From NCBI GenBank assembly GCA_022448165.1, contig JAKVAS010000003.1:1-54919 (forward strand): a stretch of DNA of 54,919 nucleotides, given 5' to 3'. The DNA is from Crocinitomicaceae bacterium (GTDB lineage: Bacteria; Bacteroidota; Bacteroidia; Flavobacteriales_D; Crocinitomicaceae). Below, piece by piece: positions 1-54,919 of the stretch. The translations under genes were made by a program, and so were the position numbers. Within the stretch, counting starts at the first letter, position 1. The number at the start of each line of letters is the position of its first letter. The notes under the pieces are model-generated. The model was not told where the DNA came from and did no database searches. It worked only from the letters and a program-made list of their open reading frames with translations.

Positions 1-1214
1 ATATCCATAGAAACTTTTCCTCCTGCTACTTCTTGAATTAACAAAGCTGCACGTTTCAATGCATAATCTGTTAAGTTAGGGTCAACTCCTCTTTCATATC
101 TAAACGACGCATCCGTATTCAACGCGTGCATTTTTGCCGTTTTACGAACTGAAACGGGGTTGAAATACGCCGATTCAAGAAAGACATTCATTGACGTTTC
201 AGAGATCCCTGAATCAGATCCTCCTAATACACCTGCTATACATAAGTGATCCACTCCATTGGTTATCATCATATTTTCACTCGATAACTGACGATCGACC
301 CCATCTAGTGTCGTAAATACATCTTTATCCTTAGCGTTCTTCACAACTATCTTTCCATTCAGCTTATCCGCATCAAAAGCATGGAGTGGCGTTCCTAATT
401 CATGCATTACAAAATTAGTCACGTCAACAACATTATTAATTGGCGAAAGTCCAATTGATCGAAGACGTTTCTGCAACCATTCAGGAGAAGCTTTTACCGA
501 CACTCCCTGAATTGACGTTCCCATATATCTTGGACATAGTTCTTCATCCTCAACAGAAATTTCAATTTTTAAATCATTATTATCTACCTCAAAAGAATCT
601 ACAGAAGGAATATTCAATGATTTATTAGCTTTTTCATGTACATTCAAATAGGCGATCAAATCACGTGCAACTCCAACATGTCCCATTGCATCTGAACGGT
701 TTGGAGTAAGTCCGATTTCAATCTCATAATCATCTTCTAAATCAAAGTAGCTAGAAGCCTTTTGCCCTATTTCCGTCTTTTCATCTAGAACTAAAATTCC
801 ATCATGTGATTTCCCTAAACCTAACTCATCTTCAGCACAAAGCATCCCATGAGACTCAACACCTCTAATTTTAGACTTCTTAATCTTAAACGACTCCTCT
901 GGTGATGGGTACAACGTACAACCTACAGTGGCAACAACGACCTTTTGTCCAGGACCAACATTTGGAGCACCACAAACAATTTGGATTGGTTCACCTCCAA
1001 CAGAAACTGTTGTTACATTTAACCTATCCGCATCCGGGTGCTTTTCACAGGTCAACACCTCTCCAATAAAAACACCTTCCAATCCACCCTTCACTGCTTC
1101 AACCTTATGTAAGCCTTCTACTTCTAATCCTGTATCTGTAAGAATTTTCCCCATCTCTTCTGGGCTCAACTCTGTATCTACGTATTGTTTCAACCAATTA
1201 TACGAAACCTTCAT
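1..1214 (-). CDS. pheT: Phenylalanine-tRNA ligase beta subunit, N-terminal half (cut by window edge)
   Basis: The reverse strand reads from ATG at 1214 and stays open to base 1, about 404 residues of a protein usually near 800; the C-terminal half lies outside the window. It opens MKVSYNWLKQYVDTELSPEE, typical of PheT. A tRNA-binding OB-fold follows at about residues 40-150 (CGAPNVGPGQKVVVA, HGMLCAEDELGLG). Then comes the B1/B3-B4 part (LTPNRSDAMGHVGVARDL, NNVVDVTNFVMHELGTPLHA, ERGVDPNLTDYALKRA). By family knowledge it pairs with PheS to charge tRNA-Phe, and the B3/B4 domain edits mischarged tyrosine. The histidine kinase gene ends 3 bases upstream on the same strand, so the two are probably co-transcribed. 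No defect is visible in the part present. Confidence 0.97.
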   Translation of the reverse strand, partial: MKVSYNWLKQYVDTELSPEEMGKILTDTGLEVEGLHKVEAVKGGLEGVFIGEVLTCEKHPDADRLNVTTVSVGGEPIQIVCGAPNVGPGQKVVVATVGCTLYPSPEESFKIKKSKIRGVESHGMLCAEDELGLGKSHDGILVLDEKTEIGQKASSYFDLEDDYEIEIGLTPNRSDAMGHVGVARDLIAYLNVHEKANKSLNIPSVDSFEVDNNDLKIEISVEDEELCPRYMGTSIQGVSVKASPEWLQKRLRSIGLSPINNVVDVTNFVMHELGTPLHAFDADKLNGKIVVKNAKDKDVFTTLDGVDRQLSSENMMITNGVDHLCIAGVLGGSDSGISETSMNVFLESAYFNPVSVRKTAKMHALNTDASFRYERGVDPNLTDYALKRAALLIQEVAGGKVSMD

Positions 1215-1217
1215 GCA

Positions 1218-3293
1218 CTATTCTTTTTCTTGCGATTTAAACTCTATGCAGTAGTACGACCCATTATCATTATTATATGAAAATGTGCCATCCAACTGAT
1301 CAACCAACGTTTGAATAAGTTCTATTCCTAACGAGCCGACTTTTGATCCTGCGACCTCAAAATTAAATCCTTTTCCATTATCTCCAATAAACAATCGGTA
1401 GCAATCTTCATCTATTTTAGTTAATTCTACAGAAAGTACACCCTCAACCTCCTTGTCAAAGGCATGTTTAAGCGAGTTCGAAATAATCTCATTCGTAAGC
1501 ATTCCAAGTGGTAACAGGGTGTCCACGCCTAAGTCATCAATATCAATTATTACATTTGTCGAAATAATCTGTTCCAACTTATAAGCGCTCACTAATTCAT
1601 CAATTAATTTTTGATAATAGTCTTTTACGTCTATTCTTGCCAATTCTCCGCTCTTATAAAGTGATTCATGAACCAAAGCCATCGAAGAAACGCGCTGTTC
1701 AAAGTCGAGTAATAATTCTCTTTCATGATTACTTTCAACTTCAGCTTGTTGTAAGCGAACTAAACTTTTCATGATTTGTAAATTATTCTTTACCCTATGA
1801 TGAATTTCTTTCAATAGAGTTTCTTTCTCTTCAATACTTACAGTGGTTGCGACCAATTGTTGATTGGTTATCTCAAGCTCTTTTGATTTATTCCTATACG
1901 CTTGCTGCTTTCGATTTAAAAGAAATAATAGAACGCTAAACGCTATCAACAAGATAGTTAATGCCAAAATTAGCATGAATGAAATCTCCTGATTCTTCTC
2001 CAACTCCTCTTGACGACTAGCAAGTAAATAATTGACCTCTCCTAATTTGTTTATTCTGATCTCCTTTTGCTCATCTCTAAAATGGGCTTGTAAAACCTCT
2101 TGCGCAATACGTGATGATCTATCATCTAATGTATCTAACTCGTTAAAAACACTAGATAAATACAAATAAGCTCGCTGATGATCACCATGTCTAGCAGCAA
2201 ACTCTGCATTATTAATTGTAACCTCTCTGAGTACAATATCATTTAAATACTTCACTGCAAACTCACTTGCCTTTTTAGAATATAAAGTATAACGAATGTC
2301 GTCTCCTTCATTTAAATACACTTCCGATAAATTGAGGTAAGTCGAAGCGATAGTTTCAAAATCTTTACACGCCAACTTTATCCCTTCTGCTTTCTTCAAA
2401 TAATCAATGGCAAGTATTGAGTTTTCCATATCGAGATATGTTAATCCAATATTATTGTAAGTATATCCCAACCTTGTCAGATTAGATGTTTTCTCTCTAT
2501 TTTCAATAGATTGCGAATAAAACAAAAGGGCTCTTTGAAAATCCCCCTGTAAACGCTCAATATTTCCAATATTATTGTAAACATCTGCAAGCCCCTTGAA
2601 ATTTTTATTATTCAAATGAATCTCCTCTGCCTCAAAACAATATTCAAGTGCATCTTTATAACTGCCTCGATTTTTTAAAACAATACCAATATTGATGCAA
2701 GCTGACGCTACATGTTCATCTAAACTGCACTCTTTTGCTAATTCATACACCTCATGATAAATTGATAATGCAGCATTATAGCTCTCCATTCGCTTATGTA
2801 CCTTTCCCATATTAGAAAGACACTTTAATTCAGAATTAATGTCCTTTAATTCAGCGAATAATTTACGAGCTTTAGATGATGTAATCAATGCTTCTCCATA
2901 AAGAAGCGCTTTTTTTTGATATTCAACCAGTTGAAGATAAGATTGGGCACACTCTTCCTTGTCTCCAAATTTTTCTATCAATTCAACCGCTTTTCTTTTA
3001 TGGTTTTCTGCTAGATTATAATTTTCCGTTTCAAAATATATGATCGAAAAAGCATCTTCTAGATCTAGTTGAAGTTTCCAATCTGATTCTGTAATAAACG
3101 ATTTTGCCTTTTCTAAATACCATAAAGACGAATCTCTTTCTCTTACATTAAAAGACAGCTCAATACATAACTCACCGCTCCTTTTTTGACTGGTGGCGTT
3201 TGATAATTCAATTAATAAACTATCCTTCACAGAAGCTTGTCCCCATCCATTTGCATGTGGCAGAAGAAGCAGAATAAGCAAAACACGGTACAT
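1218..3293 (-). CDS. TPR-containing membrane sensor histidine kinase (HisKA_2 type)
   Basis: I start at the ATG at 3293 (MYRVLLILLLLPHANGWGQ, a signal peptide), not the in-frame TTG at 3317. The protein is about 691 residues. A periplasmic array of tetratricopeptide repeats fills roughly residues 25-390, with recurring YNNIG helices. One membrane helix follows near 435-460 (ISFMLILALTILLIAFSVLL), then a coiled coil. The HisKA_2 dimerisation box EIHHRVKNNLQIMKSLVRLQ holds the likely phosphorylated His near residue 498. A HATPase_c domain (LGMLTNEIISNSLKHAF, GDNGKGF) ends the protein. By family it phosphorylates a response regulator, but none is encoded beside it. It ends 3 bases before pheT on the same strand, an odd pairing that probably reflects shared transcription rather than shared function. 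Confidence 0.9.
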   Translation of the reverse strand: MYRVLLILLLLPHANGWGQASVKDSLLIELSNATSQKRSGELCIELSFNVRERDSSLWYLEKAKSFITESDWKLQLDLEDAFSIIYFETENYNLAENHKRKAVELIEKFGDKEECAQSYLQLVEYQKKALLYGEALITSSKARKLFAELKDINSELKCLSNMGKVHKRMESYNAALSIYHEVYELAKECSLDEHVASACINIGIVLKNRGSYKDALEYCFEAEEIHLNNKNFKGLADVYNNIGNIERLQGDFQRALLFYSQSIENREKTSNLTRLGYTYNNIGLTYLDMENSILAIDYLKKAEGIKLACKDFETIASTYLNLSEVYLNEGDDIRYTLYSKKASEFAVKYLNDIVLREVTINNAEFAARHGDHQRAYLYLSSVFNELDTLDDRSSRIAQEVLQAHFRDEQKEIRINKLGEVNYLLASRQEELEKNQEISFMLILALTILLIAFSVLLFLLNRKQQAYRNKSKELEITNQQLVATTVSIEEKETLLKEIHHRVKNNLQIMKSLVRLQQAEVESNHERELLLDFEQRVSSMALVHESLYKSGELARIDVKDYYQKLIDELVSAYKLEQIISTNVIIDIDDLGVDTLLPLGMLTNEIISNSLKHAFDKEVEGVLSVELTKIDEDCYRLFIGDNGKGFNFEVAGSKVGSLGIELIQTLVDQLDGTFSYNNDNGSYYCIEFKSQEKE

Positions 3294-3379
3294 TGCGTTA
3301 AAGTTATAGAAAAACAATGGTTATCACCGAATTCTAGTGAGACTTCCTACACTAAATCAGGCATCATTTTTAACATCCA

Positions 3380-3387
3380 TAACTTTG
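3380..3387 (+). promoter_or_regulatory. Candidate -7 promoter box TAACTTTG for the TonB receptor gene
   Basis: TAACTTTG matches the Bacteroidota consensus TAnnTTTG and lies 44 nt before the ATG at 3432 in the gap between divergent genes. A near match, GATTTTTG, sits closer at 3407-3414. I see no clear TTG at the -33 position for either. Assignment is inferred from the motif alone. Confidence 0.4.
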
Positions 3388-3431
3388 TTGGCACTTTCAA
3401 TTTTCCGATTTTTGTCAAAAATTGTTGATTG

Positions 3432-5828
3432 ATGAGACATTTTCTCCTATTCCTACTAACAATATCAAGTTTTGGCGCTATCGCCCAAACGAAATATACA
3501 CTTAGCGGATATGTAACAGATGCTAGCAATGGAGAATCGGTAATTGGAGCGAAAGTGTATATCGACTCAATCCGAAAAGGGGCGATCACCAATAATTATG
3601 GGTTCTTTTCTTTAACCGTTCCGAGTGGAACTTACTCTGTGCAATTCAGAGCAACAGGATTACCTACAGAAAAGAAGATCATTAATTTAACAAAAGATGT
3701 TCAACTTGATATCGAGCTAGGTTCGAATGAGCAACAAATTGAAGAGGTAACAGTTAGCGCCACAGCGGAAGAAAATACTAAAAGCACCAAAATTGGTCAA
3801 ATTGATTTAAACATCGATGAGATAAAAACTTTACCTGCATTTATGGGAGAAGTAGACATTATCAAAACGATCCAACTGTTACCAGGGGTGTCATCTGCAG
3901 CCGAAGGTGGACAGGGATTTTATGTTCGAGGTGGAGGTCCAGATCAAAACCTAGTTCTACTTGATGAGGCTACAGTCTATAACGCGGCACACTTATTTGG
4001 GTTCTTTTCAGTTTTCAATGCAGATGCGGTAAAAGGAGTTAACTTAATTAAAGGTGGAATGCCCGCTAACTTTGGAGGGAGAATGTCTTCTGTTTTAGAA
4101 GTGACTATGAACGAAGGAAATAACAAACGTTTAGGTGTAAAGGGTGGAATTGGTGCAATCTCCTCAAGAATTACAGTAGAAGGACCTTTAAAAAAAGACA
4201 AAGGTTCATTCGTTGTTTCAGCAAGAAGAACTTACATTGATCTTATCATGAAAGCTGCAATTCCTGACAGCTCACCTTTTGCTGGCTCTAGCTACTTCTT
4301 CTATGACCTGAACCTTAAAATGAATTACAGGCTAGGAAAAAAAGACAAATTATTTCTAAGTGGATATTATGGTAAAGATGAATTCTCTTTTGGAAACAAA
4401 GAAGATGACTTTGCCGTGAGAATGCCATGGGGCAATGGAATTGCAGCATTGCGCTGGAATCATTTATTTTCGAATAAGTTATTCATGAATGTAACAGGAA
4501 CATTCACGGATTATTTATTCAGCTTTGGATCTGAACAAGATGAATTCAAATTTGAGCTTAAATCTGGAATTAGAGACTGGGGAGGAAAAGTTGATTTCAC
4601 CTACTTCCCAAATTCTAGACATAAAATAAAGTGGGGAGTAGATTATACCTATCATACATTTACCCCTACGAGCGTTTCAGCATCTCAAGAGGATATTGTT
4701 TTTGATACAGGATTAGCACAAAATCTTAAAAGTCATGAATCTGCAGCTTATGTATTAGACGAATTTGACTTAACTGAGAACGTTCGAATTAATGCAGGAC
4801 TCCGATACAGCACATTTCAGCATGTTGGTCCATTTACGCGATACATCAAAGGAGATATTAGCACACCAGACTCTACAGTTGAATACGGAAAAGGTGATTT
4901 GATCAAGTTCTACCATGGACTAGAACCTCGTTTATCAATGCGTTGGTTGTTAAAAGATCGAAGTTCAATAAAAGCTGGGTATTCATACAACTATCAATAT
5001 GTTCATTTAACTTCATTATCAGCCGTTTCTTTACCTACAGATATCTGGTTTCCTACTACCAACCTTGCAAAACCTCAACAGGGATGGCAAGGTTCTTTAG
5101 GATACTTCAGAAACTTTGCTAAGAACCGCTATGAGACATCTGTAGAGATTTACTACAAAGGAATGAACAACTTAATCGAATATAAGGAAGGTGCACTCCC
5201 ATCTGATAACGTAAATGATAATACAGATAATTTACTTACGTTCGGCCGTGGATGGAGCTATGGTGCAGAATTTTTTGTAAAAAGAACCTACGGAAAAATT
5301 ACTGGATGGGTTGGCTATACTTGGAGTAAAACGGAACGCGTATTTGAAGATTTAAACGAAGGTAATCCCTTTCCAGCAAAATACGACCGAAGACATGATG
5401 CATCAGTTGTTGTAAGCTACAAACCCAACAAGCGATGGGTATTTAGCTCCGCTTTCATTTATGCCACGGGAAACACGCTCACCTTGCCTTCTTCATGGTA
5501 TGTCCAAGATCAAGATTTACTATTTAATTACGGTCAACGAAATTCAACTCGAATGGCTCCATATCACCGCCTAGATCTATCAGCAACGTGGTACTCTAAA
5601 GCCTATAAAGAAAAAGAAGACCCTGAAACAGGGGAAATCATTCAAGTTAAAAAACGTTTTAAAAGTAATTGGGCTTTCTCGATATACAATGTCTATAATC
5701 GCGCTAACCCTTATTTTTTATACGTAGATAATGATGGTGATTTCTTAGAGGGGAATTTAGAAATTGCAGTAAAGCAAGTCACTCTTTTTCCAATTATACC
5801 AAGTGTAACATGGAATTTTGAATTTTAA
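3432..5828 (+). CDS. TonB-dependent outer-membrane receptor with carboxypeptidase-like regulatory domain
   Basis: About 798 residues from ATG at 3432; a TTG codon lies directly before it. It has a signal peptide (MRHFLLFLLTISSFGAIAQ), a CarboxypepD_reg-like Ig-fold domain at about residues 22-108 (LSGYVTDASNGESVIGAKVY), a plug domain at about 130-235 (IQLLPGVSSAAEGGQGFYVR, AVKGVNLIKGGMPANFGGRM) and a 22-strand-type beta-barrel ending WNFEF. By family it imports a bound ligand across the outer membrane using TonB energy. The ligand cannot be told from sequence. The DUF4249 lipoprotein follows after 4 bases, a pairing common in Bacteroidota that resembles, but is not, a SusC/SusD pair. Confidence 0.92.
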   Translation: MRHFLLFLLTISSFGAIAQTKYTLSGYVTDASNGESVIGAKVYIDSIRKGAITNNYGFFSLTVPSGTYSVQFRATGLPTEKKIINLTKDVQLDIELGSNEQQIEEVTVSATAEENTKSTKIGQIDLNIDEIKTLPAFMGEVDIIKTIQLLPGVSSAAEGGQGFYVRGGGPDQNLVLLDEATVYNAAHLFGFFSVFNADAVKGVNLIKGGMPANFGGRMSSVLEVTMNEGNNKRLGVKGGIGAISSRITVEGPLKKDKGSFVVSARRTYIDLIMKAAIPDSSPFAGSSYFFYDLNLKMNYRLGKKDKLFLSGYYGKDEFSFGNKEDDFAVRMPWGNGIAALRWNHLFSNKLFMNVTGTFTDYLFSFGSEQDEFKFELKSGIRDWGGKVDFTYFPNSRHKIKWGVDYTYHTFTPTSVSASQEDIVFDTGLAQNLKSHESAAYVLDEFDLTENVRINAGLRYSTFQHVGPFTRYIKGDISTPDSTVEYGKGDLIKFYHGLEPRLSMRWLLKDRSSIKAGYSYNYQYVHLTSLSAVSLPTDIWFPTTNLAKPQQGWQGSLGYFRNFAKNRYETSVEIYYKGMNNLIEYKEGALPSDNVNDNTDNLLTFGRGWSYGAEFFVKRTYGKITGWVGYTWSKTERVFEDLNEGNPFPAKYDRRHDASVVVSYKPNKRWVFSSAFIYATGNTLTLPSSWYVQDQDLLFNYGQRNSTRMAPYHRLDLSATWYSKAYKEKEDPETGEIIQVKKRFKSNWAFSIYNVYNRANPYFLYVDNDGDFLEGNLEIAVKQVTLFPIIPSVTWNFEF

Positions 5829-5832
5829 CAAT

Positions 5833-6792
5833 ATGAGATATACATTTTATTCCACCCTTTTCTTAATGACAATCATTGCAGTTAGCATATTCGGTTGTAC
5901 AAAAGAAGTGACTATTGATATACCAGGCTATGAAGAACAACTTGTCATTGATGGCCGAATTGAAACTGGACAGCCTCCAATCATTTTCATTTCAAAATCA
6001 TCAGAAGTATATGCTCCAACAAATGTAGATGCCTTTCTAAACGGTTTTGTTTCTGGTGCTTTAGTTTCAGTATCCAATGATATTACGACTATTCAACTCG
6101 ATGAAATTTGCAGTGACAATCTCCCCGCAGGATCAGAAGATCAGATTGCAGCACTTCTTGGTATTCCTGTCGACCAATTATCGAATTATAATTTATGTGC
6201 GTACACCTCCCTAAATCCTGCTATTTGGGGTGAAGTTGGAAAAACCTATGATCTAACCGTAACTCTTGATGGACAGAGTTATACCGCACAAACCTCTATC
6301 GTTCAACCTACAATGTTAGATAGCCTTTATTGGAAACCTGAAGGGAATAGCTCTTATGGCTTTTCTTGGTGCACTCTATCCGACTCGCCAAATCAATTTG
6401 ATGCCTATAAATGGGAGATAAAACGCATCAATACAAATGCTAACGGCGAGCCAACTGATGCCAATTTCACGGCTCCTGACAATCCCGTATTTGACGATCA
6501 ATTTTTTGATGGATTAACCTTTGACTTCTTTTACGACAATCCTCATGGAGGAGGACCAGGTGTACCAGATCAGTATAGCTGGCACTATTTTTATGGTGAT
6601 TCCGTTGTGATTAAGCTATCAAAAATGGATGAGCAAACCTACGAGTTCATGGAAAAGAAATACACGCAACTTGCAACTGCTGGAAATCCATTCGCAACTC
6701 CGACCAACATCCCAACCAACCTTTCAGGTGGTGCCTTGGGAGTTTGGGCTGGATATTCTCCTAGTTTTGATACCTTGTGGTGCGTTCCGTAA
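5833..6792 (+). CDS. DUF4249 outer-membrane lipoprotein, partner of the TonB receptor
   Basis: I start at ATG 5833, 4 bases after the receptor stop. An in-frame TTG at 5818 would overlap the receptor and is less likely. The protein is 319 residues with a lipoprotein signal ending in the lipobox IFGC and then KEVTIDIPGYEEQLVIDGRI, the typical DUF4249 opening. A carboxypeptidase-like beta-sandwich region follows (GKTYDLTVTLDGQSYTAQTS). DUF4249 proteins are regularly encoded next to TonB receptors and are thought to sit at the cell surface as substrate-binding partners, but their biochemical role is not established. It is cotranscribed with the receptor by spacing. Confidence 0.85.
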   Translation: MRYTFYSTLFLMTIIAVSIFGCTKEVTIDIPGYEEQLVIDGRIETGQPPIIFISKSSEVYAPTNVDAFLNGFVSGALVSVSNDITTIQLDEICSDNLPAGSEDQIAALLGIPVDQLSNYNLCAYTSLNPAIWGEVGKTYDLTVTLDGQSYTAQTSIVQPTMLDSLYWKPEGNSSYGFSWCTLSDSPNQFDAYKWEIKRINTNANGEPTDANFTAPDNPVFDDQFFDGLTFDFFYDNPHGGGPGVPDQYSWHYFYGDSVVIKLSKMDEQTYEFMEKKYTQLATAGNPFATPTNIPTNLSGGALGVWAGYSPSFDTLWCVP

Positions 6793-6797
6793 GGAAA

Positions 6798-7304
6798 ATG
6801 ATATTAACACGATCTATTAATATGCGGCTCTTTATATTGTATATTCTTGTGAGTTTTAATGGTTTTGGTCAAACGGCTGAATACATGAAAATGATTGAAA
6901 CGTACTACAATGATTTCCCTACTATTTCATGCACAACTGCAGCACAACTTATAGGAGACAGTAGCATCTATTTTCTGGATGCAAGAGAAGAAATTGAATT
7001 CAATGTTAGTCATATTAAAGGAGCAAAAAATATTGGTTATAATGACTTCAAACTTGAAAATATAAAAAGCATCCCAAAAAATGCAACAATAATTGTTTAT
7101 TGCAGTATTGGAGCCAGAAGCCAGAATCTTGGGGAGAAAATAGTTGCCGCTGGATATAAAAATGTAAGAAACCTTTATGGCGGTTTTTTCCAATGGAATA
7201 ATTCTGGACTTCCTAAATATTCGAATAATCGACGAACAAATAAAATTCACGGATATTCAAACGATTGGGGGAAATGGATAACTAAAGGATCTATTGTTTA
7301 CTAG
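6798..7304 (+). CDS. Exported rhodanese-like protein
   Basis: I prefer ATG 6798, 5 bases after the DUF4249 stop. A GTG at 6777 would overlap that gene, and ATG 6822 (MRLFILYILVSFNGFGQ) is an equally reasonable start. A signal peptide is followed by one rhodanese domain: FLDAREEIEFNVSHIKGAKN is the CH2A-type region and YCSIGARSQ is the active-site loop, with a Cys as expected for sulfurtransfer. The domain ends YGGFFQWNNSGLP. The product is about 168 residues, so single-domain. By family it transfers sulfane sulfur to a thiol or other acceptor, here in the periplasm. The acceptor is unknown. It lies 8 bases before the next gene. Confidence 0.82.
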   Translation: MILTRSINMRLFILYILVSFNGFGQTAEYMKMIETYYNDFPTISCTTAAQLIGDSSIYFLDAREEIEFNVSHIKGAKNIGYNDFKLENIKSIPKNATIIVYCSIGARSQNLGEKIVAAGYKNVRNLYGGFFQWNNSGLPKYSNNRRTNKIHGYSNDWGKWITKGSIVY

Positions 7305-7312
7305 AAATCATT

Positions 7313-7930
7313 ATGAAAAACGATAATTTGCTAATTGTATTCGTTAAGAATGCAGTATTAGGCCACGCTAAAACACGCTTAGCGAAAAGTATTGGAGACA
7401 AATCTGCATTCGAGGTATACAAGACTCTTTTGTCTATCACGGAAAGAGAAACTACATCATTAGATAATTGTGATGTTCATATCTACTTCTCAAATGAAGT
7501 TGCTGATGACTTATGGCCAGGTAAGCCAAAGTTTGTGCAACAAGGAAAAGACTTAGGAGAACGCATGGAAAATGCATTCATACAAGGTTTTAAAGCAAAT
7601 TATAAACAAATCATTGGAGTTGGCTCTGATCTTCCCGACTTAAATGCAACTATAATACAAGAAGGCCTTTCTGCCTTAACAGAAACAGACACTGTATTCG
7701 GACCTGCCGATGACGGCGGATATTACCTAATCGGGATGAAAAAGCATTTATCTTGTATTTTCAAAAATAAGTCATGGAGTACGGAGTCGTTATTAACAGA
7801 AACGAAAACTGAGCTAGAAGAAAAAGGACACTCAACAACGCTTCTCGAAGTGCTGAATGATATTGATACAATTGAAGACTTGAGATCTTCAAGTATTGCA
7901 GGAGAGTATCAAGATATCTTAAGTCTTTAA
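7313..7930 (+). CDS. TIGR04282-type glycosyltransferase (DUF2064, GT-A fold)
   Basis: The protein is 205 residues, the usual length for this family. It opens LLIVFVKNAVLGHAKTRLAK, the nucleotide-binding start shared with CofC/MobA-like nucleotidyltransferases, and continues with QQGKDLGERMENAF, GVGSDLPDL and the metal-binding-like loop FGPADDGGYYLIGM. The family is named for arsenosugar biosynthesis because members occur beside arsenic methylation genes, but none of those genes is in this window, so the substrate is open. It is 8 bases downstream of the rhodanese gene and probably the last gene of the receptor operon. No signal peptide, so it should be cytoplasmic. Confidence 0.82.
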   Translation: MKNDNLLIVFVKNAVLGHAKTRLAKSIGDKSAFEVYKTLLSITERETTSLDNCDVHIYFSNEVADDLWPGKPKFVQQGKDLGERMENAFIQGFKANYKQIIGVGSDLPDLNATIIQEGLSALTETDTVFGPADDGGYYLIGMKKHLSCIFKNKSWSTESLLTETKTELEEKGHSTTLLEVLNDIDTIEDLRSSSIAGEYQDILSL

Positions 7931-7936
7931 AAAATC

Positions 7937-7980
7937 GCTATTGATAAACTAATACAATTTATCCATAGAAATGCAATAGC
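7937..7980 (+). other. Imperfect stem-loop in the gap after the glycosyltransferase gene
   Basis: GCTATTGATAAA at 7937-7948 can pair with TTTATC at 7958-7963 and AATAGC at 7975-7980, leaving an 11-nt bulge on one side. A second, imperfect hairpin lies at 8042-8071. Neither is followed by a T run, so they are not typical intrinsic terminators. The rest of the 246-bp gap holds no convincing reading frame. RNA structure here is a suggestion only. Confidence 0.3.
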
Positions 7981-8145
7981 CTCGACTCAACAACAAGCAA
8001 GCTATAACTTTCGAAAAAATCAGGCCACAAGCTATTTACAACCCCGCTTATTTTAATTCAAAATAGCAGGGAAATTAACTTGAACATCAATTCAAGCGTC
8101 CAATAATCTACAAGATATTCATTTTAAATAGGAAAACCTTTTCGA

Positions 8146-8153
8146 TACATTTG
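8146..8153 (+). promoter_or_regulatory. -7 promoter box TACATTTG for the thioredoxin-fold T9SS protein
   Basis: TACATTTG fits TAnnTTTG exactly, with 23 nt between it and the ATG at 8177, giving a predicted leader of under 20 nt. No strong -33 TTG was seen at the usual spacing. Confidence 0.55.
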
Positions 8154-8176
8154 ACTTTGAATTAAACTATAAAATC

Positions 8177-8986
8177 ATGAAAAGAATTTTACTATCAATG
8201 GCATTATTGGCTTTTACGTTTGGAGCAAACGCCCAAGTAGGAGTTGTAGCCCCGAATTTTACAGGAACTGACCTTAATGGAATAGACCACGATCTATACA
8301 ATCACCTTGCAGCAGGAAAAGTTGTTGTTGTAGATATGTCTGCAACCTGGTGCGGACCATGTTGGGCATTTCACCAAACTCATTTTTTAGAAGACTTACA
8401 CCAAGAATTTGGCCCATCGGGAACAGATGAAGTTGTAGTAATCTTTTACGAAGACGATAATGCAAACACAACATTGGCAGATCTTCAAGGAACAGGTGGA
8501 AATACTCTAGGAGATTGGACTGCAGGAGTTACCTATCCGATTATTGATGGAATTACACAACTTGCATACCCTGAATACGGTTTAGGATATCCAACAATAA
8601 GTGTTATTTGTCCAACTGACAAGATAATCAAGGCAACAATTCCTACAGGAGGAACTTATGATCAAATTCGTCAAACGGTTCAGGATGTAATTGATGAATG
8701 TGCAGTAGCTGCATCTATCGATGAAGATCAGATTATCAACCTTTCTGTTGGACCTAACCCAACAGCAGATATTACGACAATTCATTTCAATAGCGAAACA
8801 GCAGAATCTGTAAACGTTAAATTATATAATGTAGTTGGTAAAGTAATTTCAACTGTATCATTACAATCTGTTACTGGCGAAAACTCTGTTGATTTTGACC
8901 TTAGCAATCAAGAGTCTGGAACTTACTTCATCGAAGTAACAACGAACGATAAAACAAGTTCTAAAGTTCAGGTAATCAAATTATAG
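8177..8986 (+). CDS. Secreted thioredoxin-fold protein with T9SS type A sorting domain
   Basis: The protein is 269 residues. Residues 1-19 are a signal peptide (MKRILLSMALLAFTFGANA). A TlpA/AhpC-like thioredoxin fold follows with the redox motif ATWCGPCWAFH at about residues 56-66. The last 80 or so residues form a T9SS type A sorting domain: GPNPTADITTIHF, then LYNVVGKVIS, then SGTYFIEVTTNDKTSSKVQV with a KL end. By family knowledge the cargo crosses the inner membrane by Sec and the outer membrane by the type IX system, after which the C-terminal domain is removed or anchored. So this redox protein should act at or beyond the cell surface. It has its own promoter box and a terminator right behind it. 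Confidence 0.9.
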   Translation: MKRILLSMALLAFTFGANAQVGVVAPNFTGTDLNGIDHDLYNHLAAGKVVVVDMSATWCGPCWAFHQTHFLEDLHQEFGPSGTDEVVVIFYEDDNANTTLADLQGTGGNTLGDWTAGVTYPIIDGITQLAYPEYGLGYPTISVICPTDKIIKATIPTGGTYDQIRQTVQDVIDECAVAASIDEDQIINLSVGPNPTADITTIHFNSETAESVNVKLYNVVGKVISTVSLQSVTGENSVDFDLSNQESGTYFIEVTTNDKTSSKVQVIKL

Positions 8987-9001
8987 AACCGAATAAAAAC
9001 T

Positions 9002-9037
9002 AAAAAAAAAGCCCTGCGTTAATGCAGGGCTTTTTTT
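9002..9037. terminator. Bidirectional intrinsic terminator
   Basis: The stem GCCCTGC (9011-9017) pairs with GCAGGGC (9024-9030) around a 6-nt loop. A run of A lies to the left and a run of seven T to the right, so it can stop transcription from both sides. It serves the thioredoxin-fold gene on plus and the frameshifted lipoprotein gene on minus. Confidence 0.93.
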
Positions 9038-9059
9038 AGTTAAGAAAGATTATTCGTCT

Positions 9060-9436
9060 TTAAATGCGCTGAATCTTAGTAATTTCATTCTTAACCTTGG
9101 TTGGAATCATTAAATATCCGATCAGGCAATCTTCTTCAAACTCTGCTTCACCATCCTTATTGATCTTCTTCTTTCGATTTATAATTGAAACGTATTGCTC
9201 TTTATTATCTGAGCTATGTAGGTTTAATTGACTATGTTGTGATTCAACAACTGGATCAACAACTTTAATTGAATCAACTGAGAAACATTCCCTATTTCCA
9301 ACTGTCCAATTAACGTATCTGGGGCCTCAATAAATGTCAAAGGCTGACTTGAAGAAATACCAAACCATTTATTAGAACTCTCACAAAACGGTTCTTTAGC
9401 ATTTTGACAACCTAAAAATGTTGCTATGACAAGCAT
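9060..9436 (-). pseudogene. Small lipoprotein gene interrupted by a frameshift
   Basis: The first frame runs from ATG 9436: MLVIATFLGCQN (lipobox LGC), then FGISSSQPLTFIEAPDTLIG. It continues to 9224, but its end (LIQLKLLIQLLNHNIVN) looks out of frame. The neighbouring frame opens after a stop at 9327 and reads natural-looking protein (CFSVDSIKVVDPVVE, EFEEDCLIGYLMIPTKVKNE) to a TAA at 9060, right before the terminator. A -1 shift near 9290-9300 joins the two into one protein of about 125 residues. The signal peptide is also unusually short. In a third frame just upstream, KTNIYLLAF would complete a lipoprotein signal if a second shift existed. Function unknown. A sequencing error is the alternative to a true pseudogene. 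Confidence 0.6.
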
Positions 9437-9488
9437 TCAAAGGCTAGCAAATAAATGTTTGTTTTAAAAAAACAATACTTATTCTTTA

Positions 9489-10181
9489 CTATTTATCCTG
9501 ATGAAGAATCATCAGTTTTTGATATATTTTTCTACTCAGTCCATTGGTTAGATCTTCAATCTCGTTCACAGATCTAACAATCACTTCATCGGGCATACTC
9601 TGAGCATATAAAAGAGCAACTTTAGAAATCAACGACATTGCCTCAGAGCAATAATCTAGATAACGTTCCAATTCAAATCGTGTCATTACTCTCTCGGGAG
9701 AATTAGGGGTATTCATTCCTTCTTTCCCAATAACTCCAGGATCTTTGGTTAATTGATGCATATCCACAACGTGTGCAATTACCCGAAGTTCATTCAATCT
9801 TTCCAAAGCTCTTTTTCTTTTCACCCGCGATTCAATCGTTACCAAAAAGAAAATCGCCGCTCCCATCAGCACAATATCATTCATGAAAGCATCCAAAAAA
9901 GTCATTACTCCTACAAGGGTATTGTCTTTGAATTTAAACTCGACATATGTAATGGTATAAATAATTCCAATCACAGCAATCGCTATCGCCAAGTACGAAG
10001 AAATACGCAATGCTAAATTAGGTTTAGCAATCCACTCCGCATTCTTTTTACTCTTTCGAGCAATGTTTAAAAACTGTAAACAGACATCTTCTAGTCCTGA
10101 ATCAGGAAAGCGATCGTTAATTCTTAGCTTCAAGACTTTAATTGTCTCAACTAATTTATTTGCATCTAATTCAACCGACAC
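9489..10181 (-). CDS. Hypothetical protein with two membrane helices
   Basis: I do not recognise this 230-residue protein. It has a soluble N-terminal part (about 1-55), two hydrophobic helices near residues 56-78 (ISSYLAIAIAVIGIIYTITY) and 92-115 (DIVLMGAAIFFLVTIE), then a helical, charged C-terminal half with many basic residues just after the second helix (RVKRKRALERL). No signal peptide or catalytic motif is evident. It starts 8 bases after the heptose epimerase gene on the same strand and is likely cotranscribed with it, but the sequence gives no functional link. Confidence 0.75.
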   Translation of the reverse strand: MSVELDANKLVETIKVLKLRINDRFPDSGLEDVCLQFLNIARKSKKNAEWIAKPNLALRISSYLAIAIAVIGIIYTITYVEFKFKDNTLVGVMTFLDAFMNDIVLMGAAIFFLVTIESRVKRKRALERLNELRVIAHVVDMHQLTKDPGVIGKEGMNTPNSPERVMTRFELERYLDYCSEAMSLISKVALLYAQSMPDEVIVRSVNEIEDLTNGLSRKIYQKLMILHQDK

Positions 10182-10189
10182 GATAAACC

Positions 10190-11161
10190 TTAATAATAAC
10201 TATTTGTAGAAAGATAATTTTCAACATAATCCTTAACCCCTTCTTCCAAAGTGTGAAATCCTTTATCGTAACCAGAACTCACCAATTTACTCATCTCTGC
10301 TTTAGTGAAATATTGATATTTATCTCTGATATCTTCAGGAGTATCGACAAAAGAAATATTCTCTTCTTTTCCCATTGATTTGAACGTATTCTTTGTTAAA
10401 TCAAGGAAAGTACGCGCTATACCTGACCCTAAATTATACAATCCTGATTCTGGAGATTTCTCTTTCAAGTACAAACACACTTCAATCACATCCTTTACAT
10501 AAATAAAATCACGTAGCTGTTCTCCATTTTTATATTCTGGATTATGAGATCTGAATAGTTTCATACCATCCGTAGCACCAATCTGATTGAATGCATGGAA
10601 AACAACAGAAGCCATTCTTCCTTTATGAAATTCATTTGGTCCATAGACATTGAAAAACTTCAATCCTGCCCAAAAAGGCGGGAATTCTGTTTGTTCTATT
10701 GCCCATTTATCAAAATCATTCTTAGAATCACCATAAGGATTTAGTGGTTTTAACTTTTCGATTAGATCATGGTCATCTTTGTAACCATGTTCACCCAAAC
10801 CGTATGTTGCAGCTGAACTTGCATACACCAGTGGAATATTATGTTTGACACATTGCTTCCACACCTCCTTAGAATAATCGACGTTCAATCTATCAAAAAT
10901 TGTAGTATCAAACTCAGTCGTATCTGTTCGAGCACCAATGTGGTATACAAATTCTACTTCTTGACCAAAGTCAGACAGCCATTTACCGAAGTTTTTCCTG
11001 CCTATTTTCGCTTGAATAGACTTCCCCTCAAGATTCTTCGATTTTTCAATTTTTGAGAAATCATCCACAACGACAATGTTCTCATATCCTGCTTTGTTCA
11101 AACGACTTACAAGACAGCTCCCGATAAATCCAGCAGCTCCCGTTACGACGATTGTTTTCAT
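10190..11161 (-). CDS. hldD: ADP-L-glycero-D-manno-heptose 6-epimerase
   Basis: The protein is 323 residues, the family length. It is an extended short-chain dehydrogenase: the NADP-binding loop GAAGFIGSC at residues 8-16, VYASSAATYG, and the catalytic YGDSK (YxxxK) near residues 143-147. Regions NVYGPNEFHKGRMASV and GEQLRDFIYVKDV are typical of HldD/RfaD. It converts ADP-D-glycero- to ADP-L-glycero-D-manno-heptose for LPS inner core assembly in the cytoplasm. It sits between a deoxynucleoside kinase gene and an unknown membrane protein gene. No other heptose genes are in the window. Confidence 0.92.
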   Translation of the reverse strand: MKTIVVTGAAGFIGSCLVSRLNKAGYENIVVVDDFSKIEKSKNLEGKSIQAKIGRKNFGKWLSDFGQEVEFVYHIGARTDTTEFDTTIFDRLNVDYSKEVWKQCVKHNIPLVYASSAATYGLGEHGYKDDHDLIEKLKPLNPYGDSKNDFDKWAIEQTEFPPFWAGLKFFNVYGPNEFHKGRMASVVFHAFNQIGATDGMKLFRSHNPEYKNGEQLRDFIYVKDVIEVCLYLKEKSPESGLYNLGSGIARTFLDLTKNTFKSMGKEENISFVDTPEDIRDKYQYFTKAEMSKLVSSGYDKGFHTLEEGVKDYVENYLSTNSYY

Positions 11162-11197
11162 ACGTGTAATTTTGATTTTCTATGTATTGAATGTTCG

Positions 11198-11812
11198 CTA
11201 GAACAATCCATTAATCTCAGCATCAATTGCGTTGATAATCTTCCCTAAATCTTCTTGATCCTCCAAGAAGTTGTTATTATCAACATCTATAATCAATAGT
11301 TTTCCTTTGTCGTAAGTAGAAATCCAAGCCTCATAACGTTCATTCAAACGCTTCAAGTAATCCAATCGAATACTTTCTTCGTAATCACGTCCTCGACTTT
11401 GTATCTGATTTACCAATGTTGGAACACTTGCTCTCAAATAAATCAGCAAATCTGGTGGAGAAACAAATGAATCCATCAAATTAAACAATGAAAAATAGTT
11501 TTCAAAATCACGTGTTGTCATCAGTCCCATTGAATGCAAGTTGGGAGCAAAAATAAACGCATCTTCATAGATTGTACGATCCTGAATTACAGTTTCATTT
11601 GACTCCTTAATTTCTTGTACTTGCGTAAAGCGACTATTTAGATAATAAATCTGAAGGTTAAATGACCAACGCTGCATGTCTTCATAAAAATCATTCAGGT
11701 AAGGATTTTGTTCTACATCTTCATAATGTGTATTCCATCCAAAATGCTTAGCAAGCATTTTTGTTAGTGTAGTTTTTCCGGCTCCTATATTTCCTGCTAT
11801 GGCAACGTGCAT
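11198..11812 (-). CDS. Deoxynucleoside kinase (dAK/dGK family)
   Basis: The protein is 204 residues. A P-loop AGNIGAGKTTL lies at residues 6-16. The catalytic/substrate region YEDVEQNPYLNDFYED follows, then QDRTIYEDAFIFA (the DRS/ERS-like motif, here DRT), and the lid RGRDYEESIRLDYLKRLNERY, all typical of bacterial deoxyadenosine/deoxyguanosine kinases. It phosphorylates salvaged deoxynucleosides with ATP or another NTP. Which base it prefers cannot be read from the sequence. The gene is on the same strand as hldD with a 36-bp gap. Confidence 0.9.
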   Translation of the reverse strand: MHVAIAGNIGAGKTTLTKMLAKHFGWNTHYEDVEQNPYLNDFYEDMQRWSFNLQIYYLNSRFTQVQEIKESNETVIQDRTIYEDAFIFAPNLHSMGLMTTRDFENYFSLFNLMDSFVSPPDLLIYLRASVPTLVNQIQSRGRDYEESIRLDYLKRLNERYEAWISTYDKGKLLIIDVDNNNFLEDQEDLGKIINAIDAEINGLF

Positions 11813-11866
11813 ATCCTCTTAGTTTTGGTCTGACTAAATTACAAACTTTGACAGAACAGACAAGGC

Positions 11867-12706
11867 TTATTTCGAGATTCGAAGAGCAAATTTATAAACA
11901 TTGGTCGCCGTTCTTAAAAAAAAGAAACCATTGAGGTAAGTAAACGCTTGTACGTCTTCAATTGGAAGCTTTATCATTCCTTCTACTCCAAGTTCCCATG
12001 GCTTCATCTTAACGTAATCATCAGATAAAGAAAATAAGAATGCCTCATTTCCTTCAATACTTTTGATTCCCCTTCCTTCGATAAACTCCAATAATGATCC
12101 ATATACATCAAAAATATAAATCCCCTTTCCTTCATCTAACAGCAACAATCGGTTATTTCTCTCAATCATCATTGTTATCCCCTCCACATTAAGTATTCCT
12201 CTTAAATTTTTAATCTCTTGATTCTGTAAAGTTCCATCCAAAGAAAGCAAAATCAATGATGAGTTTACATTATCTAACACCCAAATTTTATTTGGTTGAT
12301 TCGAAATACAAACCAATGAAGCATTTTCAACACCCCGATCCAATAATTCAATACAATCATCCGTATTTGTAAGTGTATTATCAAAATAACAAAGGGTTTG
12401 TTGTTCTTCAGAAAAATGCACCAGTTTCATGCTATTTATAGGATCCAAAGAAGAAGTAGTTCCTAAAGATTTGATACTCTGCATAAAAAGTTTCTGACCA
12501 GTGGAATCGTACTTCGTAATATTTCCAGATTTAGAAAGGTAATAGTTCTCCAATCTATCCATTGACCACATATCAGAAGAATCTACACTCATTGAAAACT
12601 TTTCTTCCCATTGAACATTCAGCGTATCTTGCCCAAAAGAGTACCCTGAAATCAGGGTGATAAATAACAATACCACTCTATTACTTATTTTCAATCGACA
12701 CATCAT
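11867..12706 (-). CDS. Secreted propeller-like protein of unknown function
   Basis: Two adjacent ATGs at 12706 and 12703 precede a signal peptide (LKISNRVVLLFITLISGYSFGQ). Reading further upstream to 12811 would only extend into the GH3 gene. About 280 residues. The mature part repeats short beta-strand units of the kind seen in NHL/six-bladed propellers (LSKSGNITKYDSTGQKL, KIWVLDNVNSSLILLSLDGT, RLLLLDEGKGIYIFDVYGSL). I infer a propeller or a binding protein in the periplasm. No catalytic residues stand out. Its 5' end overlaps the 3' end of the GH3 gene by about 26 bases, so the two are translated from one message. Confidence 0.75.
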   Translation of the reverse strand: MMCRLKISNRVVLLFITLISGYSFGQDTLNVQWEEKFSMSVDSSDMWSMDRLENYYLSKSGNITKYDSTGQKLFMQSIKSLGTTSSLDPINSMKLVHFSEEQQTLCYFDNTLTNTDDCIELLDRGVENASLVCISNQPNKIWVLDNVNSSLILLSLDGTLQNQEIKNLRGILNVEGITMMIERNNRLLLLDEGKGIYIFDVYGSLLEFIEGRGIKSIEGNEAFLFSLSDDYVKMKPWELGVEGMIKLPIEDVQAFTYLNGFFFLRTATNVYKFALRISK

Positions 12707-14216
12707 CCTTTTGTGTTTGCAATATTTGTTCCACAAGCTTTCTGTCATTGGACAATCTAGGGATTTTATTCTGCCCTCCCAACTTCCCAATACTTCGTAA
12801 CCACTTATCAAACGTTCCTTTTTGTATAATATTGACTTTAGGACTCTCTAATACAAGGTTATGGTATCGTTTGGCATCGTAGTCTGAATTTATTTCACGA
12901 AGAGTTTCATCAAGTATTCGAATAAATCGATCCATCTCATCGGGAAATTGAACAAACTCAACACACCATTCATGAGCTCCTTTATCCTTCCCTTCCATAT
13001 AAAGAGGACAAGCAGTAAACTCTCTAACTTGGGCATTAGTCCTACTACAAGCTTCGGCCATAGCGTGTTCAGCATTCTCCACAATTAACTCTTCCCCAAA
13101 TGTATTGATATAACTCTTTGTTCTTCCTGTAATAGAAAAACGATATGGTGCAGTAGATGAAAACTTAATTGTATCACCAATAATGTAACGCCAAAGCCCA
13201 CCATTTGTAGAAATAACTAATGCATAATTAACACCCAGCTCAACATCTTCTATAGCAATCGTATTCTTAGATTGACGCCCATTAAATTCGTTCATCGGAA
13301 TAAACTCGAAAAAAATACCGTAATCCAACATTAAGAGCATTTGATCTTTATCCACCTCATCTTGAATCCCAAAAAAACCTTCAGATGCATTATATGTTTC
13401 CACATAATTCATTTTAGGATCAGGAATCAACCTTTTAAAATGCTCACGATATGGTTCAAAATTGACACCTCCATGCATAAACAATTCAAGATTTGGCCAC
13501 ACCTCTTTCAAATTTGATTTCCCTGAAATTTCCAATACTCGATTAGCCAAGACCATTGTCCAACTGGGCACTCCGGCAATAATATAAATATCCTGCTCAA
13601 TAGTTGATCGAGCCATTTTTTCTATCTTCTCCTCCCACTCACTCATTAAAGCAATTTCGCGCGCCGGTGTTCTTCTAATTTCAGCCCACCAAGGAAGATT
13701 CTTTACAATTATTGCTGATAAATCCCCGAAATATGAATCTGAGGAAAGATAATTCACTTCAGCACTTCCTCCTATAATTAAATGTTTGCCTTTATATAGT
13801 TTCCGATTAGGATGATTGTGATAATAAAGTCCAAGCAGATCCTTACCTCCTTTATAATGACAATCCTCTAAAGATTCTTTTGTTACTGGTATCAATTTAC
13901 TTCTCCCTGAAGTTGTGCCCGAGGACTTTGCAAACCATTTGGTATCTGTAGGCCAAAGAAGCTGTTGCTCTCCTTCCATCAAACGATCAACCCATGGTTT
14001 TACGTCTTCATAATATTGAAGAGGGACCTTTTCTTTAAAGTCTTTATAGCTCTCAATTTGATCAAAGTTATACTTCCGTCCAAACTCAGTCTTTCTTCCC
14101 ATTTCAATATGCCGCTGAAACAACTCTTGTTGCACTTCAATGGGGTATTTTCGAAACAAATCAATTTGATGAATTCGTTTCTTTATAACCCAAGCAAAAA
14201 TGGAGTTGAATGGCAT
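12681..14216 (-). CDS. GH3 auxin-responsive-promoter family adenylating enzyme (first copy)
   Basis: The protein is 511 residues, the usual length for bacterial GH3 proteins. The ATP-binding loop FAKSSGTTSGRSKLIPVT is near residue 105. Further family marks are GVPSWTMVL, the TYNASEGFFGIQ motif and the hinge region GLWRYIIGDTIKF. GH3 enzymes belong to the ANL superfamily: plant members adenylate a carboxylate such as jasmonate or indole acetate and link it to an amino acid. The substrates of the Bacteroidota members are unknown. A second, clearly related copy lies at 17339. Just before this gene is a terminator for the upstream small gene, so it should have its own promoter; only a near-consensus box is visible around 14233-14241. 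Confidence 0.87.
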   Translation of the reverse strand: MPFNSIFAWVIKKRIHQIDLFRKYPIEVQQELFQRHIEMGRKTEFGRKYNFDQIESYKDFKEKVPLQYYEDVKPWVDRLMEGEQQLLWPTDTKWFAKSSGTTSGRSKLIPVTKESLEDCHYKGGKDLLGLYYHNHPNRKLYKGKHLIIGGSAEVNYLSSDSYFGDLSAIIVKNLPWWAEIRRTPAREIALMSEWEEKIEKMARSTIEQDIYIIAGVPSWTMVLANRVLEISGKSNLKEVWPNLELFMHGGVNFEPYREHFKRLIPDPKMNYVETYNASEGFFGIQDEVDKDQMLLMLDYGIFFEFIPMNEFNGRQSKNTIAIEDVELGVNYALVISTNGGLWRYIIGDTIKFSSTAPYRFSITGRTKSYINTFGEELIVENAEHAMAEACSRTNAQVREFTACPLYMEGKDKGAHEWCVEFVQFPDEMDRFIRILDETLREINSDYDAKRYHNLVLESPKVNIIQKGTFDKWLRSIGKLGGQNKIPRLSNDRKLVEQILQTQKDDVSIENK

Positions 14217-14243
14217 ATAATTACAGTTTCAAAAGTTAAGAGC

Positions 14244-14281
14244 AAAAAAAATCCCGTCTCGCTTTCGCGAAATGACAGGAT
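14244..14281 (-). terminator. Intrinsic terminator of the 32-residue peptide gene
   Basis: Bases 14251-14281 form a hairpin: an outer stem ATCCxGTC/GACxGGAT with one mismatch and an inner stem TCGC/GCGA around TTTC. On the minus strand it is followed by a run of T (A run at 14244-14250). It lies 24 bases beyond the stop of the small gene and ends 35 bases before the GH3 start. Confidence 0.8.
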
Positions 14282-14305
14282 AAAATTTTCATATTTCTAA
14301 TTCGT

Positions 14306-14404
14306 TTATCCGAAGAAAACGATAGAGAATACAATTGCAAGAAGAGCAAGTGTAATAATTGTTCCTACTGCTGCTGTAGATCCTTCAAAAAAATTATCAG
14401 CCAT
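14306..14404 (-). CDS. 32-residue single-helix membrane peptide
   Basis: ATG at 14404 to TAA at 14306 encodes 32 residues: a short polar start MADNFFEGSTAA, then one hydrophobic helix (IITLALLAIVFSIVFF) to the last Gly. I do not recognise it. Three things support a real gene: a TACCTTTG promoter box 19 nt upstream, a hairpin terminator 24 bases downstream, and a clean single-helix composition. It would be a small inner-membrane protein, perhaps a subunit or regulator of a larger complex; that role is inference. Neither flanking gene is close enough to share its terminator. Confidence 0.65.
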   Translation of the reverse strand: MADNFFEGSTAAVGTIITLALLAIVFSIVFFG

Positions 14405-14423
14405 AACGTTTACGTTTTTCTTT

Positions 14424-14431
14424 CAAAGGTA
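14424..14431 (-). promoter_or_regulatory. -7 promoter box TACCTTTG for the 32-residue peptide gene
   Basis: On the minus strand TACCTTTG matches TAnnTTTG and leaves 19 nt to the ATG at 14404. A TTG lies upstream, but closer than the usual spacing. Confidence 0.55.
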
Positions 14432-14491
14432 GAAAAAAATCAACGATAATAAATCTCATTTGTTCAAAACAATTTCACTTACCCTTGTTTT

Positions 14492-15643
14492 TTAGGGTCT
14501 TTTTCCAATCCCTGTTACAAATTGAAGCAACAGTCCCCATCTTTTTTCATCAGCCTCTTTAATAGAAGAATAAAAATGATTCAATCTTATACGCGTATGA
14601 GGAGAAAAAGAATATGTTAAACTTGTCGCACTTGTACTATTTAAATGATACAGTTCCTTCGAATAAACAGAGTTTAAATAATTAATCGCGAATGAAGAAC
14701 TCACGAACATTTTATTCATGATATAAAAATCTACACTTCCTTGATAATTCACAAATGCAAAACCTCCTTCTCTTTCCGATTCTGTATGCCCCAAAGACAC
14801 CTGATTAGAAACACGGAATTTCTCGTAAAACTTATAGATCCAATCTCCTCCTATTCTATTGATAAGAGCAATATCATCACTAATCAAAGTATTATTAATT
14901 CTACCTGAAACAATATTCAACCCAAATTCGTTCTTCTTAAAGGTTGGATTTCCAATGTGAGAAGTTATTAACCAAGTATTGTCGTAAGAATAATTCGAAA
15001 AACTAAACTTAGGACTCAAACTTTCATCTTCACTATCATTAATTAAATTATCACATACAAGAATTGGCTTATTTAGCATTCCTCCTGAAGTAATTGCCAA
15101 TTCCATATCCAATTGATTAGATACCGGTGTTTTTAAGAAAAAACCTAAATCTTGCACAAACCCAATGTCCATCTTAATAAGGTTTGTCATAAAACTTGAT
15201 ACAGGATCTAATTTAGGATTATGTCCATAAGGAATTGACTTATTACCAATCCATAAATTAGTACGGTCCCATTTTGTATCGAATTTCAACCAAGTATCAA
15301 GCAATTGAAACTTAAAGTTTGCTTCCCGCTGCCCTTGCTGATTTACGGTTTTATCAAATGGAATTGAAAACCTCAATTTCGAAGAACTTAAACTTAAGGT
15401 TTTCACATAGCCCTTTTGTAACCTTTTCTGATTAATCGTAAACAATTGAAATGCCAATTGATTCTTAGGTCCTCGATTCGTTAAATCCCATCTTCCACCA
15501 TTGATATCATGTATGTACCCACCATGCAGGTTCAACTGTGTATAAAAAAAGGAATTTTGCTGTTTCGTTTGCTTCATTGCATTCTGTCCGAATCCTAAAA
15601 AAGTAAAACAGCAGAAAAAAGCTATAACAGATAAACTCTTCAT
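14492..15643 (-). CDS. Putative outer-membrane beta-barrel protein of unknown function
   Basis: The protein is 383 residues with a signal peptide (MKSLSVIAFFCCFTFLGFGQ). The rest is made of alternating amphipathic strands with aromatic residues and short turns (YTQLNLHGGYIHDI, FKFQLLDTWLKFD, WLITSHIGNP, RVSNQVSLGH, SLTYSFSPHTRIRLNHFYSS), suggesting a porin-like barrel, perhaps 14-18 strands. I cannot name a family. It starts 2 bases after the stop of the lipoprotein gene, so the two are one operon and may form an outer-membrane pair. Substrate unknown. Confidence 0.72.
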   Translation of the reverse strand: MKSLSVIAFFCCFTFLGFGQNAMKQTKQQNSFFYTQLNLHGGYIHDINGGRWDLTNRGPKNQLAFQLFTINQKRLQKGYVKTLSLSSSKLRFSIPFDKTVNQQGQREANFKFQLLDTWLKFDTKWDRTNLWIGNKSIPYGHNPKLDPVSSFMTNLIKMDIGFVQDLGFFLKTPVSNQLDMELAITSGGMLNKPILVCDNLINDSEDESLSPKFSFSNYSYDNTWLITSHIGNPTFKKNEFGLNIVSGRINNTLISDDIALINRIGGDWIYKFYEKFRVSNQVSLGHTESEREGGFAFVNYQGSVDFYIMNKMFVSSSFAINYLNSVYSKELYHLNSTSATSLTYSFSPHTRIRLNHFYSSIKEADEKRWGLLLQFVTGIGKRP

Positions 15644-15645
15644 TC

Positions 15646-17142
15646 TTAATAATTATATAGTCCTTTACGAATTCTCAACTTTTCTCTCATCGGTTTTGAC
15701 AATTTAATTCTTGCCATCCACACCGGGGTAATACGTTCATATGAAAGCACATAAATGATCATAACATCTCTTTCTAACGATTCATAGGTTAAGTAAATCT
15801 TCTCAATCCCTTTATATTGATTGTTCACCCATTTGTCATCATCTTTGTTTGTAAGTAAAACGTACGGTTTAATATCATTAGGAAGAAGGTCAGCATCAAA
15901 TGCTAGCGTACTCTGCGTTGGATTATACCTTCTGTTCTTAGGATAGGTATTAATTCCAAAAAGCAATCCTGATAATTTTTGTTCATTCAATAATGAAAGG
16001 TCGATATTTCCGATATTAATTTTGTAGGGCGTCCATTGTCCTGTTAAGACAATTTCCGCATAAGCTTCCGTTCCTTTTACATCTATAACATTTAAGTGCA
16101 CAGAATCTAAATATTGCATCCAATTCAGGTCAAATTCTTTAGGTGTTTTTTCCGTATAAAAACCTCGATCTTTAAACTGTGTTGTTTTCACTGGGCTTTC
16201 AAGAATTGATGTGTATGTTTGATCCGTACCTTCTAAGAGTAATTGAAACTCTTTCTTGTAGAACTGTTCATTATCCAATGGTTCAATTATCCTCCCACTC
16301 TTTGCACCAATCTCCAATAGTTCTGTTTTCGCTCTATATCTAATTGGTTCACGCAATTGAGAAAAGTCAATAACTGTATTTTCTGCTAAGTTCGATATAG
16401 AATCATACTCCATCATAAAGTCTACGGACAATTCAGGGTTCTTCAATTTAACCAGTCGTCGGTATAAATCTTTGTCCAAGAAAAACCAACTATGTGATAA
16501 AATTCTATTCTGATTCAAGTTTATTGAATCCTTCAATCGCTCATTAAAGTCAGAGTAATCTTCCGTTGTTAAAACAAACTCCCACTTAGTAGCTGCCAAA
16601 CAATTATTCACCAACTGACAACGATATGCGCGCTGCTGAACATCCTGCAAAACATGCTTTTGCGTTGAATCAACAGAAAAAGTAAACTCATTATGTTCCT
16701 TCCTAAATGAATAACCGAATCGGTTAAATTCTTCCTCAATAATTTCGGGATAGATCATATCTCCCTTAGCATCAAATTTTGGAACAAGACGTAACAGATC
16801 GACACCATCAATTTCTACTTTATTATTATTTGGATCATAGAATGTAATATCTGTAAGAATCTTTCCTACAGGCATTTTATCATGAAGACGGATTTCTATA
16901 TTTTCAAAACGTAGATTGGAACTATGGCCATAGAGAGAATCTTTCTCTCCAATATCATATTTGTAGTTAAAACCTGGACTGCTAGCATCTAATGTAACAA
17001 CATTGTTTTCATATTTATCAAAAAATGAAAGGATCGATTCTGGCGCTTCTTTTTGTCCTTTCGTACGGTTAATATCGTTCCACTTCACAGTATGACATGC
17101 TGATAATAGTAGAGCGACAATAATAGCAGTGATACTTTTCAT
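15646..17142 (-). CDS. Large lipoprotein of unknown function
   Basis: The protein is 498 residues. The signal MKSITAIIVALLLSAC ends in lipobox LLSAC, so the mature protein should be lipid-anchored. I recognise no catalytic domain. It is charged, with many strand-like segments, and a C-terminal stretch rich in Arg/Lys (RIKLSKPMREKLRIRKGLYNY). Two Cys, near residues 173 and 179 (YRCQLVNNCLAA), could form a disulphide. The gene has its own promoter box and is followed after 2 bases by the outer-membrane-like protein gene. The pair sits between two GH3 genes. The function is not predictable from sequence alone. Confidence 0.78.
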   Translation of the reverse strand: MKSITAIIVALLLSACHTVKWNDINRTKGQKEAPESILSFFDKYENNVVTLDASSPGFNYKYDIGEKDSLYGHSSNLRFENIEIRLHDKMPVGKILTDITFYDPNNNKVEIDGVDLLRLVPKFDAKGDMIYPEIIEEEFNRFGYSFRKEHNEFTFSVDSTQKHVLQDVQQRAYRCQLVNNCLAATKWEFVLTTEDYSDFNERLKDSINLNQNRILSHSWFFLDKDLYRRLVKLKNPELSVDFMMEYDSISNLAENTVIDFSQLREPIRYRAKTELLEIGAKSGRIIEPLDNEQFYKKEFQLLLEGTDQTYTSILESPVKTTQFKDRGFYTEKTPKEFDLNWMQYLDSVHLNVIDVKGTEAYAEIVLTGQWTPYKINIGNIDLSLLNEQKLSGLLFGINTYPKNRRYNPTQSTLAFDADLLPNDIKPYVLLTNKDDDKWVNNQYKGIEKIYLTYESLERDVMIIYVLSYERITPVWMARIKLSKPMREKLRIRKGLYNY

Positions 17143-17172
17143 TAAAGTTCGATTACATTATTTGTAGCTCCG

Positions 17173-17180
17173 CAAATTTA
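17173..17180 (-). promoter_or_regulatory. -7 promoter box TAAATTTG for the lipoprotein/outer-membrane pair
   Basis: On the minus strand TAAATTTG fits TAnnTTTG, with 30 nt to the ATG at 17142. It lies in the 196-bp divergent gap shared with the second GH3 gene. No -33 TTG at standard spacing. Confidence 0.45.
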
Positions 17181-17310
17181 TGAAACTCTTGTCAATTGAA
17201 AAATTTTTTTCCCTCTATTCACCATCACTCACCATTTTTCTTCTTAACACTATTATGAAAGAATCATCTTTATTTAATACTAACGTAATTTATTCTCTTT
17301 GAAAGATCTA

Positions 17311-17318
17311 TAAGTTTG
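17311..17318 (+). promoter_or_regulatory. -7 promoter box TAAGTTTG for the second GH3 gene
   Basis: TAAGTTTG fits TAnnTTTG with 20 nt to the ATG at 17339. A TTTG lies upstream but only 9 nt away, shorter than the usual spacer. The rest of the 17143-17338 gap is AT-rich with no reading frame of note. Confidence 0.5.
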
Positions 17319-17338
17319 AGTAGACATAAAGCAACCAC

Positions 17339-18859
17339 ATGGAATTAATCGGAAAAGCAATCAAGGAGACCACAAGAATCGGTTACAAATTAACAGCCAT
17401 AAAACCATCGAAAAAAAATGCTCAACAAGAAACATTAAGAAAGCTACTAACGAAAGCAAAGAACACCTCTTTCGGAATAAATCATCACTTTGAAGATATT
17501 GTTTCCATTACAGATTGTGAGTACCCATTTAAATCCTTCGTTCCGATCACTAATTATGAGCAATTTCATGAAAAATGGCTTTCACGATCATTGGCGGATG
17601 AAAAAAACGTAACCTGGCCGGGAAGAATTTCATACTATGCATTATCATCAGGAACTACTAATTCTCCAAGTAAAAAAATTCCGGTTTCAGAAAAAATGAT
17701 CTCCGAATTCCAAAAAACCTCGATTCAACAAGTTTACGAAACTCATCAATTAAACCTAACCAGATCATTTTATGAGTCCAACATCTTAATTATTGGAGGA
17801 ACTACAAACCTCAAAAAAGTCGGCAAACATCATGAAGGTGATCTAAGTGGAATACTAGCAAAGAACACGACATTCGTTACCAGTCAGTTCATTAAACCAC
17901 CAAAAAAAATATCGAAAATACTAGACTGGAACGAAAAGATGGACGCAATTATAGCCAACGCTCCGTTTTGGGATATTGGTTCAATTGCAGGTATACCTTC
18001 CTGGGTCTCTCTTTTACTTCACGAAATCATAAAACACTATAATTTAAAAGACATCCATGAGATTTGGCCGAATCTGCAAGTATATTCTCATGGTGGAATC
18101 TTTCTTGAACCTTTCAAAAAGAAGCTAGAAGGTTTTTTTGGTCGAAAAGTTTATTTTCAAAACACCTACTTGGCAAGCGAAGGATACTTTGCTTACCAAC
18201 AATGCGGAAACAACAATGGAATGTCATTATTAGAATCCAGCGGAATCTACTACGAATTCATTCCTGAAGAGTATTTTGAAAAAGTAAATGAAGGAGACTT
18301 TAATAATGTTCACACTTTAGGAATTAATTCAGTTCAAGAGAATACTTCTTATGCAGTAGTAATTTCTACTTGTTCTGGATTGTGGCGTTATTCACTTGGA
18401 GATATTATTAAATTCACCAATATTAAAGAACGAACAATTGAAGTCATAGGAAGAGTTTCGTTCTCTTTAAATATGGTAGGTGAACACCTTTCTGATGGCA
18501 ATCTGCAAGAAGCAATTGAACGAATGGGTAAGGACCTTTATTTATCAACCTCTAACTACTGTGTAGTACCAAACTTTCTTGAAAACAGACATGAATGGTA
18601 TATAAGTTTTCATGAGGATGCTTTAACTATAAAAGAACTAATCACCAGGCTTTTAGACCAAACATTAAAATTACTAAATGATGACTATCGATCGGCTCGA
18701 AAACAAACAATTAAGGCACCCAAAGTACACATCATTCCAGAAAACCGATTTTACGAGTTTATGGAAATAAATAATAAAATAGGTGGACAAAACAAATTCC
18801 CCCGCGTAATGAAGGGGAGTCAGGCCAGAGAATGGAAAAAATTCTTGTATCGTTCTTAA
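17339..18859 (+). CDS. GH3 family adenylating enzyme (second copy)
   Basis: The protein is 506 residues, paralogous to the product of 12681-14216. Shared landmarks are the ATP loop ALSSGTTNSPSKKIPVS, LIIGGTTNLKKV, HEGDLSGILAKN, GIPSWVSLLLHE, EIWPNLQVYSHGG, LASEGYFAYQ, GLWRYSLGDIIKF and a C-terminal KAPKVHIIPENRFYEFM plus GGQNKFPR. All sections of the fold are present, so it should be active. The two copies are clearly diverged, so they probably act on different acyl or amine substrates. It is transcribed alone, away from the lipoprotein operon, and ends directly against the Bax-inhibitor gene on the other strand with no room for a terminator. Confidence 0.87.
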   Translation: MELIGKAIKETTRIGYKLTAIKPSKKNAQQETLRKLLTKAKNTSFGINHHFEDIVSITDCEYPFKSFVPITNYEQFHEKWLSRSLADEKNVTWPGRISYYALSSGTTNSPSKKIPVSEKMISEFQKTSIQQVYETHQLNLTRSFYESNILIIGGTTNLKKVGKHHEGDLSGILAKNTTFVTSQFIKPPKKISKILDWNEKMDAIIANAPFWDIGSIAGIPSWVSLLLHEIIKHYNLKDIHEIWPNLQVYSHGGIFLEPFKKKLEGFFGRKVYFQNTYLASEGYFAYQQCGNNNGMSLLESSGIYYEFIPEEYFEKVNEGDFNNVHTLGINSVQENTSYAVVISTCSGLWRYSLGDIIKFTNIKERTIEVIGRVSFSLNMVGEHLSDGNLQEAIERMGKDLYLSTSNYCVVPNFLENRHEWYISFHEDALTIKELITRLLDQTLKLLNDDYRSARKQTIKAPKVHIIPENRFYEFMEINNKIGGQNKFPRVMKGSQAREWKKFLYRS

Positions 18860-19567
18860 TTAATCTCTTCCTAACAATCGAAGGACAGACATAAATAAGT
18901 TGATAAACAGGATATATAGCATCAACCCACCAACTAAAGCAAGCTTATTACGTTCAATCCCTGTCAAAGAAACATCTTTTGATAAGTTCTTGAATTTCTG
19001 CATGTAAAATGCCGTTAAACCAGTAAAGACAAAAACACCAATTACGGAAATCCAGAAATTAAGCATTCCACTTCCTAGAAACACATTGACAATGCTCGCG
19101 ATAAAAATCCCCGCAAACGCCATATACAATAGACTCCCCATCTTTGTTAGATCCGTTTTCGTTGTGTATCCCAAAATAGCCATCACCGCAAAGCCTCCTG
19201 CCGAAACAAAGAAAGCCTGAGCAATAACACTACTTGTATATGCCATCAAAATAACACTAAACGATAACCCAATAAGAATTGCATACCCTAAAAATGCAGC
19301 CAACAATGCTCCCATTGACAATTTTCGATACCTAGTTTGAATCAAAAGTGCCAACCCTACTGGAGCAAACATGATTATATAAAACAATCCTGTAGGTCTT
19401 GCTTCCGAAATAAAGTATTTGAATACAACATCTGGAGTTCCTGCCAAGTATGCTACAACTCCCGAAACAGCTAATGCCGCGAACATGTACCCATAAACGT
19501 TCTTAAAAAAATCTCTCGTTAATTCGTTTGTATTTCCTTCGTATTGATTATCTAAAATTTGACTCAT
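18860..19567 (-). CDS. Bax inhibitor-1/YccA family membrane protein
   Basis: The protein is 235 residues with seven hydrophobic helices, from about residue 28 (YMFAALAVSGVVAYLAG) to the last (ALVGGLMLYILFINLFMSVL). The family marks are the late GLTAFYMQKFKNL segment and the conserved Asp near the end (LLGRD). By family it is a BI-1/TMBIM-type inner-membrane protein, members of which conduct Ca2+ in a pH-dependent way or interact with FtsH. The role here is not shown. It is the last gene of the operon with the PTPS-like gene and folE (15 bp gap), and its stop abuts the convergent GH3 gene. Confidence 0.9.
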   Translation of the reverse strand: MSQILDNQYEGNTNELTRDFFKNVYGYMFAALAVSGVVAYLAGTPDVVFKYFISEARPTGLFYIIMFAPVGLALLIQTRYRKLSMGALLAAFLGYAILIGLSFSVILMAYTSSVIAQAFFVSAGGFAVMAILGYTTKTDLTKMGSLLYMAFAGIFIASIVNVFLGSGMLNFWISVIGVFVFTGLTAFYMQKFKNLSKDVSLTGIERNKLALVGGLMLYILFINLFMSVLRLLGRD

Positions 19568-19582
19568 CTTAGGTGTTTTTTA

Positions 19583-20167
19583 TTAATGCAATTTAGCTTG
19601 AACTAAGTTAATGAATTCTTTTCTTGTTGAATCATTTGTCATAAACAATCCTGTAAACGCGCTTGACGTTGTAACCGAATTTTGTTTCTGAACCCCTCGC
19701 ATCTGCATGCACATGTGTGAAGCTTCAATCACTACTGCAACACCTTTAGGGTTAAGGGTACGTTCAATACAATCACGCACTTCTATTGTGAGGCGTTCTT
19801 GAACTTGCAAACGACGCGCATAAGCATCTACAACTCGAGGAATCTTGCTCAACCCAACAATTTTACCATCAGGAATATAAGCAACATGAGCTTTTCCAAA
19901 AAATGGTAACATATGATGTTCACACATTGAGTATAGCTCGATATCTTTAACAATCACCATTTCAGAATACTCTTCATGAAAGATTGCTTGTTGAACAATC
20001 CCGTCTGGATCTTCATCATACCCCTTTGTAAGAAACTGCATTGCTTTAGCTACACGCTCAGGTGTTTTCAACAATCCCTCTCTTGAAGGATCTTCACCAA
20101 TTTGCTTCAAAACATCTTCATAATGTACAGAAAGTACCTCTGTTATTTTATCGTCGTATTCTTTCAT
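19583..20167 (-). CDS. folE: GTP cyclohydrolase I
   Basis: The protein is 194 residues. All key regions are present: [17 protein letters not shown], the zinc-binding [38 protein letters not shown], and [20 protein letters not shown] with the second metal Cys. It turns GTP into 7,8-dihydroneopterin triphosphate, the first step to folate, queuosine precursors or tetrahydrobiopterin. The PTPS-like gene 20 bp upstream uses this product, so the pair forms the first two steps of a pterin route. Cytoplasmic, as a homodecamer in the family. Confidence 0.97.
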
Positions 20168-20187
20168 TTATTTTTTGCTTTTTCCTT

Positions 20188-20619
20188 CTAAAAAGGTTCG
20201 CGTCCTCCGAAATACTCAACATAGTTGTTTTCAGTCTCCACCAATTTTATTTTCACTAATTCCCCTCCCACTTTTGCGATTGGTTCAATCATTCTCTCCC
20301 AAACTTGAATAACAACATTTTCTGTTGAAGCCAACATTCCTTTCAAGAAAGGAACATCTAGATTCAAATTTTTATGATCCAATGGTTCAATTACCTCCTC
20401 ACGAATGATCTCACTTAAATCCTTTAAATTAATTACAAATCCTGTTTCTGGATTAGGAATTCCTTTAACCGTAACATAAATTGTGAAATTATGTCCATGC
20501 CAGTTGTGATTACTACACTTCCCGAACACTTCCATATTTTTCTCTTCTGACCATTCTTCACGCCATAACTTATGAGCTGCATTGAAGGTCTCTCTTCTTG
20601 TAATGTATACTGTTTTCAA
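20188..20619 (-). CDS. 6-pyruvoyl-tetrahydropterin synthase / 6-carboxytetrahydropterin synthase family enzyme
   Basis: I start at TTG 20619 (MKTVYITRRETFNAAH), giving about 143 residues. The longer frame to 20685 runs through a good promoter box at 20638-20645 and has no family match in its extra residues; the paralogue at 54567 begins in the same way. Zinc His residues are in NAAH and HGH, the catalytic Cys is in FGKCSNHNWHGHNF (C-x5-HGH spacing as in eukaryotic-type PTPS), and LDHKNLN and STENV complete the site. It acts on dihydroneopterin triphosphate from FolE, encoded next door, toward biopterin or queuosine precursors. The sequence alone does not separate PTPS from QueD. Confidence 0.88.
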   Translation of the reverse strand: MKTVYITRRETFNAAHKLWREEWSEEKNMEVFGKCSNHNWHGHNFTIYVTVKGIPNPETGFVINLKDLSEIIREEVIEPLDHKNLNLDVPFLKGMLASTENVVIQVWERMIEPIAKVGGELVKIKLVETENNYVEYFGGREPF

Positions 20620-20637
20620 AAAATCAACTTTAGACCA

Positions 20638-20645
20638 CAAATATA
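20638..20645 (-). promoter_or_regulatory. -7 promoter box TATATTTG for the PTPS-folE-BI1 operon
   Basis: On the minus strand TATATTTG fits TAnnTTTG. It leaves 18 nt to the TTG at 20619 and lies inside any longer reading of the gene, so it decides the start codon in favour of 20619. Confidence 0.55.
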
Positions 20646-20698
20646 CGTATGACATCTGAAATAAAAAGCCCCATTTACATAGCAATTCAAGTACTTGA

Positions 20699-20729
20699 TT
20701 GGAATAACCAAGATTCGCGTTTATCTTTG
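20699..20729 (+). promoter_or_regulatory. Promoter of tlyA: TTG -33 and TATCTTTG -7, predicted leaderless
   Basis: TTG at 20699-20701 is followed after 20 bases by TATCTTTG at 20722-20729, close to the Bacteroidota arrangement. Only 4 nt separate the box from ATG 20734, so transcription should begin at or next to the A of the start codon. It also rules out the in-frame ATG at 20695. Confidence 0.65.
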
Positions 20730-20733
20730 TCCT

Positions 20734-21474
20734 ATGGAGGAAGAACGATTGGATAAAATACTTATTCAGCGAAACTTGGTTACGACAAGAGTTCGTGCAG
20801 AAAAAATCATTCGTGAAACAGGTGTTAAAGTGAATGGAAAGCTTGTTGTTAAAACAGGTAAACGCTTTCCTATTGACTGCAAAATTGAAATGATTACAGA
20901 AGAAATCCCTTGGGTATCTCGAGGCGCATTAAAACTTGAAGAAGCTTTTAAACATTGGTCTCCAACAATTACTGATAAGACATTTATGGATATTGGTGCG
21001 TCTACTGGTGGATTTACCGAACTTCTATTAAAGAATAATGCAAAGAAAGTTTTTTGTGTGGACGTTGGACGCGATCAATTACACGAACGAATCAAGAACG
21101 ATGATCGAACGATTAATCTTGAAAAAACACATGTTCGAGAGCTAACCCCCTCCTTAATAACGGAACTCGTTGATGGTTGCGTTATCGACGTCTCTTTTAT
21201 TTCACTGGAAAAGATTTTCCCATTTATCCACTCTTTTATTAAAAAAGATGGGTTTGTTATTGCTTTAGTAAAACCACAATTTGAGGTAGGGAAGAAGAAC
21301 ATTGGAAAAGGAGGCGTTGTAAAAAACAAACGACTTTATCCGGAAGTAATCGAAAAAATCAAACAAGAGGCAAATGCTAATAATTTGATATACGCCTCCC
21401 ACATTACCTCTCCTATTCTTGGAGGCGATGGTAATCAAGAGTTTCTTATGCTTCTGCATAAAGCTACTCGATAA
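20734..21474 (+). CDS. tlyA: TlyA family rRNA 2'-O-methyltransferase (S4 + FtsJ domains)
   Basis: About 246 residues from ATG 20734 (MEEERLDKILIQRNLV). An in-frame ATG at 20695 is ruled out by a promoter box between the two. Residues 1-60 are an S4 RNA-binding domain (RLDKILIQRNLVTTRVRAEK, VNGKLVVKTGKRFP). The FtsJ/Rossmann methyltransferase follows: VSRGALKLEEAF, the SAM loop FMDIGASTGGFTELLL, VIDVSFISLEKI and LVKPQFEVGK. In mycobacteria TlyA methylates C1409 of 16S and C1920 of 23S rRNA; many bacteria carry this gene annotated as hemolysin A. Cytoplasmic. Transcribed alone, divergent from the pterin operon. Confidence 0.92.
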   Translation: MEEERLDKILIQRNLVTTRVRAEKIIRETGVKVNGKLVVKTGKRFPIDCKIEMITEEIPWVSRGALKLEEAFKHWSPTITDKTFMDIGASTGGFTELLLKNNAKKVFCVDVGRDQLHERIKNDDRTINLEKTHVRELTPSLITELVDGCVIDVSFISLEKIFPFIHSFIKKDGFVIALVKPQFEVGKKNIGKGGVVKNKRLYPEVIEKIKQEANANNLIYASHITSPILGGDGNQEFLMLLHKATR

Positions 21475-21677
21475 AAACGAACACTCTTATTTTCCCACTT
21501 TTTAACAACCTTATTAATTACTTAATTCTCTTCAAGTTTGCCCAAATAGTTAATTCTCCGATAAACTCGATTCTATAATCGAAGATAATATGAATAAGAA
21601 TGAAAAGTAAAAAATTAACATAAAACGCTAAAAACAAATATTCCTTGCTTAGAATGTTTCCAAATAAAGGCTTTTCC

Positions 21678-21685
21678 TATCTTTG
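21678..21685 (+). promoter_or_regulatory. -7 promoter box TATCTTTG for sufS, predicted leaderless
   Basis: TATCTTTG matches TAnnTTTG and is followed by 5 nt and then ATG 21691, so the message should start at or beside the start codon. No TTG at ideal -33 spacing. The 21475-21690 gap otherwise shows only a small palindrome (TCGATT-CTAT-AATCGA near 21567). Confidence 0.6.
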
Positions 21686-21690
21686 TACCT

Positions 21691-22929
21691 ATGAAAGTTA
21701 CTGAAGTGCAACGTGCGTTTAATGCCGAAGAAATTCGCAATGATTTTCCTTCATTGGATCAAACTGTTTATGGTAAAAAATTGATCTATTTTGATAATGG
21801 AGCAACAGCTCAAAAACCCCAGGCTGTTATTGATTCAATCTCACATTATTATTCGAAGGATAATTCAAATATTCATCGTGGAGTACACTATCTAAGTCAG
21901 GTAGCAACAACTCAATATGAAAACGCACGAAAAACAATACAGACGTATATCAATGCGGCTCATTCTGAAGAGGTTCTATTTACGAAAGGAACAACAGACG
22001 GCATTAATTTGATAGCTCATTCCTTTGGAGAAACGCTTAAGGAAGGTGATGAGATTACCATTTCAGCGATGGAGCATCATTCAAACATAGTTCCTTGGCA
22101 AATGCTTTGTGAAAGGAAAAAATGTATCCTTCGTGTTATTCCCATAAATGAAAAAGGAGAATTAGTTCTTACTTCTATAGATTCATATATTACGGAAAAA
22201 ACAAAATTACTTGCTGTTACGCATATTTCAAATTCATTAGGAACAATTAACCCTATTGAATTCCTCACGAAAAAGGCAAGGTCTGTTGGTGCAAAAATTC
22301 TAATTGATGGTGCACAAAGTATCCAACACATGCGTGTTGATGTGCAGGAGATGGATTGTGACTTCTTTGTATTCTCAGGACACAAAGTATTTGGACCAAC
22401 AGGAATTGGTGTTCTTTACGGAAAAAAGAAAGTACTCGATTCACTTCCTCCCTACCAAGGAGGAGGCGACATGATTGCTAAAGTCACTTTTGAAAAAACA
22501 ACATACAACGAACTTCCGCATAAATTTGAAGCGGGAACACCACATATTGCTGGGGGAATTTGTCTTGGAGTTGCATTCAAATACTTGGAAAAATTAGACA
22601 TGGATGCCATAATGAAATATGAACAATCCCTTGCTAATTACGCTCAAGAACAACTATTAAAATTTGAAGGAGTAAAAATTATAGGAACTGCTGACCAAAA
22701 AACAAGTGTTGTCTCCTTCGTTGTTGAAGGGATTCATCCTTTTGACCTTGGAACATTGCTTGACAAACAAGGTATTGCTGTTCGAACTGGACATCATTGT
22801 ACACAACCATTAATGGATTTCTTTGAAATCCCGGGCACGATACGCGCATCTTTCGCCTTTTACAATACAAAAGAAGAAATTGATATATTCATTAAAGCAA
22901 TGGATCGAAGTATTAACATGCTTAAATAA
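21691..22929 (+). CDS. sufS: Cysteine desulfurase SufS
   Basis: The protein is 412 residues. It is a PLP fold type I enzyme of the SufS/CsdA group. Seen here: YFDNGATAQKPQAVIDSI, SAMEHHSNIVPWQ, DGAQSIQHM (PLP Asp), the Schiff-base Lys in FVFSGHKVFGPTGIGVLYG, and the active Cys in RTGHHCTQPLM. It takes sulfur from cysteine as a persulfide for Fe-S cluster assembly, passing it to SufE. sufE lies 68 bp downstream, then a DUF59 gene, so this is the last part of a suf cluster. sufB, sufC and sufD are not in the window. Confidence 0.96.
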   Translation: MKVTEVQRAFNAEEIRNDFPSLDQTVYGKKLIYFDNGATAQKPQAVIDSISHYYSKDNSNIHRGVHYLSQVATTQYENARKTIQTYINAAHSEEVLFTKGTTDGINLIAHSFGETLKEGDEITISAMEHHSNIVPWQMLCERKKCILRVIPINEKGELVLTSIDSYITEKTKLLAVTHISNSLGTINPIEFLTKKARSVGAKILIDGAQSIQHMRVDVQEMDCDFFVFSGHKVFGPTGIGVLYGKKKVLDSLPPYQGGGDMIAKVTFEKTTYNELPHKFEAGTPHIAGGICLGVAFKYLEKLDMDAIMKYEQSLANYAQEQLLKFEGVKIIGTADQKTSVVSFVVEGIHPFDLGTLLDKQGIAVRTGHHCTQPLMDFFEIPGTIRASFAFYNTKEEIDIFIKAMDRSINMLK

Positions 22930-22997
22930 GCATGTACTTAACAAATCATTCTTTTTGAATAAAGAAGAATACTTTTTAAAGACAAGGAATTAAAATT

Positions 22998-23414
22998 ATG
23001 ACACTAGATCAAAAACAACAAGAGATTGTTGAGGAATTTGAGATTTATGATGACTGGATGGATAAATACGAGTATATCATAGAACTTGGAAAAGATTTAC
23101 CTATGATCTCAGAATCAGAAAAAACAGATGACAAACTCATTGAAGGGTGTCAATCACGTGTTTGGCTCGCTACAAATATTTCAGATGGAAAGATGCAATT
23201 TACGGCCGACTCTGACGCTATCATCACCAAAGGAATAATTGGATTATTGGTACGCGTATTGAACAATGAGTCTCCAAGAGACATTGCAACTGCTGATTTA
23301 CGATTTATTCAAGAAATTGGGCTACACGAACATTTATCTCCCACTCGTTCCAATGGTTTAGCGAGTATGGTAAAACGAATTAAATTAAGTGCCCTAAAAG
23401 CACTTCAAGATTAA
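22998..23414 (+). CDS. sufE: SufE sulfur acceptor
   Basis: The protein is 138 residues. The opening region EFEIYDDWMDKYEYIIELGK and the active-site Cys in LIEGCQSRVWL (near residue 50) are family hallmarks, followed by ITKGIIGLLVRVLNN and LSPTRSNGLASMVKRIK. It accepts persulfide from SufS, stimulates it, and hands sulfur to the SufBCD scaffold. It sits between sufS and the DUF59 gene, 10 bp from the latter. Confidence 0.96.
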   Translation: MTLDQKQQEIVEEFEIYDDWMDKYEYIIELGKDLPMISESEKTDDKLIEGCQSRVWLATNISDGKMQFTADSDAIITKGIIGLLVRVLNNESPRDIATADLRFIQEIGLHEHLSPTRSNGLASMVKRIKLSALKALQD

Positions 23415-23424
23415 GAAGAAGAAG

Positions 23425-23730
23425 ATGATGGAATTGGAAAACAAAATTGTTGACATCCTTAAAACGATCTACGATCCTGAGATACCTGTTGACATTTATG
23501 AGCTTGGCTTAATTTACGAAGTTAAAATAAACGCTAATATGCATGTCGATATTGAAATGACACTTACTTCACCAAACTGCCCTGTGGCAGAATCAATGCC
23601 GCAAGAAGTGGAAGATAAAGTTGCAGGACATCCAGATATTAAATCAGCGAAAGTTAACATCGTATTTGATCCACCATGGGACAAGGATATGATGAGTGAA
23701 GAAGCCAAACTAGAATTAGGTTTTCTTTAA
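23425..23730 (+). CDS. SUF-associated DUF59/MIP18 family protein (SufT-like)
   Basis: The protein is 101 residues; a second ATG at 23428 gives one residue fewer. It is a stand-alone MIP18/DUF59 domain: IYDPEIPVDIYELGLIYEV at residues 16-34, MTLTSPNCPVAESMP with the conserved Cys, and NIVFDPPWDKDMMSEEAKLEL. Relatives (PaaD, SufT, MIP18) help mature or deliver Fe-S clusters. Here the position after sufE supports an Fe-S assembly role. The precise target proteins are unknown. Confidence 0.92.
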   Translation: MMELENKIVDILKTIYDPEIPVDIYELGLIYEVKINANMHVDIEMTLTSPNCPVAESMPQEVEDKVAGHPDIKSAKVNIVFDPPWDKDMMSEEAKLELGFL

Positions 23731-23754
23731 AAAAGTTTTATATTTTTTTACAGT

Positions 23755-24999
23755 ATGAGAAGAGTCGTTATAACAGGAATGGGAGCTTTGACTCCTATTG
23801 GAAACACCCTAGAAGAATATTGGCAAAATTTACAAGATGGTGTCAGTGGTGCTGCCCCCATCACAAAATTCAATGCCGAAAAATTTAGAGCTCAATTTGC
23901 ATGTGAGCTGAAAGGATTTGATCCAAAAGATCATTTTCACGTAAAAGAGATCCGAAAGTATGACCCATTTTCGCAATATGCACTTTACGCCGTTGATCAA
24001 GCACTTACTAATGGTGACATTGATTTGGAATCTTTAAACAAGGATCGTATTGGTGTTATATGGGGATCAGGAAATGGTGGAATTCAAACCTTTAAGGATC
24101 AAATGGAAGAATATTGTGCAGGGGATGGAACGCCAAGATTCACACCTTTTTTCATTCCTCGTATCCTAGTTGACATTGCGGCGGGAATTATTTCTATCAA
24201 ATATGGTTTGAGAGGAGTTAATTTTTGTCCTGTTTCAGCATGTGCCACATCAAATACCGCGTTAATTGAAGCATTCAACTACATCAAATGGGATAAAGCC
24301 GATATGATTATTAGTGGCGGATCAGAAGCTGCAATTAACGAGGCCGCCATGGGAGGTTTTGCTTCAGCTCGCGCACTATCAACAAGAAATGATGATCCTA
24401 AAACAGCATCCCGCCCGTTTGACGTATCTCGCGATGGTTTCGTAATGGGAGAAGGAGCGGGAGCTTTAATACTAGAAGAATACGAACACGCGAAGAAACG
24501 CGGAGCTACCATCTACGGAGAAGTTGTTGGTGGAGGAATGGCTGCAGATGCATACCATTTAACCGGAACACACCCTGAGGGAGACGGGGCTGTACTTGGA
24601 ATGAATGAGGCAATGCGCGAAGCAGGAGTTACTGCCGATGATATTGACTATGTAAACATGCATGCAACTTCAACACCTCTTGGAGACAATAGTGAATTAA
24701 TCGCTGCTCAACGCGTGTTTGGGAAACGCTTTTCACTTTCAATTTCAGCAACAAAATCAATGACAGGTCACCTATTAGGAGCTGCAGGAGCAATTGAAGG
24801 AATCGCTACAGTATTAGCCTTAAAAGATGGAATTGTACCTCCAACAATTAACACCTCGGAAGTAGAACCTGATTTTGCAGGTGTTTTTGACTTTCCACTC
24901 GGAAAAGCGACTAAGAAAGAGATGACTTATGGTATGAGTAATACCTTTGGTTTCGGAGGTCATATTGCCTCTGTTCTTTTCAAAAAGTTTGATGAATAA
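23755..24999 (+). CDS. fabF: Beta-ketoacyl-ACP synthase II
   Basis: The protein is 414 residues, the family length. The Cys-His-His triad is complete: Cys in VSACATSNTALIEAF (near residue 163), His in MHATSTPLGD (near 303) and His in KSMTGHLLGAAGAIE (near 340). The glycine-rich MGEGAGALILEEYEHA and the end SNTFGFGGHIASVLF are typical. It condenses malonyl-ACP with acyl-ACP in fatty acid elongation. Usually fabF follows acpP; here it follows the suf genes after 24 bp, and a strong terminator ends the unit. Confidence 0.93.
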   Translation: MRRVVITGMGALTPIGNTLEEYWQNLQDGVSGAAPITKFNAEKFRAQFACELKGFDPKDHFHVKEIRKYDPFSQYALYAVDQALTNGDIDLESLNKDRIGVIWGSGNGGIQTFKDQMEEYCAGDGTPRFTPFFIPRILVDIAAGIISIKYGLRGVNFCPVSACATSNTALIEAFNYIKWDKADMIISGGSEAAINEAAMGGFASARALSTRNDDPKTASRPFDVSRDGFVMGEGAGALILEEYEHAKKRGATIYGEVVGGGMAADAYHLTGTHPEGDGAVLGMNEAMREAGVTADDIDYVNMHATSTPLGDNSELIAAQRVFGKRFSLSISATKSMTGHLLGAAGAIEGIATVLALKDGIVPPTINTSEVEPDFAGVFDFPLGKATKKEMTYGMSNTFGFGGHIASVLFKKFDE

Positions 25000-25010
25000 T
25001 ACTACACTAT

Positions 25011-25047
25011 AAAAAAACGCTCAAAGAAATTCTTTGAGCGTTTTTTT
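25011..25047. terminator. Bidirectional intrinsic terminator behind fabF
   Basis: A perfect 12-bp inverted repeat (25017-25028 with 25030-25041, arm ACGCTCAAAGAA) is flanked by seven A on the left and seven T on the right. It stops transcription from fabF and from the convergent beta-barrel gene at 25114. Confidence 0.93.
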
Positions 25048-25113
25048 CAATAATACGAGTAATGTCAGGCCAAAATTAAACTATCACTTCTTAGTTAATT
25101 TTAATTTGAATTA

Positions 25114-25824
25114 CTAATCAGCCAAAATATTATATCCGACACTCAATTGAATCATCCCATTTGACATATTTCCTTCTTCTGTAAGATTCTTATTTATAGA
25201 AGTAACACTTCGGGTATATCGAACATCAAAGTTCAACCCAAAATCTAGACTAAATTGCAGTCCTGCATGCACTCCTAAATGAAATAGTTTAAAACGCTCT
25301 TTAATTCCTGATTTGGACAATTCCCGTTCTGTTTGATATGTAGTTGTTTGATCATATAAATCAGTACGTGTAGTTTCCTGAACTCGTCCCGAACCACTCA
25401 AGAAAATAGAAGGCATAGGCCCCCCATAGAAACAGAGAAACTTATCTGTACCATACTTCCGCGCCTTTAAATTAATAGCATACTTTGCAAATACAGGAAT
25501 ATCGAGATAGAATGTTGAATAATATCCAAAAGATTCCCTTTTCATATGAATACTCTCGAATTGTTCATTGGTTATCGATATTTCATTATAGGCTCGAGAA
25601 GAAAATAAAACATCACTTCCCAAAAAGAAATTATCTACTGCTTCATATTGCACAAAACCACCTATGTGAAATCCAGCACCTTGCGCTTCAGGGGTTGCAA
25701 TTCCCGTTGGAAGATCTTTATATCCAACTGAAACATAATTATATCCTAACTTTGGTCCAACCTGAAGCTGAGCCTTAGCCCCACCACCTATGACTAATAT
25801 GATTATTAATAAAACTTTGTTCAT
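25114..25824 (-). CDS. Outer-membrane beta-barrel protein (PorT/OMP_b-brl_2-like)
   Basis: The protein is 236 residues. Signal peptide MNKVLLIIILVIGGGAKAQ, then LQVGPKLGYNYVSVGY, a typical first strand of the Bacteroidota eight-stranded barrel family, and later GGFVQYEAVDNFFLGSDVLF and FHLGVHAGLQFSLDFGLNFD. Alternating aromatic strands continue to the C-terminus (IQLSVGYNILAD). It should be a small outer-membrane barrel of unknown role. It starts 2 bases after the Omp28-like gene, so the two are one operon. Confidence 0.82.
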   Translation of the reverse strand: MNKVLLIIILVIGGGAKAQLQVGPKLGYNYVSVGYKDLPTGIATPEAQGAGFHIGGFVQYEAVDNFFLGSDVLFSSRAYNEISITNEQFESIHMKRESFGYYSTFYLDIPVFAKYAINLKARKYGTDKFLCFYGGPMPSIFLSGSGRVQETTRTDLYDQTTTYQTERELSKSGIKERFKLFHLGVHAGLQFSLDFGLNFDVRYTRSVTSINKNLTEEGNMSNGMIQLSVGYNILAD

Positions 25825-25826
25825 CC

Positions 25827-26600
25827 TTACTTACTAAATACATTAACAAATTCCATGACTCCGTTATCTTTCTCTTTAAACATCATCAAAGCAAAGGATA
25901 TATTTTCTGGAGACCATGAAGGATCTATAGTCACTTCAAACTCTAAATTCACATAATGCCCATCTCGAAGTTCTCCATGTGCAATTGGATAACCTCTAAA
26001 GTCAGCATCTGGTTCGTTTAATGGTTTAGCAATATTAACCGCCACCTTGTGGTGATGGGTGTTTGGTGTGTCTGGATGCCCTGATTGGGGCGCAACTATA
26101 CTATCAACTATCAAATATGGCGCCAATAGATACGTCCCCTCAGTATCCCGAAAAAACTTTGTCGTTGTATTTAACTTGATTTTTTCACCTATAATTTCCA
26201 TCTCATAATTCGCATTCATTACAACACCTTCCGAGTCCATATAAGACTGAGCATCTGACACATTCAAATCTTGTAAATTATTATGAAATGTTGGAGTTCC
26301 CCCATCTATATTAAAAGTATCCTTAATGAAATCGTAGATTTGTTGATTCAATAAACCACCTAAATTTCCTCTTGTAAAGGACACATGTACCTCATCTGGA
26401 TAATTCGTCATCAAACTTTCGAAGTTTGTATATCCCCATCCACCGCAGGGGCCACATCCTGTCCACGTATGTTTCGCGATTAAAACACTATTCTTTTCTG
26501 ACACCTCCAAACCAGGAGTTATCAATTCGGTAGATTCTTTTTTACAGGATACAAAGGCCAAAGCGACCATTAATATAATCGAGAGAGCGGATCGTTTCAT
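25827..26600 (-). CDS. Omp28-related lipoprotein with thioredoxin-like motif
   Basis: I start at ATG 26600 (MKRSALSIILMVALAFVSC); an ATG three codons upstream is less likely. About 257 residues. The lipobox VSC is followed by KKESTEL. The motif HTWTGCGPCGGWGYTN near residue 52 resembles a thioredoxin active site (CGPC), as in the Omp28-related family of Bacteroidota. The C-terminal part (EVTIDPSWSPENISFALMMF) is beta-rich. It is likely a surface or periplasmic lipoprotein. A redox role is possible but not shown. A near-consensus promoter box (AACATTTG) lies just upstream of the start. Confidence 0.82.
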   Translation of the reverse strand: MKRSALSIILMVALAFVSCKKESTELITPGLEVSEKNSVLIAKHTWTGCGPCGGWGYTNFESLMTNYPDEVHVSFTRGNLGGLLNQQIYDFIKDTFNIDGGTPTFHNNLQDLNVSDAQSYMDSEGVVMNANYEMEIIGEKIKLNTTTKFFRDTEGTYLLAPYLIVDSIVAPQSGHPDTPNTHHHKVAVNIAKPLNEPDADFRGYPIAHGELRDGHYVNLEFEVTIDPSWSPENISFALMMFKEKDNGVMEFVNVFSK

Positions 26601-26609
26601 AAAGTACAA

Positions 26610-26790
26610 ATGTTTAGTCCTTATACTGACGCACAGGAATAGATATAAGTTGCTTAAAACACCAAAAGGGTGCTTTCCATCCCTCTTCTATTCAATAAAA
26701 TTAGTATCAGACCTCAACTCAATTAGAGATACTCTAACTAAGGATACAATCAACTTCAAAATAAATGTAATTCAGTAACTACCAATTATT
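26610..26790. other. Intergenic gap with a weak hairpin and a palindrome
   Basis: Between uvrA and the Omp28-like gene, both on minus. AACACC-AAAAG-GGTGCTT around 26657-26673 forms a short hairpin with a few T after it on the minus strand, perhaps a weak uvrA terminator. TTAGAG-ATA-CTCTAA at 26723-26737 is an inverted repeat of unknown role. No reading frame stands out. Confidence 0.3.
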
Positions 26791-29601
26791 CTATTTAACC
26801 TTTAACTCTTCCGACAAATACCTGGCTGTATGGGAAATATCTTTAGCTTTCTTCACAATTTGTTCAGGTGTTCCTGAGTAAACAATCTCACCGCCACCTT
26901 TACCGCCTTCAGGACCAATGTCTACAATATAATCAGCGACTTTCACGATGTCTAAGTTATGCTCGATAACCAAAACAGTATTCCCCTCATCCACCAGACG
27001 TTGCAATACCGTTAACAACATCTTGATGTCTTCAAAATGCAATCCCGTTGATGGTTCATCTAAAATATAAAGTGTGTTTCCAGTTCCCTTCTTGGATAGC
27101 TCAGTAGATAATTTTACACGCTGTGCTTCTCCGCCAGATACGGTTGTTGATGGCTGTCCTAATTTCACATACCCTAATCCAACTGAAACAAGCGTAGATA
27201 AAATTCTATTCATTTTCGGGATACTCTTAAAGAATAAAGCAGCATCAGCAATCGTCATTTCTAACACATCACTAATTGATTTTCCTTTATATCTTACCTC
27301 TAATGTTTCTCTATTATATCGCTTTCCATTACATGTTTCACATTCAACCAACACGTCCGGCAAGAAATTCATTTCTATCACTTTCATCCCCCCGCCTTTA
27401 CACGTTTCACACCTCCCACCTACAACATTAAACGAAAATCTCCCTGGCTTATAGCCGCGGATTTGCGCTTCAGGAAGCCCTGAAAAAAGTGAACGGATTT
27501 CATCAAATAACTTTGTATAAGTCGCAGGGTTTGATCGTGGTGTTCGGCCAATTGGACTTTGATCAATTTCTATCACTTTATCCAAATGCTCCATTCCAAC
27601 AATTGACTTATACGGCAATGGTTTCTTTACCCCGTTATAGATTTCTGCTAATAATATTGGATATAATGTTTGATTAATCAAGGTTGACTTTCCACTTCCT
27701 GAAACTCCAGTTACACAAGTCATTGTACCAAGAGGAATTGTAAGGTTTACATTTTGTAGATTCCTTCCACTCGCCCCCTTCAATACCAATTTTTTTCCGT
27801 TTCCTTTTCTTCGTTTGGTAGGAATATCAATCTTTCTTTTCCCTGTTAAATACTGATTCGTTAATGAGTCTTTATCCATCAATTGTTTAATTGGCGCAGC
27901 ATTTACAATCTGCCCGCCATAAACACCTGCTCCTGGACCTATATCTACCACAAAATCCGCAGCTTCAATCATTTCTTTATCATGTTCCACAACAATCACT
28001 GAATTCCCTGTATCTCTAAGACGCTTCAGTGATCTAATTAACCTAGAATTATCTCTTTGATGCAGTCCAATAGAGGGCTCATCTAAAACATATAATACAT
28101 TCATCAACTCACTTCCAATTTGAGTTGCTAACCTAATTCTTTGAGCCTCTCCTCCTGAAAGAGTTTTCGCCGAACGATGTAATGTTAAGTATGTCAATCC
28201 TACCTCAACGATAAAACTCAATCTAGCATTAATTTCCTTAAGAATTTCTGTTGCAATTTGATTCTGAACTTTAGACAAGTGTTTTTCCACATCCAAAAAC
28301 CACTCTGCCAATTCAGAGATATCTGTTTGCGCTAACTCTCCAATGTTCTTTCCTCCTATTCGAAAATAATGTGCTTCTTTTTTTATCCGCGTCCCTTTAC
28401 AAGTACTACAAACATTCTTATTCATAAAACTTTGCGCCCAACGCTGAATTGCCGCAGAACTCTCTTCTGAATGTCGAGACAAAAAATTGATTACCCCCTC
28501 AAAAACAACCGAATTACTCTTTCTAGATCTCTCAACTCCTTCATTTCCATTCAAGACAATATTCATTGTCTCTTTATCAATCTCATTTATTGGCGTATCT
28601 AATTTAAACCCTTCTTGCTTTAAAAAAGCATCTATTTTTTCGAAAATCCATGTCTTTTTATACTTCCCTAATGGAGCTAAACCTCCCTTTTTAATCGACA
28701 CAGAAGTATCAGGAATAATCTTATCCATATCGACTTCCGACACCTCACCTAAGCCTCCACAAGCTTTGCAGGCTCCGTATGGTGAATTAAATGAGAATAA
28801 ACTCGGCTCAGGTTCTGGATAACTGATTCCACTAGTTGGACACATCAACATTCTACTAAAGTGCCTCAGCTTTTCGGAATCAAAATCCATGATCATCATA
28901 GTTTTGCTCCCATGTTTCATGGCAGTGACCACAGAATCGTAAATCCGTTTACGATCTTTTTTATTTATAGTTAAACGATCAATCACAATATCTACATCAT
29001 GAATCTTATATCGGTCTAACTTCATTCCCTTTTCAATATTCCTTAGCTCTCCATCAACCCGAACTTTCGTAAATCCCATTTTTAGAATCTGTTCAAAAAG
29101 CTCTCGATAATGTCCTTTTCGACCTTTAATTTTAGGCGCCAACACAATGACTTTTTTTCCGTCGTAATTATCTATAATTAAATCTACGATTTGATCATCA
29201 GAATATTTAACCATTGGTTCATTGGAAACATATGAATATGCAGTTCCAACTCTTGCAAATAAGAGCCGCATGAAATCATAAATTTCCGTAATTGTCCCTA
29301 CAGTCGAACGAGGTGATCTAGAAACTGTTTTCTGCTCAATCGATATTACCGGACTCAATCCTTCAATCTTATCTACATCAGGGCGCTCAAGGCCACCAAG
29401 AAATTGTCTAGCATATGCTGAAAACGTTTCAATATATCTCCTTTGTCCTTCCGCGAAAATAGTATCAAAAGCAAGAGATGATTTCCCAGAACCACTAAGT
29501 CCCGTAAAAACAACTAATTGATTCCTAGGAATAATTATATCTACATTTTTCAAGTTATGCTCGCGCGCTCCGTATACCTCAATATTATTATGTTCTTTCA
29601 T
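26791..29601 (-). CDS. uvrA: Excinuclease ABC subunit A
   Basis: The protein is 936 residues. Two ABC ATPase halves: Walker A GLSGSGKSSLAFDT near residue 33 and GVSGSGKSTLINQT near residue 634; signatures TLSGGEAQRIRLATQIG and TVSGGEAQRVKLSTELS; Walker B VLYVLDEPSIGLHQRD and LYILDEPSTGLHFED. The C-terminal zinc module is intact (CETCKGGG and CETCNGKRY). In the first module, CPTSG has Ser where the second Cys is usual, while CKACGG is kept. UvrA finds DNA lesions and loads UvrB. It is the last gene of a long minus-strand operon behind the polysaccharide genes, 5 bp after the lytic transglycosylase. Confidence 0.97.
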   Translation of the reverse strand: MKEHNNIEVYGAREHNLKNVDIIIPRNQLVVFTGLSGSGKSSLAFDTIFAEGQRRYIETFSAYARQFLGGLERPDVDKIEGLSPVISIEQKTVSRSPRSTVGTITEIYDFMRLLFARVGTAYSYVSNEPMVKYSDDQIVDLIIDNYDGKKVIVLAPKIKGRKGHYRELFEQILKMGFTKVRVDGELRNIEKGMKLDRYKIHDVDIVIDRLTINKKDRKRIYDSVVTAMKHGSKTMMIMDFDSEKLRHFSRMLMCPTSGISYPEPEPSLFSFNSPYGACKACGGLGEVSEVDMDKIIPDTSVSIKKGGLAPLGKYKKTWIFEKIDAFLKQEGFKLDTPINEIDKETMNIVLNGNEGVERSRKSNSVVFEGVINFLSRHSEESSAAIQRWAQSFMNKNVCSTCKGTRIKKEAHYFRIGGKNIGELAQTDISELAEWFLDVEKHLSKVQNQIATEILKEINARLSFIVEVGLTYLTLHRSAKTLSGGEAQRIRLATQIGSELMNVLYVLDEPSIGLHQRDNSRLIRSLKRLRDTGNSVIVVEHDKEMIEAADFVVDIGPGAGVYGGQIVNAAPIKQLMDKDSLTNQYLTGKRKIDIPTKRRKGNGKKLVLKGASGRNLQNVNLTIPLGTMTCVTGVSGSGKSTLINQTLYPILLAEIYNGVKKPLPYKSIVGMEHLDKVIEIDQSPIGRTPRSNPATYTKLFDEIRSLFSGLPEAQIRGYKPGRFSFNVVGGRCETCKGGGMKVIEMNFLPDVLVECETCNGKRYNRETLEVRYKGKSISDVLEMTIADAALFFKSIPKMNRILSTLVSVGLGYVKLGQPSTTVSGGEAQRVKLSTELSKKGTGNTLYILDEPSTGLHFEDIKMLLTVLQRLVDEGNTVLVIEHNLDIVKVADYIVDIGPEGGKGGGEIVYSGTPEQIVKKAKDISHTARYLSEELKVK

Positions 29602-29606
29602 AGGTT

Positions 29607-30515
29607 CTATTCGGGTAAAAGGATTGTATAACTTGTTGGGTTGATTGTTAACTTACTATTCACAAGCCATGGATTCAATAGTTTTAACATACGTAAATTA
29701 GAGCCCTGATTTACCGCCCAATCTGATAAATTTGTAATTGGCTTATCAACTTCGACTGCACGTGTATTAACAGGTTCATACAGCTCCATTTCCTTTATAT
29801 TAAAACCATATTCTTCAGGATTTTCCATAATTATTTTAAATGCCAAAATCCGAAAGATGTACCTTGTCGTCTCATTACTAATATAAAGATCAAAAAAGCT
29901 ATTCGTTTGTTGCGCTTCCATAGCACGAGAAAGACCGCCCATTCCACAATTATAAGAAGCCGCAGCAGAAACCCAGTTTCCAAATTTACGATTTGCATTT
30001 TCCAAATACTGACAAGCCGCCCCTGTACTTTTTTCTAGATTAAAACGTTCATCAACCTGATTGTTTATAGTTAAGCCAAACTCTTTTCCCGTTGGCTTCA
30101 TAAACTGCCAAAACCCCTTTGCTCCACTTGGACTAGTTGCATTACTCAATGCGCTCTCAATAACGCACAAGTACTTCATATCATCATGCATTCCCTTCTC
30201 CTTCAATATTTTCTCAATTTCGGGAAAATAACGATTCGCCCTTTTTAAAATTTGAATTGTAGAACTATGATAAAATGCATTTATGATAAGTTCTTTATCC
30301 ATTCTTTCTCTAACATCAAAATTATCAAGCAGAATTTCCTCTCCACAAAACGCAACAGATTTCGGTAATTTAGGAAGGTTAAAATGAAGTGATTTATTTT
30401 GAGGTGATTCCTGTTTTTTAGGAGGATCAATTACCGCATTTTTATTTTCACTACATCCGACCAACAATAAGACTAAGGACACTACAAAAGAATAACAAAT
30501 TCCAATTTTTTGCAT
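29607..30515 (-). CDS. Lipid-anchored lytic transglycosylase (SLT/MltD-like)
   Basis: The protein is 302 residues with a lipoprotein signal (ICYSFVVSLVLLLVGC). The SLT domain covers about residues 105-240: the catalytic Glu in CVIESALSNATSPSGAKGFW, then QFMKPTGKEFGL and SAAASYNCGMGGLSRA. It cleaves the glycan strand of peptidoglycan to give 1,6-anhydroMurNAc ends, here from the periplasmic face of a membrane. The C-terminal region (LRMLKLLNPWLVNSKLTI) resembles the MltD tail but I see no clear LysM copy. It lies between the WecA-like gene and uvrA. Wall remodelling could assist polymer export. Confidence 0.87.
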   Translation of the reverse strand: MQKIGICYSFVVSLVLLLVGCSENKNAVIDPPKKQESPQNKSLHFNLPKLPKSVAFCGEEILLDNFDVRERMDKELIINAFYHSSTIQILKRANRYFPEIEKILKEKGMHDDMKYLCVIESALSNATSPSGAKGFWQFMKPTGKEFGLTINNQVDERFNLEKSTGAACQYLENANRKFGNWVSAAASYNCGMGGLSRAMEAQQTNSFFDLYISNETTRYIFRILAFKIIMENPEEYGFNIKEMELYEPVNTRAVEVDKPITNLSDWAVNQGSNLRMLKLLNPWLVNSKLTINPTSYTILLPE

Positions 30516-30545
30516 CTCACGAAATTAAGAAACAAAGTCGAATTA

Positions 30546-31613
30546 TTACTTCTTAGGGGCTTGATACTTAATAGTATTTCTGTAGAGAAGAATAAAAACA
30601 AAAGCAGTATAAAACAGGAAAAAAACCACTGGCCCTAATGTATTTAGCTTAATCAAATTAACCATTGCTATAGATAGTAAACAAGCAAAAAAGCCAATAA
30701 TGAGAAATACATACCACACCTTTTTATCCGTTAACCCCGCATAAACGAGATGATGTGTTGTATGATCTTTTCCACCAATCATAGGGGACTCCCCCTTTTT
30801 TAATCGATTAATAACCACTGTTAATGTATCAACTCCAGTTGGAGTAAATGCAACAACAGCAACACAAGCTCCAAACCAAGAAGGTTGTCCAAGATCAATA
30901 CTTGAGTTCCACAAATCAACACCGCAATACGCAACAAATAGTCCGATGAACTGAGACCCTGCATCTCCCATAAACAATTTAGATGGGTGAATATTCATTG
31001 TTAAAAATCCTAATACAGCCCCCATAACAGAAACAATTAGTAACGTCCAAATATTGGTGTTTAATTCAAAAACAACCCAACTTGACACTAAACACGCAAG
31101 TAGAATAAAAAACACTGTAGTCCCGGTAATTCCATCCATATTATCTAACATATTAAGGGAATTCATCACAACAATCACCCAAAGAATTGTTACCGCCCCA
31201 TTTACATATACACTCGAAAATATTTCAATTTGAGCATCAGAAACAATCAAAATCACTCCACAAAATATCTGGACTCCAAGTTTAACAAGTGGCTTTGTAT
31301 TATAGGCATCATCCGCTAGCCCCATCAAAAAGGCTAGACATCCCGACGCCAACAAACCAACATATTTCTTATTTTGAAAGATATTCACTTCATCAAAAAT
31401 GATAGAGTAAGCAATTGCTGCAAAAATGAATACAACAAAAAAACTCACACCTCCTAAAGACGGTTTTGACTCACTACTCCATCGAATAAATACGTCGTTT
31501 TTGTTTCGTATCCCTAAAGATTTCGAAAAACGCAGAAGCAAGACGTTACTCACAATTGCAAGAAACACTCCTCCGAGACTAAAACCGAGTAATTGAAGAA
31601 TTTTAACAGTCAC
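30546..31613 (-). CDS. Polyprenyl-phosphate HexNAc-1-phosphate transferase (MraY/WecA family)
   Basis: The protein is 355 residues from a GTG start at 31613, 9 bp after rfbC. About ten or eleven membrane helices. Catalytic loops are visible: LMGLADDAYNTKPL (the DD motif), NSLNMLDNMDGITG, FMGDAGSQFIG, and GGKDHTTHHLVYAGL, the His-rich loop that in WecA-type enzymes sets nucleotide-sugar choice. It should move a HexNAc- or related sugar-1-phosphate from UDP to undecaprenyl phosphate at the inner membrane, starting a repeat unit. Placement with Wza/Wzc and a glycosyltransferase supports exopolysaccharide or capsule rather than MraY, which would be in the mur cluster. Confidence 0.88.
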   Translation of the reverse strand: MTVKILQLLGFSLGGVFLAIVSNVLLLRFSKSLGIRNKNDVFIRWSSESKPSLGGVSFFVVFIFAAIAYSIIFDEVNIFQNKKYVGLLASGCLAFLMGLADDAYNTKPLVKLGVQIFCGVILIVSDAQIEIFSSVYVNGAVTILWVIVVMNSLNMLDNMDGITGTTVFFILLACLVSSWVVFELNTNIWTLLIVSVMGAVLGFLTMNIHPSKLFMGDAGSQFIGLFVAYCGVDLWNSSIDLGQPSWFGACVAVVAFTPTGVDTLTVVINRLKKGESPMIGGKDHTTHHLVYAGLTDKKVWYVFLIIGFFACLLSIAMVNLIKLNTLGPVVFFLFYTAFVFILLYRNTIKYQAPKK

Positions 31614-31622
31614 TAATTATGA

Positions 31623-32168
31623 TTAAAATTGGGAAACAAAGTTACAAAATTCTTCGCCCTCTTCATCTTTTAAGGAAACAATTGGATTATCTATATTCCA
31701 ATCAATTTTTATGTCACTATCATTCCATAAAAGGCATCCTTCACTGGATGGCGAATAGTTATTTGTGCACTTATACGCAAAAATAGTATCATCCTCTAGA
31801 GCAAGAAAACCATGTGCAAAACCTGGCGGAATCCAAAACTGTTTATTATTTTTCTCTGATAGCTCTACTGCAACATGTTGTCCATATGTTGCCGAATCCT
31901 TCCTAATATCTACAGCCACATCTATTACTGATCCTTTAATTACCCGTACTAATTTACCTTGGGCATATGGAGGGTTTTGAAAATGCAATCCTCTCAGAAC
32001 ATTTTTAGATGAAATCGATTGGTTGTCTTGAACAAACTCAATCTGCTCTCCAATAAACTCATTAAAGAGACCTTGATTAAAACTCTCAAAAAAGCTTCCT
32101 CTATCGTCACTAAAAACACGAGGCACTAAAATAAGTAATCCTTCAATTGACGTTCTTTCTACTTTCAT
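31623..32168 (-). CDS. rfbC: dTDP-4-dehydrorhamnose 3,5-epimerase
   Basis: The protein is 181 residues, the family size. Cupin fold with DDRGSFFESFNQ, VLRGLHFQNPPYAQGKLVRV (catalytic His), GSVIDVAVDIRK, IPPGFAHGFLALED (second His) and YSPSSEGCLLWND. It converts dTDP-4-keto-6-deoxyglucose to the L-rhamnose precursor. rfbA, rfbB and rfbD are not here. It overlaps the Wzc gene by 4 bases (ATGA), so their translation is probably coupled. Confidence 0.95.
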   Translation of the reverse strand: MKVERTSIEGLLILVPRVFSDDRGSFFESFNQGLFNEFIGEQIEFVQDNQSISSKNVLRGLHFQNPPYAQGKLVRVIKGSVIDVAVDIRKDSATYGQHVAVELSEKNNKQFWIPPGFAHGFLALEDDTIFAYKCTNNYSPSSEGCLLWNDSDIKIDWNIDNPIVSLKDEEGEEFCNFVSQF

Positions 32169-34579
32169 TTCTTATTTCCTATTCTCTTAAACCATTTATT
32201 TCTACTCGGCTTCCCTCCAAATTTTTCAGGATTTTCCTCCAAATAATCATCTCCCGCTCCATAACCATAACCATAACCATAGCCATAACCATAGCCATAT
32301 ATAGACCCTTTGCTCGACTTTACCCCATTAAGAATTACATTCAATGTACGAAGCTGCTTCATTTCAAATAATTCCCTTATACGACTCGCAAAGTTACGCT
32401 TAGAATAGTGTGATTTGAAAACATAAATAGGAATATCTGCTTCTGTGAGGTTTCTTACTCCGTCAGAAACCAGTCCAACTGGAGGATTATCAATGATAAC
32501 CACATCATACATTTCCTTTAGTTGTTCAACGATCTCTTTAAATCGATTACTTAATAACAATTCAGAAGGGTTAGGGGGAATAGGACCAGCGGTAATAAAA
32601 TGAAAATTTTCCAACGACGATTTACGAATACAATCCTTCAATTCCGAATGACCTACAATCAACGAACTCATTCCATCCTCATTATTTCCGCCAAGACCTA
32701 AGTGAACCTTTGGCTTTCGAAGATCTAAATCTAACAATATTGTTTTTTTTCCTGTCATCGCAATAATTCCTCCAAGATTCAAAGCAACAAATGTTTTCCC
32801 CTCTCCTGAGATTGAGGAAGAAATAGCGATCGTTTGGTAGTCAGGATTTATATAACTTAAATTAGTTCGAATCTTACGCATAGCTTCCGCCATCATCGAT
32901 TTTGGAGCCTCATTAACAACCAATTGAGAGTACTCCATTGAATGTTGAAATAATGGAACCCCACCAAGGATTGATGCCTGATCAGGTAATACATTTTCCA
33001 GATCTTCCACCAAGTTGATTTCATTAAAAGTCAAATATCTCATTAAAAGAACCCCTATACCTAATAACATTCCCAGCATGATAAAAGATCCGTAAATTAC
33101 TTTCTTAGAAGGAGCTACTGGCACCGAATTAACACGCGGGCGCTTCAATATCCTATTCGAAGAAGCATATCCGGCATCAGAAATTGCGTACAATACTTTC
33201 TTTTCGGTTAGCAGTGTAAAATACTTCTCATTTAAGCTTTGAATATTCTTCAAGCGATTAAACTCCATCCTCTTTTCAGGTAGTTCGAATAACTCCGACT
33301 CAAAAGCTCTAATTTTCTCTTGTAAAACTTTTGCATTCCTCTTCAAACGGCTATCTATGGCATTAACACTTCGTTGAATACTCAAAATTTTAGATCCGAT
33401 TTTTTGATTTATCTTCCCAATTTTCTCATTCTCTTCCGTTACATCAAAAAGTAAATCCTCTCTCTGTTCCAACAAACGATGCAGTTCTTGAATATGAGCA
33501 ACCAAAGAAGATTCATAACTTTTACCTAATAATTCAGGAATAAGACGATACACTTCTAATCTGTTTGGGTTTGTGCTCAATCTTTTACTAATGGAAAGCA
33601 GTGAATTTAGTTCATCTTCGATTACAAACAATTCATCTTGTAATTTCCCAACGTTATCCGTTGTTTTAACTCCCGCAGTTTCTGGATCAGATAAATTTGA
33701 CTTCCGTTGATAACTCATCAAACTATCCTTTGATGATTTCAATTCTAAGGATAATGAATCTAACTGACTATCTATAAATGAAAGTATATTTTCAGCTCCT
33801 TTCTTTTTTTGCTCTTCATCATAACTAATAAAAGCATTACTAACAGATAAAGTTACATCATGACAAAGTTGTGGATTATGTCCTTTAAAAGAAACACTAA
33901 TCGTTTTAGCGTTAGGGTCTATTGGAGAAACACTCAGACCAGGAATCATTCTTTCTAAAAGCATCTCCTGATTATTAAAGACAAAATACAACTCATTGTC
34001 CTCAGCAATACGCTTAAAATCCTTTGGATTAGCAACCTTAACTACAACATCGAAATCCTCATTTTTCAAGTGGGCATTAAATGCCCCTTTCAATCTTTTT
34101 ACTTCTCCACCTTTATGATAAGTCAATACCATCTTTCCATCATCGCAAGAAACCTTGATTTCCTTACTAACCAAAGTAGAATCATATAGACTATAAGGTT
34201 GTACATTAAAACTACCCGATAAGTACTTTTCCTCCGTCAAGATTTGACCACGAGAAAAGAGGCTTACGCTTAAATCTAAATCATCCAATGCCCTTTCGAA
34301 AAGCAACTCTGATCTCAGTAATTCAACAACACTTGAGAGTTCATTATTCTTTACATTGATATTTTCTATATTCAATATATCCTTTGCACTATCTTTATCT
34401 CCCAATTGCAAAATCATTGATGATTCGAACATGGGTTTGGTATAGCGTAAATACAAGAATGCGATAAGTCCAAAAAACAAGACAAAAACAGCTGGCCACC
34501 ACCAATAACGACGAATCACAGTTCTAACAATGTGAGAATCGTAAGTGTTGTTTATGATATAACCTTTATTATTCTTCAC
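32165..34579 (-). CDS. Wzc-like polysaccharide co-polymerase and tyrosine autokinase
   Basis: The protein is 804 residues. An N-terminal helix near residues 31-50 (WWPAVFVLFFGLIAFLYLRY) and a second near 495 (VIYGSFIMLGMLLGIGVLLM) bracket a long periplasmic Wzz-type domain with coiled coil. The cytoplasmic BY-kinase has Walker A SSSISGEGKTFVALNLGG, Walker A' TILLDLDLRKPKVHLG and Walker B VVIIDNPPVGLVSD. The C-terminal tail has seven YG pairs then GAGDDYLEE, a Tyr cluster fit for autophosphorylation. By family it controls chain length and export together with Wza. It lies 1 bp after the Wza gene and overlaps rfbC by 4. Confidence 0.94.
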   Translation of the reverse strand: MKNNKGYIINNTYDSHIVRTVIRRYWWWPAVFVLFFGLIAFLYLRYTKPMFESSMILQLGDKDSAKDILNIENINVKNNELSSVVELLRSELLFERALDDLDLSVSLFSRGQILTEEKYLSGSFNVQPYSLYDSTLVSKEIKVSCDDGKMVLTYHKGGEVKRLKGAFNAHLKNEDFDVVVKVANPKDFKRIAEDNELYFVFNNQEMLLERMIPGLSVSPIDPNAKTISVSFKGHNPQLCHDVTLSVSNAFISYDEEQKKKGAENILSFIDSQLDSLSLELKSSKDSLMSYQRKSNLSDPETAGVKTTDNVGKLQDELFVIEDELNSLLSISKRLSTNPNRLEVYRLIPELLGKSYESSLVAHIQELHRLLEQREDLLFDVTEENEKIGKINQKIGSKILSIQRSVNAIDSRLKRNAKVLQEKIRAFESELFELPEKRMEFNRLKNIQSLNEKYFTLLTEKKVLYAISDAGYASSNRILKRPRVNSVPVAPSKKVIYGSFIMLGMLLGIGVLLMRYLTFNEINLVEDLENVLPDQASILGGVPLFQHSMEYSQLVVNEAPKSMMAEAMRKIRTNLSYINPDYQTIAISSSISGEGKTFVALNLGGIIAMTGKKTILLDLDLRKPKVHLGLGGNNEDGMSSLIVGHSELKDCIRKSSLENFHFITAGPIPPNPSELLLSNRFKEIVEQLKEMYDVVIIDNPPVGLVSDGVRNLTEADIPIYVFKSHYSKRNFASRIRELFEMKQLRTLNVILNGVKSSKGSIYGYGYGYGYGYGYGAGDDYLEENPEKFGGKPSRNKWFKRIGNKK
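32261..32299 (-). repeat. Hexanucleotide tandem repeat coding the Wzc Tyr-Gly tail
   Basis: About six and a half copies of a 6-base unit (plus strand ATAACC, with two ATAGCC variants) encode seven successive Tyr-Gly pairs. The unit is a multiple of three, so gain or loss of copies keeps the frame and only changes the number of tyrosines. Confidence 0.9.
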
Positions 34580-34580
34580 G

Positions 34581-35348
34581 TTATTTAAATAAACTAATTG
34601 CTGTAAATATTACGAGTGCACTTGAAAACAAAGATACAATTGGCACCACATCTTCAGAAATTTCCTTGGATAGTTCAGGCGTAGGTTCAACATAAATATA
34701 ATCGTTTGCTTGAACAATCATATCAACATACTTTAACCCTTCAATAGTTGACAAGTCAAGGCGATAAACAACTCGTTTTCCATTTTGTTTCCGCATAAGC
34801 TTAACTGTATTAGCCTTTCCTCTATCCGTAATCCCTCCAGCTTGTGCTATCGCCTCCATTAAAGTTGTATTCGTATTTAGCAATGGTACAACCTTTGCAT
34901 CCGAGCCATTTCCAGGGAAAACAATTACTCTTTGATTTGTAATTCGAACCTGAACAAATGGCGATTGATACTTTTCTCCATAATATTTAGCCAAAGTATC
35001 CTCACAACTAGAAACTGTCAATCCTTCAACATGAACCATCCCAATAATCGGAAGCTTAACTTTTCCATTTTGTCGGACCGTAAATTCAAATATATTTGCT
35101 CCCGTACGTTGTTCCGTTGCAATCCCGCTCATTTCTTCCAAGATCTTTGCTCCATTTTTTGTGGTTAAGGTAAAGGTTATTTTATCATCGATTGAAATTT
35201 TATAATCTGATGTTGGTCTCATCGGAACACTATCATTCAACTCTACATTCTTTGCTTCCTTGAACATTACATTACTATTGACACCGCACCCTGTAAAAAG
35301 AAAGCCTACCAACGCAATAACAATTAGACTAAAAATAGCTTTTTTCAT
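34581..35348 (-). CDS. Wza-like polysaccharide export lipoprotein
   Basis: The protein is 255 residues. Lipoprotein signal IFSLIVIALVGFLFTGC with Cys near residue 21. A Poly_export domain is at about residues 46-135 (YKISIDDKITFTLTTKNG, FTVRQNGKVKLPIIGMVHVE) and an SLBB domain follows (VIVFPGNGSDAKVVPLLNT, LMEAIAQAGGITDRGKAN). A helix at the extreme C-terminus (VSLFSSALVIFTAISLF) is the membrane-crossing piece common in Bacteroidota members. It should form the outer-membrane export channel with the downstream Wzc. It overlaps the glycosyltransferase gene by 4 bases. Confidence 0.92.
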   Translation of the reverse strand: MKKAIFSLIVIALVGFLFTGCGVNSNVMFKEAKNVELNDSVPMRPTSDYKISIDDKITFTLTTKNGAKILEEMSGIATEQRTGANIFEFTVRQNGKVKLPIIGMVHVEGLTVSSCEDTLAKYYGEKYQSPFVQVRITNQRVIVFPGNGSDAKVVPLLNTNTTLMEAIAQAGGITDRGKANTVKLMRKQNGKRVVYRLDLSTIEGLKYVDMIVQANDYIYVEPTPELSKEISEDVVPIVSLFSSALVIFTAISLFK

Positions 35349-36547
35349 TTCTTCTTCCTTTTCAATAACTCACGATAATACTGATCCATATTTTTCACTA
35401 AAGTATCGTAATGGAATTTATCTCTTACGAAGTTCCAGCCATTTTGTGACATTTTCAGGCGTTTTTTTTCATCTTCAACTAAGTTCAGTACTCTTTCAAC
35501 ATATTCAGTTAGGTTTCCTACAGGAATAACATATCCTGTTTCTCCTACTTTTATAATATCTCGAACCCCTCCAACATCAGTTGTAATCACAGGAATGTTA
35601 CCAGCCTGAGCCTCAATCAAACTAACAGGAGTTCCTTCATTATTAGAGCTCAAACAAATGATATCCATTCCTGAATTAAATTTTCCAATATCTTTAATCC
35701 AAGAAGTCATTACAATACTATCACTGTACAAACTATTAATCTTTGCAGCACGTTTTTGAATAATCTCCTTTTCTGAACCATCTCCAACAATAAATATTTT
35801 CACCTTTTTTGTAGACTTTTTTAGAACCTCCTCCATGGCATCCAAAAAGAACATATGATTTTTTATCGGTGCTAACCGGCCAACAATTCCTATTGCAACC
35901 TCATCTTTATCAAGATCGTACTCACTTCTAACCTCTTCCCTAAACATTTCTCTTTTATCATGAAAAGGGACTAAATCAAATCCTAAATTAACAACTCGAA
36001 TCTTCTCTGGCTTACAGATCGCATGATCCTCTGACAGCTCCTTTTTCTGTAGATCTGAAATTGCTATTACTCCTGTTGATTTCCGAGCTAGATTCCTTTC
36101 AATCATCTTAAAAAGAGTGGTTTTCACCTTTCCAAAATAAGAATGAAATACATGACCATGAAATGTATGAAGGATGATTGGGACCTTACATGAATATGCT
36201 GCTTTTCTCCCTAAGGCACCAGCCTTTGAAGCATGTGTATGAACAATATCAGGTTGAAAATCACAAATTATTTGCTTCAATCTCTTATATGCTGCACGAT
36301 CACTTTTAAAATTAGGTTCACGCACTAGCTCCTCAATTAAAACAGGCTTTACATTGTATTTATCAAGAATAAATAATGAATCAGACTCTCCTTTTTCTGG
36401 AAGTCCACCTACTAACATGGTTTCATATTCATCTCCAAGAAACGCAGTTAAAAACGTCGCATTATATGTCGGTCCACCAATATTAAATCGGTTAATAATT
36501 CTAAGTACTTTAATCTTCTTCAATCGTTTATATGATATTTTAATCAC
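35345..36547 (-). CDS. Glycosyltransferase family 4
   Basis: The protein is up to 400 residues from GTG 36547. A TTG at 36523 (MKKIKVLRIINRFNIGGP) is an equally good start and looks more like family members. N-terminal domain: RFNIGGPTYNATFLTAFLG, HTHASKAGALGRKAAY, HTFHGHVFHSYFGKVK. The C-terminal Rossmann domain: IGIVGRLAPIKNHMFFLDAM, IFIVGDGSEKEII, and the EX7E region SSNNEGTPVSLIEAQAGN. It is a GT-B retaining transferase that probably adds one sugar of the exopolysaccharide repeat unit. Sugar identity unknown. First gene of the minus-strand operon. Confidence 0.9.
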   Translation of the reverse strand: MIKISYKRLKKIKVLRIINRFNIGGPTYNATFLTAFLGDEYETMLVGGLPEKGESDSLFILDKYNVKPVLIEELVREPNFKSDRAAYKRLKQIICDFQPDIVHTHASKAGALGRKAAYSCKVPIILHTFHGHVFHSYFGKVKTTLFKMIERNLARKSTGVIAISDLQKKELSEDHAICKPEKIRVVNLGFDLVPFHDKREMFREEVRSEYDLDKDEVAIGIVGRLAPIKNHMFFLDAMEEVLKKSTKKVKIFIVGDGSEKEIIQKRAAKINSLYSDSIVMTSWIKDIGKFNSGMDIICLSSNNEGTPVSLIEAQAGNIPVITTDVGGVRDIIKVGETGYVIPVGNLTEYVERVLNLVEDEKKRLKMSQNGWNFVRDKFHYDTLVKNMDQYYRELLKRKKK

Positions 36548-36645
36548 ATTCGGTTTGCGTACCTAACGTTTTTAATTTGATAAGTTTTCTTGTTTTTGGC
36601 ACATTCATTGAGTTTTCTTATAGAACTTTACAAAAAAACAATTCC

Positions 36646-38109
36646 ATGAAGATAACAAGTTCTATCCTTTTCACTCTGATTCTTTCTATCAATTTTGGTT
36701 TTTGTCAATCGAAAATTCAAGTTTCTCTCGATAACTTTGTAAATGATGTTGCTCTTAATCATGCAAGTATTAGTTGTGAAGTAGTTGATCTTTCTACGAA
36801 ACAAATTGTAGCGGAATACGCCCCGAATCAAGCTTTACCAACTGCCTCCACAGCAAAATTGTTTTCTACAGCTGCAGCACTAGAAATTCTTGGAGAAAAC
36901 TACCGTCCTAAAACACGTATCTATCATACCGGAGAAATTGATTCTTTAGGTATTCTAAAAGGCAATTTATGGATTCGGGGAGGAGGAGATCCTTCTTTAG
37001 GCAGTAAATACTATTCTAAACAAGGACATGAACGTGATTTTCTTTATGCTTGGATCGACTCATTAAAAAAAAGGGGAATCCAGAACATAGAAGGAAACCT
37101 GATTGTTGATGCTTCTGAATTTGGGTACGAAGGTGTTCCTGATGGATGGAATTGGGTTGACTTAGGAAACTACTATGGAGCTGGGCCCTCTGGACTTACT
37201 ATATTCGACAATCTATTGAAAATCACGTTTTCGACTTCGCAAACAGCGGGTCGTGTTTCCAAAATAACCTCAATGTTTCCTGAGGTTCCAGGAATGCAAT
37301 TTCATAATTACGTAAAATCCTCAACGCGAAAAGGGGATAATGCATATATATATGGAGCTCCCTACTCAATGGATCGTTTTGTCACTGGCACACTTCCTAT
37401 TGGACGGAACTCATTCATTGTCAAAGGAAGCATTCCAGACCCTGAATTTCAGTTTGGATTTGAACTATTGTCGTTATTAAAAGAACAAGGTATAGAAGTT
37501 CGCGGGAAATTATCTACAGGAAGAAAATTAGGCTTAACCAGCAACAACAAAAGTTACTCTGATAAGAAGTTAATCTATACACATCAGGGAATTCCAATTG
37601 GGAAAATTGTAAATAAAACAAATGAAAAAAGTGTTAATCTTTTTGCTGAACATTTAGTTAATCTAGTTGGGTATTACAAAACAGGAAACGGCAGCACGTC
37701 TTCGGGATTAAAAGAGTTAGAAAAACACTGGTCATCTCGATTCAATACTGCGGGAATGCATCTAAATGATGGAAGTGGACTTTCACGTTCCAATGCCATT
37801 TCAGCCCATCATTTTACAGAACTTCTAAATTCAATGAAAAACGGAAAAAAAGCTAACTTATTTACTGCTTCACTTCCCGTTTCAGGAAAATCAGGAACAA
37901 TGCGAAACATCTGTAAAGGTCAAATCGGAGATGGACGAGTTATGGCCAAAAGTGGTTCCATGACAAGAATTAAAAGTTATGCAGGATATATTATAGGTTC
38001 ATCAGGGAAAACATACTCTTTTGCATTAATTGTAAACAATCAAAGTTGTTCCTCTAGATTACTCGTAAAAAAAATGGAAGTACTCTTTAATCAGATAGCA
38101 ATTCATTAA
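36646..38109 (+). CDS. dacB: D-alanyl-D-alanine carboxypeptidase/endopeptidase (PBP4, peptidase S13)
   Basis: I start at ATG 36646 (MKITSSILFTLILSINFGFC, signal peptide); the frame reads upstream to a TTG at 36577 without family features. About 487 residues. Motifs: the Ser-x-x-Lys box in PTASTAKLFST near residue 68, an SxN-type box in DGSGLSRSNAISAHHF, and the KTG-type box in MAKSGSMTRIKSYAGYI. An inserted domain between the first two boxes is usual for S13 enzymes. It trims or opens peptide cross-links in the periplasm. It converges on ddl and their stop codons share bases. Confidence 0.92.
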   Translation: MKITSSILFTLILSINFGFCQSKIQVSLDNFVNDVALNHASISCEVVDLSTKQIVAEYAPNQALPTASTAKLFSTAAALEILGENYRPKTRIYHTGEIDSLGILKGNLWIRGGGDPSLGSKYYSKQGHERDFLYAWIDSLKKRGIQNIEGNLIVDASEFGYEGVPDGWNWVDLGNYYGAGPSGLTIFDNLLKITFSTSQTAGRVSKITSMFPEVPGMQFHNYVKSSTRKGDNAYIYGAPYSMDRFVTGTLPIGRNSFIVKGSIPDPEFQFGFELLSLLKEQGIEVRGKLSTGRKLGLTSNNKSYSDKKLIYTHQGIPIGKIVNKTNEKSVNLFAEHLVNLVGYYKTGNGSTSSGLKELEKHWSSRFNTAGMHLNDGSGLSRSNAISAHHFTELLNSMKNGKKANLFTASLPVSGKSGTMRNICKGQIGDGRVMAKSGSMTRIKSYAGYIIGSSGKTYSFALIVNNQSCSSRLLVKKMEVLFNQIAIH

Positions 38110-39074
38110 CCGATTTCTACAGCTAATATCTCAGCCCAACATTCTTTTACAGTTTTTCCAGAAGCCTCAATCATCTTAGGAACAATACTCTCATTCGAAA
38201 AACCAGGTGTAGTGTTCACTTCAATAACATAGGGAATATCATTGACCAGCATAAAATCAATTCGTGCAATCGATCTAAGCTTTAACAAACTATAAATCTT
38301 TTTCGAAAGCTCTTGAACATCGTCTCTGACTTCATCTTTTATTCTTGCAGGAGTAATTTCATCTGACAATCCTTGATATTTCGCTTCAAAATCAAAAAAA
38401 TCATTTTTAGAAACAATCTCAGTTAATGGAAGCGCTGTTACCCCATGATTTCCATTATACAAACCACATGTAACCTCCGTCCCGTCCAAAAATGATTCAA
38501 CAACAACTGTTTCACCCTCCTTAAAAGCATCATTTACAGCCAACTGCAATTGATCAACATCTTTCACCTTAGCAATTCCATAACTCGATCCCGAATCGCA
38601 AGGCTTTACAAAAAGTGGTAATCCTAACTCATTTACTACAGAAGCTATATCTAATTCTTCTTTTGCATTAGTCAAATACAACGATTTAGCCACTGGAATA
38701 TCAAAACCACTCAAAAACTGATTACAATACCATTTATCAAAAGACAATTGAGAAGCCAAAGGGCCAGAATTAACATATGGCATATCAATCATATCTAAAT
38801 ACGCTTGAATCTTCCCATTTTCTCCAGGGTCACCATGTACATATACAATTGACAAATCGATTTTTGTAACTTCTCTATCCCATAAAAAAGTAAAATCCTT
38901 TGAATTCAGGGGGACTTCCGTATCATCAAGAAGAACATTCCATCCCGTCTTTCTCAATAGAACCAAAAATGGAGCAAACCCATCAGGGAAATTCTCTAAA
39001 ATATTACGGGCACTTTTTACTGAAATATCAAATTCAGATGAAAAGCCGCCACAAATGATTCCTACATTTTTCAT
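38106..39074 (-). CDS. ddl: D-alanine-D-alanine ligase
   Basis: The protein is 322 residues, ATP-grasp fold. It opens VGIICGGFSSEFDISVKSAR, the family start, then VYVHGDPGENGKIQAYLDMI, VNSGPLASQLSFDKWYCNQF, LFVKPCDSGSSYGIAKV, VVVESFLDGTEVTCGLY and the metal site ARIDFML..VIEVNTTPGF. It joins two D-alanines for peptidoglycan precursors in the cytoplasm. The canonical GxSxEHxVS start is altered to GFSSEFDIS (Phe in place of His), as in some Bacteroidota relatives. Its stop TAA overlaps that of dacB on the other strand. Confidence 0.92.
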   Translation of the reverse strand: MKNVGIICGGFSSEFDISVKSARNILENFPDGFAPFLVLLRKTGWNVLLDDTEVPLNSKDFTFLWDREVTKIDLSIVYVHGDPGENGKIQAYLDMIDMPYVNSGPLASQLSFDKWYCNQFLSGFDIPVAKSLYLTNAKEELDIASVVNELGLPLFVKPCDSGSSYGIAKVKDVDQLQLAVNDAFKEGETVVVESFLDGTEVTCGLYNGNHGVTALPLTEIVSKNDFFDFEAKYQGLSDEITPARIKDEVRDDVQELSKKIYSLLKLRSIARIDFMLVNDIPYVIEVNTTPGFSNESIVPKMIEASGKTVKECWAEILAVEIG

Positions 39075-39206
39075 GCCTGCTTTGTTTTAAAGCAAAATAA
39101 ACAGATTGGATCGTTGTTAGAATTCAATCAATGAAAAGTTATCATCAAAACAACTGTTAACTAATTCCGTTTTAGGTAAACTCTATTTTATCAAAAATCT
39201 TTACCT

Positions 39207-39214
39207 TACATTTG
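39207..39214 (+). promoter_or_regulatory. -7 promoter box TACATTTG for the HYR-repeat surface protein
   Basis: TACATTTG fits TAnnTTTG with 35 nt to ATG 39250. No TTG at normal -33 spacing. It lies in the 175-bp gap divergent from ddl. Confidence 0.45.
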
Positions 39215-39249
39215 TACAAACTAAATTCAGCTTAAATCTATTGACTTCT

Positions 39250-42200
39250 ATGGTAAGGTACTTACTTTGCATGCTCGCCACTTCAATATACTTTGTTTCA
39301 TCCGGTCAAACAACCTTGTTTTCAGATGACATGGAATCCCTTACATCAACCTGGATTCGAACGGAAGATACTTCTCCAAATTTTTGGCTAGATAATACTT
39401 GTGCTGGAAACGGAACTAGTAATGCTGGAACAAAATCGTTATACATATCCTCTGGAGGATCTGTTAGTGGATGCGGCCCAACCGGAACGGAACAATTTGC
39501 ATATACAAATGCACCGACAGGCTTAACAAATTCGGCTCTTATTTATGAAACAATTGACGGAACATGCGCATCCGCCTATCAAGTAACTTTCGATTATCGT
39601 ATCGATGGAGTAATTGGGGAGGACTTTGCAAACTTGGTTTATTCTACGGATGCTGGAGCAACTTGGACTGTGGTAGGAGGCGAAATTCCAAGTTCTACCG
39701 CATGGACAACAACAACAATATCTTTACCTAGTATATTAGATGGAACTTCTTTTCAACTGGGATTTAGATTCACCTATAACGACAATACAATTACAGGTTT
39801 ACCATTCGCTTTTGACAATGTACTTGTTACTGGTGCAGATCTAGAAAATCCGATCATTACTTGTCCGACTTCGCTTGATCTATTCGTAGATAATTCATGT
39901 CAGGCTATTGTTGATGACAACACAAAAGACTTACTCACTTTATCGGACAACTGTACCGATTCAGCTTTAATCTTAGTGACTCAAAGCATTCCTGAATTTA
40001 CAGTTCTAGCCACAGGGCCTGGAGGTACCGAAACAATTATTCTAACCGCAACCGATGAAGCTGGAAATACAGCACAATGCCCAATCACTTTAAATATTAT
40101 TGATTTAGAGATCCCTGTTCCTGTTTGTCCGACAACACAACAAATTTATGTCGATGGAAATTGTCAAGGAACGACACCTGACTATACTGGATTAATCAGC
40201 GTAACAGATAACTGTAGTGCATCTGCTGCAATTACACTTAGTCAATCACCTCCAACTGGAACCGTTATAACGGGAGCTATTGTTGAAACAACAATTACAA
40301 TTACGGCTACTGATGAATCCGGTAATATTGGAACATGTGATTTCATAATGAGGACACTGGATACAATACCAACACAAATTACCTGTCCCGCAGACTCTAA
40401 CCTATACGTAGATGCAAGCTGCATGGGAATACTTGGAGACTATACATCTTCTGCTACAATTGTTGATAATTGCGAACCACTATCAAACCTTACAGTAACT
40501 CAGAGTCCTCCAGTTGGGACCACAGTTTCAGCAGATCAAGTTATCACTTTAACGGTTAACGGAGGTGTTCCTGCCATTCCTCAAACTTGCACATTTACAA
40601 CTGTTTTAGTTGATTCAATATCCCCTTCAATTACTTGTCCAACAGGATCCATTTTGCACGTTGACAACACATGTACCACTTCTTTATTAGACTATACTAG
40701 TGGTGGAATTATTATTGAAAATTGTGGAGGAGGATCGACAATAACACAAAGTCCAATACCAGGAACTATTCTTGGAGCTAACCCTTCAGAACAAATCACT
40801 CTAACCGTTACTGATAACTCTGGAAATCAAGGACAATGTCAATTTACAGTTTCAATTGTTGACACAATCTCTCCTACTGCAACCTGCCCCGCCTCTCAAC
40901 AAGAAAATGGAGATCTAAACTGTTTTGCAACTCTTGGGGACTACACTTCATTAGTCACTCCTCTTGACAATTGCACTTCAGGAGCGAATTTTACGATCTC
41001 GCAATCACCACCAATAGGAAATTCTTTTTCAGGTACTCAAACTGTTACAATGACAATTGAAGACGAGAACGCAAACACAACAACTTGTGCGTTTGACGTA
41101 ACAATCGTTGATATTACAGCGCCTGTCATTAATTGCCCCAGCAACTCTACTGTTAGTACAACAACACTTTGCAATTATGACCTAGCAGATTTTACAACTT
41201 CCGTAATAGTTACTGACAATTGTGACAACGCTCCAATTGTTACACAAAGTCCAGCATCAGGAACTCCTCTATCAGTTGGGGTTCATACAATCACTTTAAT
41301 AGCAACAGATGCTTCAAACAACAGCGCAAACTGTACATTTGACATTACGGTAGAAGATCAAGTTGCTCCTATTTTTACGACTTGTGCCTCTACCCAGAAC
41401 CTCATAGTTGATGGGACATGTCAAGGAACACTTGGAGACTATACGGCACTTGCCTCAGTAACAGACAACTGCTCATCGCCAACAAATATTACGATTACCC
41501 AATCACCTGTATCAGGAACAATTATTTCTGCAACTGCACTTATTACATTAACCGCTACAGATGAGGCCGGAAACACTTCTAACTGTCAATTTAATGCAAC
41601 TCTATCAGACACAACCCCTCCTGTAATAACTGTTTGCCCAAGTAACTTCACAACTCCTATAGGTTCCAATTGTGAATACACAATACCAGACATTATGAAC
41701 TCAATTGTAGGTACAGACAATTGTTCTTCATTAACAAATATGACCCTTACTCAAACACCTGCAATCGGAACACCTGCTAACGGCACAACTCCTGTCCTTA
41801 TTGTTTTAAGTGACGAAAGTGGAAACCAAACAACTTGTGTCACAACAATTATTCCTGATGATGTTAGCCCTCCAACGATTATTTGTCCAACAGCAATGAT
41901 TGAAAACATTGGAACCAATTGCGACTTCAATTTGGGGTATTATGGAAGTGCTGCTAATGTAACAGACAATTGTTCTAATTACGTTATCAATCAAACTCCT
42001 GCTATTGGCTCTCTCATAACAACAGGAATGAATGAAATCACACTAGAAGTTGTTGATGCTGGTGGGAACTCTGAAACATGTTCGTTCTTCCTTGATGTTG
42101 TAGAGAATGTAGACCCAATCATTAACTGTCCAAACGACACAACTTCTTGCGACCCTGTAATGTTCTATAATTTACCAACATTCTCGGATAACTGTTTTAG

Positions 42201-43377
42201 TTTTCTAACTCAGATTGACGTGACAGGATATACCGTGGGAAGCACCTTCCCAGTTGGAGTAACCTTCTTACAGTATATGGTAGCAGATTCTTCTGGTAAT
42301 TCGCAACAATGTACTTTCCGAGTTGAGATATTAGATTATCCTTCTTCGGCAAACATCCCTTTAGACTCCATTGTATTATGCGACCAAAATAGTACACTCT
42401 TAGAGGCGGACGCTATCACAAGTGGAACAGGTGAATGGAGCCTAATTTCAGGACAAGGAAATTTCAATAATGAATTTGCCAGTACAACTGGTGTTAATAA
42501 CCTTGGATACGAAACAAATAGCTTTGAATGGGCTGTCTCCTCTGCTAGTTGCGGAACGCTCTCAGATACAATCGTAGTCATCTCTGCTCAATCTCCGTTA
42601 CCAACAAGCATTGTTAACGACACATTGTATACCTGTTTTGACTCTACAATTGCTCTGGAAGCCACTGCACCAATCTATGGAACAGGGATTTGGACAACGA
42701 ACAATAACTCAGTCATTTCAGATTCAAGTCAAAATATAACAAGCGCAATCATTCATGAAAATGGTTGGCACGAATTTACATGGACAGTATCCAATGGAAG
42801 CTGTCCTTTGACATCAGATAGTATTCAAGTCTACTTCTCTAACCCAATCAACGCATCAGCCAGTGACTCTGCTGTTTGCCTTGAAGACGGAAGTGTTGTA
42901 GTTACTGCCGACCCTTTAGCTCCTGATCAATCATGCTATTGGTCAATAGGATCAGGTAGCGCAACAATCTATTCACAAGACACCCCAACAAGCGATATTG
43001 ACAATTTCGGAAATGGTATTAACACATTTATTTATGAAATAAATAGCCCTGGTTGCCCAACTGCCAGAGACACCATTGTGATATTAGCAAGTCTTTGTAA
43101 TGGATTCAACCCTATCATTCCCACAATGATAACACCCAACTTTGATGGTAAGAACGATATTTTCGAAATCGATTTCCTAAATAAAGTTTATCCAAATTGT
43201 CAAGTAACAATCTTTAATCGATGGGGGTCTGTAGTATTTGAGTCTACAGGATATTCTTCCCCATGGGATGGTACAAGAAACAATGAAAAATTACCTATGG
43301 GAACCTATTTTTACAAAATCAACCTAAACGATAACGATGGTACAACCCTCAACGGCGACATTAGTATTATCTATTAA
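39250..43377 (+). CDS. Giant HYR-repeat surface protein with T9SS type B (gliding-motility) sorting domain
   Basis: About 1375 residues from ATG 39250 (MVRYLLCMLATSIYFVSSGQ, signal); a TTG three codons earlier is less likely. An N-terminal beta-sandwich of MAM/lectin-like look (FSDDMESLTSTWIRTEDTSP, YQVTFDYRIDGVIGEDFANL) precedes ten HYR-type repeats of about 75-90 residues, each with a CP motif near its start, a DNC box, and a closing Cys (e.g. EAGNTAQCPITLNIID). Three PKD-like segments follow, then the type B domain: MITPNFDGKNDIFEI, FNRWGSVVFES, WDGTRNNEKLPMGTYFYKI. HYR repeats are linked to adhesion. It is exported by T9SS and likely anchored with the PorP/SprF protein encoded 10 bp downstream. 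Confidence 0.92.
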   Translation: MVRYLLCMLATSIYFVSSGQTTLFSDDMESLTSTWIRTEDTSPNFWLDNTCAGNGTSNAGTKSLYISSGGSVSGCGPTGTEQFAYTNAPTGLTNSALIYETIDGTCASAYQVTFDYRIDGVIGEDFANLVYSTDAGATWTVVGGEIPSSTAWTTTTISLPSILDGTSFQLGFRFTYNDNTITGLPFAFDNVLVTGADLENPIITCPTSLDLFVDNSCQAIVDDNTKDLLTLSDNCTDSALILVTQSIPEFTVLATGPGGTETIILTATDEAGNTAQCPITLNIIDLEIPVPVCPTTQQIYVDGNCQGTTPDYTGLISVTDNCSASAAITLSQSPPTGTVITGAIVETTITITATDESGNIGTCDFIMRTLDTIPTQITCPADSNLYVDASCMGILGDYTSSATIVDNCEPLSNLTVTQSPPVGTTVSADQVITLTVNGGVPAIPQTCTFTTVLVDSISPSITCPTGSILHVDNTCTTSLLDYTSGGIIIENCGGGSTITQSPIPGTILGANPSEQITLTVTDNSGNQGQCQFTVSIVDTISPTATCPASQQENGDLNCFATLGDYTSLVTPLDNCTSGANFTISQSPPIGNSFSGTQTVTMTIEDENANTTTCAFDVTIVDITAPVINCPSNSTVSTTTLCNYDLADFTTSVIVTDNCDNAPIVTQSPASGTPLSVGVHTITLIATDASNNSANCTFDITVEDQVAPIFTTCASTQNLIVDGTCQGTLGDYTALASVTDNCSSPTNITITQSPVSGTIISATALITLTATDEAGNTSNCQFNATLSDTTPPVITVCPSNFTTPIGSNCEYTIPDIMNSIVGTDNCSSLTNMTLTQTPAIGTPANGTTPVLIVLSDESGNQTTCVTTIIPDDVSPPTIICPTAMIENIGTNCDFNLGYYGSAANVTDNCSNYVINQTPAIGSLITTGMNEITLEVVDAGGNSETCSFFLDVVENVDPIINCPNDTTSCDPVMFYNLPTFSDNCFSFLTQIDVTGYTVGSTFPVGVTFLQYMVADSSGNSQQCTFRVEILDYPSSANIPLDSIVLCDQNSTLLEADAITSGTGEWSLISGQGNFNNEFASTTGVNNLGYETNSFEWAVSSASCGTLSDTIVVISAQSPLPTSIVNDTLYTCFDSTIALEATAPIYGTGIWTTNNNSVISDSSQNITSAIIHENGWHEFTWTVSNGSCPLTSDSIQVYFSNPINASASDSAVCLEDGSVVVTADPLAPDQSCYWSIGSGSATIYSQDTPTSDIDNFGNGINTFIYEINSPGCPTARDTIVILASLCNGFNPIIPTMITPNFDGKNDIFEIDFLNKVYPNCQVTIFNRWGSVVFESTGYSSPWDGTRNNEKLPMGTYFYKINLNDNDGTTLNGDISIIY

Positions 43378-43387
43378 TCGAATTGAC

Positions 43388-44419
43388 ATGAAACGTATGA
43401 AATATATATTTACGAGTGCCTTTTGCTTGCTTCTCTCTACAACAAGCTTTTCGCAACAAGAAGCTCAATACGCAAACATTATAAACAACCCTTACATTGT
43501 AAATCCTGCTGCTGGAGGCCTTTCAGATATCATGCAATTTGAATTAACGACAAGAAGCCAATGGATAGGGTATAATGGAGGACCTCGTTCATTACTACTT
43601 ACAGGCTTCAGCCCAATAAAAGTTAATAGCAAAGCAAAAAGTGTGATTTCTCCTTTTAATGAGGATGGAAAAGTACTATTTCAAGGCCCCGCAAATACCA
43701 CTGGAGAAATAAAACATATACTTGGAGGAAAAGCAACTTATGACGGTATTGGTCCATTCGCTAAAACATCCATTCATGGTAGTTATGCGGTTCATTTACC
43801 TTTCACAAAAAAAGTAAACATAGGCGCTGGACTTGGTTTAGGGTGGAGTAACTTTGGTATTAATCAAGAGCGCGTAATCTTATATCAAGCTGACGACGCA
43901 GCTTATTCTCAATTTCTAGGCGTTTCTTCCTCTCAGAATATTATTGATGCAAATGTTGGTATTACTTTTTATGGAGAAAAGTTTTTTGGTGGCATTTCTA
44001 CCACACAGTTCCTTAAGAACAAAGCGAAATTTGAACAAGTTGTTTTAGAAAGCAATTATAATCGTCACTATTTCATCGTTGGAAAATACACCTTTGATAT
44101 TTCGGAAAAATTCCAAATAGAACCCAACCTTGTCGCTAAATTTGCCGAAAACAGTCCTGCATCCCTTGATGCAGGAGCCCGATTTATTTTTGATAAAAGT
44201 GTTTGGTTTGGGAGTCAATACAGAACCAGTAATGCATTAGTATTTCAAATTGGTGCCAACCTGATAAACAACCTATATATTTCCTATGCATTTGAACAAG
44301 GAATAGGGCCAATTCGAATGTCTAGTAATGGAACTCATGAAATTCAACTTGGATTCTACCTTGGCAAAAACAGGAATACTGAAAAGGAAATTAATGACAG
44401 CAAAGAAGGTAAGAAATAG
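43388..44419 (+). CDS. PorP/SprF family type IX secretion outer-membrane protein
   Basis: About 343 residues from ATG 43388; ATG 43397 (MKYIFTSAFCLLLSTTSFSQ) also works. A signal peptide is followed by the family opening QEAQYANIINNPYIVNPAAG and TTRSQWIGYNGGPRSLLLTG, then beta-barrel strands ending EIQLGFYLGKNR. In Flavobacterium SprF is needed to put the adhesin SprB on the surface; many such genes follow a type B cargo gene, as here. I infer it serves the HYR protein upstream. Confidence 0.92.
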   Translation: MKRMKYIFTSAFCLLLSTTSFSQQEAQYANIINNPYIVNPAAGGLSDIMQFELTTRSQWIGYNGGPRSLLLTGFSPIKVNSKAKSVISPFNEDGKVLFQGPANTTGEIKHILGGKATYDGIGPFAKTSIHGSYAVHLPFTKKVNIGAGLGLGWSNFGINQERVILYQADDAAYSQFLGVSSSQNIIDANVGITFYGEKFFGGISTTQFLKNKAKFEQVVLESNYNRHYFIVGKYTFDISEKFQIEPNLVAKFAENSPASLDAGARFIFDKSVWFGSQYRTSNALVFQIGANLINNLYISYAFEQGIGPIRMSSNGTHEIQLGFYLGKNRNTEKEINDSKEGKK

Positions 44420-44506
44420 GTTGTTGAATAAATTATGTATTTCCTTCTTGAAGTGTACCCTTGAAAAGTTCTCTTTTCTTAATTTCGCAAACATCAAGAT
44501 ACCGAT

Positions 44507-45835
44507 ATGCGCATAGTTTATTTCATATTATATTTCACTCTCAAATATTCATTCCGAATATTTTATCCTCGACAAAAAATGGTCAACTCTCCAAAAGAGT
44601 TTTTTGGTCGTACGATATACGTAAGCAACCATTCCGCTTCTTTCATGGATCCTTTGGTAGTTGCTGCACTTCGAAGACCAATCGTTTTTTTCATGACCCG
44701 TTCAGACGTATTCACAACAATATCTAAACCTTTTTTATGGGCTTGTCAAATGCTACCTATTTACCGTCAGCATGATGGAGAGGATACCAAGAAAAAAAAT
44801 GAACAGGTATTTCAGAAATGTACAAACATTTTAAAGTATGGGAGAAATCTATTAATTTTTGGAGAAGGATTTACCGATGATACCTTTATTAGACGATTAA
44901 AACCTGTTAAAAAAGGTGCTGTACGAATTGGATTTATTACACTTGAGGCAATGAACTGGAAAAAGAATGTTTACATCGCCGCTGTAGGGTGTAATTATTC
45001 TAATCCAAATCAAATGCTTAGTGATATACTTATTTCAACTTCAGAAAAGATTTGCCTAAACGATTACAGAGAAGCCTACAAAGAAAATCCAAGTAAAACA
45101 ATTACGGATCTTACGAAGCTTGTTGAAAAACTCATGCAAGAGCAAATTACTCATGTAATGAAGAAGGAAAATGCTCCAATGCATGAAAACATAATGATGC
45201 TAACACGAAAAGGTATTACCCCTGATAACTTTGACCGTTCTCGCTCCCTTGTGGATCGTTGGAAATATTCTCAAAAACTGGCTAACTGGCTAAATGATCA
45301 AGAAGTGACTGAAGACAACAATCTAGGAAGGTTTAAATCATCATCAGATAATTACTTTAAGCTTCTAAAACGATTTAAACTGGAAGAACGATTAATTCAT
45401 TGGAAACTATCAAACAGAAATGGGAGCAGAGCTAAAGAAATATTAACCATCATTGCCCTATTCCCTCTTGCAATTCTTGGTTTAATTCATTGCGGAATTC
45501 CTTACTTCTTTATTAAACGTTTTGTTGAAAAGAGTTTCAGACGTAAAGTTTTCTGGGGTTCGGTAAAATTAATCCTTGGAAAGTTAACAATTGGGCTACT
45601 CAACATCCCAGTAATATTTGCTTTTTATTACTTTGTATACCCAAATTGGTGGGTTTCAATACTGTATTATTTACTAATTGGAATATTCGGCCTTGCTGCC
45701 TACATCTCAATGTTAAAGATAAGGGATTTTAAAAAGAAGGGTATAATAAACAAAACAGACCTTTCAAAATTCATCAAAAAGCGTGAAGCATTAATTGAAC
45801 AAATGAAAAACGTAGTACCCACAGAGTTTCATTGA
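44507..45835 (+). CDS. 1-acyl-glycerol-3-phosphate acyltransferase family protein (PlsC-like)
   Basis: The protein is 442 residues, longer than classical PlsC (about 245). The acyltransferase domain (about residues 15-230) shows VSNHSASFMDPLV (NHx4D), MLPIYRQHDG and ILIFGEGFTDDTFIRRLKPV (EG motif), then GAVRIGFITLEAM. A helical middle section precedes two or three C-terminal membrane helices (LTIIALFPLAILGLIHCGI, LNIPVIFAFYYFVYPNWWVS). It should transfer an acyl chain to a glycerolipid or similar acceptor at the membrane. It ends flush against crcB on the other strand. Confidence 0.88.
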   Translation: MRIVYFILYFTLKYSFRIFYPRQKMVNSPKEFFGRTIYVSNHSASFMDPLVVAALRRPIVFFMTRSDVFTTISKPFLWACQMLPIYRQHDGEDTKKKNEQVFQKCTNILKYGRNLLIFGEGFTDDTFIRRLKPVKKGAVRIGFITLEAMNWKKNVYIAAVGCNYSNPNQMLSDILISTSEKICLNDYREAYKENPSKTITDLTKLVEKLMQEQITHVMKKENAPMHENIMMLTRKGITPDNFDRSRSLVDRWKYSQKLANWLNDQEVTEDNNLGRFKSSSDNYFKLLKRFKLEERLIHWKLSNRNGSRAKEILTIIALFPLAILGLIHCGIPYFFIKRFVEKSFRRKVFWGSVKLILGKLTIGLLNIPVIFAFYYFVYPNWWVSILYYLLIGIFGLAAYISMLKIRDFKKKGIINKTDLSKFIKKREALIEQMKNVVPTEFH

Positions 45836-46198
45836 CTATACTTTCGTCCTAATAAAATAAATCAAACCAACGCCCACAATTATAGACACCATAATATTTG
45901 CAACCGCCAACACCACATTTCCAGCCTCAAGAAGGTTGAAAGTATCATTACTAAATGTACTAAATGTGCTGAACCCTCCACAGAAACCAACAATTATTAA
46001 CGGTTGAATCCACGCGCTATTTTCAGAGCTACCACTTGTTCCTACCACTATTAACGCCAATAGGACACACGCAATAATATTAGCAATAAAAGTACCTAAA
46101 GGAAAGTCTATTTTCATCATACTCAAGGCCGCCTTACCGACTAAAAATCGACAAAGGCTTCCCAAGCCACCTCCAATAAATATATATAAATACGTCAT
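45836..46198 (-). CDS. crcB: Fluoride ion channel/exporter CrcB (Fluc)
   Basis: The protein is 120 residues with four membrane helices. Family residues: GGGLGSLCRFLVGK at the N-terminus, FPLGTFIANIIACVLLALI with the conserved Asn, and GFCGGFSTFSTFSNDTFNLL, the Phe/Thr track of the pore. It forms a dual-topology dimer that lets fluoride out of the cell. I see no clear fluoride riboswitch, and none would fit since the gene overlaps the PAP2 gene by 4 bases. Confidence 0.95.
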   Translation of the reverse strand: MTYLYIFIGGGLGSLCRFLVGKAALSMMKIDFPLGTFIANIIACVLLALIVVGTSGSSENSAWIQPLIIVGFCGGFSTFSTFSNDTFNLLEAGNVVLAVANIMVSIIVGVGLIYFIRTKV

Positions 46199-46791
46199 TC
46201 GTGATTACTCGATCGATATACAATATTAACAAAAACATATCGATACATGACAAATGCAATAGAAGTACCGAGTACAGCACCGGCAATCACATCGGTCAGA
46301 TAGTGCACTCCCAAATAGATCCTACTAAAACTTACCAATATTGCAACAGGAATTAAAACAAAGGGAATTTTGGAATAATATGCCTTCAAGTGCCAAGATG
46401 ATAAAGCACAAATCATAAAGAAATTTGCTGCATGGGCAGATAAGAAACCAAACATTCCCCCCTTATAAAAACTTCCGTCCTCAAACTGATAAAAATGTAA
46501 CTTATCCGTTAATTCCATATGGTGAGAAGGGCGAAAACGTTCGAAGACATTCTTAAATGCATGCGTCGACAATAAATCAGCTATAACCACACCAACAATA
46601 ACCGTAAAAAGAAACACAACTGTCTCTTTCCAACCAACTTTTCGGAAACTTAAAAAAAGCAATGTTAGGTAAAACGGAATCCAGGGTGTTTTTGCCGAAA
46701 CGTACCACATGAACTCATCAAGAAACGGAGTATTCCAACCGTTAACGATTTCTACAATTAGCCTATCTATAGATTCAAGATAATCGATCAT
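46195..46791 (-). CDS. PAP2-family membrane phosphatase
   Basis: The protein is 198 residues, five to six helices. The three phosphatase motifs are recognisable: [12 protein letters not shown] (motif 1, KxxxxxxRP-like), [12 protein letters not shown] (SAH; the common form is PSGH) and [20 protein letters not shown] (SRxxxxxHxxxD). It likely removes phosphate from undecaprenyl pyrophosphate or a lipid phosphate outside the inner membrane. It overlaps obgE by 17 bases upstream and crcB by 4 downstream, so all three form one message. Confidence 0.9.
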
Positions 46792-47779
46792 CGTTTAACG
46801 TTTCCCAAATTAAATCCTTTAGTTCAACAATTCCCATTTGAGCAACAGAAGAAATGAACATTGATTTTACTTTTTTGGGAAGCTCTTTCTTAATTTCACT
46901 TTTCAATTCTTCGTCCAACATATCACTTTTAGAGATTGCTAGCAAACGATCCTTATGCATCAATTCAGGATTATAAAGCTTCAACTCATTCAATAAAACT
47001 TCATACTCTTTCTTAATATCATCACTATCCGCAGGCACCATAAATAATAGTAACGAATTCCTCTCAATATGCCTCAAGAAGCGCAATCCTAAACCCTTTC
47101 CTTTATGTGCATCTTCAATAATCCCAGGAATATCCGCCATAACAAAAGATCGATGATCTCTATACTTTACAATACCTAAATTCGGTTTAATTGTAGTAAA
47201 CGGATAGTCTGCGATCTCAGGTTTTGCCGCCGTTACAACTGACAACAATGTACTTTTCCCTGCATTTGGAAGTCCCACAAGACCAACATCCGCCAAGACT
47301 TTCAATTCTAAGATCTTCCACCCTTCACGTCCATCCTCTCCTGGTTGCGCGTATCTAGGCGTTTGATTCATAGACGACTTGAAATTATTATTTCCAAGTC
47401 CCCCTCGGCCTCCTGGTTGAATAATCCTTTCTTCCCCCGGTTCAGTTATTTCAAATAAAATCTCACGTGTTTCTCCATCCCTAACAACAGTTCCCAATGG
47501 AACATCAATATACGCATCCGTCCCTTGAGCGCCAGTCTTAAGATTTCCTGAACCATGGACACCATGTCCAGCTTTTATATGTTTTTTAAATTTTAAAGGA
47601 AGTAATGTCCATAATTGTGGATTTCCACGAAGAATAACATGACCTCCACGACCACCATCACCACCATCAGGTCCACCTTTAGGGATATACTTCTCCCTGC
47701 GATAGTGCATAGAACCACCACCACCTTTACCTGAGGTACAGTGAATCTTTACGTAATCAACAAAATTATTCGATGCCAT
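46775..47779 (-). CDS. obgE: Obg family ribosome-associated GTPase
   Basis: The protein is 334 residues. The Obg glycine-rich fold covers about residues 1-158 ([59 protein letters not shown]). The G domain follows: [12 protein letters not shown] (G1), [11 protein letters not shown] (G2), [17 protein letters not shown] (G3) and [10 protein letters not shown] (G4). It lacks the extra C-terminal domain of some members, and its end overlaps the PAP2 start. It acts in 50S ribosome assembly and stress control. 46 bp separate it from the hpt-adk gene on the same strand. Confidence 0.96.
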
Positions 47780-47825
47780 TTGAAGTGTATTTTAATTACG
47801 CAAACAATCCCTTAATAAGAAAATC

Positions 47826-48941
47826 TTATTGAGAATCAATTACGGTATAAAGTCTTTGCGTTATTTCGTCAATTGATCCAACCCCATCAATTTCAGCTAA
47901 TTTATCTTGTGATTCGTAGAAACCAGCAACTGGTGCTGTACTAGAATTATATGTATCAATTCTGTTCTGAATAATTTCTGGATCAGCATCATCCTTTCTT
48001 CCTGACACTTCCGCTCTTGACAATAAACGTGTTTTCAACTCATCTTCAGGAACAACCAATGATAACATCGACGTAACACTAGTTCCTTTAGATTCCAAAA
48101 ACACATCCAAAGCCTCCGCCTGAGCAGTTGTTCTTGGAAAACCATCATAAATAACACCCTTGGCATCTGGATATTTTGATACTTCAGATTCCAATATTTT
48201 AATCGTAACATCATCAGGTACCAAGTTTCCTTTATCAGAATAACTCTTCGCTAACTTTGCCAATTCAGATTCTGGATCTAATGCTCTAAAAACATCTCCC
48301 GTCGAGATATGAACTAGATCATACTTTTCCTTTAGTCTTTCAGATTGTGTCCCTTTTCCTGCACCAGGAGGTCCGAATAGTACTATGTTTAACATATTCG
48401 TTTGATTATTCGTTTGTCTAATTTGATAAATAGTATCAAGATTTCTTCCTTTCTCATTGTAATCCAAACCATATCCAACAACAAAAGCATTCGGAATAGA
48501 AAAACCTATATAATCCGGACGTTTACTCCCTTTAAACGCATCTGGTTTATACAATAGCGTGCATATTTTTACTGATGCTGGCTTTTCTGAATTCAGTAAT
48601 GAAATAATTTTGTCAATGGTAACACCTGTATCCACAATATCTTCAACAATGACAACATCCTTTCCTGTGAGATCCAAATTCAAGCCTATGAGTTCATCCA
48701 CTCTTCCGCGTGATTCCGTTCCAGAATAAGAGCTCATTTTCACAAAAGAAATTTCACATTCCAAAGAAATGTTTTTCATCAGGTCTGATGAAAACATAAA
48801 CGCTCCATTCAAAACAGAAATAAAAACCAAATCACGACCGAGGTACTCAGTGTTAATGGTTTCGGCTAGCGACCGAACTTCTTTTTGAATTTCTTCGTTG
48901 GTAATAAATACCTCAAATGATTTGTCTAAAACCTTAATCAC
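47826..48941 (-). CDS. adk: Hypoxanthine phosphoribosyltransferase-adenylate kinase fusion
   Basis: I choose GTG 48941 (MIKVLDKSFEVFITNEEI); the frame opens from a TTG at 48962 but a promoter box covers that point. About 371 residues. Residues 1-175 are an Hpt domain: FISVLNGAFMFSSDLMK, VKMSSYSGTESRGRV (flexible loop), VVIVEDIVDTGVTIDKI (PRPP motif) and VGYGLDYNEKGRNL. Residues 183-371 are Adk: LFGPPGAGKGTQSERL, YDGFPRTTAQAEAL, and the short lid SRAEVSGRKDDADPEII. It links purine salvage (hypoxanthine or guanine to nucleotide) with AMP/ADP balance. This fusion occurs in Flavobacteriia, where it is often annotated only as adenylate kinase. Confidence 0.92.
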   Translation of the reverse strand: MIKVLDKSFEVFITNEEIQKEVRSLAETINTEYLGRDLVFISVLNGAFMFSSDLMKNISLECEISFVKMSSYSGTESRGRVDELIGLNLDLTGKDVVIVEDIVDTGVTIDKIISLLNSEKPASVKICTLLYKPDAFKGSKRPDYIGFSIPNAFVVGYGLDYNEKGRNLDTIYQIRQTNNQTNMLNIVLFGPPGAGKGTQSERLKEKYDLVHISTGDVFRALDPESELAKLAKSYSDKGNLVPDDVTIKILESEVSKYPDAKGVIYDGFPRTTAQAEALDVFLESKGTSVTSMLSLVVPEDELKTRLLSRAEVSGRKDDADPEIIQNRIDTYNSSTAPVAGFYESQDKLAEIDGVGSIDEITQRLYTVIDSQ

Positions 48942-48959
48942 GTGTAATAATTTGAAGAG

Positions 48960-48967
48960 CAAAAGTA
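48960..48967 (-). promoter_or_regulatory. -7 promoter box TACTTTTG for hpt-adk
   Basis: On the minus strand TACTTTTG fits TAnnTTTG. It leaves 18 nt to GTG 48941 and overlaps the upstream TTG at 48960-48962, which decides the start. Confidence 0.5.
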
Positions 48968-49033
48968 CTATTTTCTTATCAATTATATGGAACTATTCCT
49001 TGAATAGAAGCATTCAATATCTAAAATTGACAT

Positions 49034-49041
49034 TATCTTTG
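49034..49041 (+). promoter_or_regulatory. -7 promoter box TATCTTTG for purK, predicted leaderless
   Basis: TATCTTTG fits TAnnTTTG and only 4 nt separate it from ATG 49046, so the message should begin at the start codon. No ideal -33 TTG was seen. Confidence 0.6.
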
Positions 49042-49045
49042 CCAA

Positions 49046-50194
49046 ATGGAAAGAATGGTAACGGGAAAAGCGCATCGACTTGGAATTCTAGGTGGAGGCC
49101 AATTAGGAAGAATGTTCATACAAGCTGCTATCAACTATGATATTCATGTACACATCATGGATAACGGCTTAAACACACCTAGCTCTGCAATATCTAACAC
49201 GTATACAGAAGGTGACATCACCAACTATGATGATGTTTTAAATTTTGGAAAAGACAAAGATATTATCACTGTTGAAATTGAAAATGTAAATGTTGAAGCC
49301 CTAAAACAACTTGCTATCGAAGGGAAAAAAATTTTCCCACAACCAGTAGTTTTAGAAATCATTAAAGACAAAGGACTTCAAAAACAATTTTACATAGAAA
49401 ATAACATTCCCACTTCTAACTTCTCTCTCACGAATGCGGAAACGGACAAAAATGAACTCCTTCAAAAAATCCCTTTTGTTCATAAATTACGAACAGGTGG
49501 CTATGACGGAAAAGGTGTAGAAATCATTCGAAAACCAGAAGATTTAAAAAACACCTTTAAAGCTCCGGCAATTCTAGAAGAACTAGTTCCTTTTGAAAAA
49601 GAAATCTCAATCATTGTTGCAAGAAACGAGCAAGGAGAAACGGCCGTATACCAGAGTGTAGAGTGCGAATTCAACGATGCAAATCTTGTTTCATTTCTCT
49701 TCTCCCCAGCCGCAGTTTCCGCGGAAATAGAACAAAAAGCAACAACACTTGCCATTGAAGTCATCAATAAATTTAAAATGGTAGGAATTCTAGCAGTAGA
49801 AATGTTCCTTACACCTTCAGGTGAATTATTAGTAAATGAAGTAGCTCCTAGACCTCACAATAGCGGACATCATACAATCGAATGCAACATAACCTCACAA
49901 TTTGAACAACATCTTCGATCTATAATGAACTTCCCGTTAGGATGTACAGATATGGTTCGATCTGGAGCAATGATCAACCTTATTGGAGAAATTGGACACA
50001 CAGGAAAAGTGCGCTATGACGGGTTAACTGAGATCATTCGAAGAAAAGGTGTTCACGTTCATTTATACGGAAAAGAAGAAACCAAAGCTAACCGTAAAAT
50101 GGGACATGTTACTGTTGCTCTAAGCGAACTATCTGAAGCTAAAAAAGTAGCAACTGAAATAAAAGACTTAATTCGAGTAATTTCCGAATCATAA
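49046..50194 (+). CDS. purK: 5-(carboxyamino)imidazole ribonucleotide synthase
   Basis: The protein is 382 residues, the family length. ATP-grasp enzyme: LGILGGGQLGRMFIQAA at residues 12-28, IITVEIENVNVEAL, PFVHKLRTGGYDGKGVEI, ILEELVPFEKEISIIVARN, AVEMFLTPSGELLVNEVAPR and PHNSGHHTIEC. It uses ATP and bicarbonate to carboxylate AIR to N5-CAIR in purine synthesis; PurE, its partner, is not in the window. Divergent from hpt-adk, another purine enzyme, with a 104-bp gap between the two start codons, so the two may share control. Confidence 0.95.
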   Translation: MERMVTGKAHRLGILGGGQLGRMFIQAAINYDIHVHIMDNGLNTPSSAISNTYTEGDITNYDDVLNFGKDKDIITVEIENVNVEALKQLAIEGKKIFPQPVVLEIIKDKGLQKQFYIENNIPTSNFSLTNAETDKNELLQKIPFVHKLRTGGYDGKGVEIIRKPEDLKNTFKAPAILEELVPFEKEISIIVARNEQGETAVYQSVECEFNDANLVSFLFSPAAVSAEIEQKATTLAIEVINKFKMVGILAVEMFLTPSGELLVNEVAPRPHNSGHHTIECNITSQFEQHLRSIMNFPLGCTDMVRSGAMINLIGEIGHTGKVRYDGLTEIIRRKGVHVHLYGKEETKANRKMGHVTVALSELSEAKKVATEIKDLIRVISES

Positions 50195-50246
50195 ATATTC
50201 CTACATATAAGTAACAGGTTCTTAGTATTTTACTTAAATTAGACTA

Positions 50247-50264
50247 CGTTGATATAAATCAACG
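50247..50264. promoter_or_regulatory. 18-bp palindrome just before the SpoIIE sensor gene
   Basis: CGTTGAT (50247-50253) and ATCAACG (50258-50264) form a perfect 7-bp inverted repeat around ATAA. The right arm ends 8 bases before ATG 50273. It could be an operator or an mRNA hairpin over the ribosome site. No such sequence was seen elsewhere in the window by eye. Confidence 0.4.
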
Positions 50265-50272
50265 CTACTTTA

Positions 50273-53200
50273 ATGACAAAAAAACTACTACTACTTCTTT
50301 GCTTACTGTTGAATGTCGGACTATGGTCTCAAATACGTCAGTTTGAACACTTCGGAAGACGTGAAGGCCTTGGGATGTCATCAATTCACTGTGCTAGACA
50401 ATCTTCGGACGGACATCTTTGGATCGGACTAGATGGCGCTGGGCTAAGTAAGTTTGACGGGGAAAATTTCACCGAAATAACCCCAATTAATGGACCGAGA
50501 ACACTTCATGTAACTGACATCCTCTTTTCCGAGGACAATGTACTATTTGCTTCTCGTTTTAACGGATTTTTTTCTTATTCCCAAAAGAACAACAGTATTC
50601 AACGTATTGATGATAATGATTTCGGTAGAAAATTCGGAGACCGTAAACGACTCTTGCAGGAGGGCAAATCCCTATACTTATTCTACCAAAGACAAATCAT
50701 ATGGAAGTCCAACGGAGTCTTTAAGCCAATAACTCATAGAGACCTTCCAAAAGAAAATATCAATGTAATTGATCACATACTACTAGATCAAGGTATTTTA
50801 TTCTCCACAGAAACAGGATGGTTCCACGTATTAGAAGGGAAAATCACCCCTATATGTGAATGGATCGGAAAAACCAACCTTGACGTCTCAAATTATCGTT
50901 TTGGGTATAAAAAAGACAACATTGTTACATTGTGCTCCCCATACGCAGATAACTGGATTCAGATTAAACTGAATAAAGAATCAATACCAACATTAACGCG
51001 TGGGATGCACGTATCAACTCCTTTTAATTCAGGAGAACAAATCTCTAAATGTACTTACAATGAGAAAAGAAAAGATGTCGTCTTAATTACAAATACTGGT
51101 CGATTATTCAGTGTTCATAGTGGAACATTAAAACTCATACCTCACAACATGGAGTATCCCTTTTCGGATATCGACGATCTCTTTATTGATTTCAATGGCT
51201 CCATCTGGCTTTCGTCAACACATAGTGGTCTTCATAAAGTATCGACAGAACCTTTTGTTCAATTCAAAATGAACCCAATAATGCGTGTTGAAAACATCAG
51301 TTTAACGCATAAAATTGATGAGCTTTTAGTTTTGGATTTTTTTGGCGGTAATACGCATATTGGCAACCCTCTTATTCCTGATGAATTCAAATCCTTTGAC
51401 TTTCATACGTACTCTATTGATAAAGGAAAAAAAGAATACTATTTCGCTACAAACAACGGAATCAAAACCCTTGATCGAGAAGCTCCTGGTAAAATATCTT
51501 TTAACACATTTTTATTACCAAATGAAAAAATAAGTATTGCAATAGAAGAAAATGGATATCTCTGGTACAGTCCTTTCGGAGAAGGGTTATATAGATACGA
51601 TTTAAAAACAAAGAAGACTCAATCCATCCAAACAGATCAAAAAAGAACATTAGAGTTTGTTTATACTGCCCAAAAATCTAAAGACGGTAAGTTTTTGTAT
51701 TTCGGAGGAAACAATGGCGTATACAAAGTAAACATTGAATCAGGCCTAGCCTCACCGATCATGGGGAGTCAAACTCAATATGCAGGTAATTCTGCAACTG
51801 ACAGCTACGGAAACTGTTGGTTCACATGTGGAGAAAACCTTTTAGGAATATTAAACAACGGAACAACTCGGATAATTTCTGATCAAAAATATTTTAATTC
51901 CCCACTGTTCTATACATTAGAATCCGATAGTTTTGGCAATTTAATTCTGGGAACCAATAAAGGAATCTCTATCATAAATATTGGAGAGTTCGGCAACATC
52001 CTTTCCTCAAACCATTATGATTCAAGCACTGGATTTGAAGGATATGAGACTCACACAAGATCCAACTTCAAAGACAACTCAATAATATATGTTGGTACCA
52101 TTGAAGGCCTATTTATTATTGATACAAAAGAACTAGAATCAACAAGTCCACCGAACCAACCATATATCTATAATCTCCTTGAAAAAGCCAACGCTCAAGA
52201 AAGAAACTCAACCGCCCATTTTAAAATAACAGTTCTCAACCCCAGAACTAAATCGCTTCAATACCGATATCGCCTAGTAGAACTTAATGAAACCTGGGAA
52301 GAAAATCACGGTTCACAAGAAATAACCTTTGACAAACTAAAAAGTGGAAGGTTCACACTAGAGGCTCAAGCCTCATACGATGGGGCACACTGGAGCGAAT
52401 CCTCTTTTCAGCATTTTGATATTAATGTATCTATTTGGAAATCTTCATGGTTCATTGTAGTACTTATCGGAGGGATCATTGCTCTAAATTTATTCCTATT
52501 ATCTTTCAATAAAAACACGCGTACAATAAACCTGTTAGGAGAAGAGTCTAAACAAATCTATCTAGAAATGGCTCCTGCAATGCTCATTTTTGCGGCATTC
52601 TATGTTACAAGCTCTCACTTAATCGCACCTATAGTTACAAGTGAATTAACAGGAAGTACGACTATCACATTAATTGAAGGAGTCATACTAATTGCTTTAT
52701 ATCTTACCTCCCTTGTTTTCAAACGCCAAAACAAAAAACACTTGTATCTACATTTATTAATTATTGCGATAGGTATCATCACTTTACACTTCTTTTGGGA
52801 GCTATACATTTCAAACCTTTATCCTTATCACATTTTAGGAATTGTTCTTACAGGAACTGTAGCTCCCTATGTTTTCACTCGCCTTTCACATTCAACCATC
52901 TACAGTTTCATTACTATACTAATTACCATAATTATTGTTTTCAATGTAGATAATCCTGCCTACCCTAAACCCTATACCATAATTGGCATATTTGTTAATG
53001 CAAGCCTGATTATTTTTAACAGCCACTTACGTTACAGCTCTTTAGAAAAGTTAACATTCATATCAGGTATTATTAATCAAGGAAATATTCCCGTAATTTC
53101 TTATGATTCAAAAGGAACCATATCTTTTGCCACCGAAAACATATCTAATTTTGTCAATTTAACCCACGAAGAACTCATAAATAATAACATCTCTGCCTTA

Positions 53201-54580
53201 AATAAGTTTGTCTTATACGACGACTCATATCGAGATGTAGATGTCACTCAAGACTTCTTAAGTGACGGAGGCAAATATTTAGTCCCAATGACAGGCGATG
53301 ATCAATCGATTCGTTGGATTGAATGGTCCTACAAACAATTCTCTAAAAATCTTAGAGTTATAATAGGAAGTGACGTTTCTGAAAAAGTAGAAATAGAAAA
53401 CACCCATGAACTATTAGTTCAAAAAGTAGAAGATTTCATCTCTACCGTAGATGTTAATGGTAATATAACCTTTTTAAATGACTCATTATTAGATAAAATG
53501 GGGTATCAAAAAGAGGATTTAATAGGTAGGAACGCTGTTGAACTTGTAGCACCGGAATATCGTAAAAATGCTGAAAAGTTCTATTCAAAGCACTTCAAAG
53601 AAAGAAAACTAACATCTTATTATGAAATTCCTATTCTCAAAAAGAATGGAGACGTTGTTTGGGTAGGCCAACATGTCAACACAATATATGCTCCAGGATC
53701 CAAAAAATACATTAACGGCTACATTGCCTTAGCTAGAGATATTACTGAAAGAAGGAAACAAGAGCGACTTATTCGGGAGCAACGCGACAATATTACCTCT
53801 AGTATTAACTATGCACTAAGAATTCAACGAAGCTTATTGCCAAAAGAACGTAAATTTGAAATCGCATTTAATGACTATTTCATATTCTACCGTCCGAAAG
53901 ACATTGTCTCTGGCGATTTCTATTGGATTCAAAGTATTGGTAACAAACAAGTGATTGTCTTGGGTGATTGCACAGGTCATGGGGTTCCCGGATCGCTCAT
54001 GACTGTTTTAGGAATAAACCTACTAAACAACATAGTTTTAGAAGCCAGAATAACAGAACCCAGCGCAATTTTAAACGAATTAGATAAGCGCATTATTGAA
54101 TATCTTCAAAAACATAATAATGAGGAAAAAATTATAGATGGAATTGAAATCACAATCATTGTGATTGAAGAAGGAGTCGAAGAAATGTCATATGCCTGTG
54201 CAGGCTCACGCTTCCTTATATATCAAAAAAACACTTTCGCCATGTTTAAAGGCAACAATGAGCACATTGGTGATATAAAAGGAGAGGAATTCGTTGGATA
54301 TCAAACTCAATACACTGCCCTTCGACCAAATGACATCTTATATCTCTTCTCCGATGGGTTTCAAGATCAATTTGGCGGAGTAAAAAATAAAAAATATTCT
54401 TTCCGAAGAATGTTGGAACTATTAGAATCAAATGTAAATTTGGAACTTGCTGAACAACAAAACATGATCGAAAAAGAGTTCGACTCATGGAAAGACAGCG
54501 AGGAACAAACAGACGATGTAACCATTTTAGCAATCAAAAGGGGAATCCCTCTAGAAGAAAAAACTAATGAAAGTTTGTAG
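50273..54580 (+). CDS. Hybrid sensor: regulator propeller, Y_Y_Y, 7TM, two PAS, SpoIIE/PP2C phosphatase
   Basis: The protein is 1435 residues. Signal peptide KKLLLLLCLLLNVGLWSQ; then two-component-regulator propeller units (GREGLGMSSIHCARQ-like, LWIGLDGAGLSKFDGENF, GSIWLSSTHSGLHKV, GNLILGTNKGISIINI) over about 25-640; a Y_Y_Y domain near 650-720 (LQYRYRLVELNETWEEN); a membrane helix near 727; a seven-helix block at about 765-920; two PAS domains at about 935-1035 and 1045-1165 (GNITFLNDSLLDKMGYQKED); and a SpoIIE phosphatase from about 1175 (YRPKDIVSGDFYWI, LGDCTGHGVPGSLM, LYLFSDGFQDQFGG, TDDVTILAIKRG). Metal Asp residues appear intact. By family it dephosphorylates an anti-sigma antagonist or other target. 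It overlaps the next gene by 14 bases. Confidence 0.9.
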   Translation: MTKKLLLLLCLLLNVGLWSQIRQFEHFGRREGLGMSSIHCARQSSDGHLWIGLDGAGLSKFDGENFTEITPINGPRTLHVTDILFSEDNVLFASRFNGFFSYSQKNNSIQRIDDNDFGRKFGDRKRLLQEGKSLYLFYQRQIIWKSNGVFKPITHRDLPKENINVIDHILLDQGILFSTETGWFHVLEGKITPICEWIGKTNLDVSNYRFGYKKDNIVTLCSPYADNWIQIKLNKESIPTLTRGMHVSTPFNSGEQISKCTYNEKRKDVVLITNTGRLFSVHSGTLKLIPHNMEYPFSDIDDLFIDFNGSIWLSSTHSGLHKVSTEPFVQFKMNPIMRVENISLTHKIDELLVLDFFGGNTHIGNPLIPDEFKSFDFHTYSIDKGKKEYYFATNNGIKTLDREAPGKISFNTFLLPNEKISIAIEENGYLWYSPFGEGLYRYDLKTKKTQSIQTDQKRTLEFVYTAQKSKDGKFLYFGGNNGVYKVNIESGLASPIMGSQTQYAGNSATDSYGNCWFTCGENLLGILNNGTTRIISDQKYFNSPLFYTLESDSFGNLILGTNKGISIINIGEFGNILSSNHYDSSTGFEGYETHTRSNFKDNSIIYVGTIEGLFIIDTKELESTSPPNQPYIYNLLEKANAQERNSTAHFKITVLNPRTKSLQYRYRLVELNETWEENHGSQEITFDKLKSGRFTLEAQASYDGAHWSESSFQHFDINVSIWKSSWFIVVLIGGIIALNLFLLSFNKNTRTINLLGEESKQIYLEMAPAMLIFAAFYVTSSHLIAPIVTSELTGSTTITLIEGVILIALYLTSLVFKRQNKKHLYLHLLIIAIGIITLHFFWELYISNLYPYHILGIVLTGTVAPYVFTRLSHSTIYSFITILITIIIVFNVDNPAYPKPYTIIGIFVNASLIIFNSHLRYSSLEKLTFISGIINQGNIPVISYDSKGTISFATENISNFVNLTHEELINNNISALNKFVLYDDSYRDVDVTQDFLSDGGKYLVPMTGDDQSIRWIEWSYKQFSKNLRVIIGSDVSEKVEIENTHELLVQKVEDFISTVDVNGNITFLNDSLLDKMGYQKEDLIGRNAVELVAPEYRKNAEKFYSKHFKERKLTSYYEIPILKKNGDVVWVGQHVNTIYAPGSKKYINGYIALARDITERRKQERLIREQRDNITSSINYALRIQRSLLPKERKFEIAFNDYFIFYRPKDIVSGDFYWIQSIGNKQVIVLGDCTGHGVPGSLMTVLGINLLNNIVLEARITEPSAILNELDKRIIEYLQKHNNEEKIIDGIEITIIVIEEGVEEMSYACAGSRFLIYQKNTFAMFKGNNEHIGDIKGEEFVGYQTQYTALRPNDILYLFSDGFQDQFGGVKNKKYSFRRMLELLESNVNLELAEQQNMIEKEFDSWKDSEEQTDDVTILAIKRGIPLEEKTNESL

Positions 54581-54919
54581 AAGAGAAACATTCAATGCCG
54601 CTCACCGATTATTCAGATCTGACTGGAGCGATGAAAAGAACTTTGAAGTATTTGGAAAGTGCAGTCACCCGAACTTTCATGGCCACAATTATGTTTTGGA
54701 AGTATGGGTTGAAGGAGAAATAGACCCTGAAACAGGTTATGTTATCGACCTAAAAATACTCAAAAACCTTATTCATAAACACGTAACAGATCGATTCGAT
54801 CATCGAAATTTAAATCTAGACTGCGAAGAATTCAACGGGATAAATCCTACAACGGAAAATATTTCAATGGTTATCTGGAAAATACTGCGAGAAAATATCC
54901 CGTCGAAATTCCAATTAGA
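54567..54919 (+). CDS. 6-pyruvoyl-tetrahydropterin synthase / QueD-like enzyme, second copy (cut by window edge)
   Basis: ATG 54567 opens MKVCRRETFNAAHRLFRSDW, and 117 full codons are present before the window ends. It is a close paralogue of the product of 20188-20619: zinc His in NAAH and HGH, Cys in VFGKCSHPNFHGHNY, FDHRNLNLD, and TTENISMVIW. The C-terminal end is missing, so I cannot judge whether it is complete. The reading frame starts inside the last codons of the SpoIIE sensor, so the two are cotranscribed. Confidence 0.85.
   Translation, partial: MKVCRRETFNAAHRLFRSDWSDEKNFEVFGKCSHPNFHGHNYVLEVWVEGEIDPETGYVIDLKILKNLIHKHVTDRFDHRNLNLDCEEFNGINPTTENISMVIWKILRENIPSKFQL

Follow-up and report, generated by a model that had tools for sequence, protein, structure and literature searches.

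The 54,919-nucleotide stretch of Crocinitomicaceae DNA analysed here (the window; GCA_022448165.1, contig JAKVAS010000003.1) carries on its minus strand a gene for a one-helix membrane microprotein of 32 residues, which is almost certainly a real, translated gene with its own promoter box. The best explanation overall, to which we give a probability of about 0.35, is that this independently promoted microprotein serves as an accessory subunit, perhaps of the respiratory aa3/ACIII machinery. We infer its transcription and translation from conservation. The parts of the locus are as follows.

14424..14431, minus strand: promoter box TACCTTTG, a -7 box of the Bacteroidota sigma-A type (TAnnTTTG)
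14306..14404, minus strand: one-helix membrane microprotein gene, 32 codons (frame conservation, pN/pS, profile matches, predicted helix)
14244..14281, minus strand: intrinsic-terminator-like element, a stem-loop at 14281-14251 and a T-run at 14251-14244 (folding)
12681..14216, minus strand: GH3a, a GH3-family acid-amido ligase, the usual downstream neighbour, outside the unit (Pfam GH3, E 6.9e-67)
17339..18859, plus strand: GH3b, a second GH3 paralogue (Pfam)

The frame opens with an ATG at 14404, closes with a TAA at 14308-14306 and encodes MADNFFEGSTAAVGTIITLALLAIVFSIVFFG. Direct reading of the sequence finds the box, the 32-codon frame and the hairpin with its T-run on the minus strand, all at the positions given in the original prediction. 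The frame is intact in all 33 same-genus loci, own included. After removal of one duplicate, the 32 distinct sequences, which contain no internal stops and no indels, give a pN/pS of 0.40 from uncorrected proportions, and pN is below pS in 496/496 pairs. The other five frames range from 0.51 to 1.61 and hold stops in 10 to 32 of the 32 sequences; the low value of the reverse frame rev2 (0.51) is, as we read the alignment, a shadow of codon structure. By these measures the 32-codon frame is under protein-level selection, and the same-genus comparison excludes a chance origin of frame, box and hairpin together.

Hydropathy (GRAVY 1.61, best 19-residue mean 2.7) and AlphaFold2 (one helix at residues 3-31, mean pLDDT 85.5) agree with a single membrane helix, as had been proposed. 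The peptide is conserved over most of its length, with no run of regulatory codons. In the peptide alignment, the helix start, FE-STA-GTI, which has small residues along one side, is the most conserved; elsewhere substitutions are mostly between aliphatic residues. His and metal ligands are absent from the window peptide, and the His-rich end is missing throughout its own genus. His-rich N-terminal extensions, such as HDHSHDSHAHDDHGQHG, which are possibly metal-binding, occur in several own-family genera and in family f10 (L173 of G045, L251 of G064, L252 of G055, L167, L175, L152-L154 and L157).

The promoter box TACCTTTG, at 14431-14424 on the minus strand, begins 27 nt 5' of the ATG. TAnnTTTG is present at -20..-33 in 33/33 same-genus loci, against a shuffle mean of 0.42 and a maximum of 3, and at the same distance from the first ATG in 2 of 38 control ORFs of at least 150 aa in the window. 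Across 90 loci from the own genus and further relatives, the strict box was found in 70 (shuffle mean 1.05, maximum 4), or in 84 if TAnnTTTA is allowed. Upstream of the 30 loci of family f17, TAnnTTTG occurs in 12 and TAnnTT[T/C]G in 23, with shuffle means of 0.35 and 0.55, respectively. According to the excerpt of PMC9723704, the sigma-A -7 box of F. psychrophilum is TAnnTTTG and sits at -12 to -5; by this spacing, transcription would start at about 14419 and end at about 14244, with a leader of about 15 nt and an RNA of about 175 nt. This promoter regularity could also make the family a test case for small-gene finding in Bacteroidota.

The stem-loop ATCCTGTC...GACGGGAT at 14281-14251, followed on the minus strand by 8 T at 14251-14244, folds at -16.1 kcal/mol (z -5.3 against 100 mononucleotide shuffles). 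The stop codon and the stem are 24 nt apart, and frame and hairpin do not overlap. A hairpin of -10 kcal/mol or lower ahead of a T-run is present in 31/33 same-genus loci, with a mean z of -4.4 over all 33; L011 and L023 are without a good hairpin even by folding. These terminator counts are based on folding in place of a mismatch-free pattern, which finds only 9/33 loci (0.58 expected) because most stems have a mismatch or bulge; likewise, a simple terminator scan caught only the inner 6-bp part of the window stem, 14272-14257. Stem sequences vary between species of the genus; the stem sequence ATCCTGTC...GGAT is nevertheless kept in many of them. A real microprotein gene, as claimed at the outset, is thus what the intact frame, the box, the hairpin and the protein-level selection uphold.

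A translated search of 60 genomes (own and 59 relatives) found the gene as a single copy in 32/33 other same-genus genomes, while the only match in the window genome is the window locus. Profile A1, which consists of 39 peptides (41 less two duplicates), was searched against 399 genomes from the order. By hand count, 206/217 own-family (Crocinitomicaceae) genomes match at E<=0.01, a figure obtained by recounting 306 matches at E<=10 and assuming that the own-family misses lie within the 20 closest-kin misses listed. Besides these 206, the gene is present by direct reading in G216 and G376. In 8 of the remaining 9 own-family genomes the locus is missing or partial: G017, G268, G284 and G334 lack both a GH3a orthologue and the deoxynucleoside kinase gene located near it, their best GH3 matches (E 1e-96 to 1e-105) being paralogue-like; the contig of G398 stops 42 nt upstream of GH3a; G367 has no GH3 match at 1e-60; and GH3a is only partial in G373 and G387. 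Alone among the own-family genomes examined, G210 (C28:260400-266000, L213) has the GH3a locus intact but lacks the microprotein gene, with no match elsewhere; another ORF ends 71 nt ahead of its GH3a, and the genome is a possible natural knock-out. Since G210 keeps the GH3a locus, the microprotein gene can be lost.

Among other families of the order, 32 f3 and 6 f13 genomes match at E<=1.5e-9 by hand count, and f11 is represented through G046. The broader profile A3 found three f10 genomes, one of which already contributed to it; family f9 and several others of the order gave no match in the profile searches (399 genomes for A1). One strong match per genome is usual in the genus, and two occur in G339 and in the f17 genome G788. 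Second matches at L037 and L045, which do not lie beside GH3, were excluded from the 41 loci as chance or left aside. The gene is family-wide and has distant Bacteroidia relatives, so that the claim first made for one genome holds there, with a scope not limited to the window genome or genus. It represents a conserved, probably important gene family, hidden by length filters in hundreds of genomes.

GH3a lies directly downstream and co-directional in 40/41 distinct peptide loci, including 33/33 of the genus. It scores 422.5 bits (E 2.1e-126) against the NCBIfam OlsH model (NF052613), below the cut-off of 620; judged by this score, GH3a is a relative of OlsH, not an assigned member. From this score, the function of a protein otherwise vaguely labelled 'auxin-responsive' may concern N-acyl amino acids or aminolipids; OlsH is described as a lyso-ornithine lipid synthetase in the excerpt of PMC12493201. 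From 80 named GH3a loci, 50 were read, and the peptide stands directly upstream of GH3a in 17. These 17 include Taishania pollutisoli, Crocinitomix algicola and MAGs that bear the label Lishizhenia or Crocinitomicaceae, names by which the own family is identified as Crocinitomicaceae. The peptide is missing from this position in Lishizhenia tianjinensis (L057), UBA2798 (L060) and Brumimicrobium salinarum (L061).

In the genus, the gap between peptide and GH3a, which contains the hairpin, measures 65-93 nt in 31 loci and 167 in L022, one of the 33 loci not being covered by the measuring pattern. Many relatives outside the genus have a gap of 16-40 nt without a terminator. The description of the locus as a self-contained transcription unit therefore stands for its own genus and some others, but not for these many relatives. 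No TAnnTTTG was found in the genus gap before GH3a (0/32 stretches), the window having a near miss, TAACTTTTG. Since the gap lacks this box, read-through beyond the hairpin into GH3 from the peptide promoter is plausible.

These arrangements bear on the strongest rival explanation, namely that the microprotein works with GH3a, anchoring at the membrane or regulating an OlsH-like ligase for N-acyl amino acids (aminolipids), both expressed from one promoter, with the hairpin giving an excess of peptide over enzyme. Besides the genus-wide adjacency, the short terminator-free gaps, the box-free gap and the relation to OlsH, this idea draws on the adjacency seen in f3, f13 and f11, further families of the order, and if true it would provide a handle on aminolipid synthesis. 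However, the peptide is kept but located elsewhere in several genomes. Five of the ten g32 (Brumimicrobium-like) genomes were examined (G124, G214, G186, G227 and G234); there it lies upstream of DUF4290 (Pfam E 9.4e-68) and a murA-like gene (EPSP_synthase E 4e-65; one set tested), and TATTTTTA occupies the box position in all five, as judged by eye. GH3a persists elsewhere in the genome, without an adjacent peptide, in the three of them checked (G124, G186 and G214), and in G035 a DUF4290-like frame follows the peptide, also by eye. Relatives in families f10 and f17 are not beside GH3. In the Sphingobacteriales/Cytophagales loci among the 50 of 80 named loci read, no peptide was seen, and GH3 is usually preceded by an ABC-ATPase-like ORF, which we take to be LptB-like. 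The DUF4290-murA neighbourhood in the g32 genomes argues that the peptide belongs to an independent gene and is not a GH3 leader; on this comparison of loci the microprotein gene is independent of GH3a. A partnership with GH3a does not explain the relocations, and we consider it quite unlikely.

Relatives of the microprotein extend beyond the order. Profile A3, with 48 sequences of the own order, matched 26/395 genomes of the class at E<=0.05, of which 14 are outside the order and 5 of those belong to f17. The distant matches are longer, open with a polar and often His-rich stretch and share the FD/E-x-S/T...G...helix pattern, and frames of 31-53 codons are retained at such distant loci, some remote from GH3. 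With profile A4, which already contained five f17 sequences, 32/35 f17 genomes match at E<=0.1; the match in G789 (266-codon frame) looks false. From 30 f17 peptides, the near-duplicates L256, L259 and L279 were dropped, and the rest were split into two f17-only profiles, A5 (20) and A6 (7). In hhalign, A3 aligned with A5 at a probability of 96.9 (score 46.4, column-shuffled 15.3 +/- 3.9) and with A6 at 97.1 (score 46.1, column-shuffled 14.9 +/- 2.7), 0/60 shuffles scoring as high in either case, scores which are qualified by the f17 members having first been gathered for resemblance to the query. A5 matched 18/390 genomes, among them G061 with an f1 peptide at the GH3a place (E 7.5e-4), while 11 of 12 sampled own-family genomes, the window genome among them, were unmatched in this reciprocal search. 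The pooled profile A8 matched 40/385 class genomes at E<=0.003, comprising 11 of the own family, 13 of f17, 6 of f72 and 10 others, and found no detectable relative in 345/385. Two of the 10 others, G607 (709-codon frame) and G644 (internal stop), look false, and the weak matches L289 and L294 were taken as chance or left aside.

The gene neighbourhoods of these relatives differ. Among the 30 f17 loci, 9 come after a complete or partial lipoprotein-SCO1-cytochrome c set, 11 precede a HisC-like aminotransferase (assigned through NCBIfam hisC in L253 and by eye in the others), 6 are beside a gene presumably DUF58-like and 4 are elsewhere. In L261 the Pfam matches are E 6.2e-27 for SCO1-SenC and E 4.3e-10 for cytochrome c. 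The order lipoprotein, SCO1-SenC, cytochrome c and then microprotein recurs in f17 (L261, L266, L268, L271, L272, L278 and L280), and this set is apart from the aa3 cluster in G655. In f72, the peptide adjoins HemF in 3/4 loci read, and in the fourth a single gene separates the two; HemF was assigned through Pfam in L301 (E 4.8e-118) and by eye elsewhere. One f34 locus is beside genes resembling sdhC/sdhA, with Sdh_cyt at 25.7 bits, just below cut-off. No neighbour is constant across the phylum, where GH3, DUF4290-murA, HisC, DUF58-like, murF-alr-like, SCO1/cytochrome c and HemF all occur.

No family had been recognised for the peptide when it was first noticed, and none is found in Pfam, NCBIfam, PHROGs or PDB sequences. 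PHROGs and PDB sequences gave nothing significant; the best Pfam match of 39 members was DUF7550 at E 3e-4, to which the window's own sequence scores 10.8 bits against a cut-off of 27; and the best Pfam E for 20 f17 members was 0.004. In NCBIfam the best E was 0.0082 (0.0015 for A8), with no significant family. The C-terminal FG and the pairing of TatA with GH3 raised a possible relation to TatA, which was set aside, no TatA family being among the Pfam matches listed. The open-licence part of PubMed Central, searched by title and start of abstract (sequence is not searchable there), held no paper on such a peptide. The family is thus, as far as these curated libraries tell, new, while its kind, one-helix microproteins of membrane complexes, is already known.

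AcrZ, CydX and KdpF are examples, each a small subunit with one helix whose gene is separate from those of its complex. The window microprotein resembles them in size, single helix, separate conserved gene and small-residue packing face, but comes from a different phylum and has no sequence match to any named family. It would be inserted in the inner membrane as one helix, whose small-residue face (S9, T10, A11, A12 and G14) may pack against a larger membrane complex encoded elsewhere, since small residues on one side of a helix suit packing against other helices. In this arrangement the microprotein would be a small accessory or assembly subunit of that complex. Near-universal presence, a separate promoter and a single helix would suit an accessory subunit of this kind, and we consider this role probable.

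That the partner is the respiratory cytochrome aa3/ACIII machinery in particular is a guess, prompted by the neighbouring genes for SCO1/cytochrome c, HemF and sdh and by the His-rich N-termini, which are shared in kind with CoxA; the window-genome CoxA has a His-rich N-terminus, MAAVAHEAHGHHDDHGHHEE..., and its cluster encodes COX1, COX2 and an NrfD-family ActC/F-like protein. The window genome is 86.5% complete, and the one COX1 found, in this ACIII-aa3-like cluster, is presumably an A-type oxidase. No microprotein copy is present in the cluster, where ORFs of at least 75 aa were listed, the genome match being at the window locus only. COX1 occurs in 35/35 tested carriers, but also in 44/45 tested genomes without a detected peptide, so its co-occurrence is uninformative. 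This, the lack of a constant neighbour and the absence of relatives in most class genomes count against aa3/ACIII, and we regard the assignment as tentative and on balance unlikely. If it is true, the peptide would be a missing component of the principal aerobic respiratory chain in a major phylum. The fuller proposal, that an unannotated family of one-helix microproteins (31-53 residues, frequently His-rich at the N-terminus), found across several Bacteroidia families, is an overlooked subunit of the aa3-ACIII supercomplex, encoded apart, shifting between neighbourhoods and with its own sigma-A promoter, is more doubtful again.

A precedent among oxidases is subunit IIa of the B-type (ba3) enzymes, which, according to the excerpt of PMC3128077, has 41 residues and one helix in Aquifex aeolicus, was missed by annotation and was found from the genomic context of oxidase genes. 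The window peptide is similar in its 30-40-residue class, its one helix and its having been missed by annotation; unlike subunit IIa, its gene is on contig C223, while the COX1/COX2 cluster is on C112 (L315). The subunit IIa family was not among the Pfam matches listed (E 10; E 1 for f17), which is a weak test for so short a sequence. CcoQ/FixQ of cbb3 oxidases are likewise short with one helix; their family PF05545 had a best E of 0.41, not significant, in one f17 relative, and no cco genes were recognised by eye beside the loci read. For ACIII, the excerpt of PMC5928083 describes an unassigned periplasmic density and also ActG, with one predicted helix and no density in R. marinus. The excerpt of PMC8552683 makes no mention of an unassigned single helix in ACIII, and neither excerpt offers a link to the microprotein.

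Three further rivals would do without an accessory subunit. The length, one hydrophobic helix and own short transcript unit recall small hydrophobic type I toxins (TisB-like). Such toxins are patchy and multi-copy, whereas this gene has one strong match per same-genus genome, is near-universal in the family and mostly keeps the same place; Rfam also gave 0 matches in the window at the gathering threshold, and a toxin is very unlikely. Still less likely is attenuation, in which the peptide would be a leader and its translation would act on the hairpin to control GH3a. A short frame, a short leader and a hairpin with T-run do precede GH3a in the genus, but most of the amino acid sequence is conserved and contains no regulatory codon run, the 24 nt between stop and stem leave no overlap of frame and hairpin, and the peptide is retained where the hairpin is missing and at places remote from GH3a, a relocation that largely refutes attenuation. 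That the frame is spurious, with an RNA or the 5' region of GH3 accounting for the conservation, is hardly credible, for although the stretch is short and rev2 also scores low, the uniform excess of pS over pN, the lack of indels and stops and the frames kept at distant loci, some away from GH3, all speak against it.

As to the surroundings of the microprotein gene, the original prediction would have failed had the frame been lost in relatives while its flanks were kept; on comparison, the frame, the box and mostly the hairpin are kept, and the upstream flank is what changes. The window's upstream gene (14492-15643) was found in none of the other 29 loci compared, each with at most 1.5 kb of flank. 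The window holds two GH3-family ligases within about 6 kb, at 12681-14216 (minus) and 17339-18859 (plus), and between the microprotein gene and GH3b are two minus-strand ORFs of 383 and 498 aa (14492-17142) with no Pfam match. GH3b directly adjoins the microprotein gene on its other side in 8/30 loci (L003, L006, L007, L014, L015, L017, L021 and L028; matches 47-56% identical), and for this reason the two ORFs may be a lineage-specific insertion between the two GH3 paralogues.
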